Positions 1-64,000 of a stretch of 64,000 nt of DNA are shown one piece after another (position 1 is the stretch's first letter; each line of letters begins with the position of its first letter). The position numbers and the translations under genes are program-made. Source of the stretch: Mesotoga sp. BH458_6_3_2_1 (GTDB lineage Bacteria > Thermotogota > Thermotogae > Petrotogales > Kosmotogaceae); contig NZ_JFHL01000002.1 of assembly GCF_003664995.1 (NCBI RefSeq), positions 310,001-374,000 of the forward strand, given 5' to 3'. The notes under the pieces were generated by a model. The model was not told where the DNA came from, did no database searches, and was given only the letters and a program-made list of their open reading frames with translations.

Positions 1-1
1 T

Positions 2-175
2 CCTTTGATAGGCGCCGCAGGTGTTTCTGCTGTTCCAACCGCCGCAAGGGTGGCACAGAAAGTAGCATCGGAGGAAGATCCGACAAACTTCGTTCTTATG
101 CACGCTATGGGGCCGAACATCGCTGGTGTGATCGGATCGGCAGTTGCTGCGGGGGTATTCCTTTCAATAATATGA
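2..175 (+). CDS. Sodium-translocating decarboxylase beta subunit, C-terminal fragment
   Basis: Only the last 57 codons are in the window; the gene begins upstream. The readable end contains a small-residue-rich segment, then the motif [16 protein letters not shown], which closes the OadB/GcdB/MmdB family of membrane carboxybiotin decarboxylases. These proteins couple decarboxylation of oxaloacetate, methylmalonyl-CoA or glutaconyl-CoA to Na+ export. The substrate cannot be told from the C-terminus. The gene ends with TGA, 22 nt before the ferredoxin-like gene, so co-transcription with the oxidoreductase genes is likely. Family assignment rests on recognised C-terminal residues only. Confidence 0.75.
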
Positions 176-197
176 TAATGTTGAGTAGGAGGACATA

Positions 198-422
198 ATG
201 GCCGAAAAGAAGCAGTTTCAAGTTAATATCAATCACACTCTGTGTAAGAAGTGCGGCATATGCTATTGGATATGTCCCACGAAAACGATCACTAAGGGTG
301 AGCTGGGAAGGCCACAGATAGTTGATCATAAGACCTGCATTGGTTGCCTTATGTGTGAAAACGCTTGTCCTGATTTTGCGATCGATGTTCATGAGATAGA
401 GGCGGTGAAAGAAAATGCGTGA
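198..422 (+). CDS. 2-oxoacid:ferredoxin oxidoreductase, delta (ferredoxin) subunit
   Basis: A 74-residue protein carrying two complete 4Fe-4S motifs of the CxxCxxCxxxCP type (Cys16/19/22/26 and Cys47/50/53/57). Size and spacing match the delta subunit of KorABCD/VorABCD enzymes, which passes electrons from oxidative decarboxylation of a 2-oxoacid to external ferredoxin. It starts at ATG behind an AGGAGG sequence and overlaps the alpha-subunit gene by 8 nt, so the two are translationally coupled. A free-standing ferredoxin is the alternative, but the neighbour makes the subunit role more likely. Confidence 0.85.
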   Translation: MAEKKQFQVNINHTLCKKCGICYWICPTKTITKGELGRPQIVDHKTCIGCLMCENACPDFAIDVHEIEAVKENA

Positions 423-1569
423 GTTTATGCTGCTTCAGGGTGATGAAGCATGTGCACTTGGAGCGATAAAGGCTGGATGTAAGTTTTTCGCCGGCTATCC
501 AATTACGCCGGCCACAGAAATTGCAGAGACTATGGCAAGAGAGCTTCCAAAGATTGGAGGAACTTTCATTCAAATGGAGGATGAAATTGCAAGTGCGGCA
601 GCAATAATTGGCGCATCACTCGCAGGTGAGAAATCAATGACTGCAACTAGTGGTCCGGGTTTTTCTCTGATGCAGGAAGCCATAGGATACGCGGCTATGA
701 CTGAAACTCCTACCGTAATAGTTAACGTACAGCGAGGCGGGCCCTCAACAGGTATGCCCACAAAGACGGCTCAAGGAGATATCATGCAAGCGAGATGGGG
801 CACTCATGGGGATCACCAGATTATTGCCATTTACCCCTCAAATGTTGAAGAAGTTTACAAGTATATTATCACCGCCTTCAATTATGCGGAATTATATAGA
901 ACGCCGGTAATCTTTCTGATGGATGAAATTCTGGGTCATATGAGGGAAAGTGTTTATCTCCCACATGATTCAGAAATTATGGAAGTTCAAAGAGTGGGTG
1001 AGACAGAAATGGCCGAAGATGATATCTTCCATCCTTTTGAAGGTGATGATCAGATGATGGCCACACCACTTGTTAAGATGGGGAAGTCGAGATTTCATGT
1101 TTCCGGCCTTGTTCATGACGAGTCGGGGTTTCCTGTTGGATCACCATCTGATTCTGCCAGGCTGCTGAGAAGGCTTGACAACAAGATCAGACTTCACAGT
1201 GATGAAATAGTCATATATGATGAGTATATGACAGAGGATGCTGAAATACTTGTTCTAGCATATGGATCGGTTGCTAGAAGCGCAATCAAGGCCGTAAAGA
1301 TGGCAAGAGAGGACAAGATCAATGTTGGACTCTTCAAACCTGTTACCATTTGGCCATTTCCAAGTACAAGACTCAGGCAGCTCCTGAAAAAAGTAAGTGC
1401 CGTAATTGTTGCCGAGATGAACCTTGGGCAAATTCTCTATGAAGTGTCCAGATTAAACAAGCGTGGCGCAAAAATTGAGCATCTGAGTAAAGTTAATGGT
1501 GAATTAATAACTCCACAGGAAGTTCTCGACGCTATATCGAGGGTTAAGTCCGAGATAATGGATCTATAG
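415..1569 (+). CDS. 2-oxoacid:ferredoxin oxidoreductase, alpha subunit (KorA/VorA-like)
   Basis: This 384-residue protein is the pyrimidine-binding and transketolase-C half of a 2-oxoglutarate/branched-chain 2-oxoacid ferredoxin oxidoreductase. The family motif GYPITPATEI lies near residue 28, followed by the EDEIASAAAIIGASLAG block and the GPSTGMPTKTAQGD loop. Length is normal for KorA. It oxidatively decarboxylates 2-oxoacids to acyl-CoA and reduced ferredoxin, but catalysis needs a TPP-binding beta subunit. No beta or gamma gene follows; the next gene is spoVS behind its own promoter. The partner subunits must lie upstream of the window or elsewhere. Which 2-oxoacid is used cannot be decided from sequence. 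Confidence 0.9.
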   Translation: MREFMLLQGDEACALGAIKAGCKFFAGYPITPATEIAETMARELPKIGGTFIQMEDEIASAAAIIGASLAGEKSMTATSGPGFSLMQEAIGYAAMTETPTVIVNVQRGGPSTGMPTKTAQGDIMQARWGTHGDHQIIAIYPSNVEEVYKYIITAFNYAELYRTPVIFLMDEILGHMRESVYLPHDSEIMEVQRVGETEMAEDDIFHPFEGDDQMMATPLVKMGKSRFHVSGLVHDESGFPVGSPSDSARLLRRLDNKIRLHSDEIVIYDEYMTEDAEILVLAYGSVARSAIKAVKMAREDKINVGLFKPVTIWPFPSTRLRQLLKKVSAVIVAEMNLGQILYEVSRLNKRGAKIEHLSKVNGELITPQEVLDAISRVKSEIMDL

Positions 1570-1622
1570 AGATTCAAATACAATGATTCTTCCTTCTTTT
1601 TGCGAACAGTATGTTAAAACTT

Positions 1623-1652
1623 TTGCTAATTGAGCGGCCTCTGTGGTAGAAT
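1623..1652 (+). promoter_or_regulatory. Sigma-70-type promoter for spoVS
   Basis: TTGCTA (1623-1628) and TAGAAT (1647-1652) are separated by 18 bp, about 35 bp before the AAAGGAGGA ribosome-binding site of spoVS. Both hexamers match the consensus at five of six or nearly so. Confidence 0.6.
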
Positions 1653-1687
1653 TACAGCGAAATTACCTGCAAAAGGAGGAAATCTCA

Positions 1688-1963
1688 ATGGAAATCCTGA
1701 AGGTCAGTTCTAAATCTAATCCGAACAAGGTAGCAGGTGCCATAGCCGGGGTAATCTCAAAGAACGAGCAAGTAGAACTTCAGGCCATTGGCGCTGGTGC
1801 TGTGAATCAAGCAGTAAAGGCAGTTGCCATCGCTTCCAGATTCCTCAGAGAACAGGGTACTAGGGTATATATGGTCCCTGGATTTGTGGAGATTCAAATT
1901 GGCGAAGAGATGCGAACGGGGATCACCATTAAGATTGTTTCTGAGAAAGACGAAAGTAAGTAA
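1688..1963 (+). CDS. spoVS: SpoVS family protein
   Basis: This 91-residue protein starts MEILKVSSKSNPNKVAGAIA, matching SpoVS, a small Alba-fold, probably nucleic-acid-binding protein needed for spore coat assembly in Bacillus but present in many non-sporulating bacteria. I chose ATG 1688 because AAAGGAGGA lies 7 nt upstream and the protein then has the usual family length; an in-frame GTG at 1643 would overlap the promoter. It has its own promoter and a downstream terminator, so it is probably monocistronic. Its role outside sporulation is unknown. Confidence 0.9.
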   Translation: MEILKVSSKSNPNKVAGAIAGVISKNEQVELQAIGAGAVNQAVKAVAIASRFLREQGTRVYMVPGFVEIQIGEEMRTGITIKIVSEKDESK

Positions 1964-1992
1964 TGGGGGTTCGATAGTCTCTGATAGTCGGG

Positions 1993-2021
1993 GGGGGAGG
2001 TCTTTGATCTCTTCCTTTTTT
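1993..2021 (+). terminator. Intrinsic terminator after spoVS
   Basis: A 10-bp stem (1993-2002 with 2006-2015, including three G-T pairs) with a TTT loop is followed directly by six T residues. Confidence 0.6.
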
Positions 2022-2073
2022 ATGTTAGGAGTGTGTCAATGAAGTCAGTATTACGAAATGAAGGAGGTAGCGA

Positions 2074-2517
2074 ATGCTTACAGTAAGCGATATGCTAGGT
2101 ATAGCCTTGAAGATCGAAAGCGCGGGTTACTCATATTATGAAAAGCTCAGTGAAAGAACTTCTGGAGAAGTCAAGGCTCTTTTTCTAAGGCTGGCTGAGC
2201 AGGAAAGAGAGCACGCAGACAAATTCAGAGAACTTCTCAAGGATGTGGGAAAGACTTCAACAACGCAGGACTGGGACGACAATGTCGGTTATCTCAAATC
2301 TTATGCCGAAATATCAATTTTCCCCCGAATCGAGTCTTCCGAGGTTCCACAGAATTTGAACAAGGCGATTAGTAGCGCAATGGAAGTGGAGAAGGACAGC
2401 ATCATATTCTATTCCGATCTTTCCTCCTTCATTCCCGACAGTAATGAACTGAAGAAGATAATCGAGGAAGAGCGCAGACATCTTCACGATCTCGTTAAGC
2501 TTTATGGTTCTTTGTAG
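2074..2517 (+). CDS. Rubrerythrin/ferritin-like diiron protein
   Basis: A 147-residue, mostly helical protein with the ferritin-like pattern of one carboxylate helix followed by an ExxH helix, twice: Glu15 with Glu44-x-x-His47, and Glu104 or Glu106 with Glu133-x-x-His136. These are the usual ligands of a diiron centre. There is no C-terminal rubredoxin CxxC domain, so it belongs to the rubrerythrin-domain-only group. Such proteins usually act in peroxide or oxygen defence of anaerobes, but an iron-binding sensor role is possible. ATG 2074 is preceded by GAAGGAGG. No terminator is visible directly behind it. Confidence 0.8.
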   Translation: MLTVSDMLGIALKIESAGYSYYEKLSERTSGEVKALFLRLAEQEREHADKFRELLKDVGKTSTTQDWDDNVGYLKSYAEISIFPRIESSEVPQNLNKAISSAMEVEKDSIIFYSDLSSFIPDSNELKKIIEEERRHLHDLVKLYGSL

Positions 2518-2595
2518 ATAACAAAGCCAGCGGCCAATGCATTAGTCTTTTTAGGTGACTGTTTGTTTAGAAATCTAGAGTAGAGTTGCCGGTGG

Positions 2596-2623
2596 TTGAT
2601 ATTGATCATCTTTGTGATACAAT
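2596..2623 (+). promoter_or_regulatory. Promoter of the uracil permease leader
   Basis: TTGATA (2596-2601) and TACAAT (2618-2623) are separated by 16 bp. Transcription would start near 2630, about 250 nt before the permease start codon, giving a long untranslated leader. Confidence 0.6.
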
Positions 2624-2629
2624 TACCGA

Positions 2630-2849
2630 TGGATGATTTTTCTTGGAGAGTGACTTCTATGTCGGAAACGATTGTTGACTGTGGAACTGTTTTGTTCACC
2701 GACCGGTGCGGGAGTCACTTTTGTCCTCTTTGTAACAGGATGTCACTCTCTCGAATAATTTATTCAATCGAGATGGTAATAATCAAGATTGTGAATGTAA
2801 TAGACTCCGATAAGAGACCTCACGAAGATTCGTGAGGTCTCTTTTTTTT
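2630..2849 (+). ncRNA. Structured leader RNA ending in an intrinsic terminator, upstream of the uracil permease
   Basis: Between a good promoter and the permease lies about 220 nt that can fold extensively. TCTTG (2641-2645) can pair with CAAGA (2784-2788). The adjacent GAGAGTGAC (2646-2654) pairs perfectly with GTCACTCTC (2742-2750). TCTCGA (2749-2754) can pair with TCGAGA (2768-2773). GGAGTC (2711-2716) can pair with GACTCC (2803-2808), just before the terminator stem. The layout is that of a terminator-type riboswitch or attenuator; a free-standing small RNA, perhaps 6S-like, is the alternative. I do not recognise the purine riboswitch core or a PyrR-binding loop. No convincing gene is seen in 2518-2881. 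Confidence 0.5.
2812..2849 (+). terminator. Intrinsic terminator within the permease leader
   Basis: A long, nearly perfect stem (2812-2825 with 2830-2843) is followed by a run of Ts to 2849. It ends only 32 nt before the permease start, and no promoter is visible between them. Expression of the permease should therefore depend on read-through. Confidence 0.85.
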
Positions 2850-2881
2850 GGGTGATAATTCATAATAAGAGGAGGGATCTT

Positions 2882-4189
2882 GTGAGCAATGAAAAATCGG
2901 CTTATCAGGAAGTGAGGGAGCAGGAAGACAGAAGTAAAGGTCTGGGCAAAGGGGGACTTCTTGTACTTGGTCTGCAGCATGCGTTCACGATGTTTGGGGC
3001 AACGGTCTTAGTACCATACCTTACTGGCGTTCCCGTAAATGTGGCGTTATTTACTGCAGGCGTGGGCACTCTTCTTTTCCATCTGCTAACACAGTGGAAA
3101 GTACCGGTGTTCCTCGGGTCAAGTTTTGCGTACATAGCTCCAATTAATGCCGTCATTCTTTATCACGCTAATGCGGCCGACACTTTCGGTTCAGTACCGG
3201 AAGCAATTTCTGCAGGATTTGCGATTACTCCCGACATGATCGCCTATGCTACGGGAGGAATATTGATAGCGGGTCTTGTTCAGGTGGGAATCGCAATTCT
3301 AATTAAAGTGCTTGGGGTAAGCAAATTTGAGAAGATTTTCCCACCGGCTGTCGCCGGAACAATAATTGCAGTAATAGGCTTGAATCTAGCCCCAACTGCG
3401 ATAAGTATGGCGAGTTCCAACTGGTGGATTGCGGTTGTCTCTCTGGGTACAGCGGTGATTGTCAGACTTTACGTAAAGGGATTTACTAGGCTAATTCCCG
3501 TTATGTGTGGAATAATCGTGGGTTACATTGTGGCTGCAGTAACGGGGAATGTCTCATTCGAAGCGGTAAATCAGGCAAGTTGGGTTGGGATTCCCTCCTT
3601 TGTGCTTCCTAAGTTCTCAATTTACTCGCTTACGGTTCTTGTTCCTGTAGCGCTAGCACCAACAATAGAGCATTTCGGAGATATCTTTGCGGTGTCGGCC
3701 ATCACTGGCAAGAAATTCTATGATGACCCGGGCATACACAGGACGCTAGCTGGAGACGGAATCGCCACTGCTGTTGCCGGTTTCTTTGGAGGTCCCGCTA
3801 ATACTACCTATAGTGAAAACACCGGTGTTCTTGCGATTACGAAGGTCTTTAATCCTGTAGTAATGAGGATAGCCGCGGTATTTGCAGTGATACTCTCATT
3901 TGTGCCGAAGGTGGGAGCACTGATTCAGTCAATTCCCACTGCAGTAATGGGCGGAATTGAGATATTGCTGTTTGGAATGATTGCTGCCGTTGGAATGAAG
4001 ACACTTATAGAAAACAGGGTGAAAGTTGATGGTAAAAATCTCATAGTGATATCGGTAATGCTTGTGGTTGGTATAGGTGGTGCAGCAATAGGAATTGGTC
4101 CAGTGAGATTCGAAGGGATAGGACTTGCTGCACTCGTAGGGTTAGTCCTAAATGGAATATTTGTGGTGACAAAGGCTCCTGAAGAATAG
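2882..4189 (+). CDS. uraA: Uracil permease (NCS2/UraA family)
   Basis: A 435-residue polytopic membrane protein of the nucleobase-cation symporter 2 family. Family marks include QHAFTMFGATVLVP near the N-terminus, an EHFGD motif in the substrate-binding region and NTTYSENTGVLAIT, which is typical of uracil permeases rather than xanthine permeases. It should import uracil with protons. I chose GTG 2882 because AGAGGAGGGA lies just upstream; a GTG at 2852 lacks a ribosome-binding site and abuts the terminator. A terminator directly precedes it and another follows, so the gene is monocistronic and probably controlled by its leader. Confidence 0.85.
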   Translation: MSNEKSAYQEVREQEDRSKGLGKGGLLVLGLQHAFTMFGATVLVPYLTGVPVNVALFTAGVGTLLFHLLTQWKVPVFLGSSFAYIAPINAVILYHANAADTFGSVPEAISAGFAITPDMIAYATGGILIAGLVQVGIAILIKVLGVSKFEKIFPPAVAGTIIAVIGLNLAPTAISMASSNWWIAVVSLGTAVIVRLYVKGFTRLIPVMCGIIVGYIVAAVTGNVSFEAVNQASWVGIPSFVLPKFSIYSLTVLVPVALAPTIEHFGDIFAVSAITGKKFYDDPGIHRTLAGDGIATAVAGFFGGPANTTYSENTGVLAITKVFNPVVMRIAAVFAVILSFVPKVGALIQSIPTAVMGGIEILLFGMIAAVGMKTLIENRVKVDGKNLIVISVMLVVGIGGAAIGIGPVRFEGIGLAALVGLVLNGIFVVTKAPEE

Positions 4190-4212
4190 AGAAAACCGCG
4201 CAATTTTTCATA

Positions 4213-4240
4213 GAGGTGCCAAGTGGGCACCTCTTTTGTT
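4213..4240 (+). terminator. Intrinsic terminator after uraA
   Basis: GAGGTGCC (4213-4220) pairs with GGCACCTC (4226-4233), followed by TTTTGTT. A TATACT at 4240-4245 directly behind it could be the -10 box for the acetyltransferase gene. Confidence 0.8.
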
Positions 4241-4267
4241 ATACTATCTCAAATGGAGGTGAGTTTG

Positions 4268-4801
4268 GTGTTAAAGGGTCGGCTAGTCTATCTCAGGGAA
4301 TATCGGAAGAGCGACATTGCTCTTGCTCACAAGTACATAAACGATTACGAAGTTAGGAGAATGCTGGTTCCTGGGATTCCCTTTCCTCTCAGGCTGGAAG
4401 AGGAAGAGAAGTGGTATGATTCTCAGAGTGCCTTCAAGGATACATATAACTTCGCAGTTTCGAAGATTGAAAATGACGAATACATTGGGGGATGCGGCAT
4501 CAACGAGGTTGACTGGAAGAATAGGGTGGCAACGGTCGGGATTTTTCTCGGAAGGCAGTTCTGGAACAAAGGGTTTGGAACGGACGCAATGAAAACGCTT
4601 CTGATATTCATCTTTGACCAGATGAATATGAACAAAGCAAAGCTTAACGTCTACTCCTTCAACAAACGTGCAATCAAATCGTATTTAAAATGTGGTTTCC
4701 AGATTGAGGGAACACTGAGGCAAGAAATCTTCAGGGATGGAGCATTCCATGAAGAAATCATAATGGGAATTCTGAAAACTGAACTTCAAAGGGATGACTA
4801 A
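4268..4801 (+). CDS. GNAT family N-acetyltransferase (RimJ/RimL-like)
   Basis: This 177-residue protein has the GNAT fold signatures of the RimJ/RimL subgroup: an N-terminal LKGRLVYLRE strand, a central strand followed by the acetyl-CoA loop QFWNKGFGTDA (Q/RxxGxG/A pattern), and a late YLKCGFQIEGTLR block. It transfers an acetyl group from acetyl-CoA to an amino group of an unknown acceptor such as a protein N-terminus, small molecule or antibiotic. GTG 4268 is preferred because GGAGGTGAG ends 5 nt upstream; the in-frame ATG 4253 would include that site. Its stop overlaps the converging NIF3-like gene by 4 nt. Confidence 0.8.
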   Translation: MLKGRLVYLREYRKSDIALAHKYINDYEVRRMLVPGIPFPLRLEEEEKWYDSQSAFKDTYNFAVSKIENDEYIGGCGINEVDWKNRVATVGIFLGRQFWNKGFGTDAMKTLLIFIFDQMNMNKAKLNVYSFNKRAIKSYLKCGFQIEGTLRQEIFRDGAFHEEIIMGILKTELQRDD

Positions 4802-5529
4802 ACTTCATTGTAAAGCTCAATGAACTCTACTTCAAGTGAGAACTTGTCCTTCAAGAGCTGTCCGAGATTCATTACTCCGAAGCGTTCACTTGCATAATGC
4901 CCGACCCAGAAGAAGTTGATTCCGATTTCTCTTGACATTTCTCGGGTTGGCTCACGTACTTCACCAGATACGAAAGTGTCAACGACACCTTCAAGTTTGT
5001 TCAGGGAAGATGAAGAGCCACCCGATATTATGCAGACCCTCCTGATCAAATCAGTGTTTTTGTAGCAACCAATATCTTGATCGGGAAACAGGAGTGAAAG
5101 AACCTTTCGAAACTCATGAACAGACGTCGCCTCCGACAGCTTTCCAATGAGGCCAACATCGAATCTTTCCAGATCCCGAAGCCCCAGCCTTTCCGATATA
5201 GCATAGTTGTTTCCGTAAGGGATATTTGAATCAAGCGGTAGGTGATAACCCATAAGAGTAATCCCTGAACGCAACACTTTGTCAACTCTTCTTTTCAAGT
5301 GACCGGTGAGTCTGAAGAAATCTTTACCGAAAATCCCGTGGTGAACTAATATGGCATCTGCTCCCGAGAGTATAGCCTTTTCAACAAAAGCTTCGTTGAA
5401 AGACACTCCAGTCACAATCCTCTTGATATCTCGGTCTCCCTCAATCTGAATTCCATTGTGACAGTAATCATCAAATTTTTCTGGTTCCAGAACCGAGTTT
5501 AAGAACTTCTCAACTTCTATCGGTTTCAT
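4798..5529 (-). CDS. NIF3-like dinuclear metal-binding protein
   Basis: A 243-residue protein of the NIF3/YqfO family (often named GTP cyclohydrolase I type 2 or Nif3-like dinuclear metal centre hexameric protein). Metal-ligand motifs are visible: VHHGIFGK near residue 60, GYHLPLDSN near residue 92, and the C-terminal WVGHYASERFGV. The family forms a toroidal hexamer, but its physiological role is unsettled. ATG 5529 is chosen because a GGAGG sequence precedes it and the encoded MKPIEVEKFL is the usual family start; upstream in-frame sequence is not family-like. Confidence 0.85.
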   Translation of the reverse strand: MKPIEVEKFLNSVLEPEKFDDYCHNGIQIEGDRDIKRIVTGVSFNEAFVEKAILSGADAILVHHGIFGKDFFRLTGHLKRRVDKVLRSGITLMGYHLPLDSNIPYGNNYAISERLGLRDLERFDVGLIGKLSEATSVHEFRKVLSLLFPDQDIGCYKNTDLIRRVCIISGGSSSSLNKLEGVVDTFVSGEVREPTREMSREIGINFFWVGHYASERFGVMNLGQLLKDKFSLEVEFIELYNEV

Positions 5530-5630
5530 GTGGCCTCCTTTGCTGCAAATTACATAATAGGGTGTTTTCCAGACAGAGAATATTCTATCATAGAGAAGGC
5601 TGTCAGAAAATCGTCTCCCAGTAAAAAAGA

Positions 5631-5647
5631 GTGGTGCAGTGCACCAC
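5631..5647. repeat. Palindrome in the 5.5-5.9 kb intergenic region
   Basis: GTGGTGCA (5631-5638) and TGCACCAC (5640-5647) form perfect arms around one base. Read on the minus strand the hairpin is followed by TCTTTTTT, so it could be a terminator for an unseen minus-strand transcript. Otherwise it is an operator upstream of the NIF3-like gene. Confidence 0.45.
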
Positions 5648-5940
5648 AATAATCCACATCTCTAAACAAGGGGTTTATCTATTTAAATACAAGCACATAT
5701 ATATTAATTAGCGTACAAATTATTATGTGCTTATGCTTTACATGTTGAATAATATAACATAATATAGATTATAAGTCAAGCTAGAGATCATAAAATTTAA
5801 TTATGGTCTCCATAATTATCATGTTTATCCAGTTATTCATCATTATCAGGAACTGAATCGTCAATTTTGGATTACCTCTTTCGGAGCTGGTTCGTACATG
5901 CTAAACTTAGTAGTACGGATTCCTTACTGTGGAGGCGTAG
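5648..5940. other. AT-rich intergenic region with a 9-bp inverted repeat
   Basis: The stretch before the MATE gene contains no convincing gene. It is strikingly AT-rich from about 5680 to 5830. AAGCACATA (5691-5699) and TATGTGCTT (5724-5732) form perfect inverted arms 24 bp apart. A possible extended -10 box, TGCTAAACT, lies at 5899-5907 before the MATE gene. A regulator-binding or curved-DNA region upstream of the exporter is one reading; decayed sequence is another. Confidence 0.4.
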
Positions 5941-7329
5941 ATGGCTTACAGTCTTCTAAAATCCTATCTCAATGTTGAAGAAGCTAAGGAGATCAGAAAG
6001 TCACTTCTTGTGATGGCACTTCCAGCCATAGGAGAAAACGTCCTCCAAATGCTGTTAGGAATCTCAGACACCGCTTTTCTTGGTCATTATGATTGGAGAA
6101 TAATGACAGCAGTCGGCACTGCCAATCAAGTAGTTTTCATTTTTCAGGCAGTTCTAGTAGCTATTTCGACAGGGTCGATGGTCTTGATTTCAAATAGCTA
6201 TGGAGCTGGTAATCGTCAGAGAGTGAATCTCATCGCCTGGCACGCAATCTATCTGAGTGTGATGACCGGTCTCGTCCTTTCATTTAGCTCACTATTTTCT
6301 GAGAACCTTCTTTCGCTGCTCTTTCCCTCCAGCGATTCCTTTATGCAGGTGAACGGGAGCAACTATCTTAGAATTATCATGGCCGGTTTTCCAGCAATGA
6401 GCATAATGATTGTGCTCGGGGCCACACTGAGAGGAGCCGGTGATACAAGATCACCGCTTATTGTTGCTCTTGCCGCAAACGTCTTGAACGTCTTTCTTGA
6501 TTATGCGATGATCTTCGGCAAATTCGGTTTCCCTGAGATGGGTGCCGTTGGAGCGGCGCTCGCAACAGTTATTTCTAGAGTAGTCGGATCTATAATCATA
6601 GTAATCCTGTTGTTTCGAAACAGAAGGATATCAATTTCGAAAAGGCCTCAGAGATTTTCGAAATGGCTGATCAAAGAGATTTTCGTTCTCGGATTGCCAG
6701 CTGCAGTAGAAAACTTTGGATTCTCGTTTGGAGTCCTGGTTTTTGCGAATATCCTCTTCATTGCTGGTCCCCAGGCGTACGCGGCTCACAGAATAGGAAT
6801 TCAAGTTGAGTCACTTTCTTTCATGCCAGCTTGGGGAATGGGGGTGGCCGTTACCGCGCTTGTAGGAATATACAATGGGGGAAAGAAGAGGAGGTTGTCT
6901 ATTGGTGTGGTAAGGCAGGGGTGGTTCATTGCCCTCGGAATTTCATCAATAATCGGAATGGCCATTACCCTTTTTCCAGATCTCTTCATATCAATTTTCA
7001 CAAATGAAGCGGCGCTAATTGAAGAAGGAAGACTTCCCGTAAGAATAATCGGTTTGTTCCAAGTGGTTATGGGCACCGATTACGCGGTGACCGGTGCACT
7101 TAGAGGAATGGGTGATACAGCATTCCCTATGAAAGCATCCCTGGTGGCGATGTGGCTTATTCGGCTCCCTGTTGGCTTTGTGCTTGTTAGGTATTTGGAC
7201 CTAGGGCTATTTGGTGCTTGGATTGGAATGATGGCCGACATGGCGTTCAGAACAACACTTAAATTCATCAGATTCTACTCAGGCAAATGGGAGAGTACTG
7301 CAGATTCTATCCAGGCAAGATCAAACTGA
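5941..7329 (+). CDS. MATE family efflux transporter
   Basis: A 462-residue membrane protein with twelve predicted helices in two homologous halves, typical of MatE/NorM exporters. Each half shows the conserved early segment (ALPAIGENVLQMLLGISDTAFLGH in part, and LGLPAAVENFGFSFGVLVF) and the RGAGDTRSP / RGMGDTAFP loops. These proteins export drugs or metabolites in exchange for Na+ or H+; the substrate is not predictable. The start ATG 5941 follows GGAGG at 8 nt. It stands alone between two intergenic regions. Confidence 0.9.
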   Translation: MAYSLLKSYLNVEEAKEIRKSLLVMALPAIGENVLQMLLGISDTAFLGHYDWRIMTAVGTANQVVFIFQAVLVAISTGSMVLISNSYGAGNRQRVNLIAWHAIYLSVMTGLVLSFSSLFSENLLSLLFPSSDSFMQVNGSNYLRIIMAGFPAMSIMIVLGATLRGAGDTRSPLIVALAANVLNVFLDYAMIFGKFGFPEMGAVGAALATVISRVVGSIIIVILLFRNRRISISKRPQRFSKWLIKEIFVLGLPAAVENFGFSFGVLVFANILFIAGPQAYAAHRIGIQVESLSFMPAWGMGVAVTALVGIYNGGKKRRLSIGVVRQGWFIALGISSIIGMAITLFPDLFISIFTNEAALIEEGRLPVRIIGLFQVVMGTDYAVTGALRGMGDTAFPMKASLVAMWLIRLPVGFVLVRYLDLGLFGAWIGMMADMAFRTTLKFIRFYSGKWESTADSIQARSN

Positions 7330-7430
7330 AGTCTGGTCTCCACGCGGAACTTGAAAATCTGGTAGACTGCACCGAAAACTAACTACCAACATACTATCTC
7401 TTCTCTGAATCCTGTAATTCGGTAATTGCT

Positions 7431-7459
7431 TTGGTCTTTTAAGGCGCTTTTGGTAAGAT
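7431..7459 (+). promoter_or_regulatory. Promoter for the CoA-transferase operon
   Basis: TTGGTC (7431-7436) and TAAGAT (7454-7459) have a 17-bp spacer and sit about 60 bp before the CoA-transferase start. Confidence 0.5.
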
Positions 7460-7520
7460 AGTGTAATGTTTAGGGGTTTTTTCACCGACCTCAACTGTGT
7501 ACGCCAAAGGAGGAGTCTCT

Positions 7521-8177
7521 TTGAGAGTGGTAGGAATTGACGAGGCCGTATCAGCGGTAGCTGACAACTCTTCTGTAATGATAGGAGGATTTTTGGGTTG
7601 TGGTTCTCCAGACAACATAATTCAAGGGATCGTAGAAAGGAAAACTCGGGGTTTGACTGTAATAGCTAATGACACTTCCTTTCCAGACAGAGGGATAGGA
7701 AAGATAGTTGTCGGCAAGTGTGCAGCAAAAGTCATTGTTTCTCACATCGGTACAAATCCGGAGACTCAACGCCAAATGATTGAGGGAGAACTGGATGTGG
7801 AACTTGTTCCCCAGGGCACTCTAGCGGAGAGAATAAGGGCCGGGGGCGTTGGGCTGGGAGGGATTCTTACGCCAACTGGTGTTGGAACCGTGGTTCAAGA
7901 AGGAAAGAGAATTATCGCAGTTGATGGGAAAGATTATCTAATGGAACTGCCGCTCAGAGCTGAGTTTGCACTTGTGAAAGCGAAGAAGGCCGATTACTTC
8001 GGTAATCTGGTCTTCTCTTTAACTGCGAGGAATTTCAATCCACTAATCGTTCTTGCCTGTAACACAGTGATTGTTGAAGTGGAAGAGATTGTGCCTGTCG
8101 GCTCGATCTCTCCAGATGAGATTCATATTCCCGGTGTTCTTGTTGATTATGTTTCAGTAGGGAGTGTCGTCGGATGA
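7521..8177 (+). CDS. CoA-transferase subunit A (AtoD/ScoA-like)
   Basis: This 218-residue protein is the alpha subunit of a family I 3-oxoacid/acyl-CoA transferase. Characteristic blocks are the N-terminal IGGFLGCGSPDNI loop, the LTVIANDT strand, the RIRAGGVGLGGILTPTGVGT segment and GNLVFSLTARNFNP. With subunit B it moves CoA between acids such as acetoacetate, acetate and butyrate. I chose TTG 7521 because AAAGGAGGAG lies 6 nt upstream and the protein then begins at the family's first strand; the in-frame GTG 7497 has no such site. It overlaps subunit B by 4 nt. Confidence 0.88.
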   Translation: MRVVGIDEAVSAVADNSSVMIGGFLGCGSPDNIIQGIVERKTRGLTVIANDTSFPDRGIGKIVVGKCAAKVIVSHIGTNPETQRQMIEGELDVELVPQGTLAERIRAGGVGLGGILTPTGVGTVVQEGKRIIAVDGKDYLMELPLRAEFALVKAKKADYFGNLVFSLTARNFNPLIVLACNTVIVEVEEIVPVGSISPDEIHIPGVLVDYVSVGSVVG

Positions 8178-8827
8178 TTGGTGCAAAAGAACTGATTGCC
8201 AGAAGAATCGCAGCTGAACTACGCGACGGAGATTTGGTAAATCTGGGAATCGGTATACCCACTCTTGTTTCGAACTATTTACCTGCAGGTGTAAGTATAT
8301 ACTTTCAGTCAGAGAACGGTATTGTTGGAATGGGACCAGTTCCGGAAAAAGGGATGGAGAATAGAGACTTGACCAATGCGGGCGGTCAATGTATTACAGC
8401 TCTGCCAGGTTCTGCAATCTTCGACAGCGCGATGTCGTTTTCAATTATAAGGGGCGGACATCTTGACATAACTGTCTTAGGAGGTCTACAAGTTGACGAG
8501 AGAGGGATTCTCGCTAACTGGATGGTGCCCGGCAAGATGGTGCCCGGAATGGGCGGCGCCATGGATCTGGTAACTGGAGCAAAGCGTGTGATAGTTGCAA
8601 TGACCCACACATCGAAGGGAAATCCGAAGATTGTCAGGGAGTGCTCACTTCCTATCACTTCAAACAGACCAGTCGATCTAATAGTGACAGAAATAGCTGT
8701 AATTCAGCCAACTAAGGCAGGACTACTTCTCAGAGAAAAATCTAGAGAAGTTACTGTCGAAGAAATTGTAAAGCTAACAGAAGCACGATTGATAGTCAGC
8801 GATAATCTCAAAGACATTCTTGATTAA
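8174..8827 (+). CDS. CoA-transferase subunit B (AtoA/ScoB-like)
   Basis: A 217-residue beta subunit with the catalytic SENG motif (SENGIVGMGP, about residues 42-51), whose glutamate forms the covalent CoA thioester. It also shows GGHLDITVLGGLQVD and NWMVPGKMVPGMGGAMDL, diagnostic of the family. The ATGA overlap with subunit A indicates translational coupling and equimolar synthesis. Physiological substrate is unknown; in a fermentative anaerobe, acetoacetate or butyrate activation, or amino-acid-derived acyl-CoA conversion, would fit. No clear terminator follows. Confidence 0.9.
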   Translation: MIGAKELIARRIAAELRDGDLVNLGIGIPTLVSNYLPAGVSIYFQSENGIVGMGPVPEKGMENRDLTNAGGQCITALPGSAIFDSAMSFSIIRGGHLDITVLGGLQVDERGILANWMVPGKMVPGMGGAMDLVTGAKRVIVAMTHTSKGNPKIVRECSLPITSNRPVDLIVTEIAVIQPTKAGLLLREKSREVTVEEIVKLTEARLIVSDNLKDILD

Positions 8828-9326
8828 ATGAGCGATTTTCGGAATAACTTGGTTTGTTCCGTCTATAGTAGAAACTCCGGCTGGGATAGTCTTGCTGCAT
8901 GTATTTTTTGGATTTTTTTTTGGTGAATTCGTTGTGCCAATTCTTGAGAGCAAGACATCGATTGTTTACCGATTCCCCTTTGGAATCCAAGTAAATAATT
9001 CCGCAAAGTGCTCTGAAAGGAGTTTTTTTCTCCAAGCCATAAATGGAAGGACTTTAGAGGTTGTAAATTCTACATGTCTAAGATTTTTGATTTGGATTAC
9101 GTACTAGACTGACAAAGAAAATCAGAATATTTGCTCAATAATTACCTATACTTGCCTCAGATAGTTTCTCACTGTCAAAATGAAGCCTAAGAGTATTTCG
9201 AAGAATTGTGGTAAACTTTCTCAGAAAATGCTTTCTGTAAGGGATGCATACTTGAATGTAGTCCCAAACGTCTGTTCTTGCGATTGAAACCTATCACTTA
9301 TTCTATTTTTTTCCAGGAGGTACAAC
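8828..9326. other. Intergenic region without a recognisable gene
   Basis: About 500 bp lie between the CoA-transferase and the exported-protein cassette. An 8-bp hairpin (CGGAATAA with TTTGTTCCG, about 8840-8861) follows the CoA-transferase but has no T-run. A 71-codon open frame at 8892-9107 has a skewed composition, no ribosome-binding site and no family resemblance. I see no RNA gene or clear promoter. Confidence 0.4.
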
Positions 9327-9929
9327 ATGAAGAAGACACTGCTAGTACTTATTGCTTTCTCGATTCTGGCAACTACATCTCTATTTGCACTTATTAGTGG
9401 CGATGCGCCCGTTAAGGGCGAACTACCTTTCCTTCTCACTAACGCTGGCCAGGGTCCCGGTGGAAAGATGGCAAGGCTCTTGATCTGGCAGTCGAAAGCC
9501 ATTGAAGAGACGGACTTTGATTACAACGCAGAGCCATTAAGAGACAATCCCGACGATCTAGTTACAAGAGATTACAAAATGCTGTTCGTAATAATTGGAT
9601 CTTCTGCGAAAGGCCTCGGAGCCTCAGGTATAACGATAGAGGAGGAAATCTCACGCTTGAACAAGATGATCGCCGAGGCAAAGGAATTGGGGCTCTACAT
9701 AATTGCGGCACATATCGAGGGTAAAGAGAGAAGAGGAAATCCGGGAAGCGCTGACGAGCAGTCAATTGATGCTATTGCTCCCTATGCTGATTACCTAATA
9801 GTAGTGAAGAGCGGTAATCTCGATGGTAAATTCACGAAAATTGCTCAGGAAAACAATGTTCCTCTTACCTTGATTGACAACACAATTGACTTCATGGAAG
9901 TCATCAAGCAGATGTTCAAGAGCGAATAG
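9327..9929 (+). CDS. Exported protein, possibly DUF6305 family
   Basis: A 200-residue protein with a clear signal peptide (Lys-Lys start, hydrophobic core to about residue 20), followed by an alpha/beta domain that reads like alternating strands and helices (LPFLLTNAGQGPGGKMARLL, MLFVIIGSSAKGLGASG, LYIIAAHIEGKERRG, DYLIVVKSGNLDGKF). The LLTNAGQ-type start suggests DUF6305, but I cannot confirm this. Function is unknown. It begins behind CAGGAGG and is the first gene of a cassette with a permease and exported peptidases, so an extracytoplasmic solute-binding or accessory role is a reasonable guess. Confidence 0.6.
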   Translation: MKKTLLVLIAFSILATTSLFALISGDAPVKGELPFLLTNAGQGPGGKMARLLIWQSKAIEETDFDYNAEPLRDNPDDLVTRDYKMLFVIIGSSAKGLGASGITIEEEISRLNKMIAEAKELGLYIIAAHIEGKERRGNPGSADEQSIDAIAPYADYLIVVKSGNLDGKFTKIAQENNVPLTLIDNTIDFMEVIKQMFKSE

Positions 9930-9979
9930 GCGAGTGAGCGACGGTGAAAATGATTTCGCTACTTTCGGGGGGAGTCTAG

Positions 9980-11281
9980 ATGTATCTTGAAACGACAATA
10001 GTGGCAATTGTTATGGTTGCAACCTTTGCAATAGCTAGCTGGAAGCTCAAGTCGCCTGAAATCTCGATGGTAATTACAGCCATTGTAGGTGCACTTGTGG
10101 GCGGGTTTGGTTTCCCCTCCAGACTACTTGTAGAGGGCATGTTTACTTATTTTGACGTTGGCCTCGTATTCTTGACGGCCTCGGTCTTCATTAACATCTA
10201 TTCCGAGACCGGAGCAATGAACGCTCTCGTTCGCTGGATAGTGAAGAAATTCTACGACAGAAAATGGTTCATGCTTGTTCTTCTTGGAATACTGTTGATT
10301 ATTCCGGGTGCACTGACTGGAGCGGGCAGTGTGTCCATATTTGTGGTTGGCGGTTTGGTGGCCTCCGTAATGAACTATATGGGGTTCTCTAAGAAGAGAG
10401 TCGCAGCTTTCATTTATCTGTTCGCTATGCTTGCCGCAGTTGCTCCGCCAATAAATCTCTGGGCGATGCTGATGGCCGCTCAGGCGAACATGCCGTATGT
10501 TGGTTTTAATGTAGTACTGCTTGTACCTATAGTAATAATTGCTTTGTTTACTATTCTCTACACTGGGTTCAGCAAGACACCTTCGAGGAAATCAAAGGAA
10601 GAGATACTTAAGGAGCTTCCAGAGCCGCTGACAGGGATGAATTGGGGTAAGATTCTTCTCCCGTTTGCCGCTCTAATTGTGATAATCCTCCTGATGCAAT
10701 ACGCTGCATTCAATATACCTGTCATTGGATTGCCACTTACTTTCCTAATCTGTGCTTTCGTGGCAGTCATGATGGATCGCGATCGCTTGAAGATCCGGAG
10801 ATGGTATGGAGTCATGTTGAAGACCGTCGATCAGGTTTTCCCGCTTCTTGCTACCGTAATTAGCGTTGGAGTGCTTGTGAATATAATGACGGCAACGGGA
10901 GTGAAAGGTCTTCTGGCAATAACCTTTATTACTCTTCCGATGGCATTCATCTATATCACGGCTTTGGTTTTCGCCCCGTTTGCTCAAGGAGCGCTTAGTT
11001 ATGGAAGCGCGATTATTCTTGGTACGCCGATAATATTTCTTTTCAACTCGATGGGACTGAATGTCACTGTGACTGCTGCTGCGCTCAGTTTTCTATTCCC
11101 CCTTGGTGACTGCTTGCCACCTTCTCGAATCGTTGGAAGGCTTACGGTTGAAACGGTGGGTTACGAAGGGAGCTATATGTCTTTTCTGAAAGCAATAGCA
11201 ATTCCATGGCTGTTCATGGGTGCAGTTGGCTTGTTGATGCTAATCTTCCCAAACCAGCTAGATTTCCTTGTGGTTTATTGA
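9980..11281 (+). CDS. DctM-like / ion-transporter superfamily permease
   Basis: A 433-residue polytopic membrane protein with about eleven helices. Glycine- and proline-rich re-entrant-loop motifs in both halves (IIPGALTGAGSVSIF and AAVAPPINLWAM; PFAQGALSYGSAIILGTPIIF and PLGDCLPPSR) resemble the TRAP transporter large permease and other ion-transporter superfamily members. It probably imports an organic anion by Na+ symport. There is no canonical DctP binding protein; instead a DUF6305-like exported protein precedes it and a tiny two-helix protein follows, so it is not a standard TRAP system. A GGGGGGAG site precedes ATG 9980. Confidence 0.7.
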   Translation: MYLETTIVAIVMVATFAIASWKLKSPEISMVITAIVGALVGGFGFPSRLLVEGMFTYFDVGLVFLTASVFINIYSETGAMNALVRWIVKKFYDRKWFMLVLLGILLIIPGALTGAGSVSIFVVGGLVASVMNYMGFSKKRVAAFIYLFAMLAAVAPPINLWAMLMAAQANMPYVGFNVVLLVPIVIIALFTILYTGFSKTPSRKSKEEILKELPEPLTGMNWGKILLPFAALIVIILLMQYAAFNIPVIGLPLTFLICAFVAVMMDRDRLKIRRWYGVMLKTVDQVFPLLATVISVGVLVNIMTATGVKGLLAITFITLPMAFIYITALVFAPFAQGALSYGSAIILGTPIIFLFNSMGLNVTVTAAALSFLFPLGDCLPPSRIVGRLTVETVGYEGSYMSFLKAIAIPWLFMGAVGLLMLIFPNQLDFLVVY

Positions 11282-11294
11282 TGGGGGTGAGATG

Positions 11295-11471
11295 ATGCTA
11301 ATTTTTCTTGACACAGTGATTTATTACCTTTATTTCATAATGACCGGTGTTTTTGCCCTTCTGCTTCTTAGGAATCTGTTCAAACGCGAGAGAAGAAAGG
11401 GCTGGGTTTACGACATTGTCTATTCTTATGTAATAATGACTTTTATCCTCCGGATAATTGGGATCAAGTGA
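11295..11471 (+). CDS. Small two-helix membrane protein
   Basis: A 58-residue protein with two hydrophobic segments (about residues 2-23 and 39-55) separated by a very basic loop containing RNLFKRERRKG. A GGGGGTGAG site lies 4-5 nt before ATG 11295; ATG 11292 is the alternative. It sits tightly between a DctM-like permease and an exported peptidase, a position that suggests a small accessory subunit of the permease, analogous to but much smaller than DctQ. No family recognised. Confidence 0.65.
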   Translation: MLIFLDTVIYYLYFIMTGVFALLLLRNLFKRERRKGWVYDIVYSYVIMTFILRIIGIK

Positions 11472-11484
11472 GGGGTTGAATGAT

Positions 11485-12678
11485 ATGAAGAATTCAATCA
11501 GTCTAAAAATTCTCTTTCTTGTCCTCTCAGGTATTCTAGGGATTCTCGGTGGAGTCGAGTTCTGGGAGCTTCGACATTACAAAGAGACTGTAGTTGTCTC
11601 TGAAGACTTCACCGAAAAGATAATGTTGAGTGAATACCTTCCAAGCCTGAAGGGCACCTGGGGTGATACTCCCATATACATATATGATTCAGGAGTTCCC
11701 GGAGGATCAATGCTCATTCTTGGGGGAACTCATCCGTATGAGCCGATTACTACGGTTGCCGCTTACGTGATAATGGAGAACATTGATGTTGAAAGCGGAA
11801 AAGTCTACATTATTCCTCATGCAAATATGAGTGCATCGACCCTTGGAATGCTGGGCAATGCTTATCCCAAGTACTTCTCAGTTGAGACGCCTTGGGGAGA
11901 GCAGAAATACAGAATCGGAGACAGAGGTACGAATCCCCTAGATCAGTGGCCCGATCCATTCACATACGTTCACTATCCATCGGGTCAGAATCTCGCCTAC
12001 CAGGACATCAGAAACCTAAACAGAACCTTCCCGGGGCGAGAAAACGGTACTCTTACTGAAAGGATATCGTTCGCAATTATGGAACTAATCAGAAACGAGA
12101 ATATCGACATCTTCTTTGATTACCATGAAGCTTCCCTGATGTACCCGGTTGTGAGCACTTACGTTGCGCACGATGATTCGATGGACATTGGAATGATGGC
12201 AGCAATGATGCTTAGCGCCACACAGTTTCCCATGAAGATTGAAGCCTCGCCGAAGAACCTGAGGGGCTTGACTCACAGAGAAGTTGGAGATTTCAGCGAT
12301 ACACTTGCTTTGCTAATGGAGACACCTGAGCCCTTTATCGACAGAGTGGTTGGGAAGATGACAGAAGACCTCATGGTTGAAGGTATCGATGAATTCCTTC
12401 AGACTGCCGCGGAAAAGGGTCTTCTTTACTGTGACTACGACATCAAAGAAGGGTTCCAGGATGCACTAGGAAACACAATTATTGGAGCTCCTCTTGACTA
12501 CAGAGTCGGGAGGCATCTATCTGGAACTCTGGAGGCCATCAACTGGCTAAATCAATTCTTCCCGGAAAAGGCGATGAGTGTTTCGTTCCCCGGATACGCC
12601 GAAATCATGGAAAACGGTACTGGGAAATACCTTCACGATCCATCGCAAGCAGATAAATCTAGAGTATTTGAAAACTGA
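11485..12678 (+). CDS. Exported M14/AstE-AspA-type zinc hydrolase
   Basis: A 397-residue protein with an N-terminal signal sequence or anchor (hydrophobic to about residue 25) and a succinylglutamate desuccinylase/aspartoacylase-type zinc carboxypeptidase domain. Zinc ligands can be read as His and Glu of GGTHPYEP (near residue 77) and the His of FDYHEA (near residue 217), with a late Glu in METPEP as possible catalytic base. Such enzymes cleave an acyl or C-terminal residue from amino acids. Acting outside the membrane next to exported dipeptidases, it could trim acyl-amino acids or peptides before uptake. ATG 11485 is chosen behind AGGGG; a TTG at 11476 is possible. Confidence 0.75.
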   Translation: MKNSISLKILFLVLSGILGILGGVEFWELRHYKETVVVSEDFTEKIMLSEYLPSLKGTWGDTPIYIYDSGVPGGSMLILGGTHPYEPITTVAAYVIMENIDVESGKVYIIPHANMSASTLGMLGNAYPKYFSVETPWGEQKYRIGDRGTNPLDQWPDPFTYVHYPSGQNLAYQDIRNLNRTFPGRENGTLTERISFAIMELIRNENIDIFFDYHEASLMYPVVSTYVAHDDSMDIGMMAAMMLSATQFPMKIEASPKNLRGLTHREVGDFSDTLALLMETPEPFIDRVVGKMTEDLMVEGIDEFLQTAAEKGLLYCDYDIKEGFQDALGNTIIGAPLDYRVGRHLSGTLEAINWLNQFFPEKAMSVSFPGYAEIMENGTGKYLHDPSQADKSRVFEN

Positions 12679-12732
12679 GGTCAGAACGGCGATTCAGGAA
12701 ACACGGTTCCACAATCCGAAAGGGGGTAGGAT

Positions 12733-14295
12733 ATGGGAATTAAGGTAAGAAGACTTTTGGCTGTGGCAGTAGTAATCACGCTAAGTGGATTGGCGCTTGC
12801 ATGTACTATCTTTGGTGTGGGTAAAGATGCAATGGCGGATGGCTCTACAGTAATTACGCACAACGACGATTCTACATCTGCAGATTTCCGTCTATGGATC
12901 ATTCCGGCAATGGATTGGCCGGAAGGTTCGATGAGAGATATCGTAATCAACTCGCACAACTACATCGATTACGGGGACTATCCTAATGTCGAGATTGGCG
13001 ACAGAGGGGTTCTAGTCGGACAAATCCCGCAGGTTGAGCACACCTATGCGTACTTCCATTCCAGATATTCATTCATAAACGAAATGGGAGTGGCAATGGG
13101 AGAATCCACCGCGGGTTGTAGGAGAGAGTTAAGAGATACCCTAGGGATGATCGACTGTTGGACAGCACAAGATATCGCGCTCGAAAGAGCAACGACGGCA
13201 AGAGAGGCCGTCCGAATAATGGGAGATCTTGTCGAGAATTACGGTTGGTATGGTTCGGGTGAAATCATCAACGTGACTGACGGAAACGAGGTCTGGATAG
13301 CCGAGTTCTATGGACGCGATCTTTGGGTTGCGGTAAGAATGCCCGATGATTGTGTATTTGTTGGGGCAAATACAATGAGAATCCGCGATGTTGATTTCGA
13401 AGATGCGGAAAACGTTATGTATGCTCCGAACCTCATCTCCTATGCAGTTGAGCAAGGATGGTACGATCCCAATTCAGGCGAACCCTTCAGGCCTGCAGAC
13501 GTCTATGCGCCTCGAACGAGCATGAACATCAGAGAGTGGAGAGCTCTTAGCTGGTTTGCGCCTTCACTTGGCCTTGAATACGGTCAGGTACATTACCCAC
13601 TTTGGGTCAAGCCAGACAAAAAGCTTACTGTCTTTGACATCTTTACTATTTCGGGCGATTGGTACGAAGGAACTGAATTCGATCTTACGAAAGGAATTGG
13701 CGCTGGACCATTTGGCGATCCATTTGCAAGCTACAGAGTGGGAGGAAGGCAGAGACCCATAGGTATTTACCTGAGTTGTTACGTACAGATTAGTCAAATC
13801 AAGAACTGGTTGCCACCGGAAATTGGATCCGTAGTGTGGTTTGGTTACGGTGGAGGCGGGACACAGTATCACACACCTCTTTGGCCAGCAATGGCAGAGC
13901 TCCCTGAATTCTATCAAGTTGGATCAAGATATGAAGACTTCAGGCGGGATTCAGGTTGGTGGACCAGCACCTATGTGCAGGAAATGACGAGGCTAAGATT
14001 CAGTGATGCGATTGTTGATCTCAGGAACTTCAGAGATCCAAAGATGAAGGTTGTGTATGAAACAGTGCCAACCCTTCAGGAATACGCCGCAGAAATTTAC
14101 AAGACCGATAAGGATGCCGCACTTGCAATCATAAGTGATTATGCGTACAACACAGCGGTTGCGTGGCAGGCCGACTGGCTAAAGTTCGGAGATTATTTGG
14201 TGGGCAATTACTGTGCAGACAGGATTAACTTCGGGACAGGTTTGCCTAAAGAGTGGGGAGAAGTCCTAGACTCCTTGAATAACCAGGATTCCTAA
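12733..14295 (+). CDS. Exported C69 family dipeptidase, copy 1
   Basis: A 520-residue peptidase of family C69 (formerly U34; PepD type), an Ntn hydrolase that cleaves dipeptides. The nucleophile is Cys24 in LALACTIFGVGKDAMADGS. It lies exactly after a signal peptide whose end reads Ala-Leu-Ala, a signal peptidase I site, so export itself would expose the N-terminal cysteine. Conserved family blocks follow (ITHNDDS, MGESTAGC, MIDCWTAQDIALERA). A GGGGGTAGG site precedes ATG 12733. It is a tandem paralogue of the next gene, very similar at DNA level in the 5' third. Confidence 0.88.
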   Translation: MGIKVRRLLAVAVVITLSGLALACTIFGVGKDAMADGSTVITHNDDSTSADFRLWIIPAMDWPEGSMRDIVINSHNYIDYGDYPNVEIGDRGVLVGQIPQVEHTYAYFHSRYSFINEMGVAMGESTAGCRRELRDTLGMIDCWTAQDIALERATTAREAVRIMGDLVENYGWYGSGEIINVTDGNEVWIAEFYGRDLWVAVRMPDDCVFVGANTMRIRDVDFEDAENVMYAPNLISYAVEQGWYDPNSGEPFRPADVYAPRTSMNIREWRALSWFAPSLGLEYGQVHYPLWVKPDKKLTVFDIFTISGDWYEGTEFDLTKGIGAGPFGDPFASYRVGGRQRPIGIYLSCYVQISQIKNWLPPEIGSVVWFGYGGGGTQYHTPLWPAMAELPEFYQVGSRYEDFRRDSGWWTSTYVQEMTRLRFSDAIVDLRNFRDPKMKVVYETVPTLQEYAAEIYKTDKDAALAIISDYAYNTAVAWQADWLKFGDYLVGNYCADRINFGTGLPKEWGEVLDSLNNQDS

Positions 14296-14409
14296 GGATC
14301 TTCGACTAACTTGCATTTCATCTGGGAGGTGGGATCAGAGTCAGATTACTGAAGCTGTAAAGTTCTTTCAGCAACAACAAATTTATTCTAGTTGGGGTGA
14401 TGTACTTTT

Positions 14410-16023
14410 ATGAAGAAAGCAATAATAGTCCTGATTGTGGCACTTATTACTTTAGGAAGCAGCGCCGTAGCGTGTACAATCCTTGGTGTTGGTAAGGATG
14501 CAATGGTTGACGGAACTACCATAATTACACACAACGATGACTCCACAAGCGCCGATTTCCGTCTGTGGATCATTCCGGCGATGGATTGGCCTGAAGGTTC
14601 CATGAGAGACATCGTTCTCGATTCCCACAATTACATCGATTACGGCAATTACCCGGAAGTCAATATTGGTACAAGGGGCACTCTTATAGCACAGATTCCT
14701 CAGGTTGCCCATACTTACCAGTACTTCCACTCGAGATACTCCTTCATGAATGAAAAGGGAGTTGCAGTAAGTGAGTCGACATTCAGCATCGACACTAGCA
14801 CAGACTACGGCAAGGAAGTGAGAAAGGTTCTCTGGACAGACAGCATGGGAATCATCGACTGCTGGACCGCCCAGGACATAGCTCTTGAGAGAGCGGCAAC
14901 TGCAAGAGAGGCCGTAAGAGTCATGGGAGACCTTGTCGAGCAGTACGGATGGAGCACTGTTGGTGGCGGCGGAGAGACGATGACCGTTGCCGACGGTGAA
15001 GAGTGCTGGATTGTTGAGTTTTACGGAAGAGATATCTGGGTTGGCGTAAGAATTCCTAGCGATCACTTCACAGTTGCTGCGAACAGAGCAAGGATCATGG
15101 AAGTCGATTTCGAAGATACTGACAACGTAATGGCTTCTCCAAACATCGTGTCCTTTGCTGTTGAGCAGGGCTGGTACGATCCCAATTCCGGCAAACCCTT
15201 CAATGTCGCCGAAATCTATGCTCCAAATGACAACCTTTACGCTACAAGAAGAGAGTGGAGAGCATTTGATCTAGTGGCTCCATCACTGGGTCTAAGCCCA
15301 CACGATGTAAGATTCCCTCTTTCTGTCAAGCCTGACAGACTGCTTACGGTTCACGATATTTTCACTATCAAAGGCGATTACTATCAGGGAACGGATTACG
15401 ATCTTACTGTAGGACTTGCCGCCGGACCCTGGGGCGACCCTCTCAGATATGCAAATTCAGGCAGGACCGGCTCCTGGGAGAGAAGCATAAACATGCACAG
15501 AACTTGCTACGTTCACATCGGCCAGACAAATTCTGCCTACGCGGAGCCTTTCAGAGGCATTTCCTGGTACGGCTACGGCGCACCTGATACAGCTTACATC
15601 GTTCCTCTTTGGCCTATCATGAGAGAGCTTCCGAAGTTCTACGAAACTGGAAGCAGGTATGAAGAGTTCAGAAGAGACTCCGGCTGGTGGGTCAGTTCCT
15701 ACGTGCAGCAGATGGCTGAACTCCATTACAACCTGGCAATTGAGGATATCAGGAATTACAGAAATCCGAAGTTGGAGGTTCTATACAAGGTTACTCCAAA
15801 AATGCTCGAACTGGCAACAGAGATGTACGAAACAGATCCCGAAGCAGCAATCGATCTTGTTTCAAATTACGCTTTCATGAATGCCGTAGCGTGGTTTGAA
15901 GAATGGAAACTGCTTGGAGACAGACTTCTTGGAAACTATGCTCTCGGATATGTTAATTTCAGGTCATCTCCATATCCCGATTGGTGGAACGAGGCAATCG
16001 GTTACGGGTTCCCTGAAAGATAA
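14410..16023 (+). CDS. Exported C69 family dipeptidase, copy 2
   Basis: This 537-residue C69 dipeptidase closely resembles the preceding gene through its length. Catalytic Cys22 follows a signal peptide ending Ala-Val-Ala, again a signal peptidase I site that would unmask the nucleophile. Relative to copy 1 it carries a longer loop near residue 120 (after SESTF) before the shared IIDCWTAQDIALERA block. The start ATG 14410 has GGGGTGATG at about 8 nt. A strong terminator follows, closing the cassette that starts at 9327. The two copies may have diverged in dipeptide specificity. Confidence 0.9.
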   Translation: MKKAIIVLIVALITLGSSAVACTILGVGKDAMVDGTTIITHNDDSTSADFRLWIIPAMDWPEGSMRDIVLDSHNYIDYGNYPEVNIGTRGTLIAQIPQVAHTYQYFHSRYSFMNEKGVAVSESTFSIDTSTDYGKEVRKVLWTDSMGIIDCWTAQDIALERAATAREAVRVMGDLVEQYGWSTVGGGGETMTVADGEECWIVEFYGRDIWVGVRIPSDHFTVAANRARIMEVDFEDTDNVMASPNIVSFAVEQGWYDPNSGKPFNVAEIYAPNDNLYATRREWRAFDLVAPSLGLSPHDVRFPLSVKPDRLLTVHDIFTIKGDYYQGTDYDLTVGLAAGPWGDPLRYANSGRTGSWERSINMHRTCYVHIGQTNSAYAEPFRGISWYGYGAPDTAYIVPLWPIMRELPKFYETGSRYEEFRRDSGWWVSSYVQQMAELHYNLAIEDIRNYRNPKLEVLYKVTPKMLELATEMYETDPEAAIDLVSNYAFMNAVAWFEEWKLLGDRLLGNYALGYVNFRSSPYPDWWNEAIGYGFPER

Positions 16024-16036
16024 ACGATTTTGATTC

Positions 16037-16064
16037 AAAAGCGGCCCTTGCGGCCGCTTTTTTT
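16037..16064 (+). terminator. Intrinsic terminator closing the peptidase cassette
   Basis: AAAAGCGGCC pairs with GGCCGCTTTT around the loop CTTGC and continues into a T-run. Confidence 0.9.
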
Positions 16065-16269
16065 GTCATGTTCCCAGACCACTATTAATCTCTGCTTTAT
16101 TAGCGACAAGAGTTTTCAGACTTCATTTTCGGGTTGAAGAGACACCTGATTGCCTCTGCAATTGATATAAAAAGAGTTTTTCGAAAATGACTCTCTTCCT
16201 GTACAAAAGTGGCCGAACTTGTGATAACATCTCTCAGTATGGAAGTCAAACTGGAAAGGAGTGGCAAAG

Positions 16270-16542
16270 GTGCAGAACATAGACAAGATCATGGATCTCG
16301 TAGAGGAGCTTTTCGACGAACTTGAAATTGCAGATGTTCAGGAACTTACAGAGGCGTTGCCAGATATGGAGCAGGATGAAGTTACTGAGTTGAGATCGAG
16401 CATTGAGGAGTGGATTGACGGCCTTGACGAGATCATTGCTCGATTGCCAGAGCTGCAAGCGTCGATTCTCGAGCTAAAGGGTGATCTTGAGAGATTAAAC
16501 GATTCCGTCGTTGAGATCGAAGAGGATTTTGAAGAAGAGTGA
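16270..16542 (+). CDS. Small acidic coiled-coil protein
   Basis: A 90-residue protein that is almost entirely helical in character, with heptad-like leucine/isoleucine spacing from residue 4 to 85 and a very high Glu/Asp content, ending IEEDFEEE. No Cys, no signal sequence, no recognised family. GTG 16270 is preferred because AAAGGAG lies 8 nt upstream; an earlier in-frame GTG at 16261 overlaps that site. It is bracketed by terminators on both sides, so it is an independent single-gene unit. Its role is unknown; an oligomerising scaffold or partner-binding helix bundle would fit. Confidence 0.7.
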   Translation: MQNIDKIMDLVEELFDELEIADVQELTEALPDMEQDEVTELRSSIEEWIDGLDEIIARLPELQASILELKGDLERLNDSVVEIEEDFEEE

Positions 16543-16555
16543 TACAGCTTCAATC

Positions 16556-16580
16556 AAGGGGCCGTTCGGCCCCTTTTTTT
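16556..16580 (+). terminator. Intrinsic terminator after the acidic coiled-coil gene
   Basis: GGGGCC (16558-16563) pairs with GGCCCC (16568-16573) around GTTC, followed by seven T residues. Confidence 0.9.
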
Positions 16581-16627
16581 ATACAAGCTCGGCATAAAGT
16601 CAGAAGGATCGGCATGGAAGCACGTGT

Positions 16628-18754
16628 TCAAGTATCAGAAGGATAAACAATGATAGCCTCCGATAGCTCTTCAAGTAATGAGGAGTCGTATAGCCTATGA
16701 ATCACATATTTCACCAGAAGCTCATCCGGAACGAATTTGTCCAATTTCTCGCCAAAGAGATCATATTGTTTTCTTAACTCCTTCGGCGTTCCTAAAAGAT
16801 AGGTTGACAAAAGCCCTGATATTTCTCCACGTTCCATATTGGAGATTAACGACAACATCTCGTGAAGCTCGTCAGTGTCTGCCCCATTCCTCACAACTAC
16901 ACTGTGCCAGTTAGCACTAACTGCTTTTAGACCGGAAACAGCCTTTATGCACAGAGAAAGAAAGATGTTTGACATATCGCCTGCAAAGGTTTCTATTACT
17001 ATGCTCTTCTTAAGTTTTGAAAGTGAAATCAAAGCTGAAGAAGCTTGGTGATTACTGAGGAAGTCCAGTATCATATGTGAAGCGTCCGATGATAGGAAAA
17101 CTCCATCGGGAATCTTCAGGTCATTCAACGAGGATCTTATGGATCGCGCGAATTCTTTTGTCATCAACGAGCTGCCTCCAAACCATGAAGGAGTCTTTCC
17201 ACTGCTTCCGGGAATAACGTTTACGGTTTTCCTACCTGAATTGACTTCCTTGACCAAATAAGATCGTCCACCTAGAAGGAAGCTGACTTCATCGTCTGAA
17301 GAGCTACTGAGAACTGCAGGATGGATCTTTCCTATTTCATGTCCATTGAGCTGAACCGAATATTCAAATCCGCCTGGAAAGAGCACAACGAAATCCATCT
17401 TTTCCTTTCCGCTTCCTACAATCTCCGCCGTGGCGGCCCCAGAGATTATTGAAAGGTCTCTCCTGGCAAGAAAGGCCTCTTTTACAAGGTGATTCACCAG
17501 AATCTCGAATTCCTCGGTCTCGACCTTTTTGAAAGGGAAGGCTTCTTTGAGAATTGCAAGGTCCACCGCAGAGAGAAAGCCCCTGGTTCTGGCAAGCCCA
17601 ATCAACTGGTGACCCAACAATGGAAGATGATGGTCGCTGGGTAGAAGCGGTTCGACAGATCCCTCACTTAACATTCCCAAAATTCCCAGAAGGTTGTACA
17701 GGCTTTGTGGATCCTCTACGAAGACGGAAATTGAAGACTTGTTTCCCTTTCTTCCCGCTCGTCCGGCCCTTTGAAGAAAAGAAGCAGTAGACGGCGGAAT
17801 CTCAAGGAAGATCACTCTATCAATGTCACCTATATCTATGCCCATTTCCAAAGTCGACGTAGCAACTATCGCCCTTAGTTTGTTATCTTGCTTGAATTCC
17901 TCTTCTATCTCAACTCTGAGTGTTTTCGATACTGAACTATGGTGAACGGGGACTTCTATTCCAAGAGCTCTAGCTCTTGCAGCGAATTCCTCGGCGCGCG
18001 CCCTTGAGTACGAGAAGACGAGAATCTTATCATCGGTTTCTTCAAGAAGCTTCGAAAGATATTCAGAAGGAACCACTTCTCCTTCGGTGAGAACTTCAAT
18101 CGTTTTCTCCCTTCTGTTTTCATCGGTCACGATCACTGAATCTCTTCTAGAACTCCCCCTTAGCCACTCCAAAAGCAACTCAGGATTTCCTACCGTGGCA
18201 GACATTGCGATTCTCTGTTGATCTAGACCAGAAAGAATCTTGATCCTCTCCATGAGTGAAGCAAGTTGAGCACCCCTCGGAGAGTCAATAAAGGCGTGAA
18301 CCTCATCCACAATTATGAATTCAAGAGAGGAAAGCAGATCACTATTCTCACTCAGAAAGATCCCTTCAACTGATTCAGGTGTAGTGACAAGTATCGAGGC
18401 TTCTCTTGCAATAGGCAACTTCTCTGATCTTGTCAAATCTCCGTGCCATTTAGCCGCTACTAATCCAAATGGTCTAAGCATAAGCTCAAGGCGAGATGAA
18501 ACATCGTTGATTAACGATTTGAGCGGGGCAAAGTAGATGCATTTCAGTCCAGCGGGAAGCTCCAGCAGTCTGTTAATGACGGGAATCATCACAGCTTCTG
18601 TCTTGCCAGAAGCAGTCCCCGCTATCAACAACAGATTCTTTCCGTCAAGAACTGACGGAATAGTCTTGCTCTGAATCTCTCTAAAACTCTGCCAGCGGTA
18701 TCTATATGAGAAGAGGTCTATCAGTTTCTGATTAAGTCTTGGATCGATTACCAC
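16628..18754 (-). CDS. Lhr-like DExH-box helicase (SngC/BrxH-like)
   Basis: A 708-residue superfamily 2 helicase. Readable motifs are the Q-motif region (Phe24...Gln28), Walker A AGTASGKTEA (residues 45-54), DEVH near residue 150, SAT near residue 198 and QRAGRAGRKG near residue 335. The DEVH box and RGAQL-type segment are Lhr-like, but the protein is shorter than classical Lhr. The C-terminal 330 residues are unassigned. It is the last gene of a four-gene operon; its GTG start overlaps the upstream ATPase by 7 nt and lacks a good ribosome-binding site, implying coupling. Comparable ATPase-helicase pairs occur in Shango (SngB-SngC) and BREX (BrxD-BrxH) defence systems. Confidence 0.85.
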   Translation of the reverse strand: MVIDPRLNQKLIDLFSYRYRWQSFREIQSKTIPSVLDGKNLLLIAGTASGKTEAVMIPVINRLLELPAGLKCIYFAPLKSLINDVSSRLELMLRPFGLVAAKWHGDLTRSEKLPIAREASILVTTPESVEGIFLSENSDLLSSLEFIIVDEVHAFIDSPRGAQLASLMERIKILSGLDQQRIAMSATVGNPELLLEWLRGSSRRDSVIVTDENRREKTIEVLTEGEVVPSEYLSKLLEETDDKILVFSYSRARAEEFAARARALGIEVPVHHSSVSKTLRVEIEEEFKQDNKLRAIVATSTLEMGIDIGDIDRVIFLEIPPSTASFLQRAGRAGRKGNKSSISVFVEDPQSLYNLLGILGMLSEGSVEPLLPSDHHLPLLGHQLIGLARTRGFLSAVDLAILKEAFPFKKVETEEFEILVNHLVKEAFLARRDLSIISGAATAEIVGSGKEKMDFVVLFPGGFEYSVQLNGHEIGKIHPAVLSSSSDDEVSFLLGGRSYLVKEVNSGRKTVNVIPGSSGKTPSWFGGSSLMTKEFARSIRSSLNDLKIPDGVFLSSDASHMILDFLSNHQASSALISLSKLKKSIVIETFAGDMSNIFLSLCIKAVSGLKAVSANWHSVVVRNGADTDELHEMLSLISNMERGEISGLLSTYLLGTPKELRKQYDLFGEKLDKFVPDELLVKYVIHRLYDSSLLEELSEAIIVYPSDT

Positions 18755-19941
18755 AGCTGATCAGCAGCTTTCACCGAATCCGGGTCTCCAATTTCATCGG
18801 ACTTCTTACCGAGTCTCAGAGAGTCAAGCAGTTCAACAGTAAGCTTTGCCACTTCTCTGATGGAAGGTCTTAATTTTCCATCGATTCCCGTGTATTGTTT
18901 CATGAGGGTATCGATAGTCTTTTCTTCAAAAGCGGAGTCTGCCGCGAATGAATAGCAGTTAGAGTATAGCGTCTTGATCTGTTTAATTAGCTGTTTAAGA
19001 TCATTTCTTCCGAGTGGTTCAAGACTGAGAATCATGGTTTTTCCACTGCTATCACCGGAGATATTTTTCATCCTGTCGTACAAAGCGTGGTAAGATGCTA
19101 TTCCCCGGTGTTTATTCTCGAACCATATGTCCGTCCCAAGCCACAAAAAGTAGGTACTCTGTAGAAATCCTGAAGACATCTTGTCGATTATCTCACGAAG
19201 CTGATTGAAAGTCCTATCCCTAACATCTCTCCTTCTATTCATAGTTGATTCAAGTTCATCCATAATTACTATTAGTCCGGGTACTTGCAAAGTACCCATC
19301 AAAGAAGTAAAAGACTTCAAGAAGTTCCAACCATCATCCTGTAGGAAGTGGTATATCCCGTGTTTCTTCATAGTTCTTCTGTCCACACTGTCTCCAACGA
19401 GATATGCGTAAAATTCTTCGCCAGGAGCCCCCTTGCCTGCGCTGGCAACATAGGCTGCGCAAAAGTGAGAGAACATTCCATTAGGATCGTAATTGTCTCT
19501 GGTTGATAGATATTCTCTTACTGAATTCACATCATCAGCAGGGATCTTCAGTTCATCCAGTTCAGTAATAGTCTTTTCTGCCCATGCTCTGAGAAACATT
19601 TTCAAAGGGTTGCCGTTGATTCCCACCATTGTCATGTTCTTCATTATCGACCTGAAAAACTCATCCTGTTTGTGAAGAGTGTCGTAGTCCTTTTCTGAAA
19701 GGCAGGAAATCATCAATCCCTTTTCCCTTGAGATATATTCGGCGTATCTTGCTAGAGTCGTCTTACCCAGACCGTATTCACCTAGAAAGACCCTAACTTT
19801 GCTCTTTCCTGAGAGAACATAGTCAATGTCATTTTCTATCTCCATTGTATATTTTTCTCGACCAGTCAAAATCTCCTTTACATAATCAACCGGAACGGCG
19901 GTTCCGGCCCTTATTGCCTCAAACATGGGGTGGTAATCCAC
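18748..19941 (-). CDS. BrxC/BrxD (DUF2791)-like P-loop ATPase (SngB-like)
   Basis: A 397-residue AAA-type ATPase. The N-terminus (AIRAGTAVP, GREKYTMEIENDI) leads into Walker A GEYGLGKTT (residues 54-62). A hydrophobic strand followed by DELEST near residue 235 is the Walker B/glutamate region, followed by the RTFNQLREIID helix typical of DUF2791 proteins such as BrxD. The family members known in defence loci pair with Lhr-like helicases, and here the helicase gene overlaps by 7 nt. GTG 19941 is preceded by AAAGGAGA. The family call is from motif order and context, not from an alignment. Confidence 0.78.
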   Translation of the reverse strand: MDYHPMFEAIRAGTAVPVDYVKEILTGREKYTMEIENDIDYVLSGKSKVRVFLGEYGLGKTTLARYAEYISREKGLMISCLSEKDYDTLHKQDEFFRSIMKNMTMVGINGNPLKMFLRAWAEKTITELDELKIPADDVNSVREYLSTRDNYDPNGMFSHFCAAYVASAGKGAPGEEFYAYLVGDSVDRRTMKKHGIYHFLQDDGWNFLKSFTSLMGTLQVPGLIVIMDELESTMNRRRDVRDRTFNQLREIIDKMSSGFLQSTYFLWLGTDIWFENKHRGIASYHALYDRMKNISGDSSGKTMILSLEPLGRNDLKQLIKQIKTLYSNCYSFAADSAFEEKTIDTLMKQYTGIDGKLRPSIREVAKLTVELLDSLRLGKKSDEIGDPDSVKAADQLW

Positions 19942-19963
19942 AGAAATCTCCTTTCACTTTGCA

Positions 19964-22102
19964 TTATTCATCTGAAGCAAATCTCGCCCTAAGCAGGTCC
20001 CTTGTTTCTTCATCAAAATTACATCCCCAGACCAGCTTCGGGACATCACCGCTAATTACTTCAATAAGCGCCTTTCCACCGCTGGTAACTTTCGGCGCAA
20101 CCACAAAAACGCTCCAGAAAGTCAAACCGAGTTCCTGAAGTGTGTATTCCTTTTCCGGCTCACAAGAAAGAATTTTGCAGACAGTCTTCCGTGTCTTTCC
20201 CGCGAGTGCTTCAATTTTCTCTTCAAGCTCACTAAAGCCGTTTCTCTCTTCATGAACAGGCTCCGAAGAAACATGGCTAGCCTCGTTTCTTTCTAATTCA
20301 GGAAAGAGATATGCCCACTCCAGCTCATTCATTCTCTTGGCAGACCATTCGAGTTCATAATGAAGAGAGTTGATTTTCTCCAGTAAATCTGCAGTTATGG
20401 GATCTTCTTCCTCAAATCCGGATGATTCAAGAATTACGGTATCTTCGCCCTCCTCTACTAGCCTTTGCACTATCAGATCTTCGACTGTTTTTTTATCGTC
20501 ATCACTGTATTCTGAAGTTTCCTCACGAAACTCTGCCTTATTCCTGTTCTTCGCTTTCAAAGACGCGGGAAGGCCATTTTGGGGATACTCTTTCCAAGAA
20601 GACATAATTCGAGCTTCTTTCAAGAACTCGATAAAAGTCCTTGCGCTCTCTTCTTTCGCAAAGAAAAGCTTGATTAACGGAACCCCGTAACCCGTAGCAG
20701 AGACGGTCACTACATAGTAATTGAAACACTCTACCCTTTCGTTGTTCTTAGCTTCTTTGTCAGGACCCCCTCCGGGAAGGAGATACTTCCAGGTGTACCC
20801 GACGAAAAGTGCGTCTTTACTGTCTAGAAAAGCTTCTCTAGAAAGCTTTAGCTCTTCCAGCTTTGTCCTAATTGAGTTGAAAGGGAAGCTTCTCCCTGCT
20901 TTCTTGAGGCCCGACGATGTTATTGTAAGATCATCAACCGTACAAAGAACAAAGACTCCGTTGCTCTCTTCTCCCTTTACTGTGCGAAACTCACTCCTTC
21001 TTGCTGAATACCTCATTGTCTCACCTGCGTGAGCCAGAGGGTCTTTGATCTGTCGCTCTTCAACTATTGTCCAGCAAGCCCAACCGGTAATAGCCTTCTG
21101 AAAAGATGGGAGGATCTGGCCGCTTATCCTTTCGAAATACCACTTTCGGGCCTCCTCCCAGTGGCTTTGACAAAGCCCGTACTCCGTCCTTGCCTCTTTT
21201 ATTCCTTCTAGCCATGAAGCGAGAGTACCATGCCTTCTCAACCCCTTTTCAAGGAAGGATACAAAGAGATTGTCAGGGACTTTAAGCCAGTGCATGAAAG
21301 TTGAACTGTATTTCTTTATCTCTCTAATTATTGTTTCAAGTCGGGATAACTGAACCTCTATGTTGCTTTCATCATATTCGCCTACTGCCAGCTTAATCTG
21401 ATTCTCCAGAAATTTGCAGACTCCTTCTTCCTCAGGCGGAAACTGTGAAAGAAAATCAACCAGATCGGACTCAATCATCGGAAGCAATGAACAATCAAGG
21501 CTGAAAAGACTTGATACGATTCCATTCAGGGGAAGGCAGACCCCTAATTGATCGGCGGTTCGCCGCACTCTCTCGTAGAGAATTTTGAGCTCCCTCAGAC
21601 CTGTTACAAGAGATTCAGATTCGTCGACTATTTGATTGGCGTAATGTATTACTATTCTCTCAAGAATCTGAGGTGCCTCTTTGAAGTAATCTAGGAAACC
21701 CAGAAAGCTCTCTTCAAAGTGTGTTTTTTCCGTGGCTGCTTTCAAGAACACTTCTATTAGGTCGGAAGTTTTGTCCGATGTTTCGGAAAGCAGTTCGCCT
21801 TCAGCATTCCTAAATATGAAAGAATATCTAGTATCGAATAGTTTCTTGAAAATATTCGCCACCAGCGGAGCTTTGAGAGATACTAGAGCAGCATTTGAAT
21901 TTTCTATAAGCGGCTTCCAGTTCCTACCCTCAAGACCCTCATTGGCTTTCTCAATAACGTCTTCTTCAGACAAAAATGTTAAGAATTCCCGATAACGAGA
22001 ATTAGACAAAGTATATCCCTCACTTAAGGTGACTTCCAAGTTGATTATACTACACTTGAGAAGGCCGGTTCGCAGCTGCAGAATCGATCTTCTAGCGTCC
22101 AA
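19964..22102 (-). CDS. Large unknown protein of the ATPase-helicase operon (SngA position)
   Basis: A 712-residue protein I cannot assign to a family. The first 330 residues are helical and leucine-rich. Residues about 380-530 look like a beta-rich, PH-like domain (a repeated strand pattern around VDDLTITSSGLKKAGRSF and FFAKEESARTFIEFL). A charged linker follows, then a C-terminal globular segment from about residue 625. In Shango loci the equivalent position is a TerB-domain protein, but no TerB motif is evident. No signal peptide or membrane helix. It starts with TTG within the end of the upstream gene; the ribosome-binding site is weak, and the start is uncertain. Confidence 0.7.
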   Translation of the reverse strand: MDARRSILQLRTGLLKCSIINLEVTLSEGYTLSNSRYREFLTFLSEEDVIEKANEGLEGRNWKPLIENSNAALVSLKAPLVANIFKKLFDTRYSFIFRNAEGELLSETSDKTSDLIEVFLKAATEKTHFEESFLGFLDYFKEAPQILERIVIHYANQIVDESESLVTGLRELKILYERVRRTADQLGVCLPLNGIVSSLFSLDCSLLPMIESDLVDFLSQFPPEEEGVCKFLENQIKLAVGEYDESNIEVQLSRLETIIREIKKYSSTFMHWLKVPDNLFVSFLEKGLRRHGTLASWLEGIKEARTEYGLCQSHWEEARKWYFERISGQILPSFQKAITGWACWTIVEERQIKDPLAHAGETMRYSARRSEFRTVKGEESNGVFVLCTVDDLTITSSGLKKAGRSFPFNSIRTKLEELKLSREAFLDSKDALFVGYTWKYLLPGGGPDKEAKNNERVECFNYYVVTVSATGYGVPLIKLFFAKEESARTFIEFLKEARIMSSWKEYPQNGLPASLKAKNRNKAEFREETSEYSDDDKKTVEDLIVQRLVEEGEDTVILESSGFEEEDPITADLLEKINSLHYELEWSAKRMNELEWAYLFPELERNEASHVSSEPVHEERNGFSELEEKIEALAGKTRKTVCKILSCEPEKEYTLQELGLTFWSVFVVAPKVTSGGKALIEVISGDVPKLVWGCNFDEETRDLLRARFASDE

Positions 22103-22571
22103 CTTGCCGATCGATCATCTCCGCAAGATCCATCAACCTTTCCGCTATGAGAGTCTTGTTTTGACATGCTCTCAAGAATCTTTGATCTGATACCAGAGAT
22201 GGGAGACTCTCCCCAACCTTCTCCAATCTGGAAATTGCCAACAGAAGGTATGCCCCATCAATCAGCTTTCTTACGATTACGGGCAGTTTTTCTGACTTGT
22301 CGTATTCTGTTCTTTCAATGTCTGAAAAGAGAAAGTTGATCGACTCGAGTATCACTTTGAATGAGAAAAGCAGAATGTCTTCTTTCGTGTCTAGAGGTAA
22401 GCTTTCAAGCCTTCTGAGCTCCGTCTTGATCTCTGCCACTGCCAGTCTAGATTGTGAAGGGTCTTCAAGATACTTCTCCATTCTTTCCGCAGTTATTCCA
22501 AACAGATTGGCAATATCATCGGCGCTGCGACCTTCGGAGAGAAGCTTACGCAAAAAGTCCTTCTTGCTCAT
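22092..22571 (-). CDS. Small helical HTH-containing protein, first gene of the operon
   Basis: A 159-residue helical protein. Residues about 3-35 (FLRKLLSEGRSADDIANLFGIT) read like a helix-turn-helix of the recombinase/Sigma-70 region 4 sort, followed by four or five long amphipathic helices. Function unknown; it could be a regulator of the operon or a subunit of the complex. ATG 22571 is chosen because GAGGTGAT precedes it at about 5 nt; the upstream in-frame start at 22589 overlaps the promoter. It overlaps the next gene by 11 nt, showing that all four genes form one transcription unit. Confidence 0.65.
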   Translation of the reverse strand: MSKKDFLRKLLSEGRSADDIANLFGITAERMEKYLEDPSQSRLAVAEIKTELRRLESLPLDTKEDILLFSFKVILESINFLFSDIERTEYDKSEKLPVIVRKLIDGAYLLLAISRLEKVGESLPSLVSDQRFLRACQNKTLIAERLMDLAEMIDRQVGR

Positions 22572-22588
22572 AGGATCACCTCGCCTCA

Positions 22589-22617
22589 ATTATATATCCA
22601 GTTTCTCAGCATTTTAA
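22589..22617 (-). promoter_or_regulatory. Promoter of the ATPase-helicase operon
   Basis: On the minus strand TTAAAA (22617-22612) and TATAAT (22594-22589) are separated by 17 bp, placing the start site close to the GAGGTGAT ribosome-binding site of the first gene. Confidence 0.6.
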
Positions 22618-22719
22618 GAACAGGCAGCAGAGTCAGAAACCTGTTCGGTCGACTAGATGTTCTCAGAATAGGCGGGTTATTGGACTCGATTGTATTAGAA
22701 TTCATCTGGAGGTGGTACT

Positions 22720-23688
22720 ATGAGAAAAGCAGTTCCGGTAATTATTGTTCTCTTTGCCGCCGTTATCCTATGTGCTAACGCTTTCCACTTTGGGTTTGGG
22801 TTCAATGGGTTGCTGGAAATTTCCGTCGAAGACCAGGAGTGGAGAGTCAGAATCATTCCCGTAACTTCATTGTCTAGTGGAGGAGTCGGTGCTGGGGGCC
22901 TAATCTTCAATGTACTCAGGGATAAGGGGTTCGCGATTGTCTCCCTACTTCAACCCGAAAACCACAGCATAGTGAACACTTTTCACTGCGAAGCGATCGA
23001 TGTAAATATCGAAAGACTGGAGGTCTTCGTTGCAGATGGGACTCATGGGCTAGAGATTTTCAAGTTCTTCGGACCGAATTTCTACAAACACGTCCAAACG
23101 ATACCTATGAAAGGCTGGATAAGCTCTGTCTCGTACATTGACGATTACGTGTTTGCTGGCAGCGAACTTGATGGGCTGTTTGTAGTGAGGAGAGGAGAGA
23201 AGGGGTTCGAATTGGTCGACCACATTCTACCGCGGCACATAAATGATACAGAAAGAGGAATAACGGTAAACGCTATTTCAGGCTCGAAATCCTCTTTCTG
23301 CGTTGCCGCCGGAGACCGGGGAGTTCTGGTGTTTGAGAAAGACGGATTGACTCTCAAACAGAAATCTGAAATTCCTGTCAGCTACGCAATGGATGTAGCA
23401 GTTCTCGATGGGGAGATTTTCGTAGCAGATTCAAGGGAGAGCAAGATAAAAATATTCGCTGAGGCAGATAATGTTCTCAAAGAAAGCTTTGGCACAGACG
23501 GGACTCCTAGAGAGGTTGTGCCCGTCAACGACTGGCAGCATAACAGGAAGCTTCTTCTGTGCCGCTTTGATGATTCAATCTCCGTTTTCAGTAGAGATGA
23601 TTTTAGGGAACTATTTTCACTAAAAGGTGCCTTTTTCGGTATAGTAGAGCCGAGATATCTCTTCGACTACCCCTTTCTCGAAGAATGA
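22720..23688 (+). CDS. Exported beta-propeller-like protein
   Basis: A 322-residue protein with a signal peptide (cleavage likely after CANA, about residue 21) and at least five repeats of the type VDVNIERLEVFVADGTHGLEIF / VFAGSELDGLFVV / CVAAGDRGVLVFE / IFVADSRESKIKIF. These strand-rich blades resemble LVIVD or NHL-type propellers. Function is unknown; such proteins usually bind ligands or other proteins at the cell surface. GGAGGTGG precedes the ATG. It converges with and overlaps the 3' end of the ABC permease gene by 22 bp, with no terminator between. Confidence 0.7.
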   Translation: MRKAVPVIIVLFAAVILCANAFHFGFGFNGLLEISVEDQEWRVRIIPVTSLSSGGVGAGGLIFNVLRDKGFAIVSLLQPENHSIVNTFHCEAIDVNIERLEVFVADGTHGLEIFKFFGPNFYKHVQTIPMKGWISSVSYIDDYVFAGSELDGLFVVRRGEKGFELVDHILPRHINDTERGITVNAISGSKSSFCVAAGDRGVLVFEKDGLTLKQKSEIPVSYAMDVAVLDGEIFVADSRESKIKIFAEADNVLKESFGTDGTPREVVPVNDWQHNRKLLLCRFDDSISVFSRDDFRELFSLKGAFFGIVEPRYLFDYPFLEE

Positions 23689-24518
23689 AGAGATGCACCA
23701 CTGACGAAGTACTTCGAAAGTGCGAGAAACAGGATGAGAATGGGAATGCTCGCAATGGCAGCAGCCGCCATCATTGCACCTTCATTTGTGTGCTTTTCCA
23801 TTGCAAACTTGACGATGTAAAGGGGAATGGTCTTCATCTCTTCGCTTTGCGAAATCAATAGTGGCCATAGAAGATTATCCCACTGGGTCCTGAATGTTAG
23901 AATTGCCAGAGTTGCGACGGCCGGCGTGCTGTTGGGAAGAATTATTCTCAAGAAGATACTGAATTCACCGGAACCGTCTATTCTTGCGGCATCAATTATC
24001 TCATCTGGAAAAGTGATAAGGTATTGTCGCATCAAGAAGATGCCGAACGCATTAATTAGAAATGGGAGAATCAGGCCAATATATGAGTTCTGAATCTTCA
24101 GTGATGTGGCTACCAGATAGAGAGGAATCATAATGGCTTCAAAGGGGATCATCATCGTGGCCATTATCAGAAGAAAGACAAGATTTCGACCCCTAAAAGG
24201 AAACTTCGCCAATCCGTATCCTGTGAGTGCAGAAAGAAAAACGGTAGAAATCGATACTACACCGGCTACAATGAAAGAGTTAAGAATATTCCTGGGAAAA
24301 ATGAAACTCCCATCGTTTCCTTTGATTGCCTGCCAGTAATTCTCTGTATATAGATCCTTGGGGATCCATGGATAAGGCATCTTTAGGATTTCTTTTGAAG
24401 GCATCAAAGAAGCGGTGAACATGAACAATATGGGAGCCAGAATCACAATAGCAGTGATAATAAGGAAGGCCCAAATCAAGACGTCGAATACGATTGATTG
24501 TTTCTTAATTGTCTTCAT
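23667..24518 (-). CDS. Carbohydrate ABC transporter permease (MalG type)
   Basis: A 283-residue inner-membrane permease with six helices and the EAA loop DAARIDGSGEFSIFLRIILP near residue 190, which docks to the ATPase. The sequence is typical of the MalG/AraQ family. ATG 24518 is preferred because AGGAGG is 5 nt upstream; ATG 24521 is only 2 nt from it. It is the last gene of the operon. With the MalF-type partner it forms the channel for a sugar or oligosaccharide whose identity is not determined. Confidence 0.92.
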   Translation of the reverse strand: MKTIKKQSIVFDVLIWAFLIITAIVILAPILFMFTASLMPSKEILKMPYPWIPKDLYTENYWQAIKGNDGSFIFPRNILNSFIVAGVVSISTVFLSALTGYGLAKFPFRGRNLVFLLIMATMMIPFEAIMIPLYLVATSLKIQNSYIGLILPFLINAFGIFLMRQYLITFPDEIIDAARIDGSGEFSIFLRIILPNSTPAVATLAILTFRTQWDNLLWPLLISQSEEMKTIPLYIVKFAMEKHTNEGAMMAAAAIASIPILILFLALSKYFVSGASLHSSRKG

Positions 24519-24528
24519 CATAACCTCC

Positions 24529-25440
24529 TTAATAGTCGACTTCTCCACCCGATCTGCTCACTCTGAACTGGAACCAGGTGAAGAATAACATTAGCCCGAA
24601 AAGCAGTATACTCATCGCGCTTGCTCGACCAATATTGTGGTCCCTTATAGCGGTATTGTAGATATTGAGTGTTATTACGTTAATTGGTTCGGTCGGCGCT
24701 CCAGACTGAGTAAATAGATACTGGGTGCTAAATGTCTTCAGACACTGGAGCATTGACATAATAGATACGAGAACAGTTGTCGGTTTCAGCAAAGGGAGAG
24801 TTATGTGCCAGAAATCTTTCCAGCCGTCGGCTCCATCAATTCTCGCAGCTTCGTGAAGGCTTTGAGGAATGCTGGCCAGTCCGGTAATGAATATGATTGT
24901 GAAGTAACCGATGTACTTCCAGAAATATACCAGTATTGTAGACAGTCTAACCATTCCTGCTGTGGCTAGCCATTTGTAGTCTTTGCCCACAGTTCCAAGC
25001 AACGTATTCATAGTAGTGTTGGCCAGACCTCTGGGGTCGAATATTAACAGCCAGATAGCTGCTGCGACGACAGAAGAAAGTACTGCGGGTGAGTAATAGG
25101 CCATCTGGAAGAATTTATGAAATCTCCGTCTTGACATTATGAATACAGCAAGCAGAAGGCTGAAGATCACTATCGGGATAAATGTTCCCAATGTGAATAT
25201 AAAAGTCGCCTTTACGGAATTCCAAAAATCCGGAGATTTCAGGAGATACTCATAGTTTGAAAATCCAATAAATGTGGGTGGACGAAGATCAAGCAGCCTC
25301 TTTCTGAAGAGACTTGTATAGAAAGCGTTAATTATTGGGTAAAAGGAGAAGACTGCAAAAAACGCCAGAGAAGGCAGAACAAAAAACCAGCCCCACCTTG
25401 CTTTTTTGTGTTCTATACCCCTATTGAAGATGCGTTTCAA
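24529..25440 (-). CDS. Carbohydrate ABC transporter permease (MalF/UgpA type)
   Basis: A 303-residue permease with six helices and the EAA loop HEAARIDGADGWKDFWHITLP near residue 205. It begins with TTG behind GGGGTGAG at 8 nt. No ATPase gene accompanies the set, so a shared MsmX/MsmK-like ATPase encoded elsewhere probably energises it, as is common for CUT1 sugar transporters. The gene lies between the binding-protein gene and the second permease. Confidence 0.92.
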   Translation of the reverse strand: MKRIFNRGIEHKKARWGWFFVLPSLAFFAVFSFYPIINAFYTSLFRKRLLDLRPPTFIGFSNYEYLLKSPDFWNSVKATFIFTLGTFIPIVIFSLLLAVFIMSRRRFHKFFQMAYYSPAVLSSVVAAAIWLLIFDPRGLANTTMNTLLGTVGKDYKWLATAGMVRLSTILVYFWKYIGYFTIIFITGLASIPQSLHEAARIDGADGWKDFWHITLPLLKPTTVLVSIMSMLQCLKTFSTQYLFTQSGAPTEPINVITLNIYNTAIRDHNIGRASAMSILLFGLMLFFTWFQFRVSRSGGEVDY

Positions 25441-25471
25441 AGGTAAGGCTCACCCCTTTCTGAAAGAAATT

Positions 25472-25489
25472 GCCCGCCGAAAGGCGGGC
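25472..25489 (-). terminator. Hairpin between the binding-protein and permease genes
   Basis: GCCCGCC and GGCGGGC form a perfect 7-bp stem with a GAAA/TTTC loop between the solute-binding-protein and permease genes. On the minus strand it is followed by AATTTCTTTC, a weak T-run, so it is more likely a partial terminator or 3'-end stabiliser that keeps binding-protein mRNA in excess. Confidence 0.6.
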
Positions 25490-25496
25490 AAACTAT

Positions 25497-26777
25497 TTAG
25501 TACTGATCGTCTAATACTTCCTGGACCTTTCTGCGAAGTGTATTTAGAGCTTCTTGGGAGCTCGTCCCAGTAAGCATTACAGATTCCACGGCTTCCTTTA
25601 TTAGAGACTGAATCTTTGCAGAGCTCTCAGAGAAATAGACGACTGTAGACTTTTCAAGATCAGAGATGAAGACATCGGAATAAGGATAGTTCTTGAATGT
25701 CTCTGATTCAAGAAGGTCGTTTGTCGGTATTATGATCGCTACCTCTTCAAGATATTCCTCCGCATGACTGAGCATATATGAAATGAATTTCCAGGCCATT
25801 TCCTGGTTTTCCTTCGGTTTCTGCGAATTGACCATATAGTAGTGGCCATAGTAGTGTGCCGGGACATAATTTACAGCGTTTTCGAACTGAGGGAAGGGAA
25901 CGACCATAAACTCGCCGCTATTATAGAATTCCGGGTTATCTGCCTTTATTCTTGCTATTTGATACAGTCCTGTTGTGCACATGCCGATGTCGTTGTTGTC
26001 CATATTGAACAATTTCCGAGCGTTTTGGTAAGTTGGAGAACCGAGATTTTGCCCATTCGGTCCCCACGCGGCCATGTAATCGAGGAAATTAAGCCAAGCT
26101 TCATCGTTGATTATCGCCGTCTTCCCATCGTCACTGACGAGTTTTCCGCCCATCTGTTCGACCAATGGCATGAACGCAACCAGATAGTACGGATATCTGA
26201 AGTCGAAGCCTCTTCGGGTGATGATCTCGCCCTCTCTTATTGTAAGTTTCTCTGATACTTCCATCATTTCTTCCCACGTCTTAGGATAGTCGACTTCTGG
26301 GTCGAGACCGGCGTCTCTGAAAACTTTTTTGTTTAGGAAGATGCACCAGTTCGTAATCTCAAGAGGAAGCCCATAAACCTCACCTTCATAAATCACAGGA
26401 TCCAGTGTCCCGGGCAAATAGGACGCGAGCAAATCTTCCTTGTTAGCGAATCCTGCCGCTTCATAACTTACTGGAGCGACTCTGGCATTTGCGATGTAAG
26501 CAAACTCATCTTCAATTGACATATTGAAGATATCTGGCCCTTGATTAGCAGCAAAAGCTGTGAGTATAAGCTCTTGAATCTTCGTTGAAGACTGGGTTAC
26601 CCTCTTTATTACGACATTGGGATACATTTCCTGGAATTCCTCAATGAAACGTTCCTCAAGTGGCGTTCTGTTAGGGTCTTCATGAGTCCAAAACTCCAGT
26701 TCGATGGTGTTTGCAATTAGCATTGTAAAGCTTAGAAGAAAAGCCATGAGTAGAACAAGAAGTAAACGCCTATTCAT
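25497..26777 (-). CDS. Sugar ABC transporter substrate-binding protein
   Basis: A 426-residue family 1 extracellular solute-binding protein. The N-terminus is a signal peptide (hydrophobic to about residue 22), and it lacks a lipobox cysteine. The mature part opens ELEFWTHEDPNRTPLEERFIEEFQE, the usual first strand and helix of this fold, and includes NKAWKF-type C-terminal helices (QEMAWKFISYML). It delivers a sugar to the two permeases downstream. ATG 26777 follows GGGGAGGTG. A palindrome overlaps the predicted transcription start, suggesting repression. Confidence 0.92.
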   Translation of the reverse strand: MNRRLLLVLLMAFLLSFTMLIANTIELEFWTHEDPNRTPLEERFIEEFQEMYPNVVIKRVTQSSTKIQELILTAFAANQGPDIFNMSIEDEFAYIANARVAPVSYEAAGFANKEDLLASYLPGTLDPVIYEGEVYGLPLEITNWCIFLNKKVFRDAGLDPEVDYPKTWEEMMEVSEKLTIREGEIITRRGFDFRYPYYLVAFMPLVEQMGGKLVSDDGKTAIINDEAWLNFLDYMAAWGPNGQNLGSPTYQNARKLFNMDNNDIGMCTTGLYQIARIKADNPEFYNSGEFMVVPFPQFENAVNYVPAHYYGHYYMVNSQKPKENQEMAWKFISYMLSHAEEYLEEVAIIIPTNDLLESETFKNYPYSDVFISDLEKSTVVYFSESSAKIQSLIKEAVESVMLTGTSSQEALNTLRRKVQEVLDDQY

Positions 26778-26799
26778 TAAAACACCTCCCCGTGGAATT

Positions 26800-26813
26800 G
26801 GAGCAATTGCTCC
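26800..26813. promoter_or_regulatory. Candidate operator 1 for the sugar operon
   Basis: A perfect 14-bp palindrome, GGAGCAATTGCTCC, lies directly downstream of the minus-strand -10 box at 26821-26826, at about the transcription start of the binding-protein gene. Its GCAATTGC core recurs at 26933. Confidence 0.65.
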
Positions 26814-26820
26814 TAATTAC

Positions 26821-26849
26821 ATGATACAACCTTTATCTCGAAATCAGAA
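26821..26849 (-). promoter_or_regulatory. Promoter of the sugar ABC operon
   Basis: TTCTGA (26849-26844) and TATCAT (26826-26821) with a 17-bp spacer on the minus strand. The -35 box is weak, as in many regulated promoters. Confidence 0.45.
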
Positions 26850-26884
26850 GATTATTTTCGGTCGATAAAGACCATTGAAGGCCT

Positions 26885-26913
26885 TTCTTGCAGCGAGAGT
26901 GATGTAGTATTAA
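26885..26913 (+). promoter_or_regulatory. Promoter of the exported PrcB_C-like protein
   Basis: TTCTTG (26885-26890) and TATTAA (26908-26913) with a 17-bp spacer, diverging from the sugar ABC promoter. Confidence 0.4.
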
Positions 26914-26932
26914 CTCATGCAAACAAATCGAA

Positions 26933-26940
26933 GCAATTGC
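26933..26940. promoter_or_regulatory. Candidate operator 2
   Basis: GCAATTGC (in AAGCAATTGCAA) repeats the core of operator 1. It lies about 20 bp beyond the plus-strand -10 box. One regulator could therefore repress both divergent promoters. Confidence 0.5.
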
Positions 26941-26966
26941 AAGTCATATTCCAGGGAGGTGGCCTA

Positions 26967-27785
26967 ATGAAAAAAACAGTGGTCGTTATGCTAGTAATGA
27001 TTGTTTCTTGTTCTTTTCTTTCGGCATTTCACGTTAGCTATACGGGGCTTGCGACAGCGGAGTCTTTTGCCTTCGAGCAAAGCATCGGTAGCAAGACAAA
27101 GAGTGTAAGCTTCTCTGTTCTTTCGGAGAGAGATTCCTACGCAGTCAGTGTAATTATTTCCGGCTGGGTTTTTGATCCCGCAAACGATGAACAAGAGCTA
27201 GAGACTTCGATCCAGTTGATTGGTAACGGAGAGTATTATGAGAGAAGAATCGCGATGGCTAGAGAAGGTATGTATTACGTGATAGACCCCTTCCTTCTTT
27301 CATTTGAAAGTGGTTATTCATTGGCAGTTATGGAGCTTAGAATAGACTATAACAGACAGTTGGAGGTTGAAGTGAAAGAACTAAACTTCGAGAGTGTTTC
27401 CTTGCAGACAGAAAGAAGGAGCGATCCGGGGCTTCTACTGGGAGAGATTCGCGAACAGGGGTTCATCGAGACCAGCACTATAAGCGGAGAAGCAATTGTA
27501 ATAATTGAGGCTGGAGAGAAACCCACAGGAGGATACGATATAGGAATTAGGAGCGTCCGCCTTATCGAAGACAACACTATCGAAATCATTGCTGAACTGC
27601 AGTTGCCGGGTAGCAGTGACTTTGTTACTCAGGCCTTCACATATCCAAATGAGGCAATCAAGATAATGGATCTCCGAGCTGGAGCTTACAGTCTTTCAGT
27701 TAGGCTTGAATCACTCAAGGATGGGGAATTGGTCGAGACTGCTCTGTTCAACTCAAGTTTCTCCGTCGAGGAATCATATCATTGA
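26967..27785 (+). CDS. Exported protein with PrcB_C-like domain
   Basis: A 272-residue protein with a signal peptide (residues 1 to about 20, ending near FLSA). The first half is strand-rich and unassigned. From about residue 180 the pattern TGGYDIGIRSVRL...TQAFTYPNEAIKIMDL matches the PrcB C-terminal domain, found in a subunit of the Treponema dentilisin protease complex and in many secreted bacterial proteins. ATG 26967 is chosen behind GGGAGGTGG. It is divergent from the sugar ABC operon and shares a palindromic site with it. Its 3' end overlaps the converging photolyase gene by 38 bp. Confidence 0.65.
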   Translation: MKKTVVVMLVMIVSCSFLSAFHVSYTGLATAESFAFEQSIGSKTKSVSFSVLSERDSYAVSVIISGWVFDPANDEQELETSIQLIGNGEYYERRIAMAREGMYYVIDPFLLSFESGYSLAVMELRIDYNRQLEVEVKELNFESVSLQTERRSDPGLLLGEIREQGFIETSTISGEAIVIIEAGEKPTGGYDIGIRSVRLIEDNTIEIIAELQLPGSSDFVTQAFTYPNEAIKIMDLRAGAYSLSVRLESLKDGELVETALFNSSFSVEESYH

Positions 27786-29106
27786 TCTTTCGGACATAAG
27801 CGTCGGCATCGAATTTCCTTTTCAGCCCATTCGAGTTCATATACCTGACTTTCCCAAATATTGGGCGTTCGGGCCACGCTCTATCATGTTTTCCGAAGCA
27901 CCAGAGAATCCCGGCATAACCGTTGGGATCCCTGCCGTCGATTTCATATTTGTCGTTTAGGTGAATTGCCACGCGTATTGCAGTCTGTGGATCAGAGTTC
28001 CATTCAAGCAGTTTCTTTCCCCAGTACATTCTCATGTAGCCATGCATCTTTCCATTTATAACCATTTCACTTTGAGCGGCATTCCAGTAGGGATCATCGG
28101 TTTCTCCTCTTTCGAGTTGCGACAAGGAGTAAACCGGATCTCTTCTGTCATTTCTATGATCATTCAGGGTCTTCTGAGCCCAAGAGGGGAGCGATTTAAA
28201 GGAATCGTAGTAAGGATTGTAGAAAACGAAATTCATACTTAGTTCTCTCCTTACAATGAGCTCTTCGATGTAGGCATCTGTTCCCGGCGAATGAGACTCG
28301 AAGACTTTTCTGGCGATCCAGGATGGAGAGATTTGTCCGAAGTGGAGAAAAGGACTCATCTGCGAGAGGCAGTCACAGTTTGGATCGTTTCTGTCTTCTT
28401 CAAACCTATCTATTTTGATTGCAATGAATCTCTGAAGCGTAGCCTTTGCTGCTTCTTGGCCTCCACGAAAATCGATGACCTCGGGTACACTCTGATCCAT
28501 ATCAGCAAGAGAGAATTCTTCTAGATTAAGTGAACCTTCGAATTCAATTCTCAGGCTGCTTGATTTGAATTCTACGGGTGAAAAATCATTGACAAATTCC
28601 GGTACCAGTTCCATTACCTTGCGCCTGAAAGTGGCTGCGCTGTATTCTTCTTTTATACTGGCTGTTTCTACAGGGACAACAACATTGGTTTCAACTGCTA
28701 ACACAGAGCACTTCACAGCACTTGCTAGCTTCTTTCTCCAAGCAATTTGGTGCTTGAGATACCCGACGTCTGTGATGATTTCGGCACAGTTTTCCGATAC
28801 CGATGGCAATATATCTGTGGGATTACCTTTAAGGATGACGAATCGTATTCCGGAATCCTCCAGACGATACTTAACTTCTCTCAAACCATCAAGCATGAAG
28901 CTGAAGCTTCTTAGATTAGCTGATGGGTAATCGACAACTATTATGAAAAGCACAACAAGTGGGACTCCGAAAATCTTTGCTTCTTGTTTTGCAAACTCAA
29001 GTGCATGATTCTCATCTGTCCTCTGAGAGGCCTGCATCCAGTACAAAACGAATTCTCCACGTCCACTGGTTTTTTCATTGAGCCTGTGGATTCTTTCTGT
29101 CTTCAT
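27748..29106 (-). CDS. phr: Deoxyribodipyrimidine photolyase, class II
   Basis: A 452-residue FAD-dependent DNA repair enzyme that splits cyclobutane pyrimidine dimers with blue light. The N-terminal VLYWMQASQRTDENHAL and the C-terminal block MHGYMRMYWGKKLLEW, DPNGYAGILWCFGKHDR and RPIFGKVRYM are typical of class II enzymes, which differ strongly from the E. coli class I type. The ATG overlaps the upstream DUF523/DUF1722 gene by 4 nt. Presence of a light-dependent enzyme suggests the organism, or a recent donor, meets light; it would be unusual in a deep hyperthermophile. Confidence 0.93.
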   Translation of the reverse strand: MKTERIHRLNEKTSGRGEFVLYWMQASQRTDENHALEFAKQEAKIFGVPLVVLFIIVVDYPSANLRSFSFMLDGLREVKYRLEDSGIRFVILKGNPTDILPSVSENCAEIITDVGYLKHQIAWRKKLASAVKCSVLAVETNVVVPVETASIKEEYSAATFRRKVMELVPEFVNDFSPVEFKSSSLRIEFEGSLNLEEFSLADMDQSVPEVIDFRGGQEAAKATLQRFIAIKIDRFEEDRNDPNCDCLSQMSPFLHFGQISPSWIARKVFESHSPGTDAYIEELIVRRELSMNFVFYNPYYDSFKSLPSWAQKTLNDHRNDRRDPVYSLSQLERGETDDPYWNAAQSEMVINGKMHGYMRMYWGKKLLEWNSDPQTAIRVAIHLNDKYEIDGRDPNGYAGILWCFGKHDRAWPERPIFGKVRYMNSNGLKRKFDADAYVRKINDMIPRRRNLS

Positions 29107-30071
29107 TTACCCGATCTTCCTTTGCCCGAATCAGTTATCTCAACAAGCTCTGAAGGATACGGTTCAAAGAATGTTTGACGTGATAGATACTCGCTTTCAA
29201 AGGCCACAACGTATGAGCGAAGAATATAGAGAGGAACGCTAAGCGGTATCATTCCTTCTCGATATCTTTCGAGAGTATCGAGAAAGAACCTCTTCTCTGA
29301 AGAGGATATGTAGTCAGAAAAGTAACCAAGCCCGTGCATCAATACATTTATATGCGAAGTGTGTTTTGGTGGGGTGGACATCATTTTGTAAAAGTGAGAG
29401 GCATAGTCATCATAAACGTCTCTAAGTTCTCCGGAATCCATGTTTCCTACAATCCTCCCCATAATTCTCATTTCATTCTGATTGTAGGACATGAAAAGCA
29501 GCTTGTTTTCAGATTGAAACTCTACAAGGCCCTTTCTGGTAAGCTTGCGAGAAAGATCCCTGAAGCGCGTAACTGTGAAAAGAGTTGTTAAGAAATGTTC
29601 TCTTATGATGTAATTGGATAATCGGCCTTCGTCTTCGATCGGAAGACAGCTGTATTTTGCAAGAGCAGCTCCTCCAAAGAACCCGGCGTCTCTACCTGTG
29701 GATACCACTTTGCCCTCTCCAGGATAGATCTTCACATCCTTCACTCCACATGTAGGTGAAGCCGCTTTGAGAACGAAGCCGTCCACTCTTTCCAGGCTGT
29801 CGAGAAATTCATTTGCAAAGGCCGAAAGCCTTTCAGTAACGTCGATGCCTGTTAGAGGCTGAATAAGCCTTATTCCACTGGCTTTTGAAACCATCCTTAT
29901 GGGCGCCCGGGGAACACCAAGCCCAATATCAAACTCGGGACATACGGTTGAGTAATTTACATATTTGCCCAACCTACTCACGAACTTGCTGGGAATAGTC
30001 TGCCCGTTATATCTGCAGCTCTCGAATCCTAGACATCTACTTACTACGACTTCCGGTCTGATCTGCGCCAA
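29103..30071 (-). CDS. DUF523-DUF1722 fusion protein (YbgA-like)
   Basis: A 322-residue two-domain protein. Residues 1-160 are DUF523, with Cys-containing segments VVSRCLGFESCRYNG and TVCPEFDIGLGVPRAPI, plus a later SPTCGVKDVK motif. Residues about 175-315 are DUF1722 (LMSYNQNEMRIMGRIVGN-like; written LLFMSYNQNEMRIMGRIV here). In E. coli the DUF1722 gene ybgA lies next to phrB, and here it overlaps the photolyase by 4 nt. The biochemical role is unsettled; some DUF523 proteins act as thiouracil desulfurases. TTG 30071 follows GGGAGG. Confidence 0.85.
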   Translation of the reverse strand: MAQIRPEVVVSRCLGFESCRYNGQTIPSKFVSRLGKYVNYSTVCPEFDIGLGVPRAPIRMVSKASGIRLIQPLTGIDVTERLSAFANEFLDSLERVDGFVLKAASPTCGVKDVKIYPGEGKVVSTGRDAGFFGGAALAKYSCLPIEDEGRLSNYIIREHFLTTLFTVTRFRDLSRKLTRKGLVEFQSENKLLFMSYNQNEMRIMGRIVGNMDSGELRDVYDDYASHFYKMMSTPPKHTSHINVLMHGLGYFSDYISSSEKRFFLDTLERYREGMIPLSVPLYILRSYVVAFESEYLSRQTFFEPYPSELVEITDSGKGRSGK

Positions 30072-30088
30072 CTAATTAGCCTCCCTTT

Positions 30089-31003
30089 TCACTCTAGAAA
30101 GCCAGTTATCTCTTCAGCTACTCTTACGGGATACTCGATGAAGGGAGCGTGCCCCGCGCCCTCAATTACTGTTAGAACGCTTTCAGAAAGCTCTCTAGAT
30201 AGCTTTTCTCCATAGTCAAGGGGAGAAATCTCGTCTCGCTCCCCCCAAAGAATCAGTGCACTGCAATCGATCTCACCAAGTGATTGTGAAAAGGACCCTC
30301 CGCCGTTGCCCTTCATGAACTCAAATAAGAAAGAGATGGACATGCGATCTACCAACGCAAAGTACTTCCCAAACTCCTCAGATTCGAAGTTGCTTCGATC
30401 TCCAAATCTTTTTAGGTAGATGTATCTTTGAATCGGATATGTCTGATAAAAGAACCTCATTGCTGCCCATGTAAGAACTTTGCTGCTTGAAACAAAGTCG
30501 GGCAAAAAATCTCTCTCTCCATATGGAGAGGCATCAATTAAAACAAGGCTTTCAATTCTTTCCGGATAATAATACGCCATGTTCAGACCTATTTCTCCCC
30601 CTAATGAATGGCCAATAATATCAGCCTTTTCAATGTTCAGAAGATCCATCAAATCAATAGTAAGGTCGGCATATCCTTTCTTTGAATAATCGCCTTTGTT
30701 AGAAGCACCAGACAAACCAAATCCCGGTAGGTCTATTATGTAGACTCTTCTATTCAATGAAAGAAGTTCTGCCAATTCTTGAAACTCGACATGAGATCCT
30801 GGAAATCCATGAATCATCAAAATTGGCTCCCCTTCTCCAAGGATCTTCAAGAAGAGCTCCTCTTCATCAACTTTTAAGTACCTTCCGTCTCTTTCTATCC
30901 GGTTAAAGTAGATTCTTGCCATCGTTACGCTAAAAATACTGTTTACTACCAAAAGCGCCAGAACGATGAGCAGAATCAAAAAGAGAGACTTAAATACTTT
31001 CAT
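30089..31003 (-). CDS. Membrane-anchored alpha/beta hydrolase
   Basis: A 304-residue protein with one N-terminal hydrophobic segment (about residues 6-27) that probably anchors it, followed by an alpha/beta-hydrolase fold. The oxyanion region reads MIHGFPGSHVEF. The nucleophile elbow is GHSLGG near residue 130, followed by the acid region LWGERDEISP and the catalytic His in GAGHAPFIEYP near residue 288. Substrate unknown; similar proteins are esterases or lipases. ATG 31003 is preferred, preceded by AAGGGGTG; the upstream in-frame TTG at 31039 lacks such a site. Confidence 0.82.
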   Translation of the reverse strand: MKVFKSLFLILLIVLALLVVNSIFSVTMARIYFNRIERDGRYLKVDEEELFLKILGEGEPILMIHGFPGSHVEFQELAELLSLNRRVYIIDLPGFGLSGASNKGDYSKKGYADLTIDLMDLLNIEKADIIGHSLGGEIGLNMAYYYPERIESLVLIDASPYGERDFLPDFVSSSKVLTWAAMRFFYQTYPIQRYIYLKRFGDRSNFESEEFGKYFALVDRMSISFLFEFMKGNGGGSFSQSLGEIDCSALILWGERDEISPLDYGEKLSRELSESVLTVIEGAGHAPFIEYPVRVAEEITGFLE

Positions 31004-31163
31004 CTGGGACACCCCTTTCGGGAAGTTCTGAAGTAACAATAATATACCATTTTTTGTTGTGAAGGTCGTTTCAAAGCTTGTGATACAAAAGCCGGTGATT
31101 CAAGACCCTGTCACCATTAAGATCTGCAAGAAATCGCTGAAAAAAGTATCGACGAGCACATCA

Positions 31164-31538
31164 CTATTTTCTCTTTTTCATTCTACTAAGAAGTTCAGCT
31201 GCTTGTTCCGGGTTTAAATCACCCTCTTCGAGTTTTCTGATGATCTTTGAAGCCTCTTGAATCTGACGATCTGCAAGTTCGAACCCCAGACTCGTCACCA
31301 GTTCTTCCAGTTTGCTCCTTGCCGTTGGATAAGAAATGTTCAGCTCCTTCTGAAGTTCTGAAAGATTGCCTCTGTTCTTGATAAAAATCTTTAGAAAGTC
31401 TAGTAGCTCGTCAGGAAGGGAAAGCAGTTCGTCTTGCAAAAACGTTCCGATTATTTTAGTCTTGCACTTCTGACAGGTATACTCCGTGATTGCTAGAACA
31501 CCACCGCAGCTAGGACACTTGTCAAGTCGTTTCTTCAT
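31164..31538 (-). CDS. DUF2089 family zinc-ribbon/HTH protein
   Basis: A 124-residue protein with an N-terminal zinc ribbon (CPSCGG near residue 8 and CQKCKT near residue 22), a helix-turn-helix region (LSELQKELNISYPTARSKLEELVTSLG, residues about 59-85) and a C-terminal helical tail (LNPEQAAELLSRMKKRK). This is the DUF2089 arrangement and probably a DNA-binding regulator. The downstream end opens to a 125-bp gap before the hydrolase. A good promoter and a GGAGGGG site precede it. Confidence 0.85.
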   Translation of the reverse strand: MKKRLDKCPSCGGVLAITEYTCQKCKTKIIGTFLQDELLSLPDELLDFLKIFIKNRGNLSELQKELNISYPTARSKLEELVTSLGFELADRQIQEASKIIRKLEEGDLNPEQAAELLSRMKKRK

Positions 31539-31587
31539 CGAGACCCCTCCATCCTGTAAGCAAAGAGACTACACCCCTGATCAAAAA

Positions 31588-31617
31588 ATAATATCAGCTT
31601 TACCAGTAAAAAGTCAA
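31588..31617 (-). promoter_or_regulatory. Promoter of the DUF2089 gene
   Basis: TTGACT (31617-31612) and TATTAT (31593-31588) with an 18-bp spacer, about 45 bp before the start codon. Confidence 0.65.
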
Positions 31618-31887
31618 TGGAAAAGAAATCAGTATACTGAAAAAATCCATATTTCAATGCTTTACCTAATAAAAGTGGAGGTTTAATTTATAATATTTAA
31701 CTCATAGGTTGTAAAACAGACATTATATACGAAGAACTGTCGGGATTTCTTCCCTGTCGATCGTTGATCAGTGAGATCATAGAAAATTAAGCTAAAATCC
31801 TCTACATTTATTGTCTGAGGGTGCCTTCTATAAGATGCTTTCAGGAGCCAAGTAATAAGAGTTTTTCGAGAATTAACAGTTAATTCT
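31618..31887. other. Intergenic region with a 21-bp palindrome at its end
   Basis: No gene is seen. GAGAATTAAC (31868-31877) and GTTAATTCTC (31879-31888) form perfect arms around one base, reaching the stop codon of the niacin transporter gene. No T-run follows on either strand, so it does not look like a terminator. Confidence 0.5.
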
Positions 31888-33165
31888 CTATTCTATGATC
31901 GTCTGTTTGGTCTCTATACCCAACTTTGATACGATTATCGCCGCAAAGATACTAAGAGAAGACATGAATACCATTACGACAAGGACGCTTCCGGTGATTC
32001 CCATAATCAAGCTTGTGAAGTATGGTGCGATTATCCCTGCTGCTCGTGCCATTACTCCTGATGTTCCATTTCCTAGTGCACGCATCTCCGTCGGATATAA
32101 CTCGGGCGTATAGGCGTAAACCATTCCCCATGCTCCAAGAACAAAAAGAGAAATCAAGATGCTTGCGAACAAGAGAAGCCCTGAGCTGCTCACAAAGGCG
32201 ATGACAATTGAAGAGACTGCCATCCCGCCGAAAAAGAATGTGAGTGAGGGCTTTCTTCCGATCTTTTCGATAAGTAGTGCTGCGGTCAGATACCCGGGAA
32301 GCTGCATAATCAACATGAAGAAAGTGTACCAGAGTGATGAGACAGGAGTCAGGCCCTTTGACATGAAGATCTTTGGTGCCCATGTGTAAATTCCATAATA
32401 GACGAAGCTTACAGAGAACCAGCTTATCCAGATCATGATAGTTCTTCTGGCCAGGCCACTCTTGAAAAGACCAAGCAGTGGTTGCTTTGACATCCTATGC
32501 ATTTCTATCTCTTCGTTTATGCTCTTTCCAAGTATCTTCTCCAGCGCAGATTTACCCTTCTTCATGAACTCGTATTTGGGGCTTTCTGGAAGGAAGAAGG
32601 AGATTATTAGAAGAGGAATGCTAAATATTGCGAGGAAATAATACGACCAGCGCCATCCGAGAGAGTTTAATGTGATCATTGTGAATCCCCCGGTAATAAT
32701 GCTTCCAATTGCCCAGCTAGATTCTAGAAGAGCAAGATACAGACCTCGGATTTTTATTGATGAAAACTCAGTCAAGTATGCATTGACTACAGGCAGAATG
32801 CCACCATAACCGAAACCAGAAATAAACCTTCCTAAGGAGAACATTCTCATTGAAAGTGAAGCTCCTGTAATACCTGTTGCAAGACCGGCAATCAACATAA
32901 GAAAAAGGTTTGTCCATTTTCTTCCGAATCTATCGGAAATTGCACCGGAGAAGAGTGCACCTAATAGCATTCCTGCAAAGACTGAGCTGGCCATCATGTT
33001 TTGATTTCCAGCAGTGCCAGCAAGATCGACGATAATCGATGGAAGTGTTAATGAGGTGATCATTACTCCACCGGCCACGAGCATCCACTCAAGAGAAGTC
33101 AAAATGAGCAGCCTGGTTCTTCTGGCAGTAGTTACGTACTTCTGAATTACTTCGTCAATGTTCAT
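31888..33165 (-). CDS. niaP: MFS transporter, probable niacin importer
   Basis: A 425-residue major facilitator protein with twelve helices. Signature loops are GAISDRFGRKWT between helices 2 and 3, GFGYGGILPVVNAYLTE, and LIEKIGRKPSL in the second half. It belongs to the SV2/sugar-porter-like branch that includes NiaP. The gene lies 11 bp behind a NiaR-type regulator on the same strand, so nicotinic acid uptake is the best inference. ATG 33165 follows GAAGGAGG. Substrate has to be taken from context, as motifs alone do not separate NiaP from aromatic-acid carriers. Confidence 0.75.
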   Translation of the reverse strand: MNIDEVIQKYVTTARRTRLLILTSLEWMLVAGGVMITSLTLPSIIVDLAGTAGNQNMMASSVFAGMLLGALFSGAISDRFGRKWTNLFLMLIAGLATGITGASLSMRMFSLGRFISGFGYGGILPVVNAYLTEFSSIKIRGLYLALLESSWAIGSIITGGFTMITLNSLGWRWSYYFLAIFSIPLLIISFFLPESPKYEFMKKGKSALEKILGKSINEEIEMHRMSKQPLLGLFKSGLARRTIMIWISWFSVSFVYYGIYTWAPKIFMSKGLTPVSSLWYTFFMLIMQLPGYLTAALLIEKIGRKPSLTFFFGGMAVSSIVIAFVSSSGLLLFASILISLFVLGAWGMVYAYTPELYPTEMRALGNGTSGVMARAAGIIAPYFTSLIMGITGSVLVVMVFMSSLSIFAAIIVSKLGIETKQTIIE

Positions 33166-33176
33166 GAGAGCCTCCT

Positions 33177-33686
33177 TCAGGTAACCAAAAAGCCATTTCT
33201 TTCCAACTTCTCTCTTATACTTCTAAGAGTGTCTTCGGTGTCTGCCTCTATTGTGTGAAGATGGACACCGTCCTTCGAAAGGCTAAGAAGTGGTGCTGCA
33301 TGAGATGCTTTCAAAGCTGCGATGAACCTGTTAAGATCGTCCATGTTTGACAGGTTCAATTTCCCTTTCAGTTCTCCATATACGGCATGAATTATGCTTA
33401 CGTCGATGATGCGCCCTCCGGCTCTAATTATGTCTGAAAGCTCTTTATAAATATCCTCTTCTGAATGCTTCACGGAAAGTACCATTTTGTGGCTCTTTCT
33501 TCCTTTGAGAACGTACCCTCTCGTGGACGCCAATATGTTGAATTCTCTTTGTCTCAGTTCTTCTATATCCTTCACAATCATCTGTCTGCTGACACCGGTT
33601 TCTATAGAGAGAGACTGTCCCTTTACGGGACCAGTTGAACGTTTCAAGACTTCAATAATGAAACGTTGTCTTTCGCGCTTTTCCAC
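33177..33686 (-). CDS. niaR: NiaR-type transcriptional repressor (HTH-3H)
   Basis: A 169-residue regulator. Residues 6-60 form a winged helix (VKGQSLSIETGVSRQMIVKD), and residues about 75-165 form the 3H ligand-binding domain, recognisable by three histidines (VKHSEED, SIIHAVYGEL, GVHLHTI) that bind metal. NiaR/YrxA proteins, including T. maritima TM1602, repress niacin uptake and NAD synthesis genes when nicotinate is present. It is the first gene of a two-gene unit with the transporter. GTG 33686 follows AGGAGG. I could not assign an operator. Confidence 0.87.
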   Translation of the reverse strand: MEKRERQRFIIEVLKRSTGPVKGQSLSIETGVSRQMIVKDIEELRQREFNILASTRGYVLKGRKSHKMVLSVKHSEEDIYKELSDIIRAGGRIIDVSIIHAVYGELKGKLNLSNMDDLNRFIAALKASHAAPLLSLSKDGVHLHTIEADTEDTLRSIREKLERNGFLVT

Positions 33687-33709
33687 CTTTAACCTCCTGC
33701 AACAGTCAG

Positions 33710-33739
33710 ATTATAGCAGCTACTTTACATCGAGTTCAA
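33710..33739 (-). promoter_or_regulatory. Promoter of niaR-niaP
   Basis: TTGAAC (33739-33734) and TATAAT (33715-33710) with an 18-bp spacer; the -10 is extended by a TG two bases upstream. It lies immediately after the terminator of the tRNA cluster. Confidence 0.7.
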
Positions 33740-33741
33740 TC

Positions 33742-33768
33742 AAAAAAATATGCCCCGAAGGGCACATC
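33742..33768 (-). terminator. Intrinsic terminator of the tRNA cluster
   Basis: On the minus strand ATGTGCCC and GGGCATAT pair around TTCG, followed by a T-run. Confidence 0.88.
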
Positions 33769-33785
33769 AAAGAATTAAATAAAAC

Positions 33786-33861
33786 TGGTGGCAAGGGACG
33801 GAATCGAACCGTCGACACACGGATTTTCAGTCCGCTGCTCTACCTGCTGAGCTACCTCGCC
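33786..33861 (-). tRNA. tRNA-Phe (GAA)
   Basis: The minus strand folds as a full tRNA. The acceptor GGCGAGG pairs with CCTTGCC (one G-T), the anticodon loop is CTGAAAA with anticodon GAA, the T-arm contains GGTTCGATTCC, and CCA is encoded. It is third of three tRNA genes in the transcript. Confidence 0.96.
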
Positions 33862-33868
33862 ATCAATC

Positions 33869-33943
33869 TGGTGGAAGCGACAGGGATCGAACCTGTGGCC
33901 TTCTGCTTGTAAGGCAGACGCTCTTCCTCTGAGCTACGCTTCC
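33869..33943 (-). tRNA. tRNA-Val (TAC)
   Basis: On the minus strand the acceptor GGAAGCG pairs perfectly with CGCTTCC, the anticodon loop CTTACAA gives anticodon TAC, the T-loop is GGTTCGATCCC, and CCA is encoded. It lies 7 nt before tRNA-Phe. Confidence 0.96.
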
Positions 33944-33948
33944 ACCAC

Positions 33949-34024
33949 TGGCGCCCTCACGGGGATTTGAACCCCGGTCGCCGGCGTGAAAGGCCAGTGT
34001 CCTAGGCCACTAGACGATGAGGGC
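33949..34024 (-). tRNA. tRNA-Glu (TTC)
   Basis: On the minus strand the acceptor GCCCTCA pairs with TGAGGGC, the anticodon loop CTTTCAC gives anticodon TTC, the T-loop is GGTTCAAATCC, the discriminator is G, and CCA is encoded. First gene of the cluster. Confidence 0.96.
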
Positions 34025-34039
34025 CGAAGCACGTATTTT

Positions 34040-34068
34040 ATATTACACTATAAACTCTTCACGGTCAA
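34040..34068 (-). promoter_or_regulatory. Promoter of the tRNA cluster
   Basis: TTGACC (34068-34063) and TAATAT (34045-34040) with a 17-bp spacer, about 15 bp before tRNA-Glu. Confidence 0.75.
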
Positions 34069-34170
34069 GAGGTCGAAGCTTCTTTGGTGGTAGCAGCACA
34101 CCAATTTCTGATGTCCAACCAGCTTTGGGGAGGGTTTTTTCATGATAGAATCTTGAAGAAAGGGGTGATC

Positions 34171-34830
34171 ATGGTGCCGATTGACTTCAGAATGACGAAG
34201 AAGGGGCTGATACTTCTAATTGATTCGTACAGGAGCGTCGATGAACTGAGACAGGATATCATGAAAAAGTTTGCCGATGCCAAGGATTTTTTCTCTGAGG
34301 GCGATGAAATTTCCTTGATGCTCACTCAGGATACTAGCAAACCGGACGATATAGTGAAGATTGTCTCTTTATTGAGCGACCTTGGAGTACACGTGAAAGA
34401 TATTCTTGTGGGAAGTATGGAGCAAAAGGACGTAAAGGTCGGTCAGAAGTACGATCTTGTTAGAGAAAAGATCACAGAGGTGCGAGGAGCCCAAATTATC
34501 AGAAGGAATCTAAGATCGGGACAAATAGTTGTTCATAACTACGACGTAGTGGTTGTTGGGAATGTTCATCCCGGTGCAGAGGTTATTGCGGGTGGAAGTG
34601 TAGTCATTTTTGGAAGTGCAAAAGGTGTTCTCAGAGCCGGTTATTCTCAGGGTGAGACGGGAATCATTGCTGCAATTGATTTACAGCCTTCGCTAATTCA
34701 GATAGGCAATTTTTTAACTCAGGAATACGATCATTTTGATGGGCCTGCGGTTGCTCACGTTAGGACCGGCAGGATTGTAGTTGAAGAGGCAGATGATGTC
34801 AAGTTTGAAGTAAAGGGGGAGGCGAGTTGA
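34171..34830 (+). CDS. minC: Septum site-determining protein MinC
   Basis: A 219-residue division inhibitor. The N-terminal domain (residues about 1-100) binds FtsZ; the C-terminal right-handed beta-helix (GQIVVHNYDVVVVGNVHPGAEVIAGGSVVIFGSAKGV region) is diagnostic for MinC and mediates dimerisation and MinD binding. ATG 34171 is chosen because AAAGGGGTGAT lies just before it; upstream in-frame starts are not family-like. No minD or minE is nearby. It opens a 20-gene plus-strand run. TAGAAT at 34146-34151 may be its -10 box. Confidence 0.9.
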   Translation: MVPIDFRMTKKGLILLIDSYRSVDELRQDIMKKFADAKDFFSEGDEISLMLTQDTSKPDDIVKIVSLLSDLGVHVKDILVGSMEQKDVKVGQKYDLVREKITEVRGAQIIRRNLRSGQIVVHNYDVVVVGNVHPGAEVIAGGSVVIFGSAKGVLRAGYSQGETGIIAAIDLQPSLIQIGNFLTQEYDHFDGPAVAHVRTGRIVVEEADDVKFEVKGEAS

Positions 34831-35840
34831 GTTTAGCCCGTTTGTTAATGGATCTCTCCAATGCTTTTGGACCTGTGGGATATGAAGATGAAGTACATTC
34901 AGTAATCAGGCAAGAAATAGAGCCTTTCGTTGATGAGATCTATACAGATGAAATTGGAAATCTCATTGCAGTCAAGAAAGGAACAGGAAAGAGAATAGGG
35001 ATATTTACTCACGTGGATGAAGTGTCTCTGGTGATTTCCAAAATTGATGAGAGAGGATTCGCCAGATTCGAAGAGCTTGGAGGTATAGATCCAAAGGTCC
35101 TTATCTCTCAGAGGGTAAGAATAAAGAGCAGAGATGGAAAGGAAAGATACGGGGTAATCGGTATGCTTGCTCCGCATCTCCAGAAGAAAGAGACTAGAGG
35201 AGAGGTTCCTTCATTTGACGAGCTATTCATCGACGCTTCAATCAACCCAGATTATTCAAAGATCGACATTGGTGATCTTGCAGTGGTAGATTTCTCGGCG
35301 TTTGAGATGAACGGAAAAATCTCCGGAAAAGCTCTAGATGACAGAGCCTGCGCAGCCATCAGCATAGAGACTGCGAAAGAGCTTTCGAAATATCTCTCAA
35401 CTCCCACCGTATACTTCGTGTTTACCACAAGGGAAGAGGTTGGAGCAATTGGGGCTAAGGGTGCGGCAGAATCGCTGGAAATAGATCTCGGAGTTGCGAT
35501 GGATGTAACTCATCATGAAAAAGAGAGCGATATTGAGATCGGGAAGGGGCCTGCTTTAACTGTTGGCGGTCCAAACATTCACAAGGGATATTTCAAGTTA
35601 CTTGATGACTACGCGAAGGATCAAGAATTCAAAGTTCAATATGAGTTCGGACCGGGACGAACAGGAACCGATGCAGACAACGTCCAGATAGCTGGAAGTG
35701 GTGTTCCAACACTGCTTCTCTCCCTTCCACAAATGTTTATGCACACTCCGGTTGAAGTCGTTCAGATTAGCGATGTTGCAGGCACGGCACGATTGCTTGC
35801 AGGTTTCTTCATCTCGCTGAATGGAGGAGAGAGCCTATGA
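34827..35840 (+). CDS. M42 family aminopeptidase, copy 1
   Basis: A 337-residue TET-type dinuclear metal aminopeptidase. Metal and catalytic motifs are FTHVDEV (His62, Asp64), KALDDRAC with the bridging Asp, TREEVGAIGA with the catalytic Glu pair, MDVTHH and the late MHTPVEVV histidine. Such enzymes form large tetrahedral particles that degrade peptides in the cytoplasm. It begins with TTG overlapping the minC stop by 4 nt. T. maritima has three consecutive M42 genes, and this order appears conserved here. The three copies differ enough to imply different residue preferences. Confidence 0.92.
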   Translation: MSLARLLMDLSNAFGPVGYEDEVHSVIRQEIEPFVDEIYTDEIGNLIAVKKGTGKRIGIFTHVDEVSLVISKIDERGFARFEELGGIDPKVLISQRVRIKSRDGKERYGVIGMLAPHLQKKETRGEVPSFDELFIDASINPDYSKIDIGDLAVVDFSAFEMNGKISGKALDDRACAAISIETAKELSKYLSTPTVYFVFTTREEVGAIGAKGAAESLEIDLGVAMDVTHHEKESDIEIGKGPALTVGGPNIHKGYFKLLDDYAKDQEFKVQYEFGPGRTGTDADNVQIAGSGVPTLLLSLPQMFMHTPVEVVQISDVAGTARLLAGFFISLNGGESL

Positions 35841-36877
35841 AACTTGAGAGATTGAAGAAGCTGTGTGAATTACCGGGGATTTCCGGATTCGAGGAAAAGA
35901 TCTCCTCCTTCATTAAGGAGACAGTTGAAGACAGGGTTGACAAAATCTGGATAGACACAGTTGGAAATTTGATTGCCCTAAAGAAGGGAAATGGCAAGAC
36001 TTCGAAGAAACTAATGCTTCTGGCTCACACAGACGAAGTCGGATTAATGGTAAAGAAAATCAATGAAGATGGTACACTGTCTTTCACCAATATTGGAGGA
36101 GTCGATCCCAGAGTACTAATGGGTAAGAAGGTCTTGGTCGGAGAAAGCCTTACTCCTGGAGTGATCGGATTTGAAGCGATACATACTCAAGATCGGTCAT
36201 CTATACTGAAAACGCCCAGTATGGGTAAATTGAAGATCTATTTGGGTTATTCCAAGAAAGAAGAAGCTTCTAAGAGTCACAGAATTGGAGATCCTGTGTT
36301 TTTCGATACTCCATATAATGAAATAGGTGACTACGCAGTTGCAAAATCCCTTGACGACAGGACTGGTTGTGAGGTGCTCATAAGGGTGCTTGAAAGCCTT
36401 GATGGAACTTCGACTGATTTCGATCTCTACTTTGCCTGGGTTGTTCAGGAAGAGGTAGGTTTAAGGGGTAGCGGAGTCGCTGCAAATCAGATAAAGCCGG
36501 ATGTTGCTTTGGTCTTTGAAAACACCACTGCCGGAGACAATCCAGAGCTTCCTGATTACAGGTGGGCCACAAGTCTCGGAAGAGGACCGGTGTTAACATT
36601 CGCCCATAGTGGGCTCGTTCTTGACAAGAAGATCCTTGATACTATTGTAGAAACCGCAAAGTCGAACTCATTAAGCTTTCAGTACAAAAGCAGAATAGCT
36701 GGAGGTACTGACGCAGCGAGACTTGCAAGAGTCATTTCTGGCATACCTTCGGGAGTAATCTCCACTCCTTCGAGATACATTCATTCTCCAACCTCAATAA
36801 TAAACATCAACGATTTTCTTGGAGTTGCCAAACTTGCCAGTATATTAGTTAAGGAAGGGAAGGTGCTGTCTAGATGA
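35837..36877 (+). CDS. M42 family aminopeptidase, copy 2
   Basis: A 346-residue M42 enzyme with LAHTDEVG (His64, Asp66), KSLDDRTG, QEEVGLRGS, FENTTAGDNPELPD and GGTDAARL, ending with RYIHSP. At the position where copy 1 has Asp in MDVTHH it has Glu (FENTTAG), as many family members do. It overlaps its neighbours by 4 nt on both sides, so translation is coupled and the products could form mixed oligomers. Confidence 0.93.
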   Translation: MKLERLKKLCELPGISGFEEKISSFIKETVEDRVDKIWIDTVGNLIALKKGNGKTSKKLMLLAHTDEVGLMVKKINEDGTLSFTNIGGVDPRVLMGKKVLVGESLTPGVIGFEAIHTQDRSSILKTPSMGKLKIYLGYSKKEEASKSHRIGDPVFFDTPYNEIGDYAVAKSLDDRTGCEVLIRVLESLDGTSTDFDLYFAWVVQEEVGLRGSGVAANQIKPDVALVFENTTAGDNPELPDYRWATSLGRGPVLTFAHSGLVLDKKILDTIVETAKSNSLSFQYKSRIAGGTDAARLARVISGIPSGVISTPSRYIHSPTSIININDFLGVAKLASILVKEGKVLSR

Positions 36878-37884
36878 AAAGGCTTATTGAAAAGCTGGTT
36901 ACGATTAGTTCTCCCAGCGGCAGAGAGCATGCAGTAAGAGAAGTAATAGCTGGAGAGATCAAACCCTACGTTGATGAGATGAAGATAGATCCTCTGGGAA
37001 ATCTTGTCGCTCTCAAGAAAGGGAAGAGTGGCAGAAAGCTGTTGTTTGACGGTCATATGGACGAAATCGGTGTAGTTGTTACACACGTAGATTCAAAGGG
37101 TTTTCTGAGAGTGGATTCCATAGGAGGTCTATCCCCGTATATGCTTCTGGGTTCGAGACTAATCTTTGAAACCGGTGCTTCAGGAATTGTAGATGTTGAA
37201 GGGGAGACAGTCAAGGATTTTGGAGAGGCAATGAAAAGTCTCGACTACGACCACATCTTCGTTGATATTGGTGCTACTGATAAAGGCGACGCCGAGAAGA
37301 AAGCTCCAGTTGGAACCTTTGGAACATATGATTCAACATTCGTCGATCTCGGAAAGAGACTGGTTTCAAAATCAATGGACGATAGGATTGCATGCGCAAT
37401 AATGATTCAGGTCGTGAAAGAACTTGAGCAACCCGAAGATGACGTTTATTTTGTCTTTGCGGTCCAGGAAGAAGTTGGAATCGTAGGAGCCAGTGTTGCC
37501 GCTTTTGATATTATGCCTGATATGGCAGTTGCAATAGATGTAACTGCAGGACCGGATACACCCAAATCCTTCAAGCGAATGGGTTTCAAGCTTGGAGGAG
37601 GTCCGACTATAAAAATTAAAGATCGTGGAAGCATTAGCTCTTCGAGGGTTGTTACCAGACTCAAGGAAGTTGCAGAGAAAAGGGATATCCCCACTCAGTA
37701 CGAAGTATTGATTTTTGGAGGTACAGATGCGAGAGGATATCAGACGACTGGAAGAGGTATAGCTTCGGGAACCGTCTCGATTCCGTGTAGATATGTGCAT
37801 TCTCCTCACGAAATGGTTGACTACGATGACGTTCTCAATGCCGTGCGACTATTGAAGGCTCTTGCAGAAGAAGGAGTGGAATGA
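36874..37884 (+). CDS. M42 family aminopeptidase, copy 3
   Basis: A 336-residue M42 enzyme. All expected ligands are present: FDGHMDEIG (His61, Asp63), KSMDDRIA, QEEVGIVGA, IDVTAGPDTP, GGTDARGYQ and RYVHSPHEMV. It is translationally coupled to copy 2 upstream and to the AroB-like gene downstream through 4-nt overlaps. Role in terminal steps of peptide breakdown, matching the peptide-oriented genes at 9.3-16 kb. Confidence 0.93.
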   Translation: MKRLIEKLVTISSPSGREHAVREVIAGEIKPYVDEMKIDPLGNLVALKKGKSGRKLLFDGHMDEIGVVVTHVDSKGFLRVDSIGGLSPYMLLGSRLIFETGASGIVDVEGETVKDFGEAMKSLDYDHIFVDIGATDKGDAEKKAPVGTFGTYDSTFVDLGKRLVSKSMDDRIACAIMIQVVKELEQPEDDVYFVFAVQEEVGIVGASVAAFDIMPDMAVAIDVTAGPDTPKSFKRMGFKLGGGPTIKIKDRGSISSSRVVTRLKEVAEKRDIPTQYEVLIFGGTDARGYQTTGRGIASGTVSIPCRYVHSPHEMVDYDDVLNAVRLLKALAEEGVE

Positions 37885-38870
37885 GAAGAATTGCTTTTAC
37901 AAGCGAGTCGGCAGACAGATGTGAGCTGATTTTTGGAAAGGATCTCATTAACAAGCTTCCTCAGTCTGTAAGAATAGTTGACTCGGGATTCAAGAAGTTT
38001 TTTGGAAAGAGTTTGGAAGGCGAATATTTGATGCCAGGCGGTGAACACATAAAGTCAGTTGACAGAGTGTTTGAAATCTATCAGCTGATAAGGACGTGCA
38101 AGAGCAAAACTATTACAGTAATTGGTGGAGGTTCGATTATCGATCTTGTAGGCTACGCATCTGCCGGCCATGCGGAAGTTGAGAAGCTTTTCCTCTTTCC
38201 CACGACAACTGTCAGTCAAATAATGCCTGCTCTTAATGGATTCGGAGTGAATTTCGAGTTCGTAAAAGATTTGCTCTCGTCTAGAGGAGTGCCTAACAAG
38301 GTTTTCATAGATTCATCCATCAGCTTCTGGTCTTACAGCCACTCGTCGCGTAGCGATTTTCTCTTCCCGCTACTTGTCGCACTTTCCTTCGACAAGAGGT
38401 TGTTCAAGTATCTCTTCAATCATTTACTATCCGGCAGCGAATTGCCATCTGAGCTGTGGGATGATGTGATTTTCTCCTCAGCAAAAGCGTATTTGACTGG
38501 AATCGAGATTGGGAAATCCATTGTTGGCGGCGAGATTGGAAAGCATATTGAAACTGCTTCCAGGCTGAGGGCAGGAAATCAAGTTTCTCTGATCGTCGGA
38601 GCGATGATAGAATTGCGCCTTGCTGTAGAATTGGGAGCAAGTGACAATAAGATTGTCGAGGACTTCTTTCAATCTGTAAAGCTACTTTGGAAAAAGGATT
38701 GGACTTCAAGGATCGACATGTCTTCTCTAGTGGATGTGATCTATCAAAAGGGCGGTGTGAGAATCAGCATGCCCGACGGGGGACTTGACAAAACGCTCTA
38801 CGTTGGGGCTAAAGTGTTTGAAAGGTTTGTCAGAGAAAAGACTTGGAGGGGATTGGAGAGCTTTGTATGA
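37881..38870 (+). CDS. AroB/dehydroquinate synthase-like protein, catalytically degenerate
   Basis: A 329-residue protein with the fold signature of the 3-dehydroquinate synthase/iron alcohol dehydrogenase superfamily: a nucleotide-binding region VIGGGSIIDLVGYASA and a LFPTTTVSQIMPALNGFGVNF segment in place of PTTLLAQVDSSVGGKTGVN. GGEIGKHIE corresponds to the family's GHxxGHAIE. The second zinc motif HGEAV is replaced by GNQVSLIVG, and the Gly-Gly-Lys-Thr loop is lost. It is therefore unlikely to make dehydroquinate as AroB does. Its ATG overlaps the M42 copy 3 stop. Function unknown. Confidence 0.7.
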   Translation: MRRIAFTSESADRCELIFGKDLINKLPQSVRIVDSGFKKFFGKSLEGEYLMPGGEHIKSVDRVFEIYQLIRTCKSKTITVIGGGSIIDLVGYASAGHAEVEKLFLFPTTTVSQIMPALNGFGVNFEFVKDLLSSRGVPNKVFIDSSISFWSYSHSSRSDFLFPLLVALSFDKRLFKYLFNHLLSGSELPSELWDDVIFSSAKAYLTGIEIGKSIVGGEIGKHIETASRLRAGNQVSLIVGAMIELRLAVELGASDNKIVEDFFQSVKLLWKKDWTSRIDMSSLVDVIYQKGGVRISMPDGGLDKTLYVGAKVFERFVREKTWRGLESFV

Positions 38871-39607
38871 ATGAAGGATCGCACGATTATGTTTTGAAGG
38901 CTCTGATTGTTGTAGTTCTTGGTCTATCTGCGATAGTACTCACGCTTGGCGGTTACGCGATAGTACTAAGGGAAGAAAACAAGAGGTCGGAACTCATAAT
39001 TGAAGAAATCCGCAATTCGGTTCTTTCTCCAACAGTTGATCAGCCTGAAATGGAAGAGAACCCCGTCAATCTTCCAACGGGCACGCAGATCATTAGGGAG
39101 ACAATACCTATTCCTGAAACCCAGAACTTCTTCCTTGAGACTTTCGATTACAGAAGGTTGATAATCAACTCATTTGACTTTCTGGCCGAAGGCTCGGAGT
39201 TTGGATACGTTGTTGTGGAAGAAGAGACTGCATTCAAGTTGTGCGTGGAAAAGGGACTCGGCAAGTATTTCATTACAAGAGTGGGAGACGGGTTTGGTGT
39301 GATGTTTGTAGGTGAAAATCCTCTTACTGGTCTCTATGATTCGAAAACTGCATACGGAATTCAGCTGGTTTCTCATACAGTCTCCGATGGAATTGCTCCG
39401 CAAGTCATGGACCTGAGGAGTATAGGTTTTCCCGCTTTTGTGTATAAATCAATCACTGCTGATGGAAGAACATTTTATGCGGCAATTCTCGGAGTTTTCC
39501 CCGATGCAACGGCTGCTCGTGAGTATTCGTCAACCGTTGATGTCGAGGCTCTCCAGAAAACAACAGGCTGGAACATCACAGACAGATTTCCGAGGCAGCT
39601 GAAATGA
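38867..39607 (+). CDS. Single-pass membrane protein with SPOR-like C-terminus
   Basis: A 246-residue protein with one membrane helix (about residues 8-32) and an acidic linker. The C-terminal region (YKSITADGRTFYAAILGVFPDATAAREYSS, from about residue 198) has the strand-helix pattern of SPOR domains, which bind denuded peptidoglycan at division sites. With minC in the same operon a link to division is attractive but unproven. The start ATG 38867 overlaps the preceding stop by 4 nt; earlier in-frame starts lie inside that gene. Confidence 0.6.
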   Translation: MNEGSHDYVLKALIVVVLGLSAIVLTLGGYAIVLREENKRSELIIEEIRNSVLSPTVDQPEMEENPVNLPTGTQIIRETIPIPETQNFFLETFDYRRLIINSFDFLAEGSEFGYVVVEEETAFKLCVEKGLGKYFITRVGDGFGVMFVGENPLTGLYDSKTAYGIQLVSHTVSDGIAPQVMDLRSIGFPAFVYKSITADGRTFYAAILGVFPDATAAREYSSTVDVEALQKTTGWNITDRFPRQLK

Positions 39608-40374
39608 AGAAGCTAACTGCTAAAGAGTTGCAGGTAACTGGATCGGTTCTAGTACTTGTTCTCATGGGCTTTGTTGCACTTACGGGTTACAGAGGGACAG
39701 AGATTCCAGAAGATAGAGTTGATAAAAAGGAGTCCGTAGATTTTCCAATTGATCTGAACTCCTGTAGCGAGAAGGAGCTTGAGTTGCTTCCTGGAATTGG
39801 TCCGGCAAAGGCCAAAGCAATCATAGATTACAGAACCTCAGTGGGTTCTTTTGGTTCAGTTGATGATCTTCTACTAGTAAGAGGTATTGGTGAGAAGACC
39901 TTAAACGCTTTCAGAGAAATGGTATCTGCCTCAGGTGTGTCCGCTGAATCAAGACATGAAGCTACCTTAATTGACATAAACGCGGCCGACGCTTTTACCT
40001 TACAAAGTATTCCAGGTATTGGTGAAGCCAAAGCAGCCGCGATAATCGAATTTAGAGAACGTAATGGATTGATAAATAATGAGGAAGATCTTCTAAAAAT
40101 ACCGGGTATAGGTCCCTCACTACTTACAGAGGTTCTGGCCCACATTCTTCCCCTTCCTGAATGTGAAGAGCAGTCAGGTTCAAAGAAGGTGAATATCAAT
40201 GTCGCTGATATGGAAGAGCTTTGTCGCCTACCCGGCATCGGTCCAGCCATTGCCCAAAGAATTGTTGATTTTCGGGAGAGTTTTGGACCATTCCGCTCAT
40301 ATGATGATCTGACAAAGGTTAGCGGCATTGGCGAAAAGACTGTTGTAAGGCTTAAGGAGCTGGTAGAGTTTTGA
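39604..40374 (+). CDS. Membrane-anchored ComEA-like protein with three helix-hairpin-helix repeats
   Basis: A 256-residue protein with one N-terminal membrane helix (residues about 10-28) followed by three ComEA-type domains at about 49-110, 120-183 and 195-256. Each has two GIG hairpins, six in total (starting at residues 64, 94, 138, 168, 211 and 241). ComEA binds double-stranded DNA during natural transformation and usually has one such domain. A DNA-uptake or surface DNA-binding role is likely. It overlaps both neighbours by 4 nt. Confidence 0.85.
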   Translation: MKKLTAKELQVTGSVLVLVLMGFVALTGYRGTEIPEDRVDKKESVDFPIDLNSCSEKELELLPGIGPAKAKAIIDYRTSVGSFGSVDDLLLVRGIGEKTLNAFREMVSASGVSAESRHEATLIDINAADAFTLQSIPGIGEAKAAAIIEFRERNGLINNEEDLLKIPGIGPSLLTEVLAHILPLPECEEQSGSKKVNINVADMEELCRLPGIGPAIAQRIVDFRESFGPFRSYDDLTKVSGIGEKTVVRLKELVEF

Positions 40375-41150
40375 ACCTACTTCATGTTTGCTGCGCGCCT
40401 GATCTTGTGAGTGCTGTTGTGAAGAGAGCGGAACTCAGACAATCCGAGCTATTCTTCTATAATCCCAATATCTTCCCAGGTGAAGAATTCCTCAGGAGAT
40501 ACGATGCTTTGAGAAAGGTATGCGAGAAAATGGCTCTTGATCTCCCGGAACAACATTACTTTTCCGAAGATTTCTCAGATATTCTCGATTCATTTGGTGC
40601 CGAGCAGGAAGGCGGTGCGAGATGCACAAAATGCATAGAACTCAGACTTAGGAAGACCGCTTGCTTAGCAAAATCGATTGGTGCTTCGAGTTTTACTACA
40701 ACGCTTCTGGCGAGTCCCAGGAAGTCAATCGGCCAAATAACTTTGATAGGAGAGAAGTTAGCCGCAGAGTTTGATATTGAGTTTATTTCCGGCAATTTTC
40801 GAGCGGAGAGAGATGAGTTAAGAGATCTCCTAAAAGGAGTTTACAGGCAGAGTTACTGCGGTTGTCTGCCAAGCAAAAATGAAGCAATAAGGAAGAGAGA
40901 GATCAAGGATTCGAAAGATCGCGAAAGGCTTGAGAAAGATTTCAAGAGATTCGTCGATCTCTGGGATTTCAGAGGTAACGTGATCCCTCGCAGCAGGATT
41001 GGTCTGAAGGAGATTTCGGATTTGAAAGAGATAATTGCGATAGTCAAACCCTCCGCGCTTTTCGATGACATTCGAGACACTGAACTTGGGGATAGAAGAT
41101 GGCTAAAGACTGGTAGCTATAATTGTCGAATAATCAGGGAGAAGGAGTAA
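40371..41150 (+). CDS. queH: Epoxyqueuosine reductase QueH
   Basis: A 259-residue QueH (DUF208) enzyme for the last step of queuosine formation in tRNA. It reduces epoxyqueuosine to queuosine with an iron-sulfur cluster. Conserved cysteines are visible in VCCAPD (Cys7, Cys8), RCTKCIELRL (near 84-87) and YRQSYCGC (near 160-163). The C-terminal 80 residues extend beyond minimal QueH. TTG 40371 overlaps the comEA-like stop. T. maritima TM0731 is the characterised relative. Confidence 0.92.
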   Translation: MNLLHVCCAPDLVSAVVKRAELRQSELFFYNPNIFPGEEFLRRYDALRKVCEKMALDLPEQHYFSEDFSDILDSFGAEQEGGARCTKCIELRLRKTACLAKSIGASSFTTTLLASPRKSIGQITLIGEKLAAEFDIEFISGNFRAERDELRDLLKGVYRQSYCGCLPSKNEAIRKREIKDSKDRERLEKDFKRFVDLWDFRGNVIPRSRIGLKEISDLKEIIAIVKPSALFDDIRDTELGDRRWLKTGSYNCRIIREKE

Positions 41151-41455
41151 TGGATGCTTTAGCTAAAAGGATCAGAACACTAGGAGAAGAGTGCGGCATG
41201 ATCTTTCGCCTTGTGGATGAAAATGGAGTTCCATACGATGGAGAAATCGATTTCAAAGTTCCTAAGCTCGTTCTTGCTCTTTCGAAAGCCACAGGTTCAA
41301 GAAGTTCAACAGTGGTTGATGGAATTCAGATCACCGCTCTTCATCTGGAAGATAGTAGAGAGAGGTGCTATTTGATAGTGCTCGGAGAGTTCCTTGAAGA
41401 CAATGCATACAGGCTTCTGAGAACGGTAATAAAGATTTATGAGGGTGATCTATGA
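41150..41455 (+). CDS. Hypothetical protein between queH and ogg
   Basis: A 101-residue protein without a recognised family. It reads as an alpha/beta domain of the general sort MIFRLVDENGVPYDGEID...RCYLIVLGEFLEDNAYRLLRTVIKIYEG, with no cysteines apart from two scattered ones and no membrane segment. ATG 41150 is chosen because GGGAGAAGGAG lies just before it; it shares one base with the queH stop codon and overlaps ogg by 4 nt. The tight packing suggests a real, co-expressed gene. Confidence 0.7.
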   Translation: MDALAKRIRTLGEECGMIFRLVDENGVPYDGEIDFKVPKLVLALSKATGSRSSTVVDGIQITALHLEDSRERCYLIVLGEFLEDNAYRLLRTVIKIYEGDL

Positions 41456-42348
41456 TTGAATTTTCCTTGAGCACTACAGGACGGCAGATCGATCTTGATT
41501 CAACGCTAGATTGTGGTCAGACTTTTCGTTGGCTAAAAGACGGAGAGTGGTGGAAGGGTGTCGTACGTGATACTGTTCTCTTCTTGAAAGAGAATGCCGA
41601 GGACATCATAGTGAGATCCTCTTCAGAGTCTTTGCTGGGAAGAGATATCTACTCGGGGATTGAACACTATCTTGGTCTTGAAGATGATCTGCAGTTGATT
41701 CATTCAACTCTGAAAGAAAGACTTCGAGCTTTCGACTTGAAAGTCAGAGTTGTATCCGAAAAGGCTCTGGCTGAAGCTTCTGGGCTACGTATTCTCAGAC
41801 AGGATTCATTTGAGATGGTTGTTGAATACATCCTTTCAACTCGCAACAGCATACCCATGATTCGCTGGATGAGCGATAGATTGTCTGAACTCTTTCCTGA
41901 GAACAGAATTGATTTCTGTGGAGAAAGCTACTATGCCTTTCCTTCGTTAAGTCAGCTGAAGGAAATTTCGGCAGAAGCTTTGACCGACCTGAAGATTGGC
42001 TTCAGAGTTCCATGGCTGTTGAAGCTCTTCTCAGAAGTAGAGACAGAATCTTACTTTTCAGAGCTTTCAACTCTGACAGTGGAAGAGAAGCTTGAAGAAC
42101 TGAAAAAACATGATGGTATTGGTTACAAAGTGGGAAGTTGTGTAATTCTCTTTTCTTATGGCGAACTTGGTGCATTTCCGGTTGATATATGGATTAGCAG
42201 GGTTATGAAGGATTTGTTCACCTTCAGCGGTTCCACAAAGAAGCTTATGCAGTTTGGAATGGATTCGTTTTCGCCGTATGGAGGATACTATCAAGAAGCG
42301 CTCTTCAGATACTACAGAACTCATAAACTGGGAAGAGATCTTAAATGA
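41452..42348 (+). CDS. ogg: 8-oxoguanine DNA glycosylase/AP lyase (OGG1 type)
   Basis: A 298-residue bifunctional glycosylase of the OGG1 branch. The N-terminal domain contains LDCGQTFRWLKDGEWWKGV, typical of OGG1-like proteins. The helix-hairpin-helix reads KHDGIGYKVGSCVILFSYGELGAFPVDIWISR, in two parts, with catalytic Lys226 and Asp245. It excises 8-oxoguanine opposite cytosine and nicks the abasic site. The family is commoner in eukaryotes, archaea and some anaerobes than in most bacteria. It overlaps trmFO by 4 nt. Confidence 0.88.
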   Translation: MIEFSLSTTGRQIDLDSTLDCGQTFRWLKDGEWWKGVVRDTVLFLKENAEDIIVRSSSESLLGRDIYSGIEHYLGLEDDLQLIHSTLKERLRAFDLKVRVVSEKALAEASGLRILRQDSFEMVVEYILSTRNSIPMIRWMSDRLSELFPENRIDFCGESYYAFPSLSQLKEISAEALTDLKIGFRVPWLLKLFSEVETESYFSELSTLTVEEKLEELKKHDGIGYKVGSCVILFSYGELGAFPVDIWISRVMKDLFTFSGSTKKLMQFGMDSFSPYGGYYQEALFRYYRTHKLGRDLK

Positions 42349-43643
42349 GAATAAATGTTATTGGGGGAGGGCTTGCCGGTTCTGAAGCTGCGCTCAGCCT
42401 CGCCAATTATGGGAATGAAGTGGTTCTTTACGAGATGAGGCCGGCTAAGAATACTGAGGTTCATCACACGGGTAACTTTGCGGAACTAGTTTGCAGTAAC
42501 TCGTTGAAATCGGAATCTCTGGAAAACGCATCGGGGTTGCTCAAAGAAGAAGGGTGTAAGTTGGGATCTCAACTTCTTCAAATTGCCAATCATCACAGAG
42601 TCCCTGCAGGAAAGGCGCTCGCAGTGAATCGGGAGACATTTGCTGAAGAAGTCTCCAGTAGAATAGAAAACCATCCTTTGATCAAAATCAAAAGACAGGA
42701 GATCTGTACGCTTTCCCTAGATGAATCGGTTAATATCGTCTGTACTGGCCCTCTTACTTCCGGTTGTTTCGAAGAGTTTCTTGTTGAGCTGTTTGGAGAT
42801 TCGCTATTCTTTTTTGATGCAGTTGCTCCAATAGTTGCTGCAGACTCAGTTGATTTTTCGCGGGCGTTTGTCGCCGATCGATATGCATTGGACGGTGACT
42901 ATGTGAATTGTCCGCTTTCCAGAGAGGATTATGAGGTTTTCTGGAAAGAACTGGTGATGGCGGAAGTGGCAGAGGTTGAGAATTTCACAGATCGTTTTCT
43001 CTTTGAACGCTGTCAACCTTTTGAAGAGATTGCTCGAAGCGGAATCGATGCGCTTCGATACGGTCCTATGAAGCCTGTCGGATTGATCGAGCCCGATACT
43101 GGTAAAGAACCGTATGCAGTCGTGCAACTCAGGAAGGAAAATATTTCCGGTTCCTTATTAGGCATTGTTGGCTTTCAAACAAGACTCAAGTGGAATGAAC
43201 AGAAGAGAATTCTCTCACTTATACCTGCCCTCAGAGCCGTTGAGGTTGTTAGGTACGGGGTAATGCACAGGAACACATTTCTCGACTCGCCGAGGCTCTT
43301 GAACCCAGATCTACAATCTAAGATCAAGAGGGGGTTGTTCTTCGCAGGACAGATCAGTGGCCTCGAGGGATACGTTGAGGCTATAGTCTCCGGTAGGATT
43401 GTGGCGATGAATGTAAATCGTTTTGTTCGTGGTTGCGAAACCCTTATCCCCCCCAGTGATACTATGATAGGCGGATTGATACATCATGTCACAGTCTCGG
43501 GCAGAAGTCCTCTGAAACCTGTGTATGCGAATTTCGGTTTGCTTCCCGAAATCAAAATAAGGAACAGGAGAGAAAAGAACAGAGTGAAGGTAATTAGAGC
43601 GCAAGAGGAAATGCAACGCTTCCTGGAAGGGGTGGAGAAATGA
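42345..43643 (+). CDS. trmFO: Methylenetetrahydrofolate-tRNA-(uracil-5-)-methyltransferase TrmFO
   Basis: A 432-residue FAD enzyme that makes 5-methyluridine at position 54 of the tRNA T-loop using methylenetetrahydrofolate. The N-terminal FAD motif is NVIGGGLAGSEAA, followed by the family signatures YEMRP, LVCSNSLKS and the second FAD contact FFAGQISGLEGYVEA near residue 330. Length is normal. The ATGA overlaps on both sides fit the tight operon. Confidence 0.96.
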   Translation: MRINVIGGGLAGSEAALSLANYGNEVVLYEMRPAKNTEVHHTGNFAELVCSNSLKSESLENASGLLKEEGCKLGSQLLQIANHHRVPAGKALAVNRETFAEEVSSRIENHPLIKIKRQEICTLSLDESVNIVCTGPLTSGCFEEFLVELFGDSLFFFDAVAPIVAADSVDFSRAFVADRYALDGDYVNCPLSREDYEVFWKELVMAEVAEVENFTDRFLFERCQPFEEIARSGIDALRYGPMKPVGLIEPDTGKEPYAVVQLRKENISGSLLGIVGFQTRLKWNEQKRILSLIPALRAVEVVRYGVMHRNTFLDSPRLLNPDLQSKIKRGLFFAGQISGLEGYVEAIVSGRIVAMNVNRFVRGCETLIPPSDTMIGGLIHHVTVSGRSPLKPVYANFGLLPEIKIRNRREKNRVKVIRAQEEMQRFLEGVEK

Positions 43644-44434
43644 TTCTTATCAGTGAGCCGGTTTTTTCGCCAAGACCTTGGGGAGACCAGAACTTGAACA
43701 GACTTTACGGCATTCCTTCAAAGGAACCCATTGGTGAGGTCTGGCTTCTGTCTGATATTGAAAACATGAAAACGGGCTTGACTGCGGACTCGACAACAGT
43801 TTATCCAGAGAGTATTGTGGAGGAATTAGTAGGACATGCTTTGCCGAGATTTCCACTGATGGTTAAGTACATCTCCGCCAATGAATGGCTATCAGTGCAG
43901 GTCCATCCCGACGATGAACTTGCTAAACTCAATGAAGGAGAGCCTTGGGGGAAAAGCGAGTGCTGGTACTTCCTTGGGGAAGGCCAGGTTCTTGCGGGAA
44001 TGAAGGAAAGAGAAAAGTCAATTCATGATATCAGGGAAAAAGACCTGAATCATATTCACCTGAGACGAGGAGATCTTTTGTCCCTGCCTGCCGGCATTGT
44101 ACATGCAATAGGACCCGGTTCGAAGCTCATAGAGATTCAGCAAAACAGCGATATTACTTACAGGCTCTTTGACTGGAACAGGGGGCGGGAACTAAACCTC
44201 GATAGAGCATTAAATGTTAGCAAACCCTTTCTCATGCCAAAGCTTGAGGAGAAAATGAATCATTTCGAGTGGGAGTATTTCTCAATCGAGAAGACTTGTT
44301 CTTTCTCCGGAAAGGGAATCTGTATAACAATCGGAGATAAGCCTAGTTTATACGTTGTTATTGATGACCTATTCGAGATGGACACAGAGTTTCTTGCGGT
44401 TACTTTGGGGCCGTTCTGGGGTGGGGCTATATGA
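43640..44434 (+). CDS. manA: Mannose-6-phosphate isomerase, class I (ManA-like)
   Basis: A 264-residue cupin-type isomerase converting mannose 6-phosphate and fructose 6-phosphate. Zinc ligands are visible in SVQVHPDDELA and GKSECWYFL, and the conserved LPAGIVHAIGPGSKLIEIQQNSDITYR block lies near residues 153-180. It is the shorter bacterial form without the C-terminal extension. Product would feed GDP-mannose and surface polysaccharide synthesis, or mannose utilisation. Confidence 0.9.
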   Translation: MILISEPVFSPRPWGDQNLNRLYGIPSKEPIGEVWLLSDIENMKTGLTADSTTVYPESIVEELVGHALPRFPLMVKYISANEWLSVQVHPDDELAKLNEGEPWGKSECWYFLGEGQVLAGMKEREKSIHDIREKDLNHIHLRRGDLLSLPAGIVHAIGPGSKLIEIQQNSDITYRLFDWNRGRELNLDRALNVSKPFLMPKLEEKMNHFEWEYFSIEKTCSFSGKGICITIGDKPSLYVVIDDLFEMDTEFLAVTLGPFWGGAI

Positions 44435-45603
44435 AGCGTGTGGCGGCAGTTGTGATTGCTTTGACCGTTTTGGCTCTCGCCTTTGCGGTTGACAACATCA
44501 ATCTTCTCCTTTCCAAGGAGTACCTAATTGAATTGCAATCGCTAGACAGTCGTGATCAAGAAGCTGAAGCATTCCTGGCCATAGCAATTGGGCTCAAATA
44601 TAGAGAGACAATTCAGCCGAATTACAAAGTGTGGTTCACCAACCTGTATTCAGGTCTTGAAGTGAATTTTCTTTCTCCGCAGCTGCAGGAAGGTCTTCAG
44701 ATAGTAGAGGAACTGGTCTTCGTATCCACCGTCTCCGCATTAAATATGCTCTATTCTTCTGGGAGTAATGATGATCTGATCAAAGCAATTGCATTGAGAA
44801 CTTTCTTCTATGACTGGATCGACACAAGGGATCCCAGGTCAGCGAAACAGATCGAAGAGACTGCCAACGACTTGATTGATGACCGACCTGGTCAGTATTT
44901 TCCTTACAAAGCTCTTTTGGAGCTATATTCTAGCGGCGGTTCAATGGACGTCCAGCGACTTCTAGAAATTCGTGAGACAATATTTTCTGAGAATATTGAG
45001 GGGTTGCTTGGAGACGATCTGATAGAGAGTGAATTTGTGGCGGGACTTGAAGAACTTGTAATAGATGATTTCTTGAGGCTGGGATCAGAGGACCCTCTTT
45101 CAAGATACTACGCTGCAATGTCGTACATTGAAACCGGAGAATCTCTGGCAGGTGTTGAGATCCTCGAAGATCTTGATCTGAATAAGATTTCACCTAGATT
45201 TGCTTCCAATGCTTCCTTGGTAATTGGAGACATGAAACTTGAAGAAGGCGATTTTGATGGAGCCATTGAGCGATATCAGGAGTCAGTAAGGTTTTGGTCC
45301 AACAATTCTCGGGCTATCAGGAATCTTGGAATGGCATACTATAAGATCAAGGATCGAGACTACTATGATCTGGCAAGATTCTATCTACAACTTAGTGGCT
45401 ATGAAGATTTCGATTCTGAAGTGAGCTCGGCCTTGAGGGAACTGAGAAGGAGAGCAATATTTGAGTTGGCACTTGTTACAGTGGTTCCGCTGACGGTGGT
45501 AGTAGTTGTTGGACTCTTTCTGTTAGAATACGTTAGTAGAAAGAGAAAGAGTTCACAAGAACGGAAGGCAATGAGAGAAGACGGAGGAAACAATGAGGAT
45601 TGA
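44431..45603 (+). CDS. TPR-like protein with signal peptide and C-terminal membrane anchor
   Basis: A 390-residue protein of no firm family. An N-terminal signal peptide (to about residue 19) is followed by a helical domain. From about residue 235 it shows tetratricopeptide-like pairs (SLVIGDMKLEEGDFDGAIERYQESVRFW and NLGMAYYKIKDRDYYDLARFYLQ, in part). A membrane helix lies at about residues 347-368, followed by a basic tail RKRKSSQERK. The bulk would face outward, with a short cytoplasmic tail. It overlaps thyX by 11 nt. Function unknown; protein-protein scaffolding is likely. Confidence 0.65.
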   Translation: MKRVAAVVIALTVLALAFAVDNINLLLSKEYLIELQSLDSRDQEAEAFLAIAIGLKYRETIQPNYKVWFTNLYSGLEVNFLSPQLQEGLQIVEELVFVSTVSALNMLYSSGSNDDLIKAIALRTFFYDWIDTRDPRSAKQIEETANDLIDDRPGQYFPYKALLELYSSGGSMDVQRLLEIRETIFSENIEGLLGDDLIESEFVAGLEELVIDDFLRLGSEDPLSRYYAAMSYIETGESLAGVEILEDLDLNKISPRFASNASLVIGDMKLEEGDFDGAIERYQESVRFWSNNSRAIRNLGMAYYKIKDRDYYDLARFYLQLSGYEDFDSEVSSALRELRRRAIFELALVTVVPLTVVVVVGLFLLEYVSRKRKSSQERKAMREDGGNNED

Positions 45604-46285
45604 TGTTCTTGATAAAGGTTTTGTTGAGCTAGTGGATCGGATGGGTGACGACTATTCTGCGGTCCAAGCTGCGAGAACTAGCTACGGCAAGGGATTAACA
45701 AACAAAGAGAGAGACGATCGCCTAATCCACTATCTTATGAAGAACGGTCATCATTCTCCCTTTGAACACATTGTGTTTAAGTTCCATTTGAAACTTCCAA
45801 TCTTTGTGATGAGACAGCTTGTTCGACATAGGATAGCATCTATCAACGAGCGGAGTGGTAGATATACAGAGTTCGCAGAAGAATGGTATCTGCCGAGCGA
45901 AATAAGAACTCCCGACAAAGACAACAGGCAGGGTTCTGTTGTTAGTGACGACCCAACGCTGAATAGAACGGCGATCGAGATTATCAACAAAGCCTATAAG
46001 AACTCCTTTGATGCTTATTCTAAGCTTCTTGAAATTGGAGTTGCGAGAGAGGTGGCAAGGGTTGTTCTACCAACTTCAATGTACACAGAAGCTTACTGGA
46101 CTATAAACGTCAGGTCGATGATGAACTTCCTCAACCAGAGGGCAGATTCACATGCGCAAGAGGAAATTCAGCAGTATGCAATCGCAATTGCAGAGATTCT
46201 TGAGACCAGCTGTCCTGTGACGTTTGATGCCTTTATTCAGCACAACTACACAGGTGATCTTCTCAACAAGGAGGTTAAGGGATGA
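45593..46285 (+). CDS. thyX: Flavin-dependent thymidylate synthase ThyX
   Basis: A 230-residue ThyX. The diagnostic motif RHRx7S is at residues 78-88 (RHRIASINERS), following FVMRQLV. It makes dTMP from dUMP with methylenetetrahydrofolate and FAD, replacing ThyA. ThyX of T. maritima is the best-studied member. A GGAGG site precedes the ATG inside the end of the previous gene. Confidence 0.97.
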   Translation: MRIDVLDKGFVELVDRMGDDYSAVQAARTSYGKGLTNKERDDRLIHYLMKNGHHSPFEHIVFKFHLKLPIFVMRQLVRHRIASINERSGRYTEFAEEWYLPSEIRTPDKDNRQGSVVSDDPTLNRTAIEIINKAYKNSFDAYSKLLEIGVAREVARVVLPTSMYTEAYWTINVRSMMNFLNQRADSHAQEEIQQYAIAIAEILETSCPVTFDAFIQHNYTGDLLNKEVKG

Positions 46286-46644
46286 GGTTATCCAAAATCA
46301 TCCAGTTACTCGAATGTGAAGTGCTCATCATCAAAGATGAAGATCCTGAGATAGAGTCAGTGGGTGCTGCCGACTTGATGAGTGACGTACTGGCTTTTGG
46401 AGGCCCCGGAATGATTCTCGTGACGGGTTTGAACTCTCCTCAATGTGTTAGAACGGCTTCTGTGGTCGGAGCTGCGGCAGTAGTAATTATTAGAAAGAGA
46501 AATGTTCCCGATACCACTATTGAGCTGGCCCAGGAACTCGACATGCCTCTTGTTCATGCAAAGATGTCGATGTACAGAGCCTGCGGGATCCTATTCAGAG
46601 AGGGTCTTGGAGATTCTCTTGAGGAAGGCAAACATCTTGGCTGA
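46282..46644 (+). CDS. DRTGG-domain protein, copy 1
   Basis: A 120-residue protein that is a single DRTGG-like domain: GAADLMSDVLAFGGPGMILVTGLNSPQCVRTASVVGAAAVVII is the conserved core. DRTGG domains are small alpha/beta folds, often joined to CBS domains in regulatory proteins. In many anaerobes such genes stand next to PHP, ATPase and [FeFe]-hydrogenase subunit genes. Function is unproven, but ligand sensing is likely. It overlaps thyX by 4 nt. Confidence 0.75.
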   Translation: MRLSKIIQLLECEVLIIKDEDPEIESVGAADLMSDVLAFGGPGMILVTGLNSPQCVRTASVVGAAAVVIIRKRNVPDTTIELAQELDMPLVHAKMSMYRACGILFREGLGDSLEEGKHLG

Positions 46645-47596
46645 AAGAAATGTTGATGACCTTCTTGATAAACTAAGGGGTTTATTCGCCGATATTACGG
46701 CAGAAGACATAATGATAAAAAGCGTTGTTACTCTCAGTAAGGATAGAACAATGTGGCAGGCTAAGGAGCTCATGAGAATCTGCAAGATTTCGGGTGTCCC
46801 CATTACCGATGGTGACAATCAGCTTGAAGGAATAGTCAGCATAGAAGATATAATTGTCGCTTTGGAAGGAAACTACATTACAGATTCAATAGAAAAACAC
46901 ATGACCAGGGACCTAATAACTTTCTCGCCGGAGACTAATCTTGAGATGTTAATTGAGCGATTCAACCGTTACAGGTACGGTAGATTTCCGGTAGTGGATT
47001 CTAACGGAAAGCTTCTCGGCATAATTTCCAAGAAGGACATAATCGGGGCGGTTCTTGACAAATTTAGGCTTATTTACGTTCACGACACGCGACGAAGGGA
47101 AGTGCTGGAAAGAAGCGTTGACTGGTTTGATAAGTCTTTGATTTCAGGTGACTATGTTGAAAAAACCAGTGCAGATTTCGTCTACCACATTGATTATACC
47201 GATATTGACACGGCGGGAGTCGGCTCTGCCAAGTTGAAGAGTTATTTGAAGACACTGACAGATGATGATACCCTCATAAGAAGGGTTTCGATTGCCTGTT
47301 ACGAAGCTGAAGTCAACGTTGTAATCCATAGCGGAAGTGAAGGTTATATTTTTGCCTGGTACGATGAAGACGTTGCTAGAGTAAGGGTTGAGGATTATGG
47401 AAGAGGAATAGACAATGTTGAACAGGCGATGAAGGAAGGCTTCTCAACTGCTTCAGATCATGTTCGAGAACTTGGTTTTGGCGCTGGAATGGGTCTGCCA
47501 AACATGAGGAGATATTCGGACAAGATGGTTGTGGTCTCTGAAGCAGGAAAAGGGGTCGTCGTGGAAATGCACTTCTATCGGAATGGGAGGAAATGA
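46637..47596 (+). CDS. CBS-pair protein with anti-sigma-type ATPase domain
   Basis: A 319-residue regulator. Residues about 20-135 form two CBS motifs (TAEDIMIKSVVTLSKDRTMWQAKELM and IEKHMTRDLITFSPETNLEMLI starts), which bind adenine nucleotides. Residues about 200-315 form a histidine-kinase-like ATPase fold with VEDYGRGID and GFGAGMGLPNMRRYSD as the G1 and G2 boxes, as in RsbW/SpoIIAB kinases. No phospho-acceptor His is seen. I place the start at TTG 46637, with GAGGAAGG 8 nt upstream; longer in-frame starts lie deep inside the previous gene. Confidence 0.78.
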   Translation: MAERNVDDLLDKLRGLFADITAEDIMIKSVVTLSKDRTMWQAKELMRICKISGVPITDGDNQLEGIVSIEDIIVALEGNYITDSIEKHMTRDLITFSPETNLEMLIERFNRYRYGRFPVVDSNGKLLGIISKKDIIGAVLDKFRLIYVHDTRRREVLERSVDWFDKSLISGDYVEKTSADFVYHIDYTDIDTAGVGSAKLKSYLKTLTDDDTLIRRVSIACYEAEVNVVIHSGSEGYIFAWYDEDVARVRVEDYGRGIDNVEQAMKEGFSTASDHVRELGFGAGMGLPNMRRYSDKMVVVSEAGKGVVVEMHFYRNGRK

Positions 47597-47597
47597 T

Positions 47598-47933
47598 ATG
47601 AAGCTGAACGAACTAGTTCAAAAATGTGAACTCAGAGTGATCACAAGCTTACCTCTGGAGACAGACATATCAGACGCTTACATCGGAGATTTGCTTAGCG
47701 ACGTAATGGGGAACGCCCCATCAGAGTCAATCTGGTTAACTGTTCAGTCTCATTTGAACATACTTGCTGTAGCCACAATTGTTGGAGCTAGAGCGATAGT
47801 TCTTTGTAATGGTCTGCATTTTGAGGAAGCTACGATAAGCAAAGCCGACGAGACAGGTGTTGTGCTTCTTGAAAGCGATGAAACGACCTTCAATCTTGCT
47901 TTGAAGCTAATGAAGAGTGGTTTGAAAGGTTGA
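47598..47933 (+). CDS. DRTGG-domain protein, copy 2
   Basis: A 111-residue DRTGG-like protein (AYIGDLLSDVMGNAPSESIWLTVQSHLNILAVATIVGARAIVLCNG core) homologous to the gene two positions upstream. The two flank the CBS-ATPase gene. ATG 47598 is chosen behind GGGAGG; the earlier in-frame ATG lies inside the previous gene. It probably binds a small ligand and acts with its neighbours. Confidence 0.75.
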   Translation: MKLNELVQKCELRVITSLPLETDISDAYIGDLLSDVMGNAPSESIWLTVQSHLNILAVATIVGARAIVLCNGLHFEEATISKADETGVVLLESDETTFNLALKLMKSGLKG

Positions 47934-47939
47934 ATCGAT

Positions 47940-48659
47940 TTGTCATTTCTTTGTGATTTTCATATTCATAGTTGCCTTTCTCCCTGTGCAGATATCACGA
48001 TGACCCCTCGTGAGATAGCTTCAGTATGCGTATCGAAAGGGATCGATTGGGTTTCAATTACGGATCACAACAGTGCCGGGAATGTCAGGGTTTTCAGTAA
48101 AGTTCTGAGTAGAGCTGGAGTGTCTTTAATTCCTGGTATAGAAGTTCATACAGTTGAAGATGTTCATGTTTTGGCATATTTTCCAGAGGTTTCGCTAGTT
48201 GAGGCTTTTTCTGACTGGATTAGAAGGGAAAGGCTTCCGCATGTTTCTGTGGATCCAGAAATATCCGGTTATCAGTTGTTTGTTGATGATGATGATTCCT
48301 TTACCGGCGTGGAAGAATTCTGGCTTGGCCAACCAACTACTTTGAGCATTTCAGAAACTCTAGAAGCTGTTAATGATAACGGGGGTATATCAGTTATGGC
48401 TCATATTGACAGAAAGATGGGCCTTATAACTCAGCTCGGAGTTATTCCCGAGGAGTACAGAGAAGTACCGATGGAGATCTCTTTTAGAAGGACTTTAGTT
48501 GAAGGTTTTGAGGCAAGAAACATCCTTCACTCAAGTGATGCGCACAGTTTGAATGTAATCACACCCACTGTGTCCATTTCGGCGAAGACAAGGAGTTTTG
48601 AAGAGTTTAGGGCGGCGATTTTTTCGTTTGGAAGGGCGTTAGAAATAATATGGGACTAA
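47940..48659 (+). CDS. PHP-domain phosphoesterase
   Basis: A 239-residue PHP-fold protein. Metal-binding motifs are DFHIHSCLSPCAD (residues 6-18), VSITDHNSAGN (near 38-48), PGIEVHT (near 66), MAHIDRK (near 153) and HSSDAHSLN near the C-terminus. PHP proteins hydrolyse phosphoesters such as nucleotides or histidinol phosphate. TTG 47940 has AAAGGTTG upstream. It continues the regulatory gene set. Confidence 0.88.
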   Translation: MSFLCDFHIHSCLSPCADITMTPREIASVCVSKGIDWVSITDHNSAGNVRVFSKVLSRAGVSLIPGIEVHTVEDVHVLAYFPEVSLVEAFSDWIRRERLPHVSVDPEISGYQLFVDDDDSFTGVEEFWLGQPTTLSISETLEAVNDNGGISVMAHIDRKMGLITQLGVIPEEYREVPMEISFRRTLVEGFEARNILHSSDAHSLNVITPTVSISAKTRSFEEFRAAIFSFGRALEIIWD

Positions 48660-49213
48660 GAACAATATCCGATCATATACTTGACATTGCTCAAAATGCA
48701 ATAGATTCCGGAGCGAAAAAGGCTAAACTAAGAATCCAGGAGAAGAGAGGAAATTGCTTCTCTTTTTCAGTAATTGATTGGGGGAAGGGAATTCCTTCTG
48801 AATCTCTTGAGGCTGTCCTAGATCCCTTCTATACAGAGAAGAGAAAGAAAGTGAAATTCGGCCTTGGCCTCCCAATGCTGAAATTTGCAGCGGAGGCTAC
48901 TGGCGGAAGATTCAGTATTGATTCAAAACTGGGATCTGGTACGGAGATAACCGCGTCTTTCTTGCTCTCCAGTGTGGATTGTCAGCCCGTGGGAGATATT
49001 CCCTCGACTCTATTTGCTGTAATTACTATGAATGATGATGTAGACTGGACAGTAGAGAGAGTTCTCGATGAAGATGGATATAAATTCTCTTCATCTCAGT
49101 TTCGAGAAGCTTTGGGGAACGACTGTTTCACTTTTCCAGTCAAAATGAAGATGATTCTAGGAATTCTTCAAGAGGCAGAAATATCACTGGGAGGTTTATC
49201 GAATGTCTACTAG
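48650..49213 (+). CDS. Histidine-kinase-like ATPase protein
   Basis: A 187-residue GHKL ATPase without a dimerisation His domain. The N box is HILDIAQNAIDSGA (near residue 9), the G1 box VIDWGKGIP (near 42) and the G2 box FGLGLPMLKFAAEATGG (near 64). The C-terminal 70 residues are unassigned. It resembles the stand-alone ATPases found beside PHP and DRTGG genes in anaerobes. Its ATG overlaps the PHP gene and its end overlaps the bamA-like gene by 11 nt. Confidence 0.83.
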   Translation: MGLRTISDHILDIAQNAIDSGAKKAKLRIQEKRGNCFSFSVIDWGKGIPSESLEAVLDPFYTEKRKKVKFGLGLPMLKFAAEATGGRFSIDSKLGSGTEITASFLLSSVDCQPVGDIPSTLFAVITMNDDVDWTVERVLDEDGYKFSSSQFREALGNDCFTFPVKMKMILGILQEAEISLGGLSNVY

Positions 49214-51674
49214 AAGACTGTTTGTAATTATTGCATTGGTTCTGACCTCTGCTTTTGCTGCAGCAACTATGATTCCCACAAGAATCACAATTCTTGACAA
49301 CAGAGTGATCTCAGATAATGAGGTTCTTGGGATGTTGAACATTCAACGTGGTAAAGAGATCAGCGATTCCGAAATCAGAGATGCATTGGAAAGAGTAAAG
49401 AGCAGTGGCTATTTTTCCGACGTCTACTACTCCTTTGATGAATCCTCTAACCTTTTATCAATACAGGTTAAAGAGTATCCCGTGGTGGATGTTGTAGTTG
49501 CGTTCGATGGACCAAAAGTCGTTGAAGAATCTGTTCTGGAGTCTGTTTCAGTTATTAAAAGTGGCAAGCCTATGAATCCCTCCAGACTTATGTATGACAT
49601 TCCGCTCACTTTGGAAGCCATTGAGGCTGAATTAAGCGGAAACGGTTACATAGAACCGTTTGTCAAAGTAGATTGGGAAACAGATAAGAGCAGATCAGAC
49701 ATCTTTTCCGGCAACATTTCTGACAGGGTGAAGGTAACCTTCAAAGTCAAAGTCTCCTTCCTCTGGGAAATTACGATAGATGCACCTATTTCCGATGACG
49801 CAAAATCCTATCTCGCTAGTAAGCTGCAGATAAATTACTTGAAGAAATATTACGATACCTCGATTCTTATAAGGTGGATTAATTCAAAGAAAAAGTACGT
49901 CCCCAAGATAGAAGACATAAACACAGTTGTTCAGACAATTTACAGTACTTACTACGCTAATCGAAATGGCCATTGGGGACTTGACGACTTTACTTACCAA
50001 GCAATGATCGTGACGTTGAACAATGCTTTGAAAAGCGTGAGGCAGGTAACCCTTCCTGAAGAGGTGAAGGAAAGCAGCGCGTTATCGATGAGCATAACCT
50101 TTACACCTGTAGAATATGTGAAGTCTGATTTCAGTCTTAGGAGCGTTTTTGTTGAAGGAAACGTCAATCTCCAAAAAGGCGAAATCCTTCGGGAGACCGG
50201 GCTTATCGAAGGTCAAAAGGTTGACAACGAAGTCGCAACGAAGGCTATCCAGGCTGTTCAGGATTTGTACAGCGACAGTGGGTATCCCTTCATGAGAATC
50301 GAGCCAGCAATCGATGAGAAGATAGGTTTCTTCAGTCTCAAGATTACGGAGCCGCTAGTCAGAGATGTCACGGTCGAGTTTGATGGTCCAAAGAAGACAC
50401 AGGACTATCTGATTAGTGAGAAGATAGTTATAGGAAAGAACAAGGTCTTGTCCTTAGATGAACTTAGAAACACCTATGCGTTCTTGAACAACACAGGCTA
50501 TTTTTCCAAAGTGGACATCGTTCCCGTACCTGTCGGTACGGATGCTCTCGACGTCAATATCACGCTCAGGGAAACCGATAAGAATAACAAAATTGGCGGC
50601 GGCGGAGGCTGGCAGAATGGACTGAATCTCTATCTGGACCTCGGCCTTCTCAATGTTTGGGGTTACGGTCAGAACATTTCAACTACTCTCAGCGTTACGC
50701 TTCCCATGCCTAATAATAAGGAAATAGTTATCACTAACGGTGCCACTGAAACAACTACTAGAAGACCTGCCTTTGATGCTACGATCGGTTATTCAATACC
50801 GAAAATCGCTGGCTCTCGTCTTGATCTTGATACAGCCTTCAAACTAAAATTTACCGGATTTAATACGACTGTCGATTCAACGGATACCCTGGTTGAAAAG
50901 TCATCGCAGGAAACTGAGTTCATGTTTTCCTTGACTCCTATCTACAATATCTCGCCAGGACAGAAAGTTGGATTCACTGCCGGCTATGAATACTTGATGT
51001 CCGAGAGTCAGGTTTCCACAGCGACCAAGGCATCAACCGGAACAGAGACAGGCAGACTATCCGAAAGTTTTGACGGTCTCTTCACCGGTTTGAGCTACGA
51101 ACTTACGACTCGTGATGATCTTATGAGGCCGACGATGGGAAGCGAGTACCTTGCAGGGTTGAACGTCAGAGGGATATTTGGAAAGGAAAACAAGTTATTT
51201 GTATCAGGTTACGTAGAATATAGGAACTTCATGTCTATAGGAGATCCAGTTCTCGGATTCAGAATAAGAACTCAGCAGTTATTCCCTCTTTCTCCTCAGG
51301 GGGTCTTCAGGAGCTATTTGTTGAGCCCCGACACATTCATTAGGGTAAGAGGTTCACAGAGTATAGGTCAAAACGCGTACGGGGTAACCGTCGGTTCTGC
51401 GCAGTTAAGATATCCGCTTACGCCTGAAGCTTCATCAATACCAGTAGACGTTGTAGGGTTTGGCGATCTGCTTTTCTATCGCAATACCTCTGGTGGAGAT
51501 GTTATTGGAGGTAACTTCCTTGCAGACTTCGGTCTCTGTTTGGATATCTCAATACCTATGATTGGACTAGTCAGACTGGGTTATGGATATAATACTTATC
51601 TGGCTGATCAAAGTTCGACGACTGGGAAGCCCTATTATGGAACACCCTTCTTTGGTTTCGGACCTGCCTTCTGA
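49203..51674 (+). CDS. bamA: Omp85/BamA-like outer-membrane assembly protein
   Basis: An 823-residue outer-membrane protein with a signal peptide (about residues 1-20). POTRA-like modules lie at about 25-100, 310-390 and 392-470 (each with a GYF/GYPF turn, such as SSGYFSDVYY and NNTGYFSKVDI). A C-terminal beta-barrel from about 475 ends in FGFGPAF, with the terminal Phe typical of outer-membrane proteins. It inserts proteins into the toga outer membrane. A region of about 200 residues between the first and second POTRA blocks is unusual. Last gene of the 20-gene run. Confidence 0.9.
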   Translation: MSTRRLFVIIALVLTSAFAAATMIPTRITILDNRVISDNEVLGMLNIQRGKEISDSEIRDALERVKSSGYFSDVYYSFDESSNLLSIQVKEYPVVDVVVAFDGPKVVEESVLESVSVIKSGKPMNPSRLMYDIPLTLEAIEAELSGNGYIEPFVKVDWETDKSRSDIFSGNISDRVKVTFKVKVSFLWEITIDAPISDDAKSYLASKLQINYLKKYYDTSILIRWINSKKKYVPKIEDINTVVQTIYSTYYANRNGHWGLDDFTYQAMIVTLNNALKSVRQVTLPEEVKESSALSMSITFTPVEYVKSDFSLRSVFVEGNVNLQKGEILRETGLIEGQKVDNEVATKAIQAVQDLYSDSGYPFMRIEPAIDEKIGFFSLKITEPLVRDVTVEFDGPKKTQDYLISEKIVIGKNKVLSLDELRNTYAFLNNTGYFSKVDIVPVPVGTDALDVNITLRETDKNNKIGGGGGWQNGLNLYLDLGLLNVWGYGQNISTTLSVTLPMPNNKEIVITNGATETTTRRPAFDATIGYSIPKIAGSRLDLDTAFKLKFTGFNTTVDSTDTLVEKSSQETEFMFSLTPIYNISPGQKVGFTAGYEYLMSESQVSTATKASTGTETGRLSESFDGLFTGLSYELTTRDDLMRPTMGSEYLAGLNVRGIFGKENKLFVSGYVEYRNFMSIGDPVLGFRIRTQQLFPLSPQGVFRSYLLSPDTFIRVRGSQSIGQNAYGVTVGSAQLRYPLTPEASSIPVDVVGFGDLLFYRNTSGGDVIGGNFLADFGLCLDISIPMIGLVRLGYGYNTYLADQSSTTGKPYYGTPFFGFGPAF

Positions 51675-51680
51675 TAGAAC

Positions 51681-51710
51681 AAAAAAGCGCGGCGTCTGCC
51701 GCGCTTTTTT
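51681..51710. terminator. Bidirectional intrinsic terminator
   Basis: GCGCGGC (51687-51693) pairs with GCCGCGC (51698-51704) around GTCT. A-run and T-run flank both sides, so it serves the plus-strand operon and the converging minus-strand operon. Confidence 0.92.
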
Positions 51711-51718
51711 CTATACCA

Positions 51719-52678
51719 TCATCTTATTGTGTGAAGGAAGTTCAGAACAGAGGACGAGTTGGCAACTGGATTATACCCGCCTTCCTGAACTATCAGTTTC
51801 TGAACATCAATTTCACCGATGAGCCTTCCCATCATTGAGAAGTCTTCATCATTCAAATTGAAGTGGCCAATGCCGTCGTTCTTGTGGCCGTCAATTCCCA
51901 AGGAAATAATGAGCAAGTCTGGAGCAAAGTCATCTATCTCCTGAAGAGCCTTTGAAAGTGTGCGCATGTATTCAGGACCTTCTGTCCCGCCGGCAAGCGG
52001 AAAATTCATGTTAAACCCTTCTCCAGAATCTGAACCTATCTCCCATGGATTACCGCTTATCCACGGATAAAATATCTTTGGATCACCATGGATTGAAACA
52101 TAGAAGACTGTGTCGTCATAATAAAAAATCTCCTGGGTACCATTGCCATGATGAAAATCAACATCCAGAATCGCAACAAAACCCCTCGTGTGCTTCTGGT
52201 AATACCTGGCAGCAATTGCCGCGTTGTTGAAGTAGCAATAACCTCCGCCAGTCGATATTCCAGCATGATGTCCAGGCGGTCTGCATAGCGCATAGGATAC
52301 ACTTTCGCTTTCAAGAATAGAATCTACAGCATTCAGGGCTGTGGAGACGGATGCTAGGGCTCCAAGATAGCAGCCCGAAGTGACTGGGGTACCTGTGTCA
52401 AAAAGCTTATCATACCCAAAAACCTCTGGAAAGTATTCTCTGTCTTTTGATACAGATAGACTCTTTTCTTTTAACCATTCTACATATTCAGGTGTATGAA
52501 CCTGGTATACATGAGAACAATGGTAGTCACGCGGTTCCTTAATCTGGAATCCAGACGATTCCAGAGCACTCCGAATTGCCTCAATTCTCTCCGGTTTGTC
52601 TGGATTTTCAATCCAAATCCCATCTTCAAGCTCTTTCATTGGCAGATGAAAGAGATGTCTTCTATCGTAAAAAACCAT
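51719..52678 (-). CDS. Histone deacetylase/acetylpolyamine amidohydrolase family protein
   Basis: A 319-residue zinc deacetylase. Motifs are RPPGHHA near residue 132, LDVDFHHGNGTQEIF near 168 (zinc Asp and His), SIHGDP and SLGIDGHKND near 252. The Tyr of the catalytic EGGYN motif is present near residue 297. Bacterial members deacetylate polyamines, acetoin-related proteins or other substrates; the natural one is unknown. Start ATG 52678 shares a base with the rpiB stop. Last gene of the metG operon. Confidence 0.88.
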   Translation of the reverse strand: MVFYDRRHLFHLPMKELEDGIWIENPDKPERIEAIRSALESSGFQIKEPRDYHCSHVYQVHTPEYVEWLKEKSLSVSKDREYFPEVFGYDKLFDTGTPVTSGCYLGALASVSTALNAVDSILESESVSYALCRPPGHHAGISTGGGYCYFNNAAIAARYYQKHTRGFVAILDVDFHHGNGTQEIFYYDDTVFYVSIHGDPKIFYPWISGNPWEIGSDSGEGFNMNFPLAGGTEGPEYMRTLSKALQEIDDFAPDLLIISLGIDGHKNDGIGHFNLNDEDFSMMGRLIGEIDVQKLIVQEGGYNPVANSSSVLNFLHTIR

Positions 52679-53139
52679 CAACTGTCTGTCACCCGATTCT
52701 CATCGACCTTAATTTCAAGTTTATCAACTCTTTTCTGGTGACGGCCGCCTTCTTCTGACGAGCTGAGAAAAGCATCAACAATCCAACTTGCCAGTTCGCT
52801 GCCAATCAGTCTGCCTCCGAGAACAAGAACGTTAGCGTGGTTGTGTCTTCTGGCAAGCGCTGCCATCTCGGGGAAAAAGCATAGAGCTGCCCGAATGCCT
52901 CTGTGCTTGTTTGCCGCAATCGACATCCCAATTCCAGTTCCACAAAGCAAAACGCCAAAATCTGCTTCCCCATTCGTTACTGATCCACATACCTTCTGAG
53001 AAAAGTCAGGATAGTCCACCGAATAGGTGCCCGATTCCGGACCAAGATCATATACTGTGTGACCCTTTTTCTCTATGTATCTAACGAGATAGGATTTCAG
53101 CTCATATGCAGCGTGATCAGAACCAATCGCAATCTTCAT
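52678..53139 (-). CDS. rpiB: Ribose-5-phosphate isomerase B
   Basis: A 153-residue RpiB interconverting ribose 5-phosphate and ribulose 5-phosphate. Motifs: IAIGSDHAAYELK at the N-terminus, VLLCGTGIGMSIAANKHRGIRAAL with the active Cys near residue 66, and RHNHANVLVLGGRLIG. It lies between lexA and the deacetylase gene in a compact operon. Confidence 0.96.
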   Translation of the reverse strand: MKIAIGSDHAAYELKSYLVRYIEKKGHTVYDLGPESGTYSVDYPDFSQKVCGSVTNGEADFGVLLCGTGIGMSIAANKHRGIRAALCFFPEMAALARRHNHANVLVLGGRLIGSELASWIVDAFLSSSEEGGRHQKRVDKLEIKVDENRVTDS

Positions 53140-53162
53140 CTTATGACTCCTAATTTTTCAAA

Positions 53163-53789
53163 TTACTTGTACCAGCGGAGGACTCCGGAAAGCCGGCCCT
53201 GTATCTTCACTCTATTTGCTTCTACGACGATAGGAAGCATCTCCGGATTTGAAGGCACAAGTCGAATCTTTGGTCCTTCGTTTTCATACTTCTTGAGAGT
53301 AGCGTACTCATCATCTATTAAAGCCACCACAATGTCGCCATTATTCGCCCACTCCTGTTTTCTTATAATCACGAAGTCGCCATTTACTATATGGGAATCA
53401 ATCATACTGTTGCCGGTGACTCTCAACATATAGTACTCAAATCCTCTTCTAATCATCCAAAGAGGAACTGGGATCTTCTCTTCTTCTGTTTGAACAGCCT
53501 GTACTGCTTCGCCCGCTGCAACATTGCCGATGACAGGGAGCATGACCACATCTTCGCCAGGTGTCAGTGAAGAACCGTCTGGGCTTTTTAAGACTCTTAT
53601 TCCACGAGAGACACCTGTTCTTTCGATGTAGCCCTTCTTCTCCAGAGACTCGAGATGTTTTGCCACTCCCCGAGGAGAAGAAATGTCAAAATCTCTACAG
53701 ATGTCTCTGATGCTTGGCGGGTAACCATAAAGCTTAATGAAGTTCTCGATGTACTCCAGAATCTTCTTCTGTTTCTCCGTCAGCGTCAA
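53163..53789 (-). CDS. lexA: LexA repressor
   Basis: A 208-residue SOS repressor. A winged helix-turn-helix occupies residues 1-65. The autocleavage site is Ala92-Gly93 in NVAAGEAV, and the serine-lysine dyad is Ser128 (GNSMID) and Lys166 (ATLKK). I start at TTG 53789, because GGGGGTG lies about 8 nt upstream and the protein then has the normal LexA start LTEKQ; the in-frame ATG at 53828 would add 13 atypical residues and overlap gyrA. It lies in the metG-gyrA operon. I did not find a recognisable SOS box at the operon promoter. Confidence 0.93.
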   Translation of the reverse strand: MTLTEKQKKILEYIENFIKLYGYPPSIRDICRDFDISSPRGVAKHLESLEKKGYIERTGVSRGIRVLKSPDGSSLTPGEDVVMLPVIGNVAAGEAVQAVQTEEEKIPVPLWMIRRGFEYYMLRVTGNSMIDSHIVNGDFVIIRKQEWANNGDIVVALIDDEYATLKKYENEGPKIRLVPSNPEMLPIVVEANRVKIQGRLSGVLRWYK

Positions 53790-53820
53790 TTCATGACACC
53801 CCCTATTCTCGGCCGGGATC

Positions 53821-56247
53821 TCAGTCAACTACTACAGCCATCGTCGCAACGATATCGTTTTCTTTTAGATCCACTATCCTGACTCCCTTGGTCACTCTTC
53901 CAGTGGGTCTAACCTGGGAAATGGGGATTCTTATTGACATCCCTGACTTGGTAGCAAGTATCACTCCATCATCGCCATTAACCACAAGAGTTCCAATAAC
54001 TTGACCAATCTTCTCCAGCCCATAAATATTCTTCACTCCCAAGCCGCCCCGGTTCTGACATCTGTATTCTGAAATGCGGGTTCTCTTGCCGCCGCCTTTC
54101 TGAGTCGCAGTGAGAAGAAATCTCTCATCTTCGGCCGCTACGATGTTAGCTCCGACGACTTCATCGTTCTTCTTCAGCCTGATTCCCATCACGCCCGCGG
54201 CGCTCCTGCCCATCGAACGTACCTGTTCGAGAGAGAATCTAATCACCATACCATTTTTCGTAGAGATAATAATTGTGTCATTCTCTTTTGTTGTAAGCGA
54301 CGCATCAATAACTCTGTCGCTTTCGTTCAAGCTGATAGCCTTGATTCCGGACACACGGACATTAAGGAAGGCCTCAAACTCAGTCTTCTTTATCTTGCCG
54401 GAACGGGTTGTAATGACGAGATGCTTTCCTTTAACCTCTTCCCTTCTTGTTGAAAGAACGGCCTGAACGTTTTCGTCGGGGTCGATCTTTATGTAATTTG
54501 CAAGGAGCTTTCCCTTTGAGTCCCTTGAAGAGTGATCAATTATGTGATTGCTCAGCACGTATGCTTTGCCCTTCGAAGTTATGATAACAGTTTTGCTAAG
54601 CCTCGTAGTCGTCAGTATATTGACGACAAAATCCTCTTCACCTGTTCGTACTCCAATGACACCCTTACCGCCTCTGCCTTGCTTCCTGTAACTTTCGAGA
54701 GGAGTTGACTTTATGTAGCCCTTCTTCGTTACCATGAGAACGATTTCTTCATCGGGGATCACATCTTCTATGTTGAAATCCGTTCCGTTTCCTAGATCAA
54801 TTTTGGTTCGCCTTGCATCACCATACTTTTCTTTTATCTCACCGAGTTCTTTCTGAATAATCTCGTAAACCTTCTCATCACTCGCGAGAATCAATCTGTA
54901 TTCGTTGATTTTAGCGACTAAATCTCTGTATTCATTGAGAAGCTTCTCAATTTCCATTCCTGTCAGTTTTCCCATTCTCATGTCAAGAATTGCGGAACTT
55001 TGCTCCTGGGTTACTTCAAGAGTCTCCATTAGGTTTTTTGAAGCTTCCTCAGCATTTGCCGAATTGCGAATAATGTCAACAACTGTATCGATGGATCTTG
55101 TAGCCTTAGTCAAACCCTCAACAATGTGCGCTCTTCTTGATGCCTGCTCAAGGTCGTATTCAGTCTTGGCTCTAATTACATTGAACCGGTGAGAAAGAAA
55201 GCCCTGAAGAATTTGCTTGAGATTCAGTACTCTTGGGCGCTTCTTCTCGTCGATAACCAGCATGTTCACGCTGAATGTCGTCTGCAGTTGGGTGTGCTTG
55301 AACAGGAGATTAAGAACAACATTCGGGTCGGCTCCTCGTTTCAACTCTATTACTACTCTGAGTCCCTTTTGATCGGATTCATCCCTAATATTCCTTATCT
55401 GGAGATCGCGATGGTTCTGAGTGGCATTAACGATTTGTTGTATGAGATCTGCTTTCGATGTATTGTAAGGTATCTCATGAACAACAATTTGAGAACTTCC
55501 CGCCGACTCCTCAATCTCTGCAATTGCCCTGACAGTCATGCGGCCCTTTCCTTCCTGATAAATCGATGGAATCGATCCTGCATCCATTATCATGCCGCCA
55601 GTCGGAAAATCAGGTCCTTTAACGTATTTTAGAAGGTCGGAAACCGTACATTCAGGGTCACTAATTAGCAGATTTACGGCTTCTACAATCTCGATTAGAT
55701 TGTGCGGAGGAATGCTAGTCATCATTCCGACAGCGATTCCAGAAGTACCATTGAGAAGTAGATTGGGAATCTTAGTTGGAAGCACATCTGGTTCAGAAAG
55801 AGACCCATCAAAGTTGGGCAGCATTGGGACTGTGTTCTTATCGATATCCTGAAGAAGTTCTTCAGACAAGGATTGCATCCTTGCTTCGGTGTATCGCATT
55901 GCAGCTGGTGGATCTCTGTCGATTGACCCAAAGTTGCCCTGTCCCTCAACAAGGGGATAACGCATCGAGAAAGATTGAGCCATTCTGACAAGGGCATCGT
56001 ATATAGCGGCGTCACCGTGTGGATGGAACTTTCCCATGACCTCTCCAACGATACGCGCGCTCTTCTTGAAGCCTTGGTTATGGCGAAGACCAAGTTCCGA
56101 CATTCCGAAGAGTATTCTTCTTTGCACGGGCTTCAAACCGTCACGCAAGTCAGGAATAGCTCTACCTACAATTACGCTCATTGAATAGAGCATATATGAA
56201 TTAATCAGTTCATCGTCGATGTTCTTATGAATTATCTCTTCAGGCAA
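53821..56247 (-). CDS. gyrA: DNA gyrase subunit A
   Basis: An 808-residue GyrA. The winged-helix domain carries catalytic Tyr119 in [10 protein letters not shown]. The C-terminal six-bladed domain includes a GyrA-box-like QGRGGKG near residue 525, marking gyrase rather than topoisomerase IV. The residue equivalent to E. coli Ser83 is Ala80 ([10 protein letters not shown]), while the Asp87 equivalent is kept as Asp84. It starts with TTG and follows metG after 22 bp. Confidence 0.96.
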
Positions 56248-56269
56248 AGACGTTATCCTCCTCTAATCG

Positions 56270-58177
56270 TTAAGAAACTTTTGCGCCGGGAAGCAGATCC
56301 TTATGTACAGTCAGTAACGAAAGCGAGTCTCCAATCTTTGCAGCTAGAATCATCCCGTTCGACTCTATTCCCATTAACTTTGCAGGCTGCAGATTTGCAA
56401 CGACAACTATTTTCATACCAATTAGCTCATCTGCACTGTAGAACTGAGCAATACCAGCAACTACCTGTCGCCTTCCGAATTCTCCCAAATCAAGCTGCAA
56501 TCTCATGAGCTTTCTTGACTTAGGAACAATCTCTGCTTCAATAACACTAGCCACTCTTAGCTCAACCTTTGAGAAATCGTCTATGCTTATCAAAAGATTA
56601 TCCTTAGCTTCTGCCAGCATGTCTTCGTTCTCCACTTCTGTCACCTTCCTGTGTTTTTCAGTATCGATTCTTGGAAAGATCGGCTCGCCGTGACGGACTT
56701 CATTACATGCAGGCAAGGCTGCCCAATTGAGATCTTTGAAAGTCATTTTCTCATCAAGGGCCAGTCTCTTCCTGATCTCGCCAGCCGTTTTGAACATCAC
56801 GGGCTCTATCATTAGCGAAACGTTTTTCAGGACACGAACCAGATTGTGCAAAACAGAGTTCAGCCGTTCTTTACTCTCAAGATTCTTTCCCAGCTTCCAT
56901 GGTTCAGTCAAGTCGATATATTTGTTGCCAAATCGAATGAGTTCCCAAATTCCTTCAAGAGCCTGAGTAAACTTCAGCTGATCCATTGACTCCCGATAAG
57001 TTGAGAATGTGCGTTCAGCAAGCTCTCTAAGAGTATCATCTACTGGATCTTCGATGCCCATTTCAGGTACAAGACCCTTGTTGAACTTCTGAATCATAAC
57101 AATTGTCCGATGTAGAAGATTTCCCAGATCGTTTGCAAGATCGGCATTGATCCTTCCTATTAGATTGTCCTCAGAAAAGTCGCCATCTCTACCGAACTGG
57201 ATATCCCGCAACAGGTAATATCTCAAAGAGTCGTTTCCATAAATATTTACAAAAGCCATTGGACTGATAGCATTACCAAGCGATTTGGAAATCTTCTGAC
57301 CGTTTACCGTCAACCATCCGTGCGCATAAATCTGTTTTGGCAGAGGTATCCCCGCAGAGATAAGCATTGCGGGCCAAATAATAGAGTGGAAACGATTGAT
57401 CTCTTTTCCAATGAGATGTACATCTGCAGGCCAAAATCGCTCGAAAGTCTCGTTGTCATTAGGAAAACCGATGGCACTGAGGTAATTAATGAGGGCGTCT
57501 ACCCAAACATAGATTACGTGTTCTGGATCATCGGGCATCGGTACTCCCCAATTGAAAGACGTTCTCGTTATACTTAAATCCTTCAGTCCGGATTCAAGAA
57601 TTCTCAGCATTTCATTCTTTCTAAAATCCGGTTGGACAAACTCTGGGTTCTCTTTGTAGAGTTTGAGAAGAGGATCATTGTACTTCGAAAGTCTAAAAAA
57701 GTAGTTCTCTTCACTCACCCATTTCACTTCGCGGCCGCATTCTGGGCAAGTCTTCCCTTCCTTCAGATCTTCCTCATTCCAGAAAGTTTCATCTGGTATG
57801 CAGTACCACCCTTCGTATCTTCCCTTATATATATCACCGTTTTCCTTTAGTCGTGAAACGAATTCCTGCACGGTTCTCATGTGATTCTCATCAGTAGTTC
57901 TCACGAACCCATCGTTCGTCAATTCAAGCTCTTTCCATAGCTTTCTGAATTTCTCGGCCATTATATCGCAATATTCTTGAGCGTTGATATTTCTCGTTAG
58001 AGCTTCATTTAAGACCTTTTGACCGTGCTCATCGGTGCCAGTGAGGAAGAATACTTCATAGCCGGAGAGTCTCCTGTATCTGGCGATCACATCTGCAACT
58101 ATTGTGGAATAGGCAGAGCCAATGTGAGGCTCGCTATTTATGTAGTATATTGGCGTGGTAACATAGAACTTCTTCAC
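56270..58177 (-). CDS. metG: Methionyl-tRNA synthetase
   Basis: A 635-residue class I synthetase. The HIGH motif is present as HIGSAYST (near residue 18) and the KMSKS loop as KISKSLGN (near 296). In the connective peptide one metal-ligand position that is often Cys reads Asp (WYCIPDE), followed by TCPEC. A C-terminal tRNA-binding EMAP/Trbp111 domain (about residues 535-635) provides dimerisation. First gene of a five-gene operon with gyrA, lexA, rpiB and the deacetylase. It starts at ATG behind GGAGGTG. Confidence 0.96.
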   Translation of the reverse strand: MKKFYVTTPIYYINSEPHIGSAYSTIVADVIARYRRLSGYEVFFLTGTDEHGQKVLNEALTRNINAQEYCDIMAEKFRKLWKELELTNDGFVRTTDENHMRTVQEFVSRLKENGDIYKGRYEGWYCIPDETFWNEEDLKEGKTCPECGREVKWVSEENYFFRLSKYNDPLLKLYKENPEFVQPDFRKNEMLRILESGLKDLSITRTSFNWGVPMPDDPEHVIYVWVDALINYLSAIGFPNDNETFERFWPADVHLIGKEINRFHSIIWPAMLISAGIPLPKQIYAHGWLTVNGQKISKSLGNAISPMAFVNIYGNDSLRYYLLRDIQFGRDGDFSEDNLIGRINADLANDLGNLLHRTIVMIQKFNKGLVPEMGIEDPVDDTLRELAERTFSTYRESMDQLKFTQALEGIWELIRFGNKYIDLTEPWKLGKNLESKERLNSVLHNLVRVLKNVSLMIEPVMFKTAGEIRKRLALDEKMTFKDLNWAALPACNEVRHGEPIFPRIDTEKHRKVTEVENEDMLAEAKDNLLISIDDFSKVELRVASVIEAEIVPKSRKLMRLQLDLGEFGRRQVVAGIAQFYSADELIGMKIVVVANLQPAKLMGIESNGMILAAKIGDSLSLLTVHKDLLPGAKVS

Positions 58178-58194
58178 AGGACACCTCCAGAAGT

Positions 58195-58223
58195 ATTATA
58201 TCATTTACCTAGCTAAATGTATA
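58195..58223 (-). promoter_or_regulatory. Promoter of the metG-gyrA-lexA operon
   Basis: On the minus strand TATACA (58223-58218) and TATAAT (58200-58195) with a 17-bp spacer; the -10 is preceded by TGA, giving an extended -10 element. No T-box antiterminator motif is visible. Confidence 0.6.
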
Positions 58224-58237
58224 CCAGGAGAAATCAC

Positions 58238-61012
58238 TCAAAGCGTTTCGAAGAGCGAGATTAAGCTTTGTATCTGATCAACGGTTTTTTCCGGAAGATT
58301 GGGCGTCTTCCCAATCAGATCCCTATTTAGACTGACCACTCTTTCGAAAACATCTTTCAGGTTTTGCTCGAAGCTACTTAATTCTTCTCCAGAGAGATTT
58401 GATCTGCCCCACTGTACTGCGAATTGCAGTGTTTCGTCTGGAGTTGCCGGTCCCATGTTCTCACAGGCCCATACATGTTTTTCTGCAACAGAAAGGATCT
58501 TCAATTTCCTTTCTTCAACTGTGTCAAGAATAGAGGGGATCGAATTCAAATACTCGATATAAATGTCTTCCCAATCTGGATATCTGTTCCAGGTGCCGGG
58601 AAGGAGATGAATTCCCAGATCAAACCAGTACGTAGCTCTATTGCTACTTTCGTATACCAGATCAATAATAATCTGCCGAAACTCTTCGCTCCCTCCGAAG
58701 GCCGCATTGATAACGCTCTCTCTTGAATTCACGAAGTTGTAGTATTTTTTGAGTTCGCTATTTATGCTAGTGTAGAGTCGTCCAAGAATCCTCGGGGTCT
58801 GGCGCTCACTGAATAATATTGTTGAGGACTCATAGTAGTCGGCAGCGTCGAGTATCATCTGAATCTGTGTTATAAAGTAGAGCTGTAAGCCCGATACAAA
58901 CTCAGCATTGTCGAAGACCGAAGCATGCTTTTCGAAGAACTCACCGAATGGAAGAGTTCTGATGTTAGTTCTGTGAACAGGAATTATTTCGGGATCTCCC
59001 TTGAACTCAAGTATTATGTCAGAGGTATAATCATCCTTTCCAGTTAGAATGGCCTTCATGAGCTCCGGGTTGTCTCTTGCTGTCTCAAGTCGTTGTGTCT
59101 TTGTTCCCAGGCCGGCAATATACCAAAGAGGTTTACCAAATACGGGATACAGTCTATTTGAGAGTTTGAAATCCGCAATAGCCTGCTCATAGTATTCAGC
59201 CGATTTTGAAATGTAGAAGTTGTACTGGTTGATACGGTTGTCTATTTCATCAGTCAATCTTCTAATCTCGTTCTGACGCTCTTTCTCGGCTTGCTCAAGA
59301 AGATCTATTTGATTTGCGCCCGGATACTTTGACCGGATTTCAGTGCCCTTAACATCCATATAACTAGAAACGTCCGCCAGATATGAGTAATTGCCAGTGA
59401 AATTTGCAATTTCACTCTTGGCTTTTTGGAGAGCACTGAGATTAAGATTTTGTGCCTGATTGAAGTAAGCAAGATAATACTGTTGATTGGTCTGCCCGGT
59501 CCTGAAGAATCCTTCACCAAGAAAGGCCGTTGTCTTGAGGAAGATCAAGCCACCGGACAGAGTAAATAGTATTACTGCAGTCAGAGTCCTCGATGCAATT
59601 TTCTTCTTGAGATCTGGATTGAAGTACTTTCCTACAGCAACAGATCCCAGGAAAATTGCGAGCATGAGATTCGGCTGCATATGAAGAGGAAACTCAAAAA
59701 AACTGTGAACTGCCAGGGAAAATATCCCCGCTCCCAGGGAACCATAAATCAACAGATCCCTCTTGTTGTCGATTTTGAACAAATTCTTGAGGTACCTGAA
59801 TACCAGCAGACCCACCATCAATACAATGAAGAGGAGACCGAAAATTCCCATCTCTCCCAAACCCTGAACGTAATCATTATGAGTCCTCTTGAAGTTATTC
59901 CAGACAAGCATGTAGTCGGGGTTATGTTCCAGCACCTGAGGGCTGTACAGCAAATGGTAGAGCTGGAACGTACCGATTCCAGAGCCAAAGGGAATTCTCA
60001 ACTTGTTGCTATCGTCTAGCCACTGGAAGATTGAGTTGTACCAGGCCGAAAATCTCTCATTCCACGATCCCGATGAAGTCAGTGCATATTCCAACCTGGC
60101 CGTTATATTGATTTTCCCATCTCCAGACAGAGGAGAAGGTGTCAAGTACATGTACGATAAAACTCCAATGATTATCAAAGCTATTAGAAGGAAGATCAGA
60201 GAAAGCCTTTTGAATTTCCTGCTTTCAGAATCTTCAAGCGCTTCGGGTTTCTTTCCCCTCTTCAGGAAGAAATAGAGGAGTAGGAAGAGAAGGTTTCCGA
60301 AGAATATTGCTGTTATGACAGTTCTAGTCTGAGAAACAAATACAGAACCGACCATCGGAACTAGAAAAATGACCATGACGCTCTTGAGAATCAACTGTCC
60401 AACAGGTTTCTTGAAGAGCAAGCCAAGTGGTTTTCTAGAAATTATGAAATAGAATATCATGGGGATGGTCATCCCCATATAATCGGATACGAAGTTTGGA
60501 TTTCCAATTGTCGATCTTGCGGAGGCTCTTGCAAATGGTTCTCCGACTTTTCCTAGAAAGATATCGAACCCCAGATAGAAGTTGAGCAGTGCATCTATGG
60601 CAACTGCGGCTGCTCCTATAACAAAGAACAGCATTACAACCTCAATTTTCTCAACCGTGTCCCATTTGTTCGAAATGTAAAGGGCTGTGAAAGAGAGAAA
60701 GACAATGTAGAGAGCGATCTCTAGAGAATACCTGAAATATTGGGGATTATCAATTGAAACAACAATAAGCGAGAGCAAAGCAGCGATTCCGACCCCGAAA
60801 AACGCTAGATGAACGAATCCGAATTCGATGGGAATTTCTTTCTTTTTCAGCACCATAGAAAGAAAGATAATTGCGAATCCTACAACGTAGAAAAGATGCT
60901 TCCCTGTTGAGGGTTCATGCGTAAATCCCTTGGTCACAAATAAAGGGATGAATAGGGTCAAAATCAAATAAACAACGGTTTCGAAATCTATCAGGTGTTT
61001 CTTCTCTGTCAT
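58238..61012 (-). CDS. O-antigen ligase/polymerase-like membrane protein
   Basis: A 924-residue protein. The first 500 residues have about twelve membrane helices with a Wzy_C/O-antigen ligase domain; the large loop holds the conserved FGSGIGTFQ and RTHNDYVQGLGEMGIFG motifs near residues 340-390. The last 400 residues are soluble and largely helical, with TPR-like stretches (YYEQAIADFKLSNRLYP). This fits a polysaccharide polymerase or ligase with an extracytoplasmic domain. It lies downstream of the Wzc-like kinase on the same strand and acts in the same surface-polysaccharide pathway. Confidence 0.82.
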   Translation of the reverse strand: MTEKKHLIDFETVVYLILTLFIPLFVTKGFTHEPSTGKHLFYVVGFAIIFLSMVLKKKEIPIEFGFVHLAFFGVGIAALLSLIVVSIDNPQYFRYSLEIALYIVFLSFTALYISNKWDTVEKIEVVMLFFVIGAAAVAIDALLNFYLGFDIFLGKVGEPFARASARSTIGNPNFVSDYMGMTIPMIFYFIISRKPLGLLFKKPVGQLILKSVMVIFLVPMVGSVFVSQTRTVITAIFFGNLLFLLLYFFLKRGKKPEALEDSESRKFKRLSLIFLLIALIIIGVLSYMYLTPSPLSGDGKINITARLEYALTSSGSWNERFSAWYNSIFQWLDDSNKLRIPFGSGIGTFQLYHLLYSPQVLEHNPDYMLVWNNFKRTHNDYVQGLGEMGIFGLLFIVLMVGLLVFRYLKNLFKIDNKRDLLIYGSLGAGIFSLAVHSFFEFPLHMQPNLMLAIFLGSVAVGKYFNPDLKKKIASRTLTAVILFTLSGGLIFLKTTAFLGEGFFRTGQTNQQYYLAYFNQAQNLNLSALQKAKSEIANFTGNYSYLADVSSYMDVKGTEIRSKYPGANQIDLLEQAEKERQNEIRRLTDEIDNRINQYNFYISKSAEYYEQAIADFKLSNRLYPVFGKPLWYIAGLGTKTQRLETARDNPELMKAILTGKDDYTSDIILEFKGDPEIIPVHRTNIRTLPFGEFFEKHASVFDNAEFVSGLQLYFITQIQMILDAADYYESSTILFSERQTPRILGRLYTSINSELKKYYNFVNSRESVINAAFGGSEEFRQIIIDLVYESSNRATYWFDLGIHLLPGTWNRYPDWEDIYIEYLNSIPSILDTVEERKLKILSVAEKHVWACENMGPATPDETLQFAVQWGRSNLSGEELSSFEQNLKDVFERVVSLNRDLIGKTPNLPEKTVDQIQSLISLFETL

Positions 61013-61121
61013 CTAGACCACCTCATTAAGCCACTTCATCCGCTCTCAAATGGTACGGCTGATCGCGTTAGCTTCTCTCAACAAAATCATTCGAGACTAT
61101 CCGTATTATTGATACCTTTGA

Positions 61122-63332
61122 TTACTTCTCTTTGCGCTTTCTTCTTTTCTGTTTCTTTCCTTCTTCATTGTAATAGTAATAGTAGTGGTAGTAATAGCTT
61201 GAGTTCTTCTCATCAACTCCATTGACTATTACCCCAAGAATCTTGACCCCAACTGTCTTCAAGTTCTCAACGACTATCCTCAAACCATCCTTTATTGCTC
61301 TTCCGGGTCTTACCACAAGTACAATTCCGTCGAGCTTGTTCCCAACCAAAGATACGTCGGAAGTGACAACGGCAGGTGGCATATCTATCAAAACCCTGTC
61401 ATATCTCTGCTTCAATTCAGAAAGGAAAGTGTCGATCTTTTTCGACGAAAGGACTATTGTGGGATTCGGGGGAATGCTGCCCACTCCTATGAAATCCATG
61501 TTTTCAGCGTAGTTCTCGACAACTTCATCAATTGATGCAGTTCCCATTATTACATCTACCGCGCCCTTGCTTCTCTTGCCTGCCTTAAGTATCTTTTCGA
61601 TCCTGGGGCGACGCAGATCAAGGTCCAGGAGAACTACTCTTTGACCGCTGTTTGCCATTGAATAGGCAATATTCGCAATTACAAAACTCTTTCCTTCAGT
61701 AGGTAGAACCGATGTAACTGCCACAGTTTTTCCCTCGCCCATCGTGAAGGAGAGGTTGCTTGCTGCAAGTTTTATCGACTCTGAAGAAGGTGCCGTTGGG
61801 TTTTTCTCGACATACATCTCTTCTCTTGTGCCTTCAATGTTTGGAATTCGACCGATAATGGGTTGCCTACTGAATCTTTCGATTTCTTCTTCGGTTTTGA
61901 GAGTCTTGTCGAGATACTCGGCAAGAAAAACCATTAGCATTCCAAGAAAAATCCCTAAAACTCCTCCAATGGCCAGAGATAGCTTTTTGTTAGGTTTCAC
62001 GGGCGACTGAGGCACGGTCGCGGGATCGACAATAGCTGCGTTTCCAACTACGGCAGCTTCACTGATCTTCGCCTCTTCAAGTCTCTCAAGAAGCAGAGTG
62101 TACAGGCTCTCTTTCACTGCTATTTGCCTCTCCAGATCGAGCAGCTGTTGCTCTTTCGCGGGTAGATTTCTCAGTTCAGACTGATATTGATCCCTCAGGA
62201 GAGCTACCGCCTGAATCGAAGCTTGAAGGATTTGAAATCCGGCTTCTGAACTGATGACGCCTGTTATTATCTGCTGGTATGCGGGATTCAGCGTCATACC
62301 CTGCCCAGAGACTATGAACTCATTCTGAATTTGCTCTGCAATCAGGCTTTCAGTCTTCGAAATCTCCGTGATTTTCGATCTAACTCTTGGGTCGGTTTTT
62401 GGATACTGTTCTTCCAAGGAAGCAAGTTCAACTTGAAGAGTAGCGAGGTTCTGCCTCAGACTGGTCAGCACAGGATTGACAGAAAAACTCTCAGATGTCT
62501 GCACCCAAAGTGCCTTTATGCTTTTCGAATCATCACTATCGAAGTCATCGAGCATACTCTGATAAGTTTCGATTTCGGCCTTTTTCTCCTCAGCAGATAT
62601 CATAAGCTCATTGTACTGATTGTCATAGCCGCTAAGCATCTGAAAGAGCTGGTCGGCATGCTTGTCCAGGACATAGATACCTGTCTCCTCTTTAAACTGT
62701 TTAATTTTATCTGTAGCCTCATTCAGATCGCTCTCTAGAAGTGGAATCTGTGCTTCAATGAATTCTCGTTTCCTTGTCAGGTCTCTTTTTGAGAGTTCTG
62801 CCAATTTAGTGTTGTAAACATCGGCCAGGGTATTTGCGATGTCCCTTGCAAGAATGGGTTCTTTGTTCTGTACGGAGACTCTGACAATCCTGGTATCTTT
62901 AACAGGTGATACGGTTATCATCGACGAAATGCTTCGCGTGAGAGAGGTTATAAGATCGCGGTCCGAATATCCTTCAGATAGCAGCCGGGCCTTCGCTTCT
63001 TCTGAATAAACCCTGTCAACCAAACCCAAAACTTCAATTATCTCTTCAATATTAGTTCTGCTTTTGATCAGTTCAACTTCTGTCGAGATGTTTGATCCTG
63101 AACTTCCTGTAAGTGAACTACTGAATAGATCACCTACTGAAGATTGAGAAGTAGGATCAACCTTGATGGTGACGCTGGCTTCATATATGGGTGTAGCGAA
63201 AATTAGGTAAATTCCTGTGACAACAACCACGGCCAGTACAATTGAAACGAAAAGAATCATTCGTTTCTTAAACATTCTAAAAATGTCTTCAAGAGTTAGT
63301 TCCCTATAATCGCTACCCTCGAACTCGCTCAC
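61122..63332 (-). CDS. Wzc-like polysaccharide co-polymerase and BY-kinase
   Basis: A 736-residue protein joining a Wzz chain-length domain (two membrane helices at about 32-52 and 450-470 with a coiled-coil periplasmic part and GNVR region) to a bacterial tyrosine kinase. The kinase has Walker A PTEGKS (near residue 545), Walker A' LLDLDLRRPRI and Walker B RVLIDMPP. The C-terminal tail contains eight tyrosines within about 12 residues, then a very basic end. It controls polymer length and export, with autophosphorylation reversed by the CpsB phosphatase next door. Confidence 0.92.
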   Translation of the reverse strand: MSEFEGSDYRELTLEDIFRMFKKRMILFVSIVLAVVVVTGIYLIFATPIYEASVTIKVDPTSQSSVGDLFSSSLTGSSGSNISTEVELIKSRTNIEEIIEVLGLVDRVYSEEAKARLLSEGYSDRDLITSLTRSISSMITVSPVKDTRIVRVSVQNKEPILARDIANTLADVYNTKLAELSKRDLTRKREFIEAQIPLLESDLNEATDKIKQFKEETGIYVLDKHADQLFQMLSGYDNQYNELMISAEEKKAEIETYQSMLDDFDSDDSKSIKALWVQTSESFSVNPVLTSLRQNLATLQVELASLEEQYPKTDPRVRSKITEISKTESLIAEQIQNEFIVSGQGMTLNPAYQQIITGVISSEAGFQILQASIQAVALLRDQYQSELRNLPAKEQQLLDLERQIAVKESLYTLLLERLEEAKISEAAVVGNAAIVDPATVPQSPVKPNKKLSLAIGGVLGIFLGMLMVFLAEYLDKTLKTEEEIERFSRQPIIGRIPNIEGTREEMYVEKNPTAPSSESIKLAASNLSFTMGEGKTVAVTSVLPTEGKSFVIANIAYSMANSGQRVVLLDLDLRRPRIEKILKAGKRSKGAVDVIMGTASIDEVVENYAENMDFIGVGSIPPNPTIVLSSKKIDTFLSELKQRYDRVLIDMPPAVVTSDVSLVGNKLDGIVLVVRPGRAIKDGLRIVVENLKTVGVKILGVIVNGVDEKNSSYYYHYYYYYNEEGKKQKRRKRKEK

Positions 63333-63346
63333 GAAAGCACCTCCAT

Positions 63347-64000
63347 CTATAGATAATAGTCATTCAGAAAAAGTTCGTATCGATCATCGCCGAAATCTAT
63401 GAGCAGTCTTCCGTCGTTTATTCTGTGCTTGTCGCTTCCGGTGACGTCGGCAGTTCTCTCTTCAATAAGAGCTTTGGCTTTTGGATCTCTATCAAGACTG
63501 TTCCAGTTTACCTGAAATAGAACTCCCATGTCCCTAAGCCGCGAGATATCCCCTGTAAGCTTCGTTTTTCCAAAGAGGAATCCACTTTTCTTGAAGAAGT
63601 AATCATACCTTTCCACGTGAGCGAGCAAAACCCTGAAACCTTTTGCTTGAAGCTTCTCTATCACTTCGAAAAGGTAATGAGGTTTTTGCTGAGTTGGAAG
63701 CTCAACCAAAATAATATCGGACTCACCCATAGAAATCAGGTTGCGTTCAAGAACCTCGGGCCTTAGAAATATCTCAGAGCCAAGCAATACCTCGACTGAA
63801 TGACCGTTCAATTCAGACTCAAATTCATTCCACCTTTTCATGATCTCCGATGTGCTTGTTGGACTCCTTGGAGACAAGAAATGTGGTGTCAAGTATAATC
63901 TCTCGACTCCTTTTACTTTCATCTCTTCCAGGAGCGTAATTGACTCCTGAATACTTTCAACACCGTCATCTACTGCCGGAAGCAGATGACAATGAGAATC
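63347..64000 (-). CDS. CpsB/CapC-type tyrosine-protein phosphatase, N-terminus cut by the window edge
   Basis: At least 218 residues are visible; the start is beyond 64000. The readable start DSHCHLLPAVDDG is the PHP metal motif of Mn-dependent tyrosine phosphatases, followed by LTPHF, LLGSEIFLRP, LLAHVERY and TGSDKHR. Such enzymes dephosphorylate the tyrosine tail of the Wzc-like kinase encoded 14 bp downstream. An in-frame ATG at 63922 is internal. The open frame continues to the last base with no stop. Confidence 0.9.
   Translation of the reverse strand, partial: DSHCHLLPAVDDGVESIQESITLLEEMKVKGVERLYLTPHFLSPRSPTSTSEIMKRWNEFESELNGHSVEVLLGSEIFLRPEVLERNLISMGESDIILVELPTQQKPHYLFEVIEKLQAKGFRVLLAHVERYDYFFKKSGFLFGKTKLTGDISRLRDMGVLFQVNWNSLDRDPKAKALIEERTADVTGSDKHRINDGRLLIDFGDDRYELFLNDYYL

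What the first reader, a model, noticed from the sequence alone, without database searches (positions are those of the whole stretch)
16628..22571. Four-gene ATPase-helicase operon resembling Shango or BREX defence modules
A promoter-led minus-strand operon encodes a small HTH-like helical protein, a 712-residue unknown, a BrxC/BrxD-like P-loop ATPase and an Lhr-like DExH helicase, with overlaps of 11 and 7 nt and one 22-nt gap. Known Shango loci have the order SngA (TerB domain), SngB (ATPase), SngC (helicase), and BREX subtypes pair BrxD with an Lhr-like helicase. Here sizes and order fit Shango, yet the large protein shows no evident TerB motif, and there is an extra first gene. No methylase, PglZ or nuclease is present. 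It could be a divergent Shango or a new four-gene system in Thermotogota.
Basis: partly seen in the sequence, partly recalled or inferred. Interest (0 to 1): 0.86.

Follow-up and report, generated by a model that had tools for sequence, protein, structure and literature searches.

The report
Third-lineage BREX/Shango-like ATPase-helicase module
A gene set in Mesotoga-type bacteria encodes a DNA-unwinding enzyme and its likely loading ATPase, related to parts of the BREX and Shango anti-virus systems but as a separate branch with an unrelated large partner protein; it is inherited as a fixed part of the genome, so an immune role is plausible but unproven.

Summary
The four genes are real. The ATPase (397 aa) and helicase (708 aa) are full-length relatives of BrxD/SngB and BrxHI/SngC. 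They belong to neither family: their PADLOC scores (123/78 and 446/360 bits) are near the cross-family scores of true Shango and BREX-2 proteins (113-157 and 380-418) and far below same-family scores (566-1042). Trees place them in a separate Kosmotogaceae clade.

The large protein starts at a conserved TTG (681 aa, not 712; the 11-nt overlap is a start-call artefact). It has no TerB domain and no detectable SngA homology. In two sister-genus genomes its homologue carries an inserted WD40 propeller, and in another a WD40 protein ends in its C-terminal domain. No PglZ, methylase or nuclease lies in the operon. The core is three genes; the small HTH-like first gene is genus-specific.

All ten genus genomes keep the large gene, in one syntenic slot wherever contigs allow a check. 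No defence genes adjoin any copy. The genome's BREX-1 is patchy (BrxC in 5 of 17 family genomes). The module is dispensable: absent from one genus, damaged in two genomes.

Verdict: a new variant of the BrxD-BrxHI/SngBC kind; not Shango, not BREX. Helicase-loading DNA surveillance is most likely; phage defence unproven.

The parts
22092..22571 (-). gene 1: 159-aa all-helical protein with an HTH-like N-terminal part, genus-specific
   Evidence: ORF with ATG and GAGGTGAT ribosome-binding site conserved in 9 genomes; no family match; AlphaFold model all-helical, pLDDT 74, no significant fold match
22589..22617 (-). sigma-70-like promoter of gene 1
   Evidence: TTAAAA-17-TATAAT; the TATAAT is invariant in nine genomes
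22043..22057 (-). invariant promoter-like stretch AAGTGTAGTATAATC between gene 1 and the large gene
   Evidence: identical in all nine genomes aligned, in otherwise diverged intergenic sequence; promoter role inferred
19964..22009 (-). large partner protein, 681 aa from TTG (712 aa as longest ORF): small alpha/beta N-terminal part, helical middle, beta-rich part, disordered linker, conserved ~90-aa C-terminal domain
   Evidence: start and ribosome-binding site invariant; no Pfam/PADLOC/NCBIfam family; AlphaFold model; homologues found only in Kosmotogaceae
18748..19941 (-). BrxD/SngB-type AAA+ ATPase, 397 aa; Walker A GEYGLGKT and Walker B MDE present
   Evidence: PF10923 8.3e-42; BrxD 5.2e-36, SngB 1.5e-22; Walker A G54/G57/G59/K60 and Walker B D228/E229 invariant in 14 homologues
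16628..18754 (-). BrxHI/SngC-type SF2 helicase with Lhr-like C-terminal region, 708 aa; motifs TASGKTE, DEVH, SATV, QRAGRAGR present
   Evidence: BrxHI 3.9e-134 over residues 8-698, SngC 7e-108; nearest solved chains are two ATP-dependent DNA helicases, 5v9x and 7lhl; motifs
16556..16575 (.). terminator-like hairpin between the helicase gene and the convergent small plus-strand gene
   Evidence: 8-pair stem with a T-run on the + strand; weak T-run on the - strand

Best explanation
It is a three-gene core (large partner + BrxD/SngB-type AAA+ ATPase + BrxHI/SngC-type helicase), with a genus-specific small gene ahead of it. It forms a third lineage of the ATPase-helicase dyad used by BREX type 2 and Shango. 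Shown: identity, intact catalytic motifs, conserved order, separate phylogenetic branch, an unrelated large protein (WD40-bearing in sister genera), fixed position in the genus with occasional loss. Inferred: the large protein acts as sensor/adaptor, the ORC/Cdc6-like ATPase assembles on DNA and loads or activates the Lhr/Ski2-type helicase, which unwinds or strips aberrant or foreign DNA. As there is no nuclease or self-marking enzyme in the operon, interference would come from helicase remodelling or from a host nuclease. The most likely benefit is intracellular surveillance against mobile elements or phages; I put anti-element defence at about 0.5 within this explanation.
For: PF10923 and full-length BrxHI/SngC matches. 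Score controls: true SngB 566-585 bits, BrxD 686, SngC 830-898, BrxHI 1042, against 123/78 and 446/360 here. Trees with 100% support for a Kosmotogaceae clade apart from Shango and BREX-2, for both proteins. Big-ATPase-helicase order kept in four other family genomes at unrelated sites. WD40 insertion in two homologues of the large protein, and a WD40 protein sharing its C-terminal domain in a third genome. The helicase's best PADLOC families include BrxHI, SngC, DpdJ and DruE, reported in PMC12278908 as a potentially distinct SF2 clade defined by antiphage function. PMC12839542 describes BrxD-BrxHI as a tightly linked dyad and suggests that BrxD loads BrxHI. Dispensability: absent in three genomes of one genus, helicase frameshift in G023, ATPase and helicase lost beside a group II intron-type reverse-transcriptase ORF in G026.
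Against: No defence genes beside it in Mesotoga or in the four other family genomes (neighbours: peptidases, sugar ABC transporters, hydrogenase, rpoBC). No mobility within the genus; vertical inheritance not rejected (AU p 0.15-0.16). The large protein was not found in plasmids or viral contigs, nor the ATPase in phages. Purifying selection, no sign of an arms race. No structure match for the large protein, so its sensor role is inference.
Confidence: 0.55

Rival explanations
1. A housekeeping genome-maintenance system: an Lhr-like helicase with a dedicated loader that repairs or restarts replication or clears R-loops in Kosmotogaceae, with no immune role.
For: The large gene is present in all ten genus genomes, in one syntenic slot wherever contigs allow a check; no defence neighbours in any genus; descent compatible with vertical inheritance; purifying selection; contrast with patchy BREX-1 in the same genomes; Lhr winged-helix hint.
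Against: Absent from all three genomes of a sister genus; the full set was not found in other Thermotogota; broken or lost in two genus members; the annotated plasmid relatives of the ATPase that I opened sit in BREX-2, Shango or similar loci.
Confidence: 0.3
2. A divergent Shango whose SngA has lost recognisable TerB domains.
For: Same order large protein-ATPase-helicase and similar sizes as Shango loci L056, L058 and L064.
Against: No TerB_N/TerB/TerB_C match while the same library finds them in a real SngA; profile comparison with SngA gives 0.3% probability; ATPase and helicase outside the Sng clades and far below true SngB/SngC scores.
Confidence: 0.06
3. An accessory arm of the genome's own type 1 BREX, supplying a BREX-2-like helicase dyad in trans.
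For: A type 1 BREX set (BrxA, BrxC, PglX, PglZ, BrxL) lies elsewhere in the genome.
Against: BrxC occurs in 5 of 17 family genomes and its presence does not follow the operon's; the loci lie on different contigs.
Confidence: 0.05

Closest known systems
BREX type 2 BrxD-BrxHI dyad
   Same: Adjacent BrxD-type AAA+ ATPase and Ski2/Lhr-type helicase; the helicase aligns over nearly the full BrxHI profile.
   Different: No PglW, PglX, PglY/BrxC or PglZ in the operon; BLAST identity to BREX-2 proteins about 23-26% (ATPase) and 31-38% (helicase); separate clade.
Shango (SngABC)
   Same: Gene order large protein-ATPase-helicase, compact three-gene core, no nuclease or methylase.
   Different: No TerB domains, no SngA homology, separate clade, not in defence islands.
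Deinococcus psychrotolerans plasmid locus (L055): LRV/HEAT-repeat protein + 451-aa protein + BrxD-like ATPase + helicase + HNH
   Same: BrxD-BrxHI-type dyad outside BREX, with a repeat-protein partner.
   Different: ATPase much closer to BrxD (1.8e-97); different partners; pair duplicated on a plasmid.
Lhr helicase
   Same: SF2 core, Lhr winged-helix match at E 1.2e-4 but below the curated cut-off.
   Different: Far below the NCBIfam cut-offs of the large ATP-dependent helicase models; has a dedicated ATPase partner gene.

Membership tests
Shango | SngA with TerB domains | tested here: not met
   No TerB match in the large protein; control SngA has TerB_N 1.3e-47 and TerB_C 1.4e-26; hhalign probability 0.3%
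Shango | ATPase of the SngB clade | tested here: not met
   78 bits against 566-585 for true SngB; tree
Shango | helicase of the SngC clade | tested here: not met
   360 bits against 830-898 for true SngC; tree
Shango | anti-phage activity | not testable with these tools
   needs plaque assays
BREX type 2 | PglZ, PglX, PglY/BrxC (and usually PglW) in the locus | tested here: not met
   none in the operon or among the flanking genes examined; the genome's only PglZ match is at a separate type 1 BREX
BREX type 2 | adjacent BrxD-type ATPase and BrxHI-type helicase | tested here: inconclusive
   homologous pair, but 123 and 446 bits against 686 and 1042 for a BREX-2 pair, below the NCBIfam BrxD cut-off (124 against 350), and in a separate clade
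BrxC/BrxD ATPase superfamily (PF10923) | full-domain match above the curated cut-off with Walker motifs | tested here: met
   144 bits against 22.2; motifs invariant
Mobile defence-island system | association with defence genes or mobile elements, patchy distribution | tested here: not met
   fixed slot across the genus, no defence neighbours, large protein not found in plasmids or viral contigs

The most novel reading that the evidence does not exclude
A previously undescribed, vertically inherited core immune or genome-surveillance system of Kosmotogaceae: one conserved helicase-loading engine (BrxD-like ATPase + BrxHI-like helicase) joined to an exchangeable sensor protein (with or without a WD40 propeller), showing that this engine works without TerB, PglZ or DNA methylation.
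Probability: 0.4. Interest if true: 0.7.

Novelty: new variant of a known kind. Interest (0 to 1): 0.48.

Why it matters
The role of the BrxD-BrxHI pair in BREX-2 and of SngB-SngC in Shango is not established; the proposal I found is helicase loading (PMC12839542). A minimal third lineage with no methylase, PglZ or TerB partner isolates this engine and makes its function testable. A conserved copy outside defence islands also questions whether the pair is always an immune part or also serves genome maintenance.

Tried and rejected
Shango membership (TerB and clade tests failed). BREX membership (no core genes). Homology of gene 1 with the 189-216-aa HTH-like protein found between the large gene and the ATPase in sister genera (hhalign 0.9%): rejected. 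Structure search of gene 1 and the large protein: no significant match; a PH-like reading of residues 343-504 rests on secondary structure, with weak Sec7-PH hits (E 0.02-0.08), and loose Pfam searches of the segments gave nothing. ATPase hits in three distant Thermotogota (G005-G007): their ATPase lies beside a small unassigned (partly coiled-coil-like) protein with no helicase found, a different context. A two-gene element upstream of the G019 copy looked like a defence ATPase in PADLOC but is an ABC-2 transporter. An apparent split helicase in G027 was a start-codon artefact; the G023 frameshift is in the assembly. The single genome-contig scan returned only close relatives, so the distribution outside Thermotogota is not established.

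Full report
Setting. The window is G000:C2:310001-374000, in a 3.23-Mb, 36-contig genome. The closest named relatives are Mesotoga sp. and Kosmotogaceae, so the host is very probably Mesotoga, Thermotogota.

Anatomy. On the minus strand lie a small helical gene (22092-22571), a large gene, a BrxC/BrxD-family ATPase (18748-19941; PF10923 E 8.3e-42) and an SF2 helicase (16628-18754). Pfam, PADLOC and NCBIfam give no family for the first two. Alignment of nine genomes shows that the large gene starts at TTG 22009: the GAGGG site and TTGTC are invariant while the upstream ORF extension is not, and the G023 and G027 homologues begin there. The 11-nt overlap with gene 1 therefore vanishes. The ~82-nt gap holds AAGTGTAGTATAATC, identical in all nine genomes, a likely promoter of the three-gene unit. 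Gene 1 has its own conserved TATAAT. The ATPase keeps Walker A GEYGLGKT and Walker B MDE; the helicase keeps TASGKTE, DEVH, SATV and QRAGRAGR.

Which family? PADLOC scores the ATPase as BrxD 123 bits and SngB 78 bits, and the helicase as BrxHI 446 and SngC 360. As controls I took Shango and BREX-2 loci from plasmids. True Shango proteins score 566-585 (SngB) and 830-898 (SngC); a BREX-2 pair scores 686 (BrxD) and 1042 (BrxHI). Cross-family scores are 113-157 for the ATPase and 380-418 for the helicase. The window proteins thus stand at least as far from each family as the families stand from one another, apart from a slightly higher helicase score to BrxHI. Maximum-likelihood trees agree: the Kosmotogaceae ATPases and helicases are each one clade with 100% support, apart from the Shango and BREX-2 clades (some long branches). 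The large protein has no TerB domain (control SngA positive) and no profile similarity to SngA (0.3%).

Large partner. In a sister genus (G032, G033) the homologue is ~970 aa: the same N-terminal ~500 residues, then a WD40 propeller, then the same ~90-residue C-terminal domain. In G019 a 541-aa WD40 protein ends in that C-terminal domain. Mesotoga and G018 lack the propeller. A search with the G033 N-terminal part recovers the Mesotoga proteins reciprocally. AlphaFold gives a confident small alpha/beta N-terminal part, a helical middle and a beta-rich part, a low-confidence linker (about 505-619) and a folded C-terminus, without significant fold matches. I read the beta-rich part as possibly PH-like; that is a guess.

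Distribution. Of 103 Thermotogota genomes, 14 match the large protein: all ten of the genus and four of the family. In the genus the genes sit in one slot between a tandem peptidase pair and a small plus-strand gene on one side, and an NHL-like gene and ABC transporter on the other. Contig ends limit the check in G026, and in G030 the genes lie on two short contigs. Elsewhere in the family the module is at other sites, for example directly after rpoBC in G032/G033, with the order large protein-(small HTH-like gene)-ATPase-helicase. The three genomes of genus g4 lack it. An rpoC tree and AU tests (p 0.15-0.16) do not reject vertical descent. In G026 the ATPase and helicase are gone beside a group II intron-type reverse-transcriptase ORF (a 640-contig assembly, so some caution); in G023 the helicase is frameshifted near residue 555. 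So the module is old, mostly vertical and dispensable.

Defence or not? For: the helicase's best PADLOC families include BrxHI, SngC, DpdJ and DruE, reported as a possibly distinct antiphage SF2 clade (PMC12278908), and the plasmid relatives of the ATPase that I opened sit in BREX-2, Shango or similar loci. Against: no defence neighbours in any genus, no mobility within the genus, purifying selection (dS is saturated for distant pairs). As a control, the genome's own type 1 BREX (contig C4; BrxA, BrxC, PglX, PglZ, BrxL) has a BrxC found in only 5 of 17 family genomes, the four others at 24-67% identity, which is how a defence system behaves here. The operon does not behave that way.

Mechanism. 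PMC12839542 describes BrxD-BrxHI as a linked dyad and proposes helicase loading. I extend that here: the large protein as sensor/adaptor, the ATPase as loader, the helicase as effector. Everything after 'homologous and co-conserved' is inference.

Novelty. I found no paper that describes this arrangement: no held paper has both Mesotoga and BREX, and PMC12839542 mentions neither TerB nor WD40. Only an open-access library was searched. It is a new variant of a known kind.

Noticed in passing
G000:C4 (L067 13623-19998, L068 2-6451): A type 1 BREX set (BrxA, a 177-aa gene in the BrxB position, BrxC, PglX, PglZ, BrxL); its BrxC is patchy among relatives.
   Followed up: partly
L055 2969-10903 and L065 1858-7346 (Deinococcus psychrotolerans plasmid): BrxD-like ATPase + BrxHI-like helicase + HNH genes without annotated PglZ or TerB; one copy is preceded by an LRV/HEAT-repeat protein, and the pair is tandemly duplicated. 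Possibly another undescribed dyad system.
   Followed up: partly
L051, L052, L053 (other Thermotogota): BrxC/D-family ATPase beside a small unassigned protein (with an alpha-2-macroglobulin gene next to it in L053) and no helicase found: an unrelated context for the same ATPase family.
   Followed up: no
L049 7143-20000, L050 1-10184: In two genomes the WD40 version of the module lies directly downstream of rpoC.
   Followed up: partly
L059 515-12426 (Azospirillum plasmid, unannotated): BREX-like locus with Eco57I-type methylase, metallo-beta-lactamase-fold protein, PglZ, BrxD-like ATPase and BrxHI-like helicase.
   Followed up: partly
window 12733-16023: Two tandem, similar secreted C69-type dipeptidase genes (family named from memory, not searched).
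   Followed up: no
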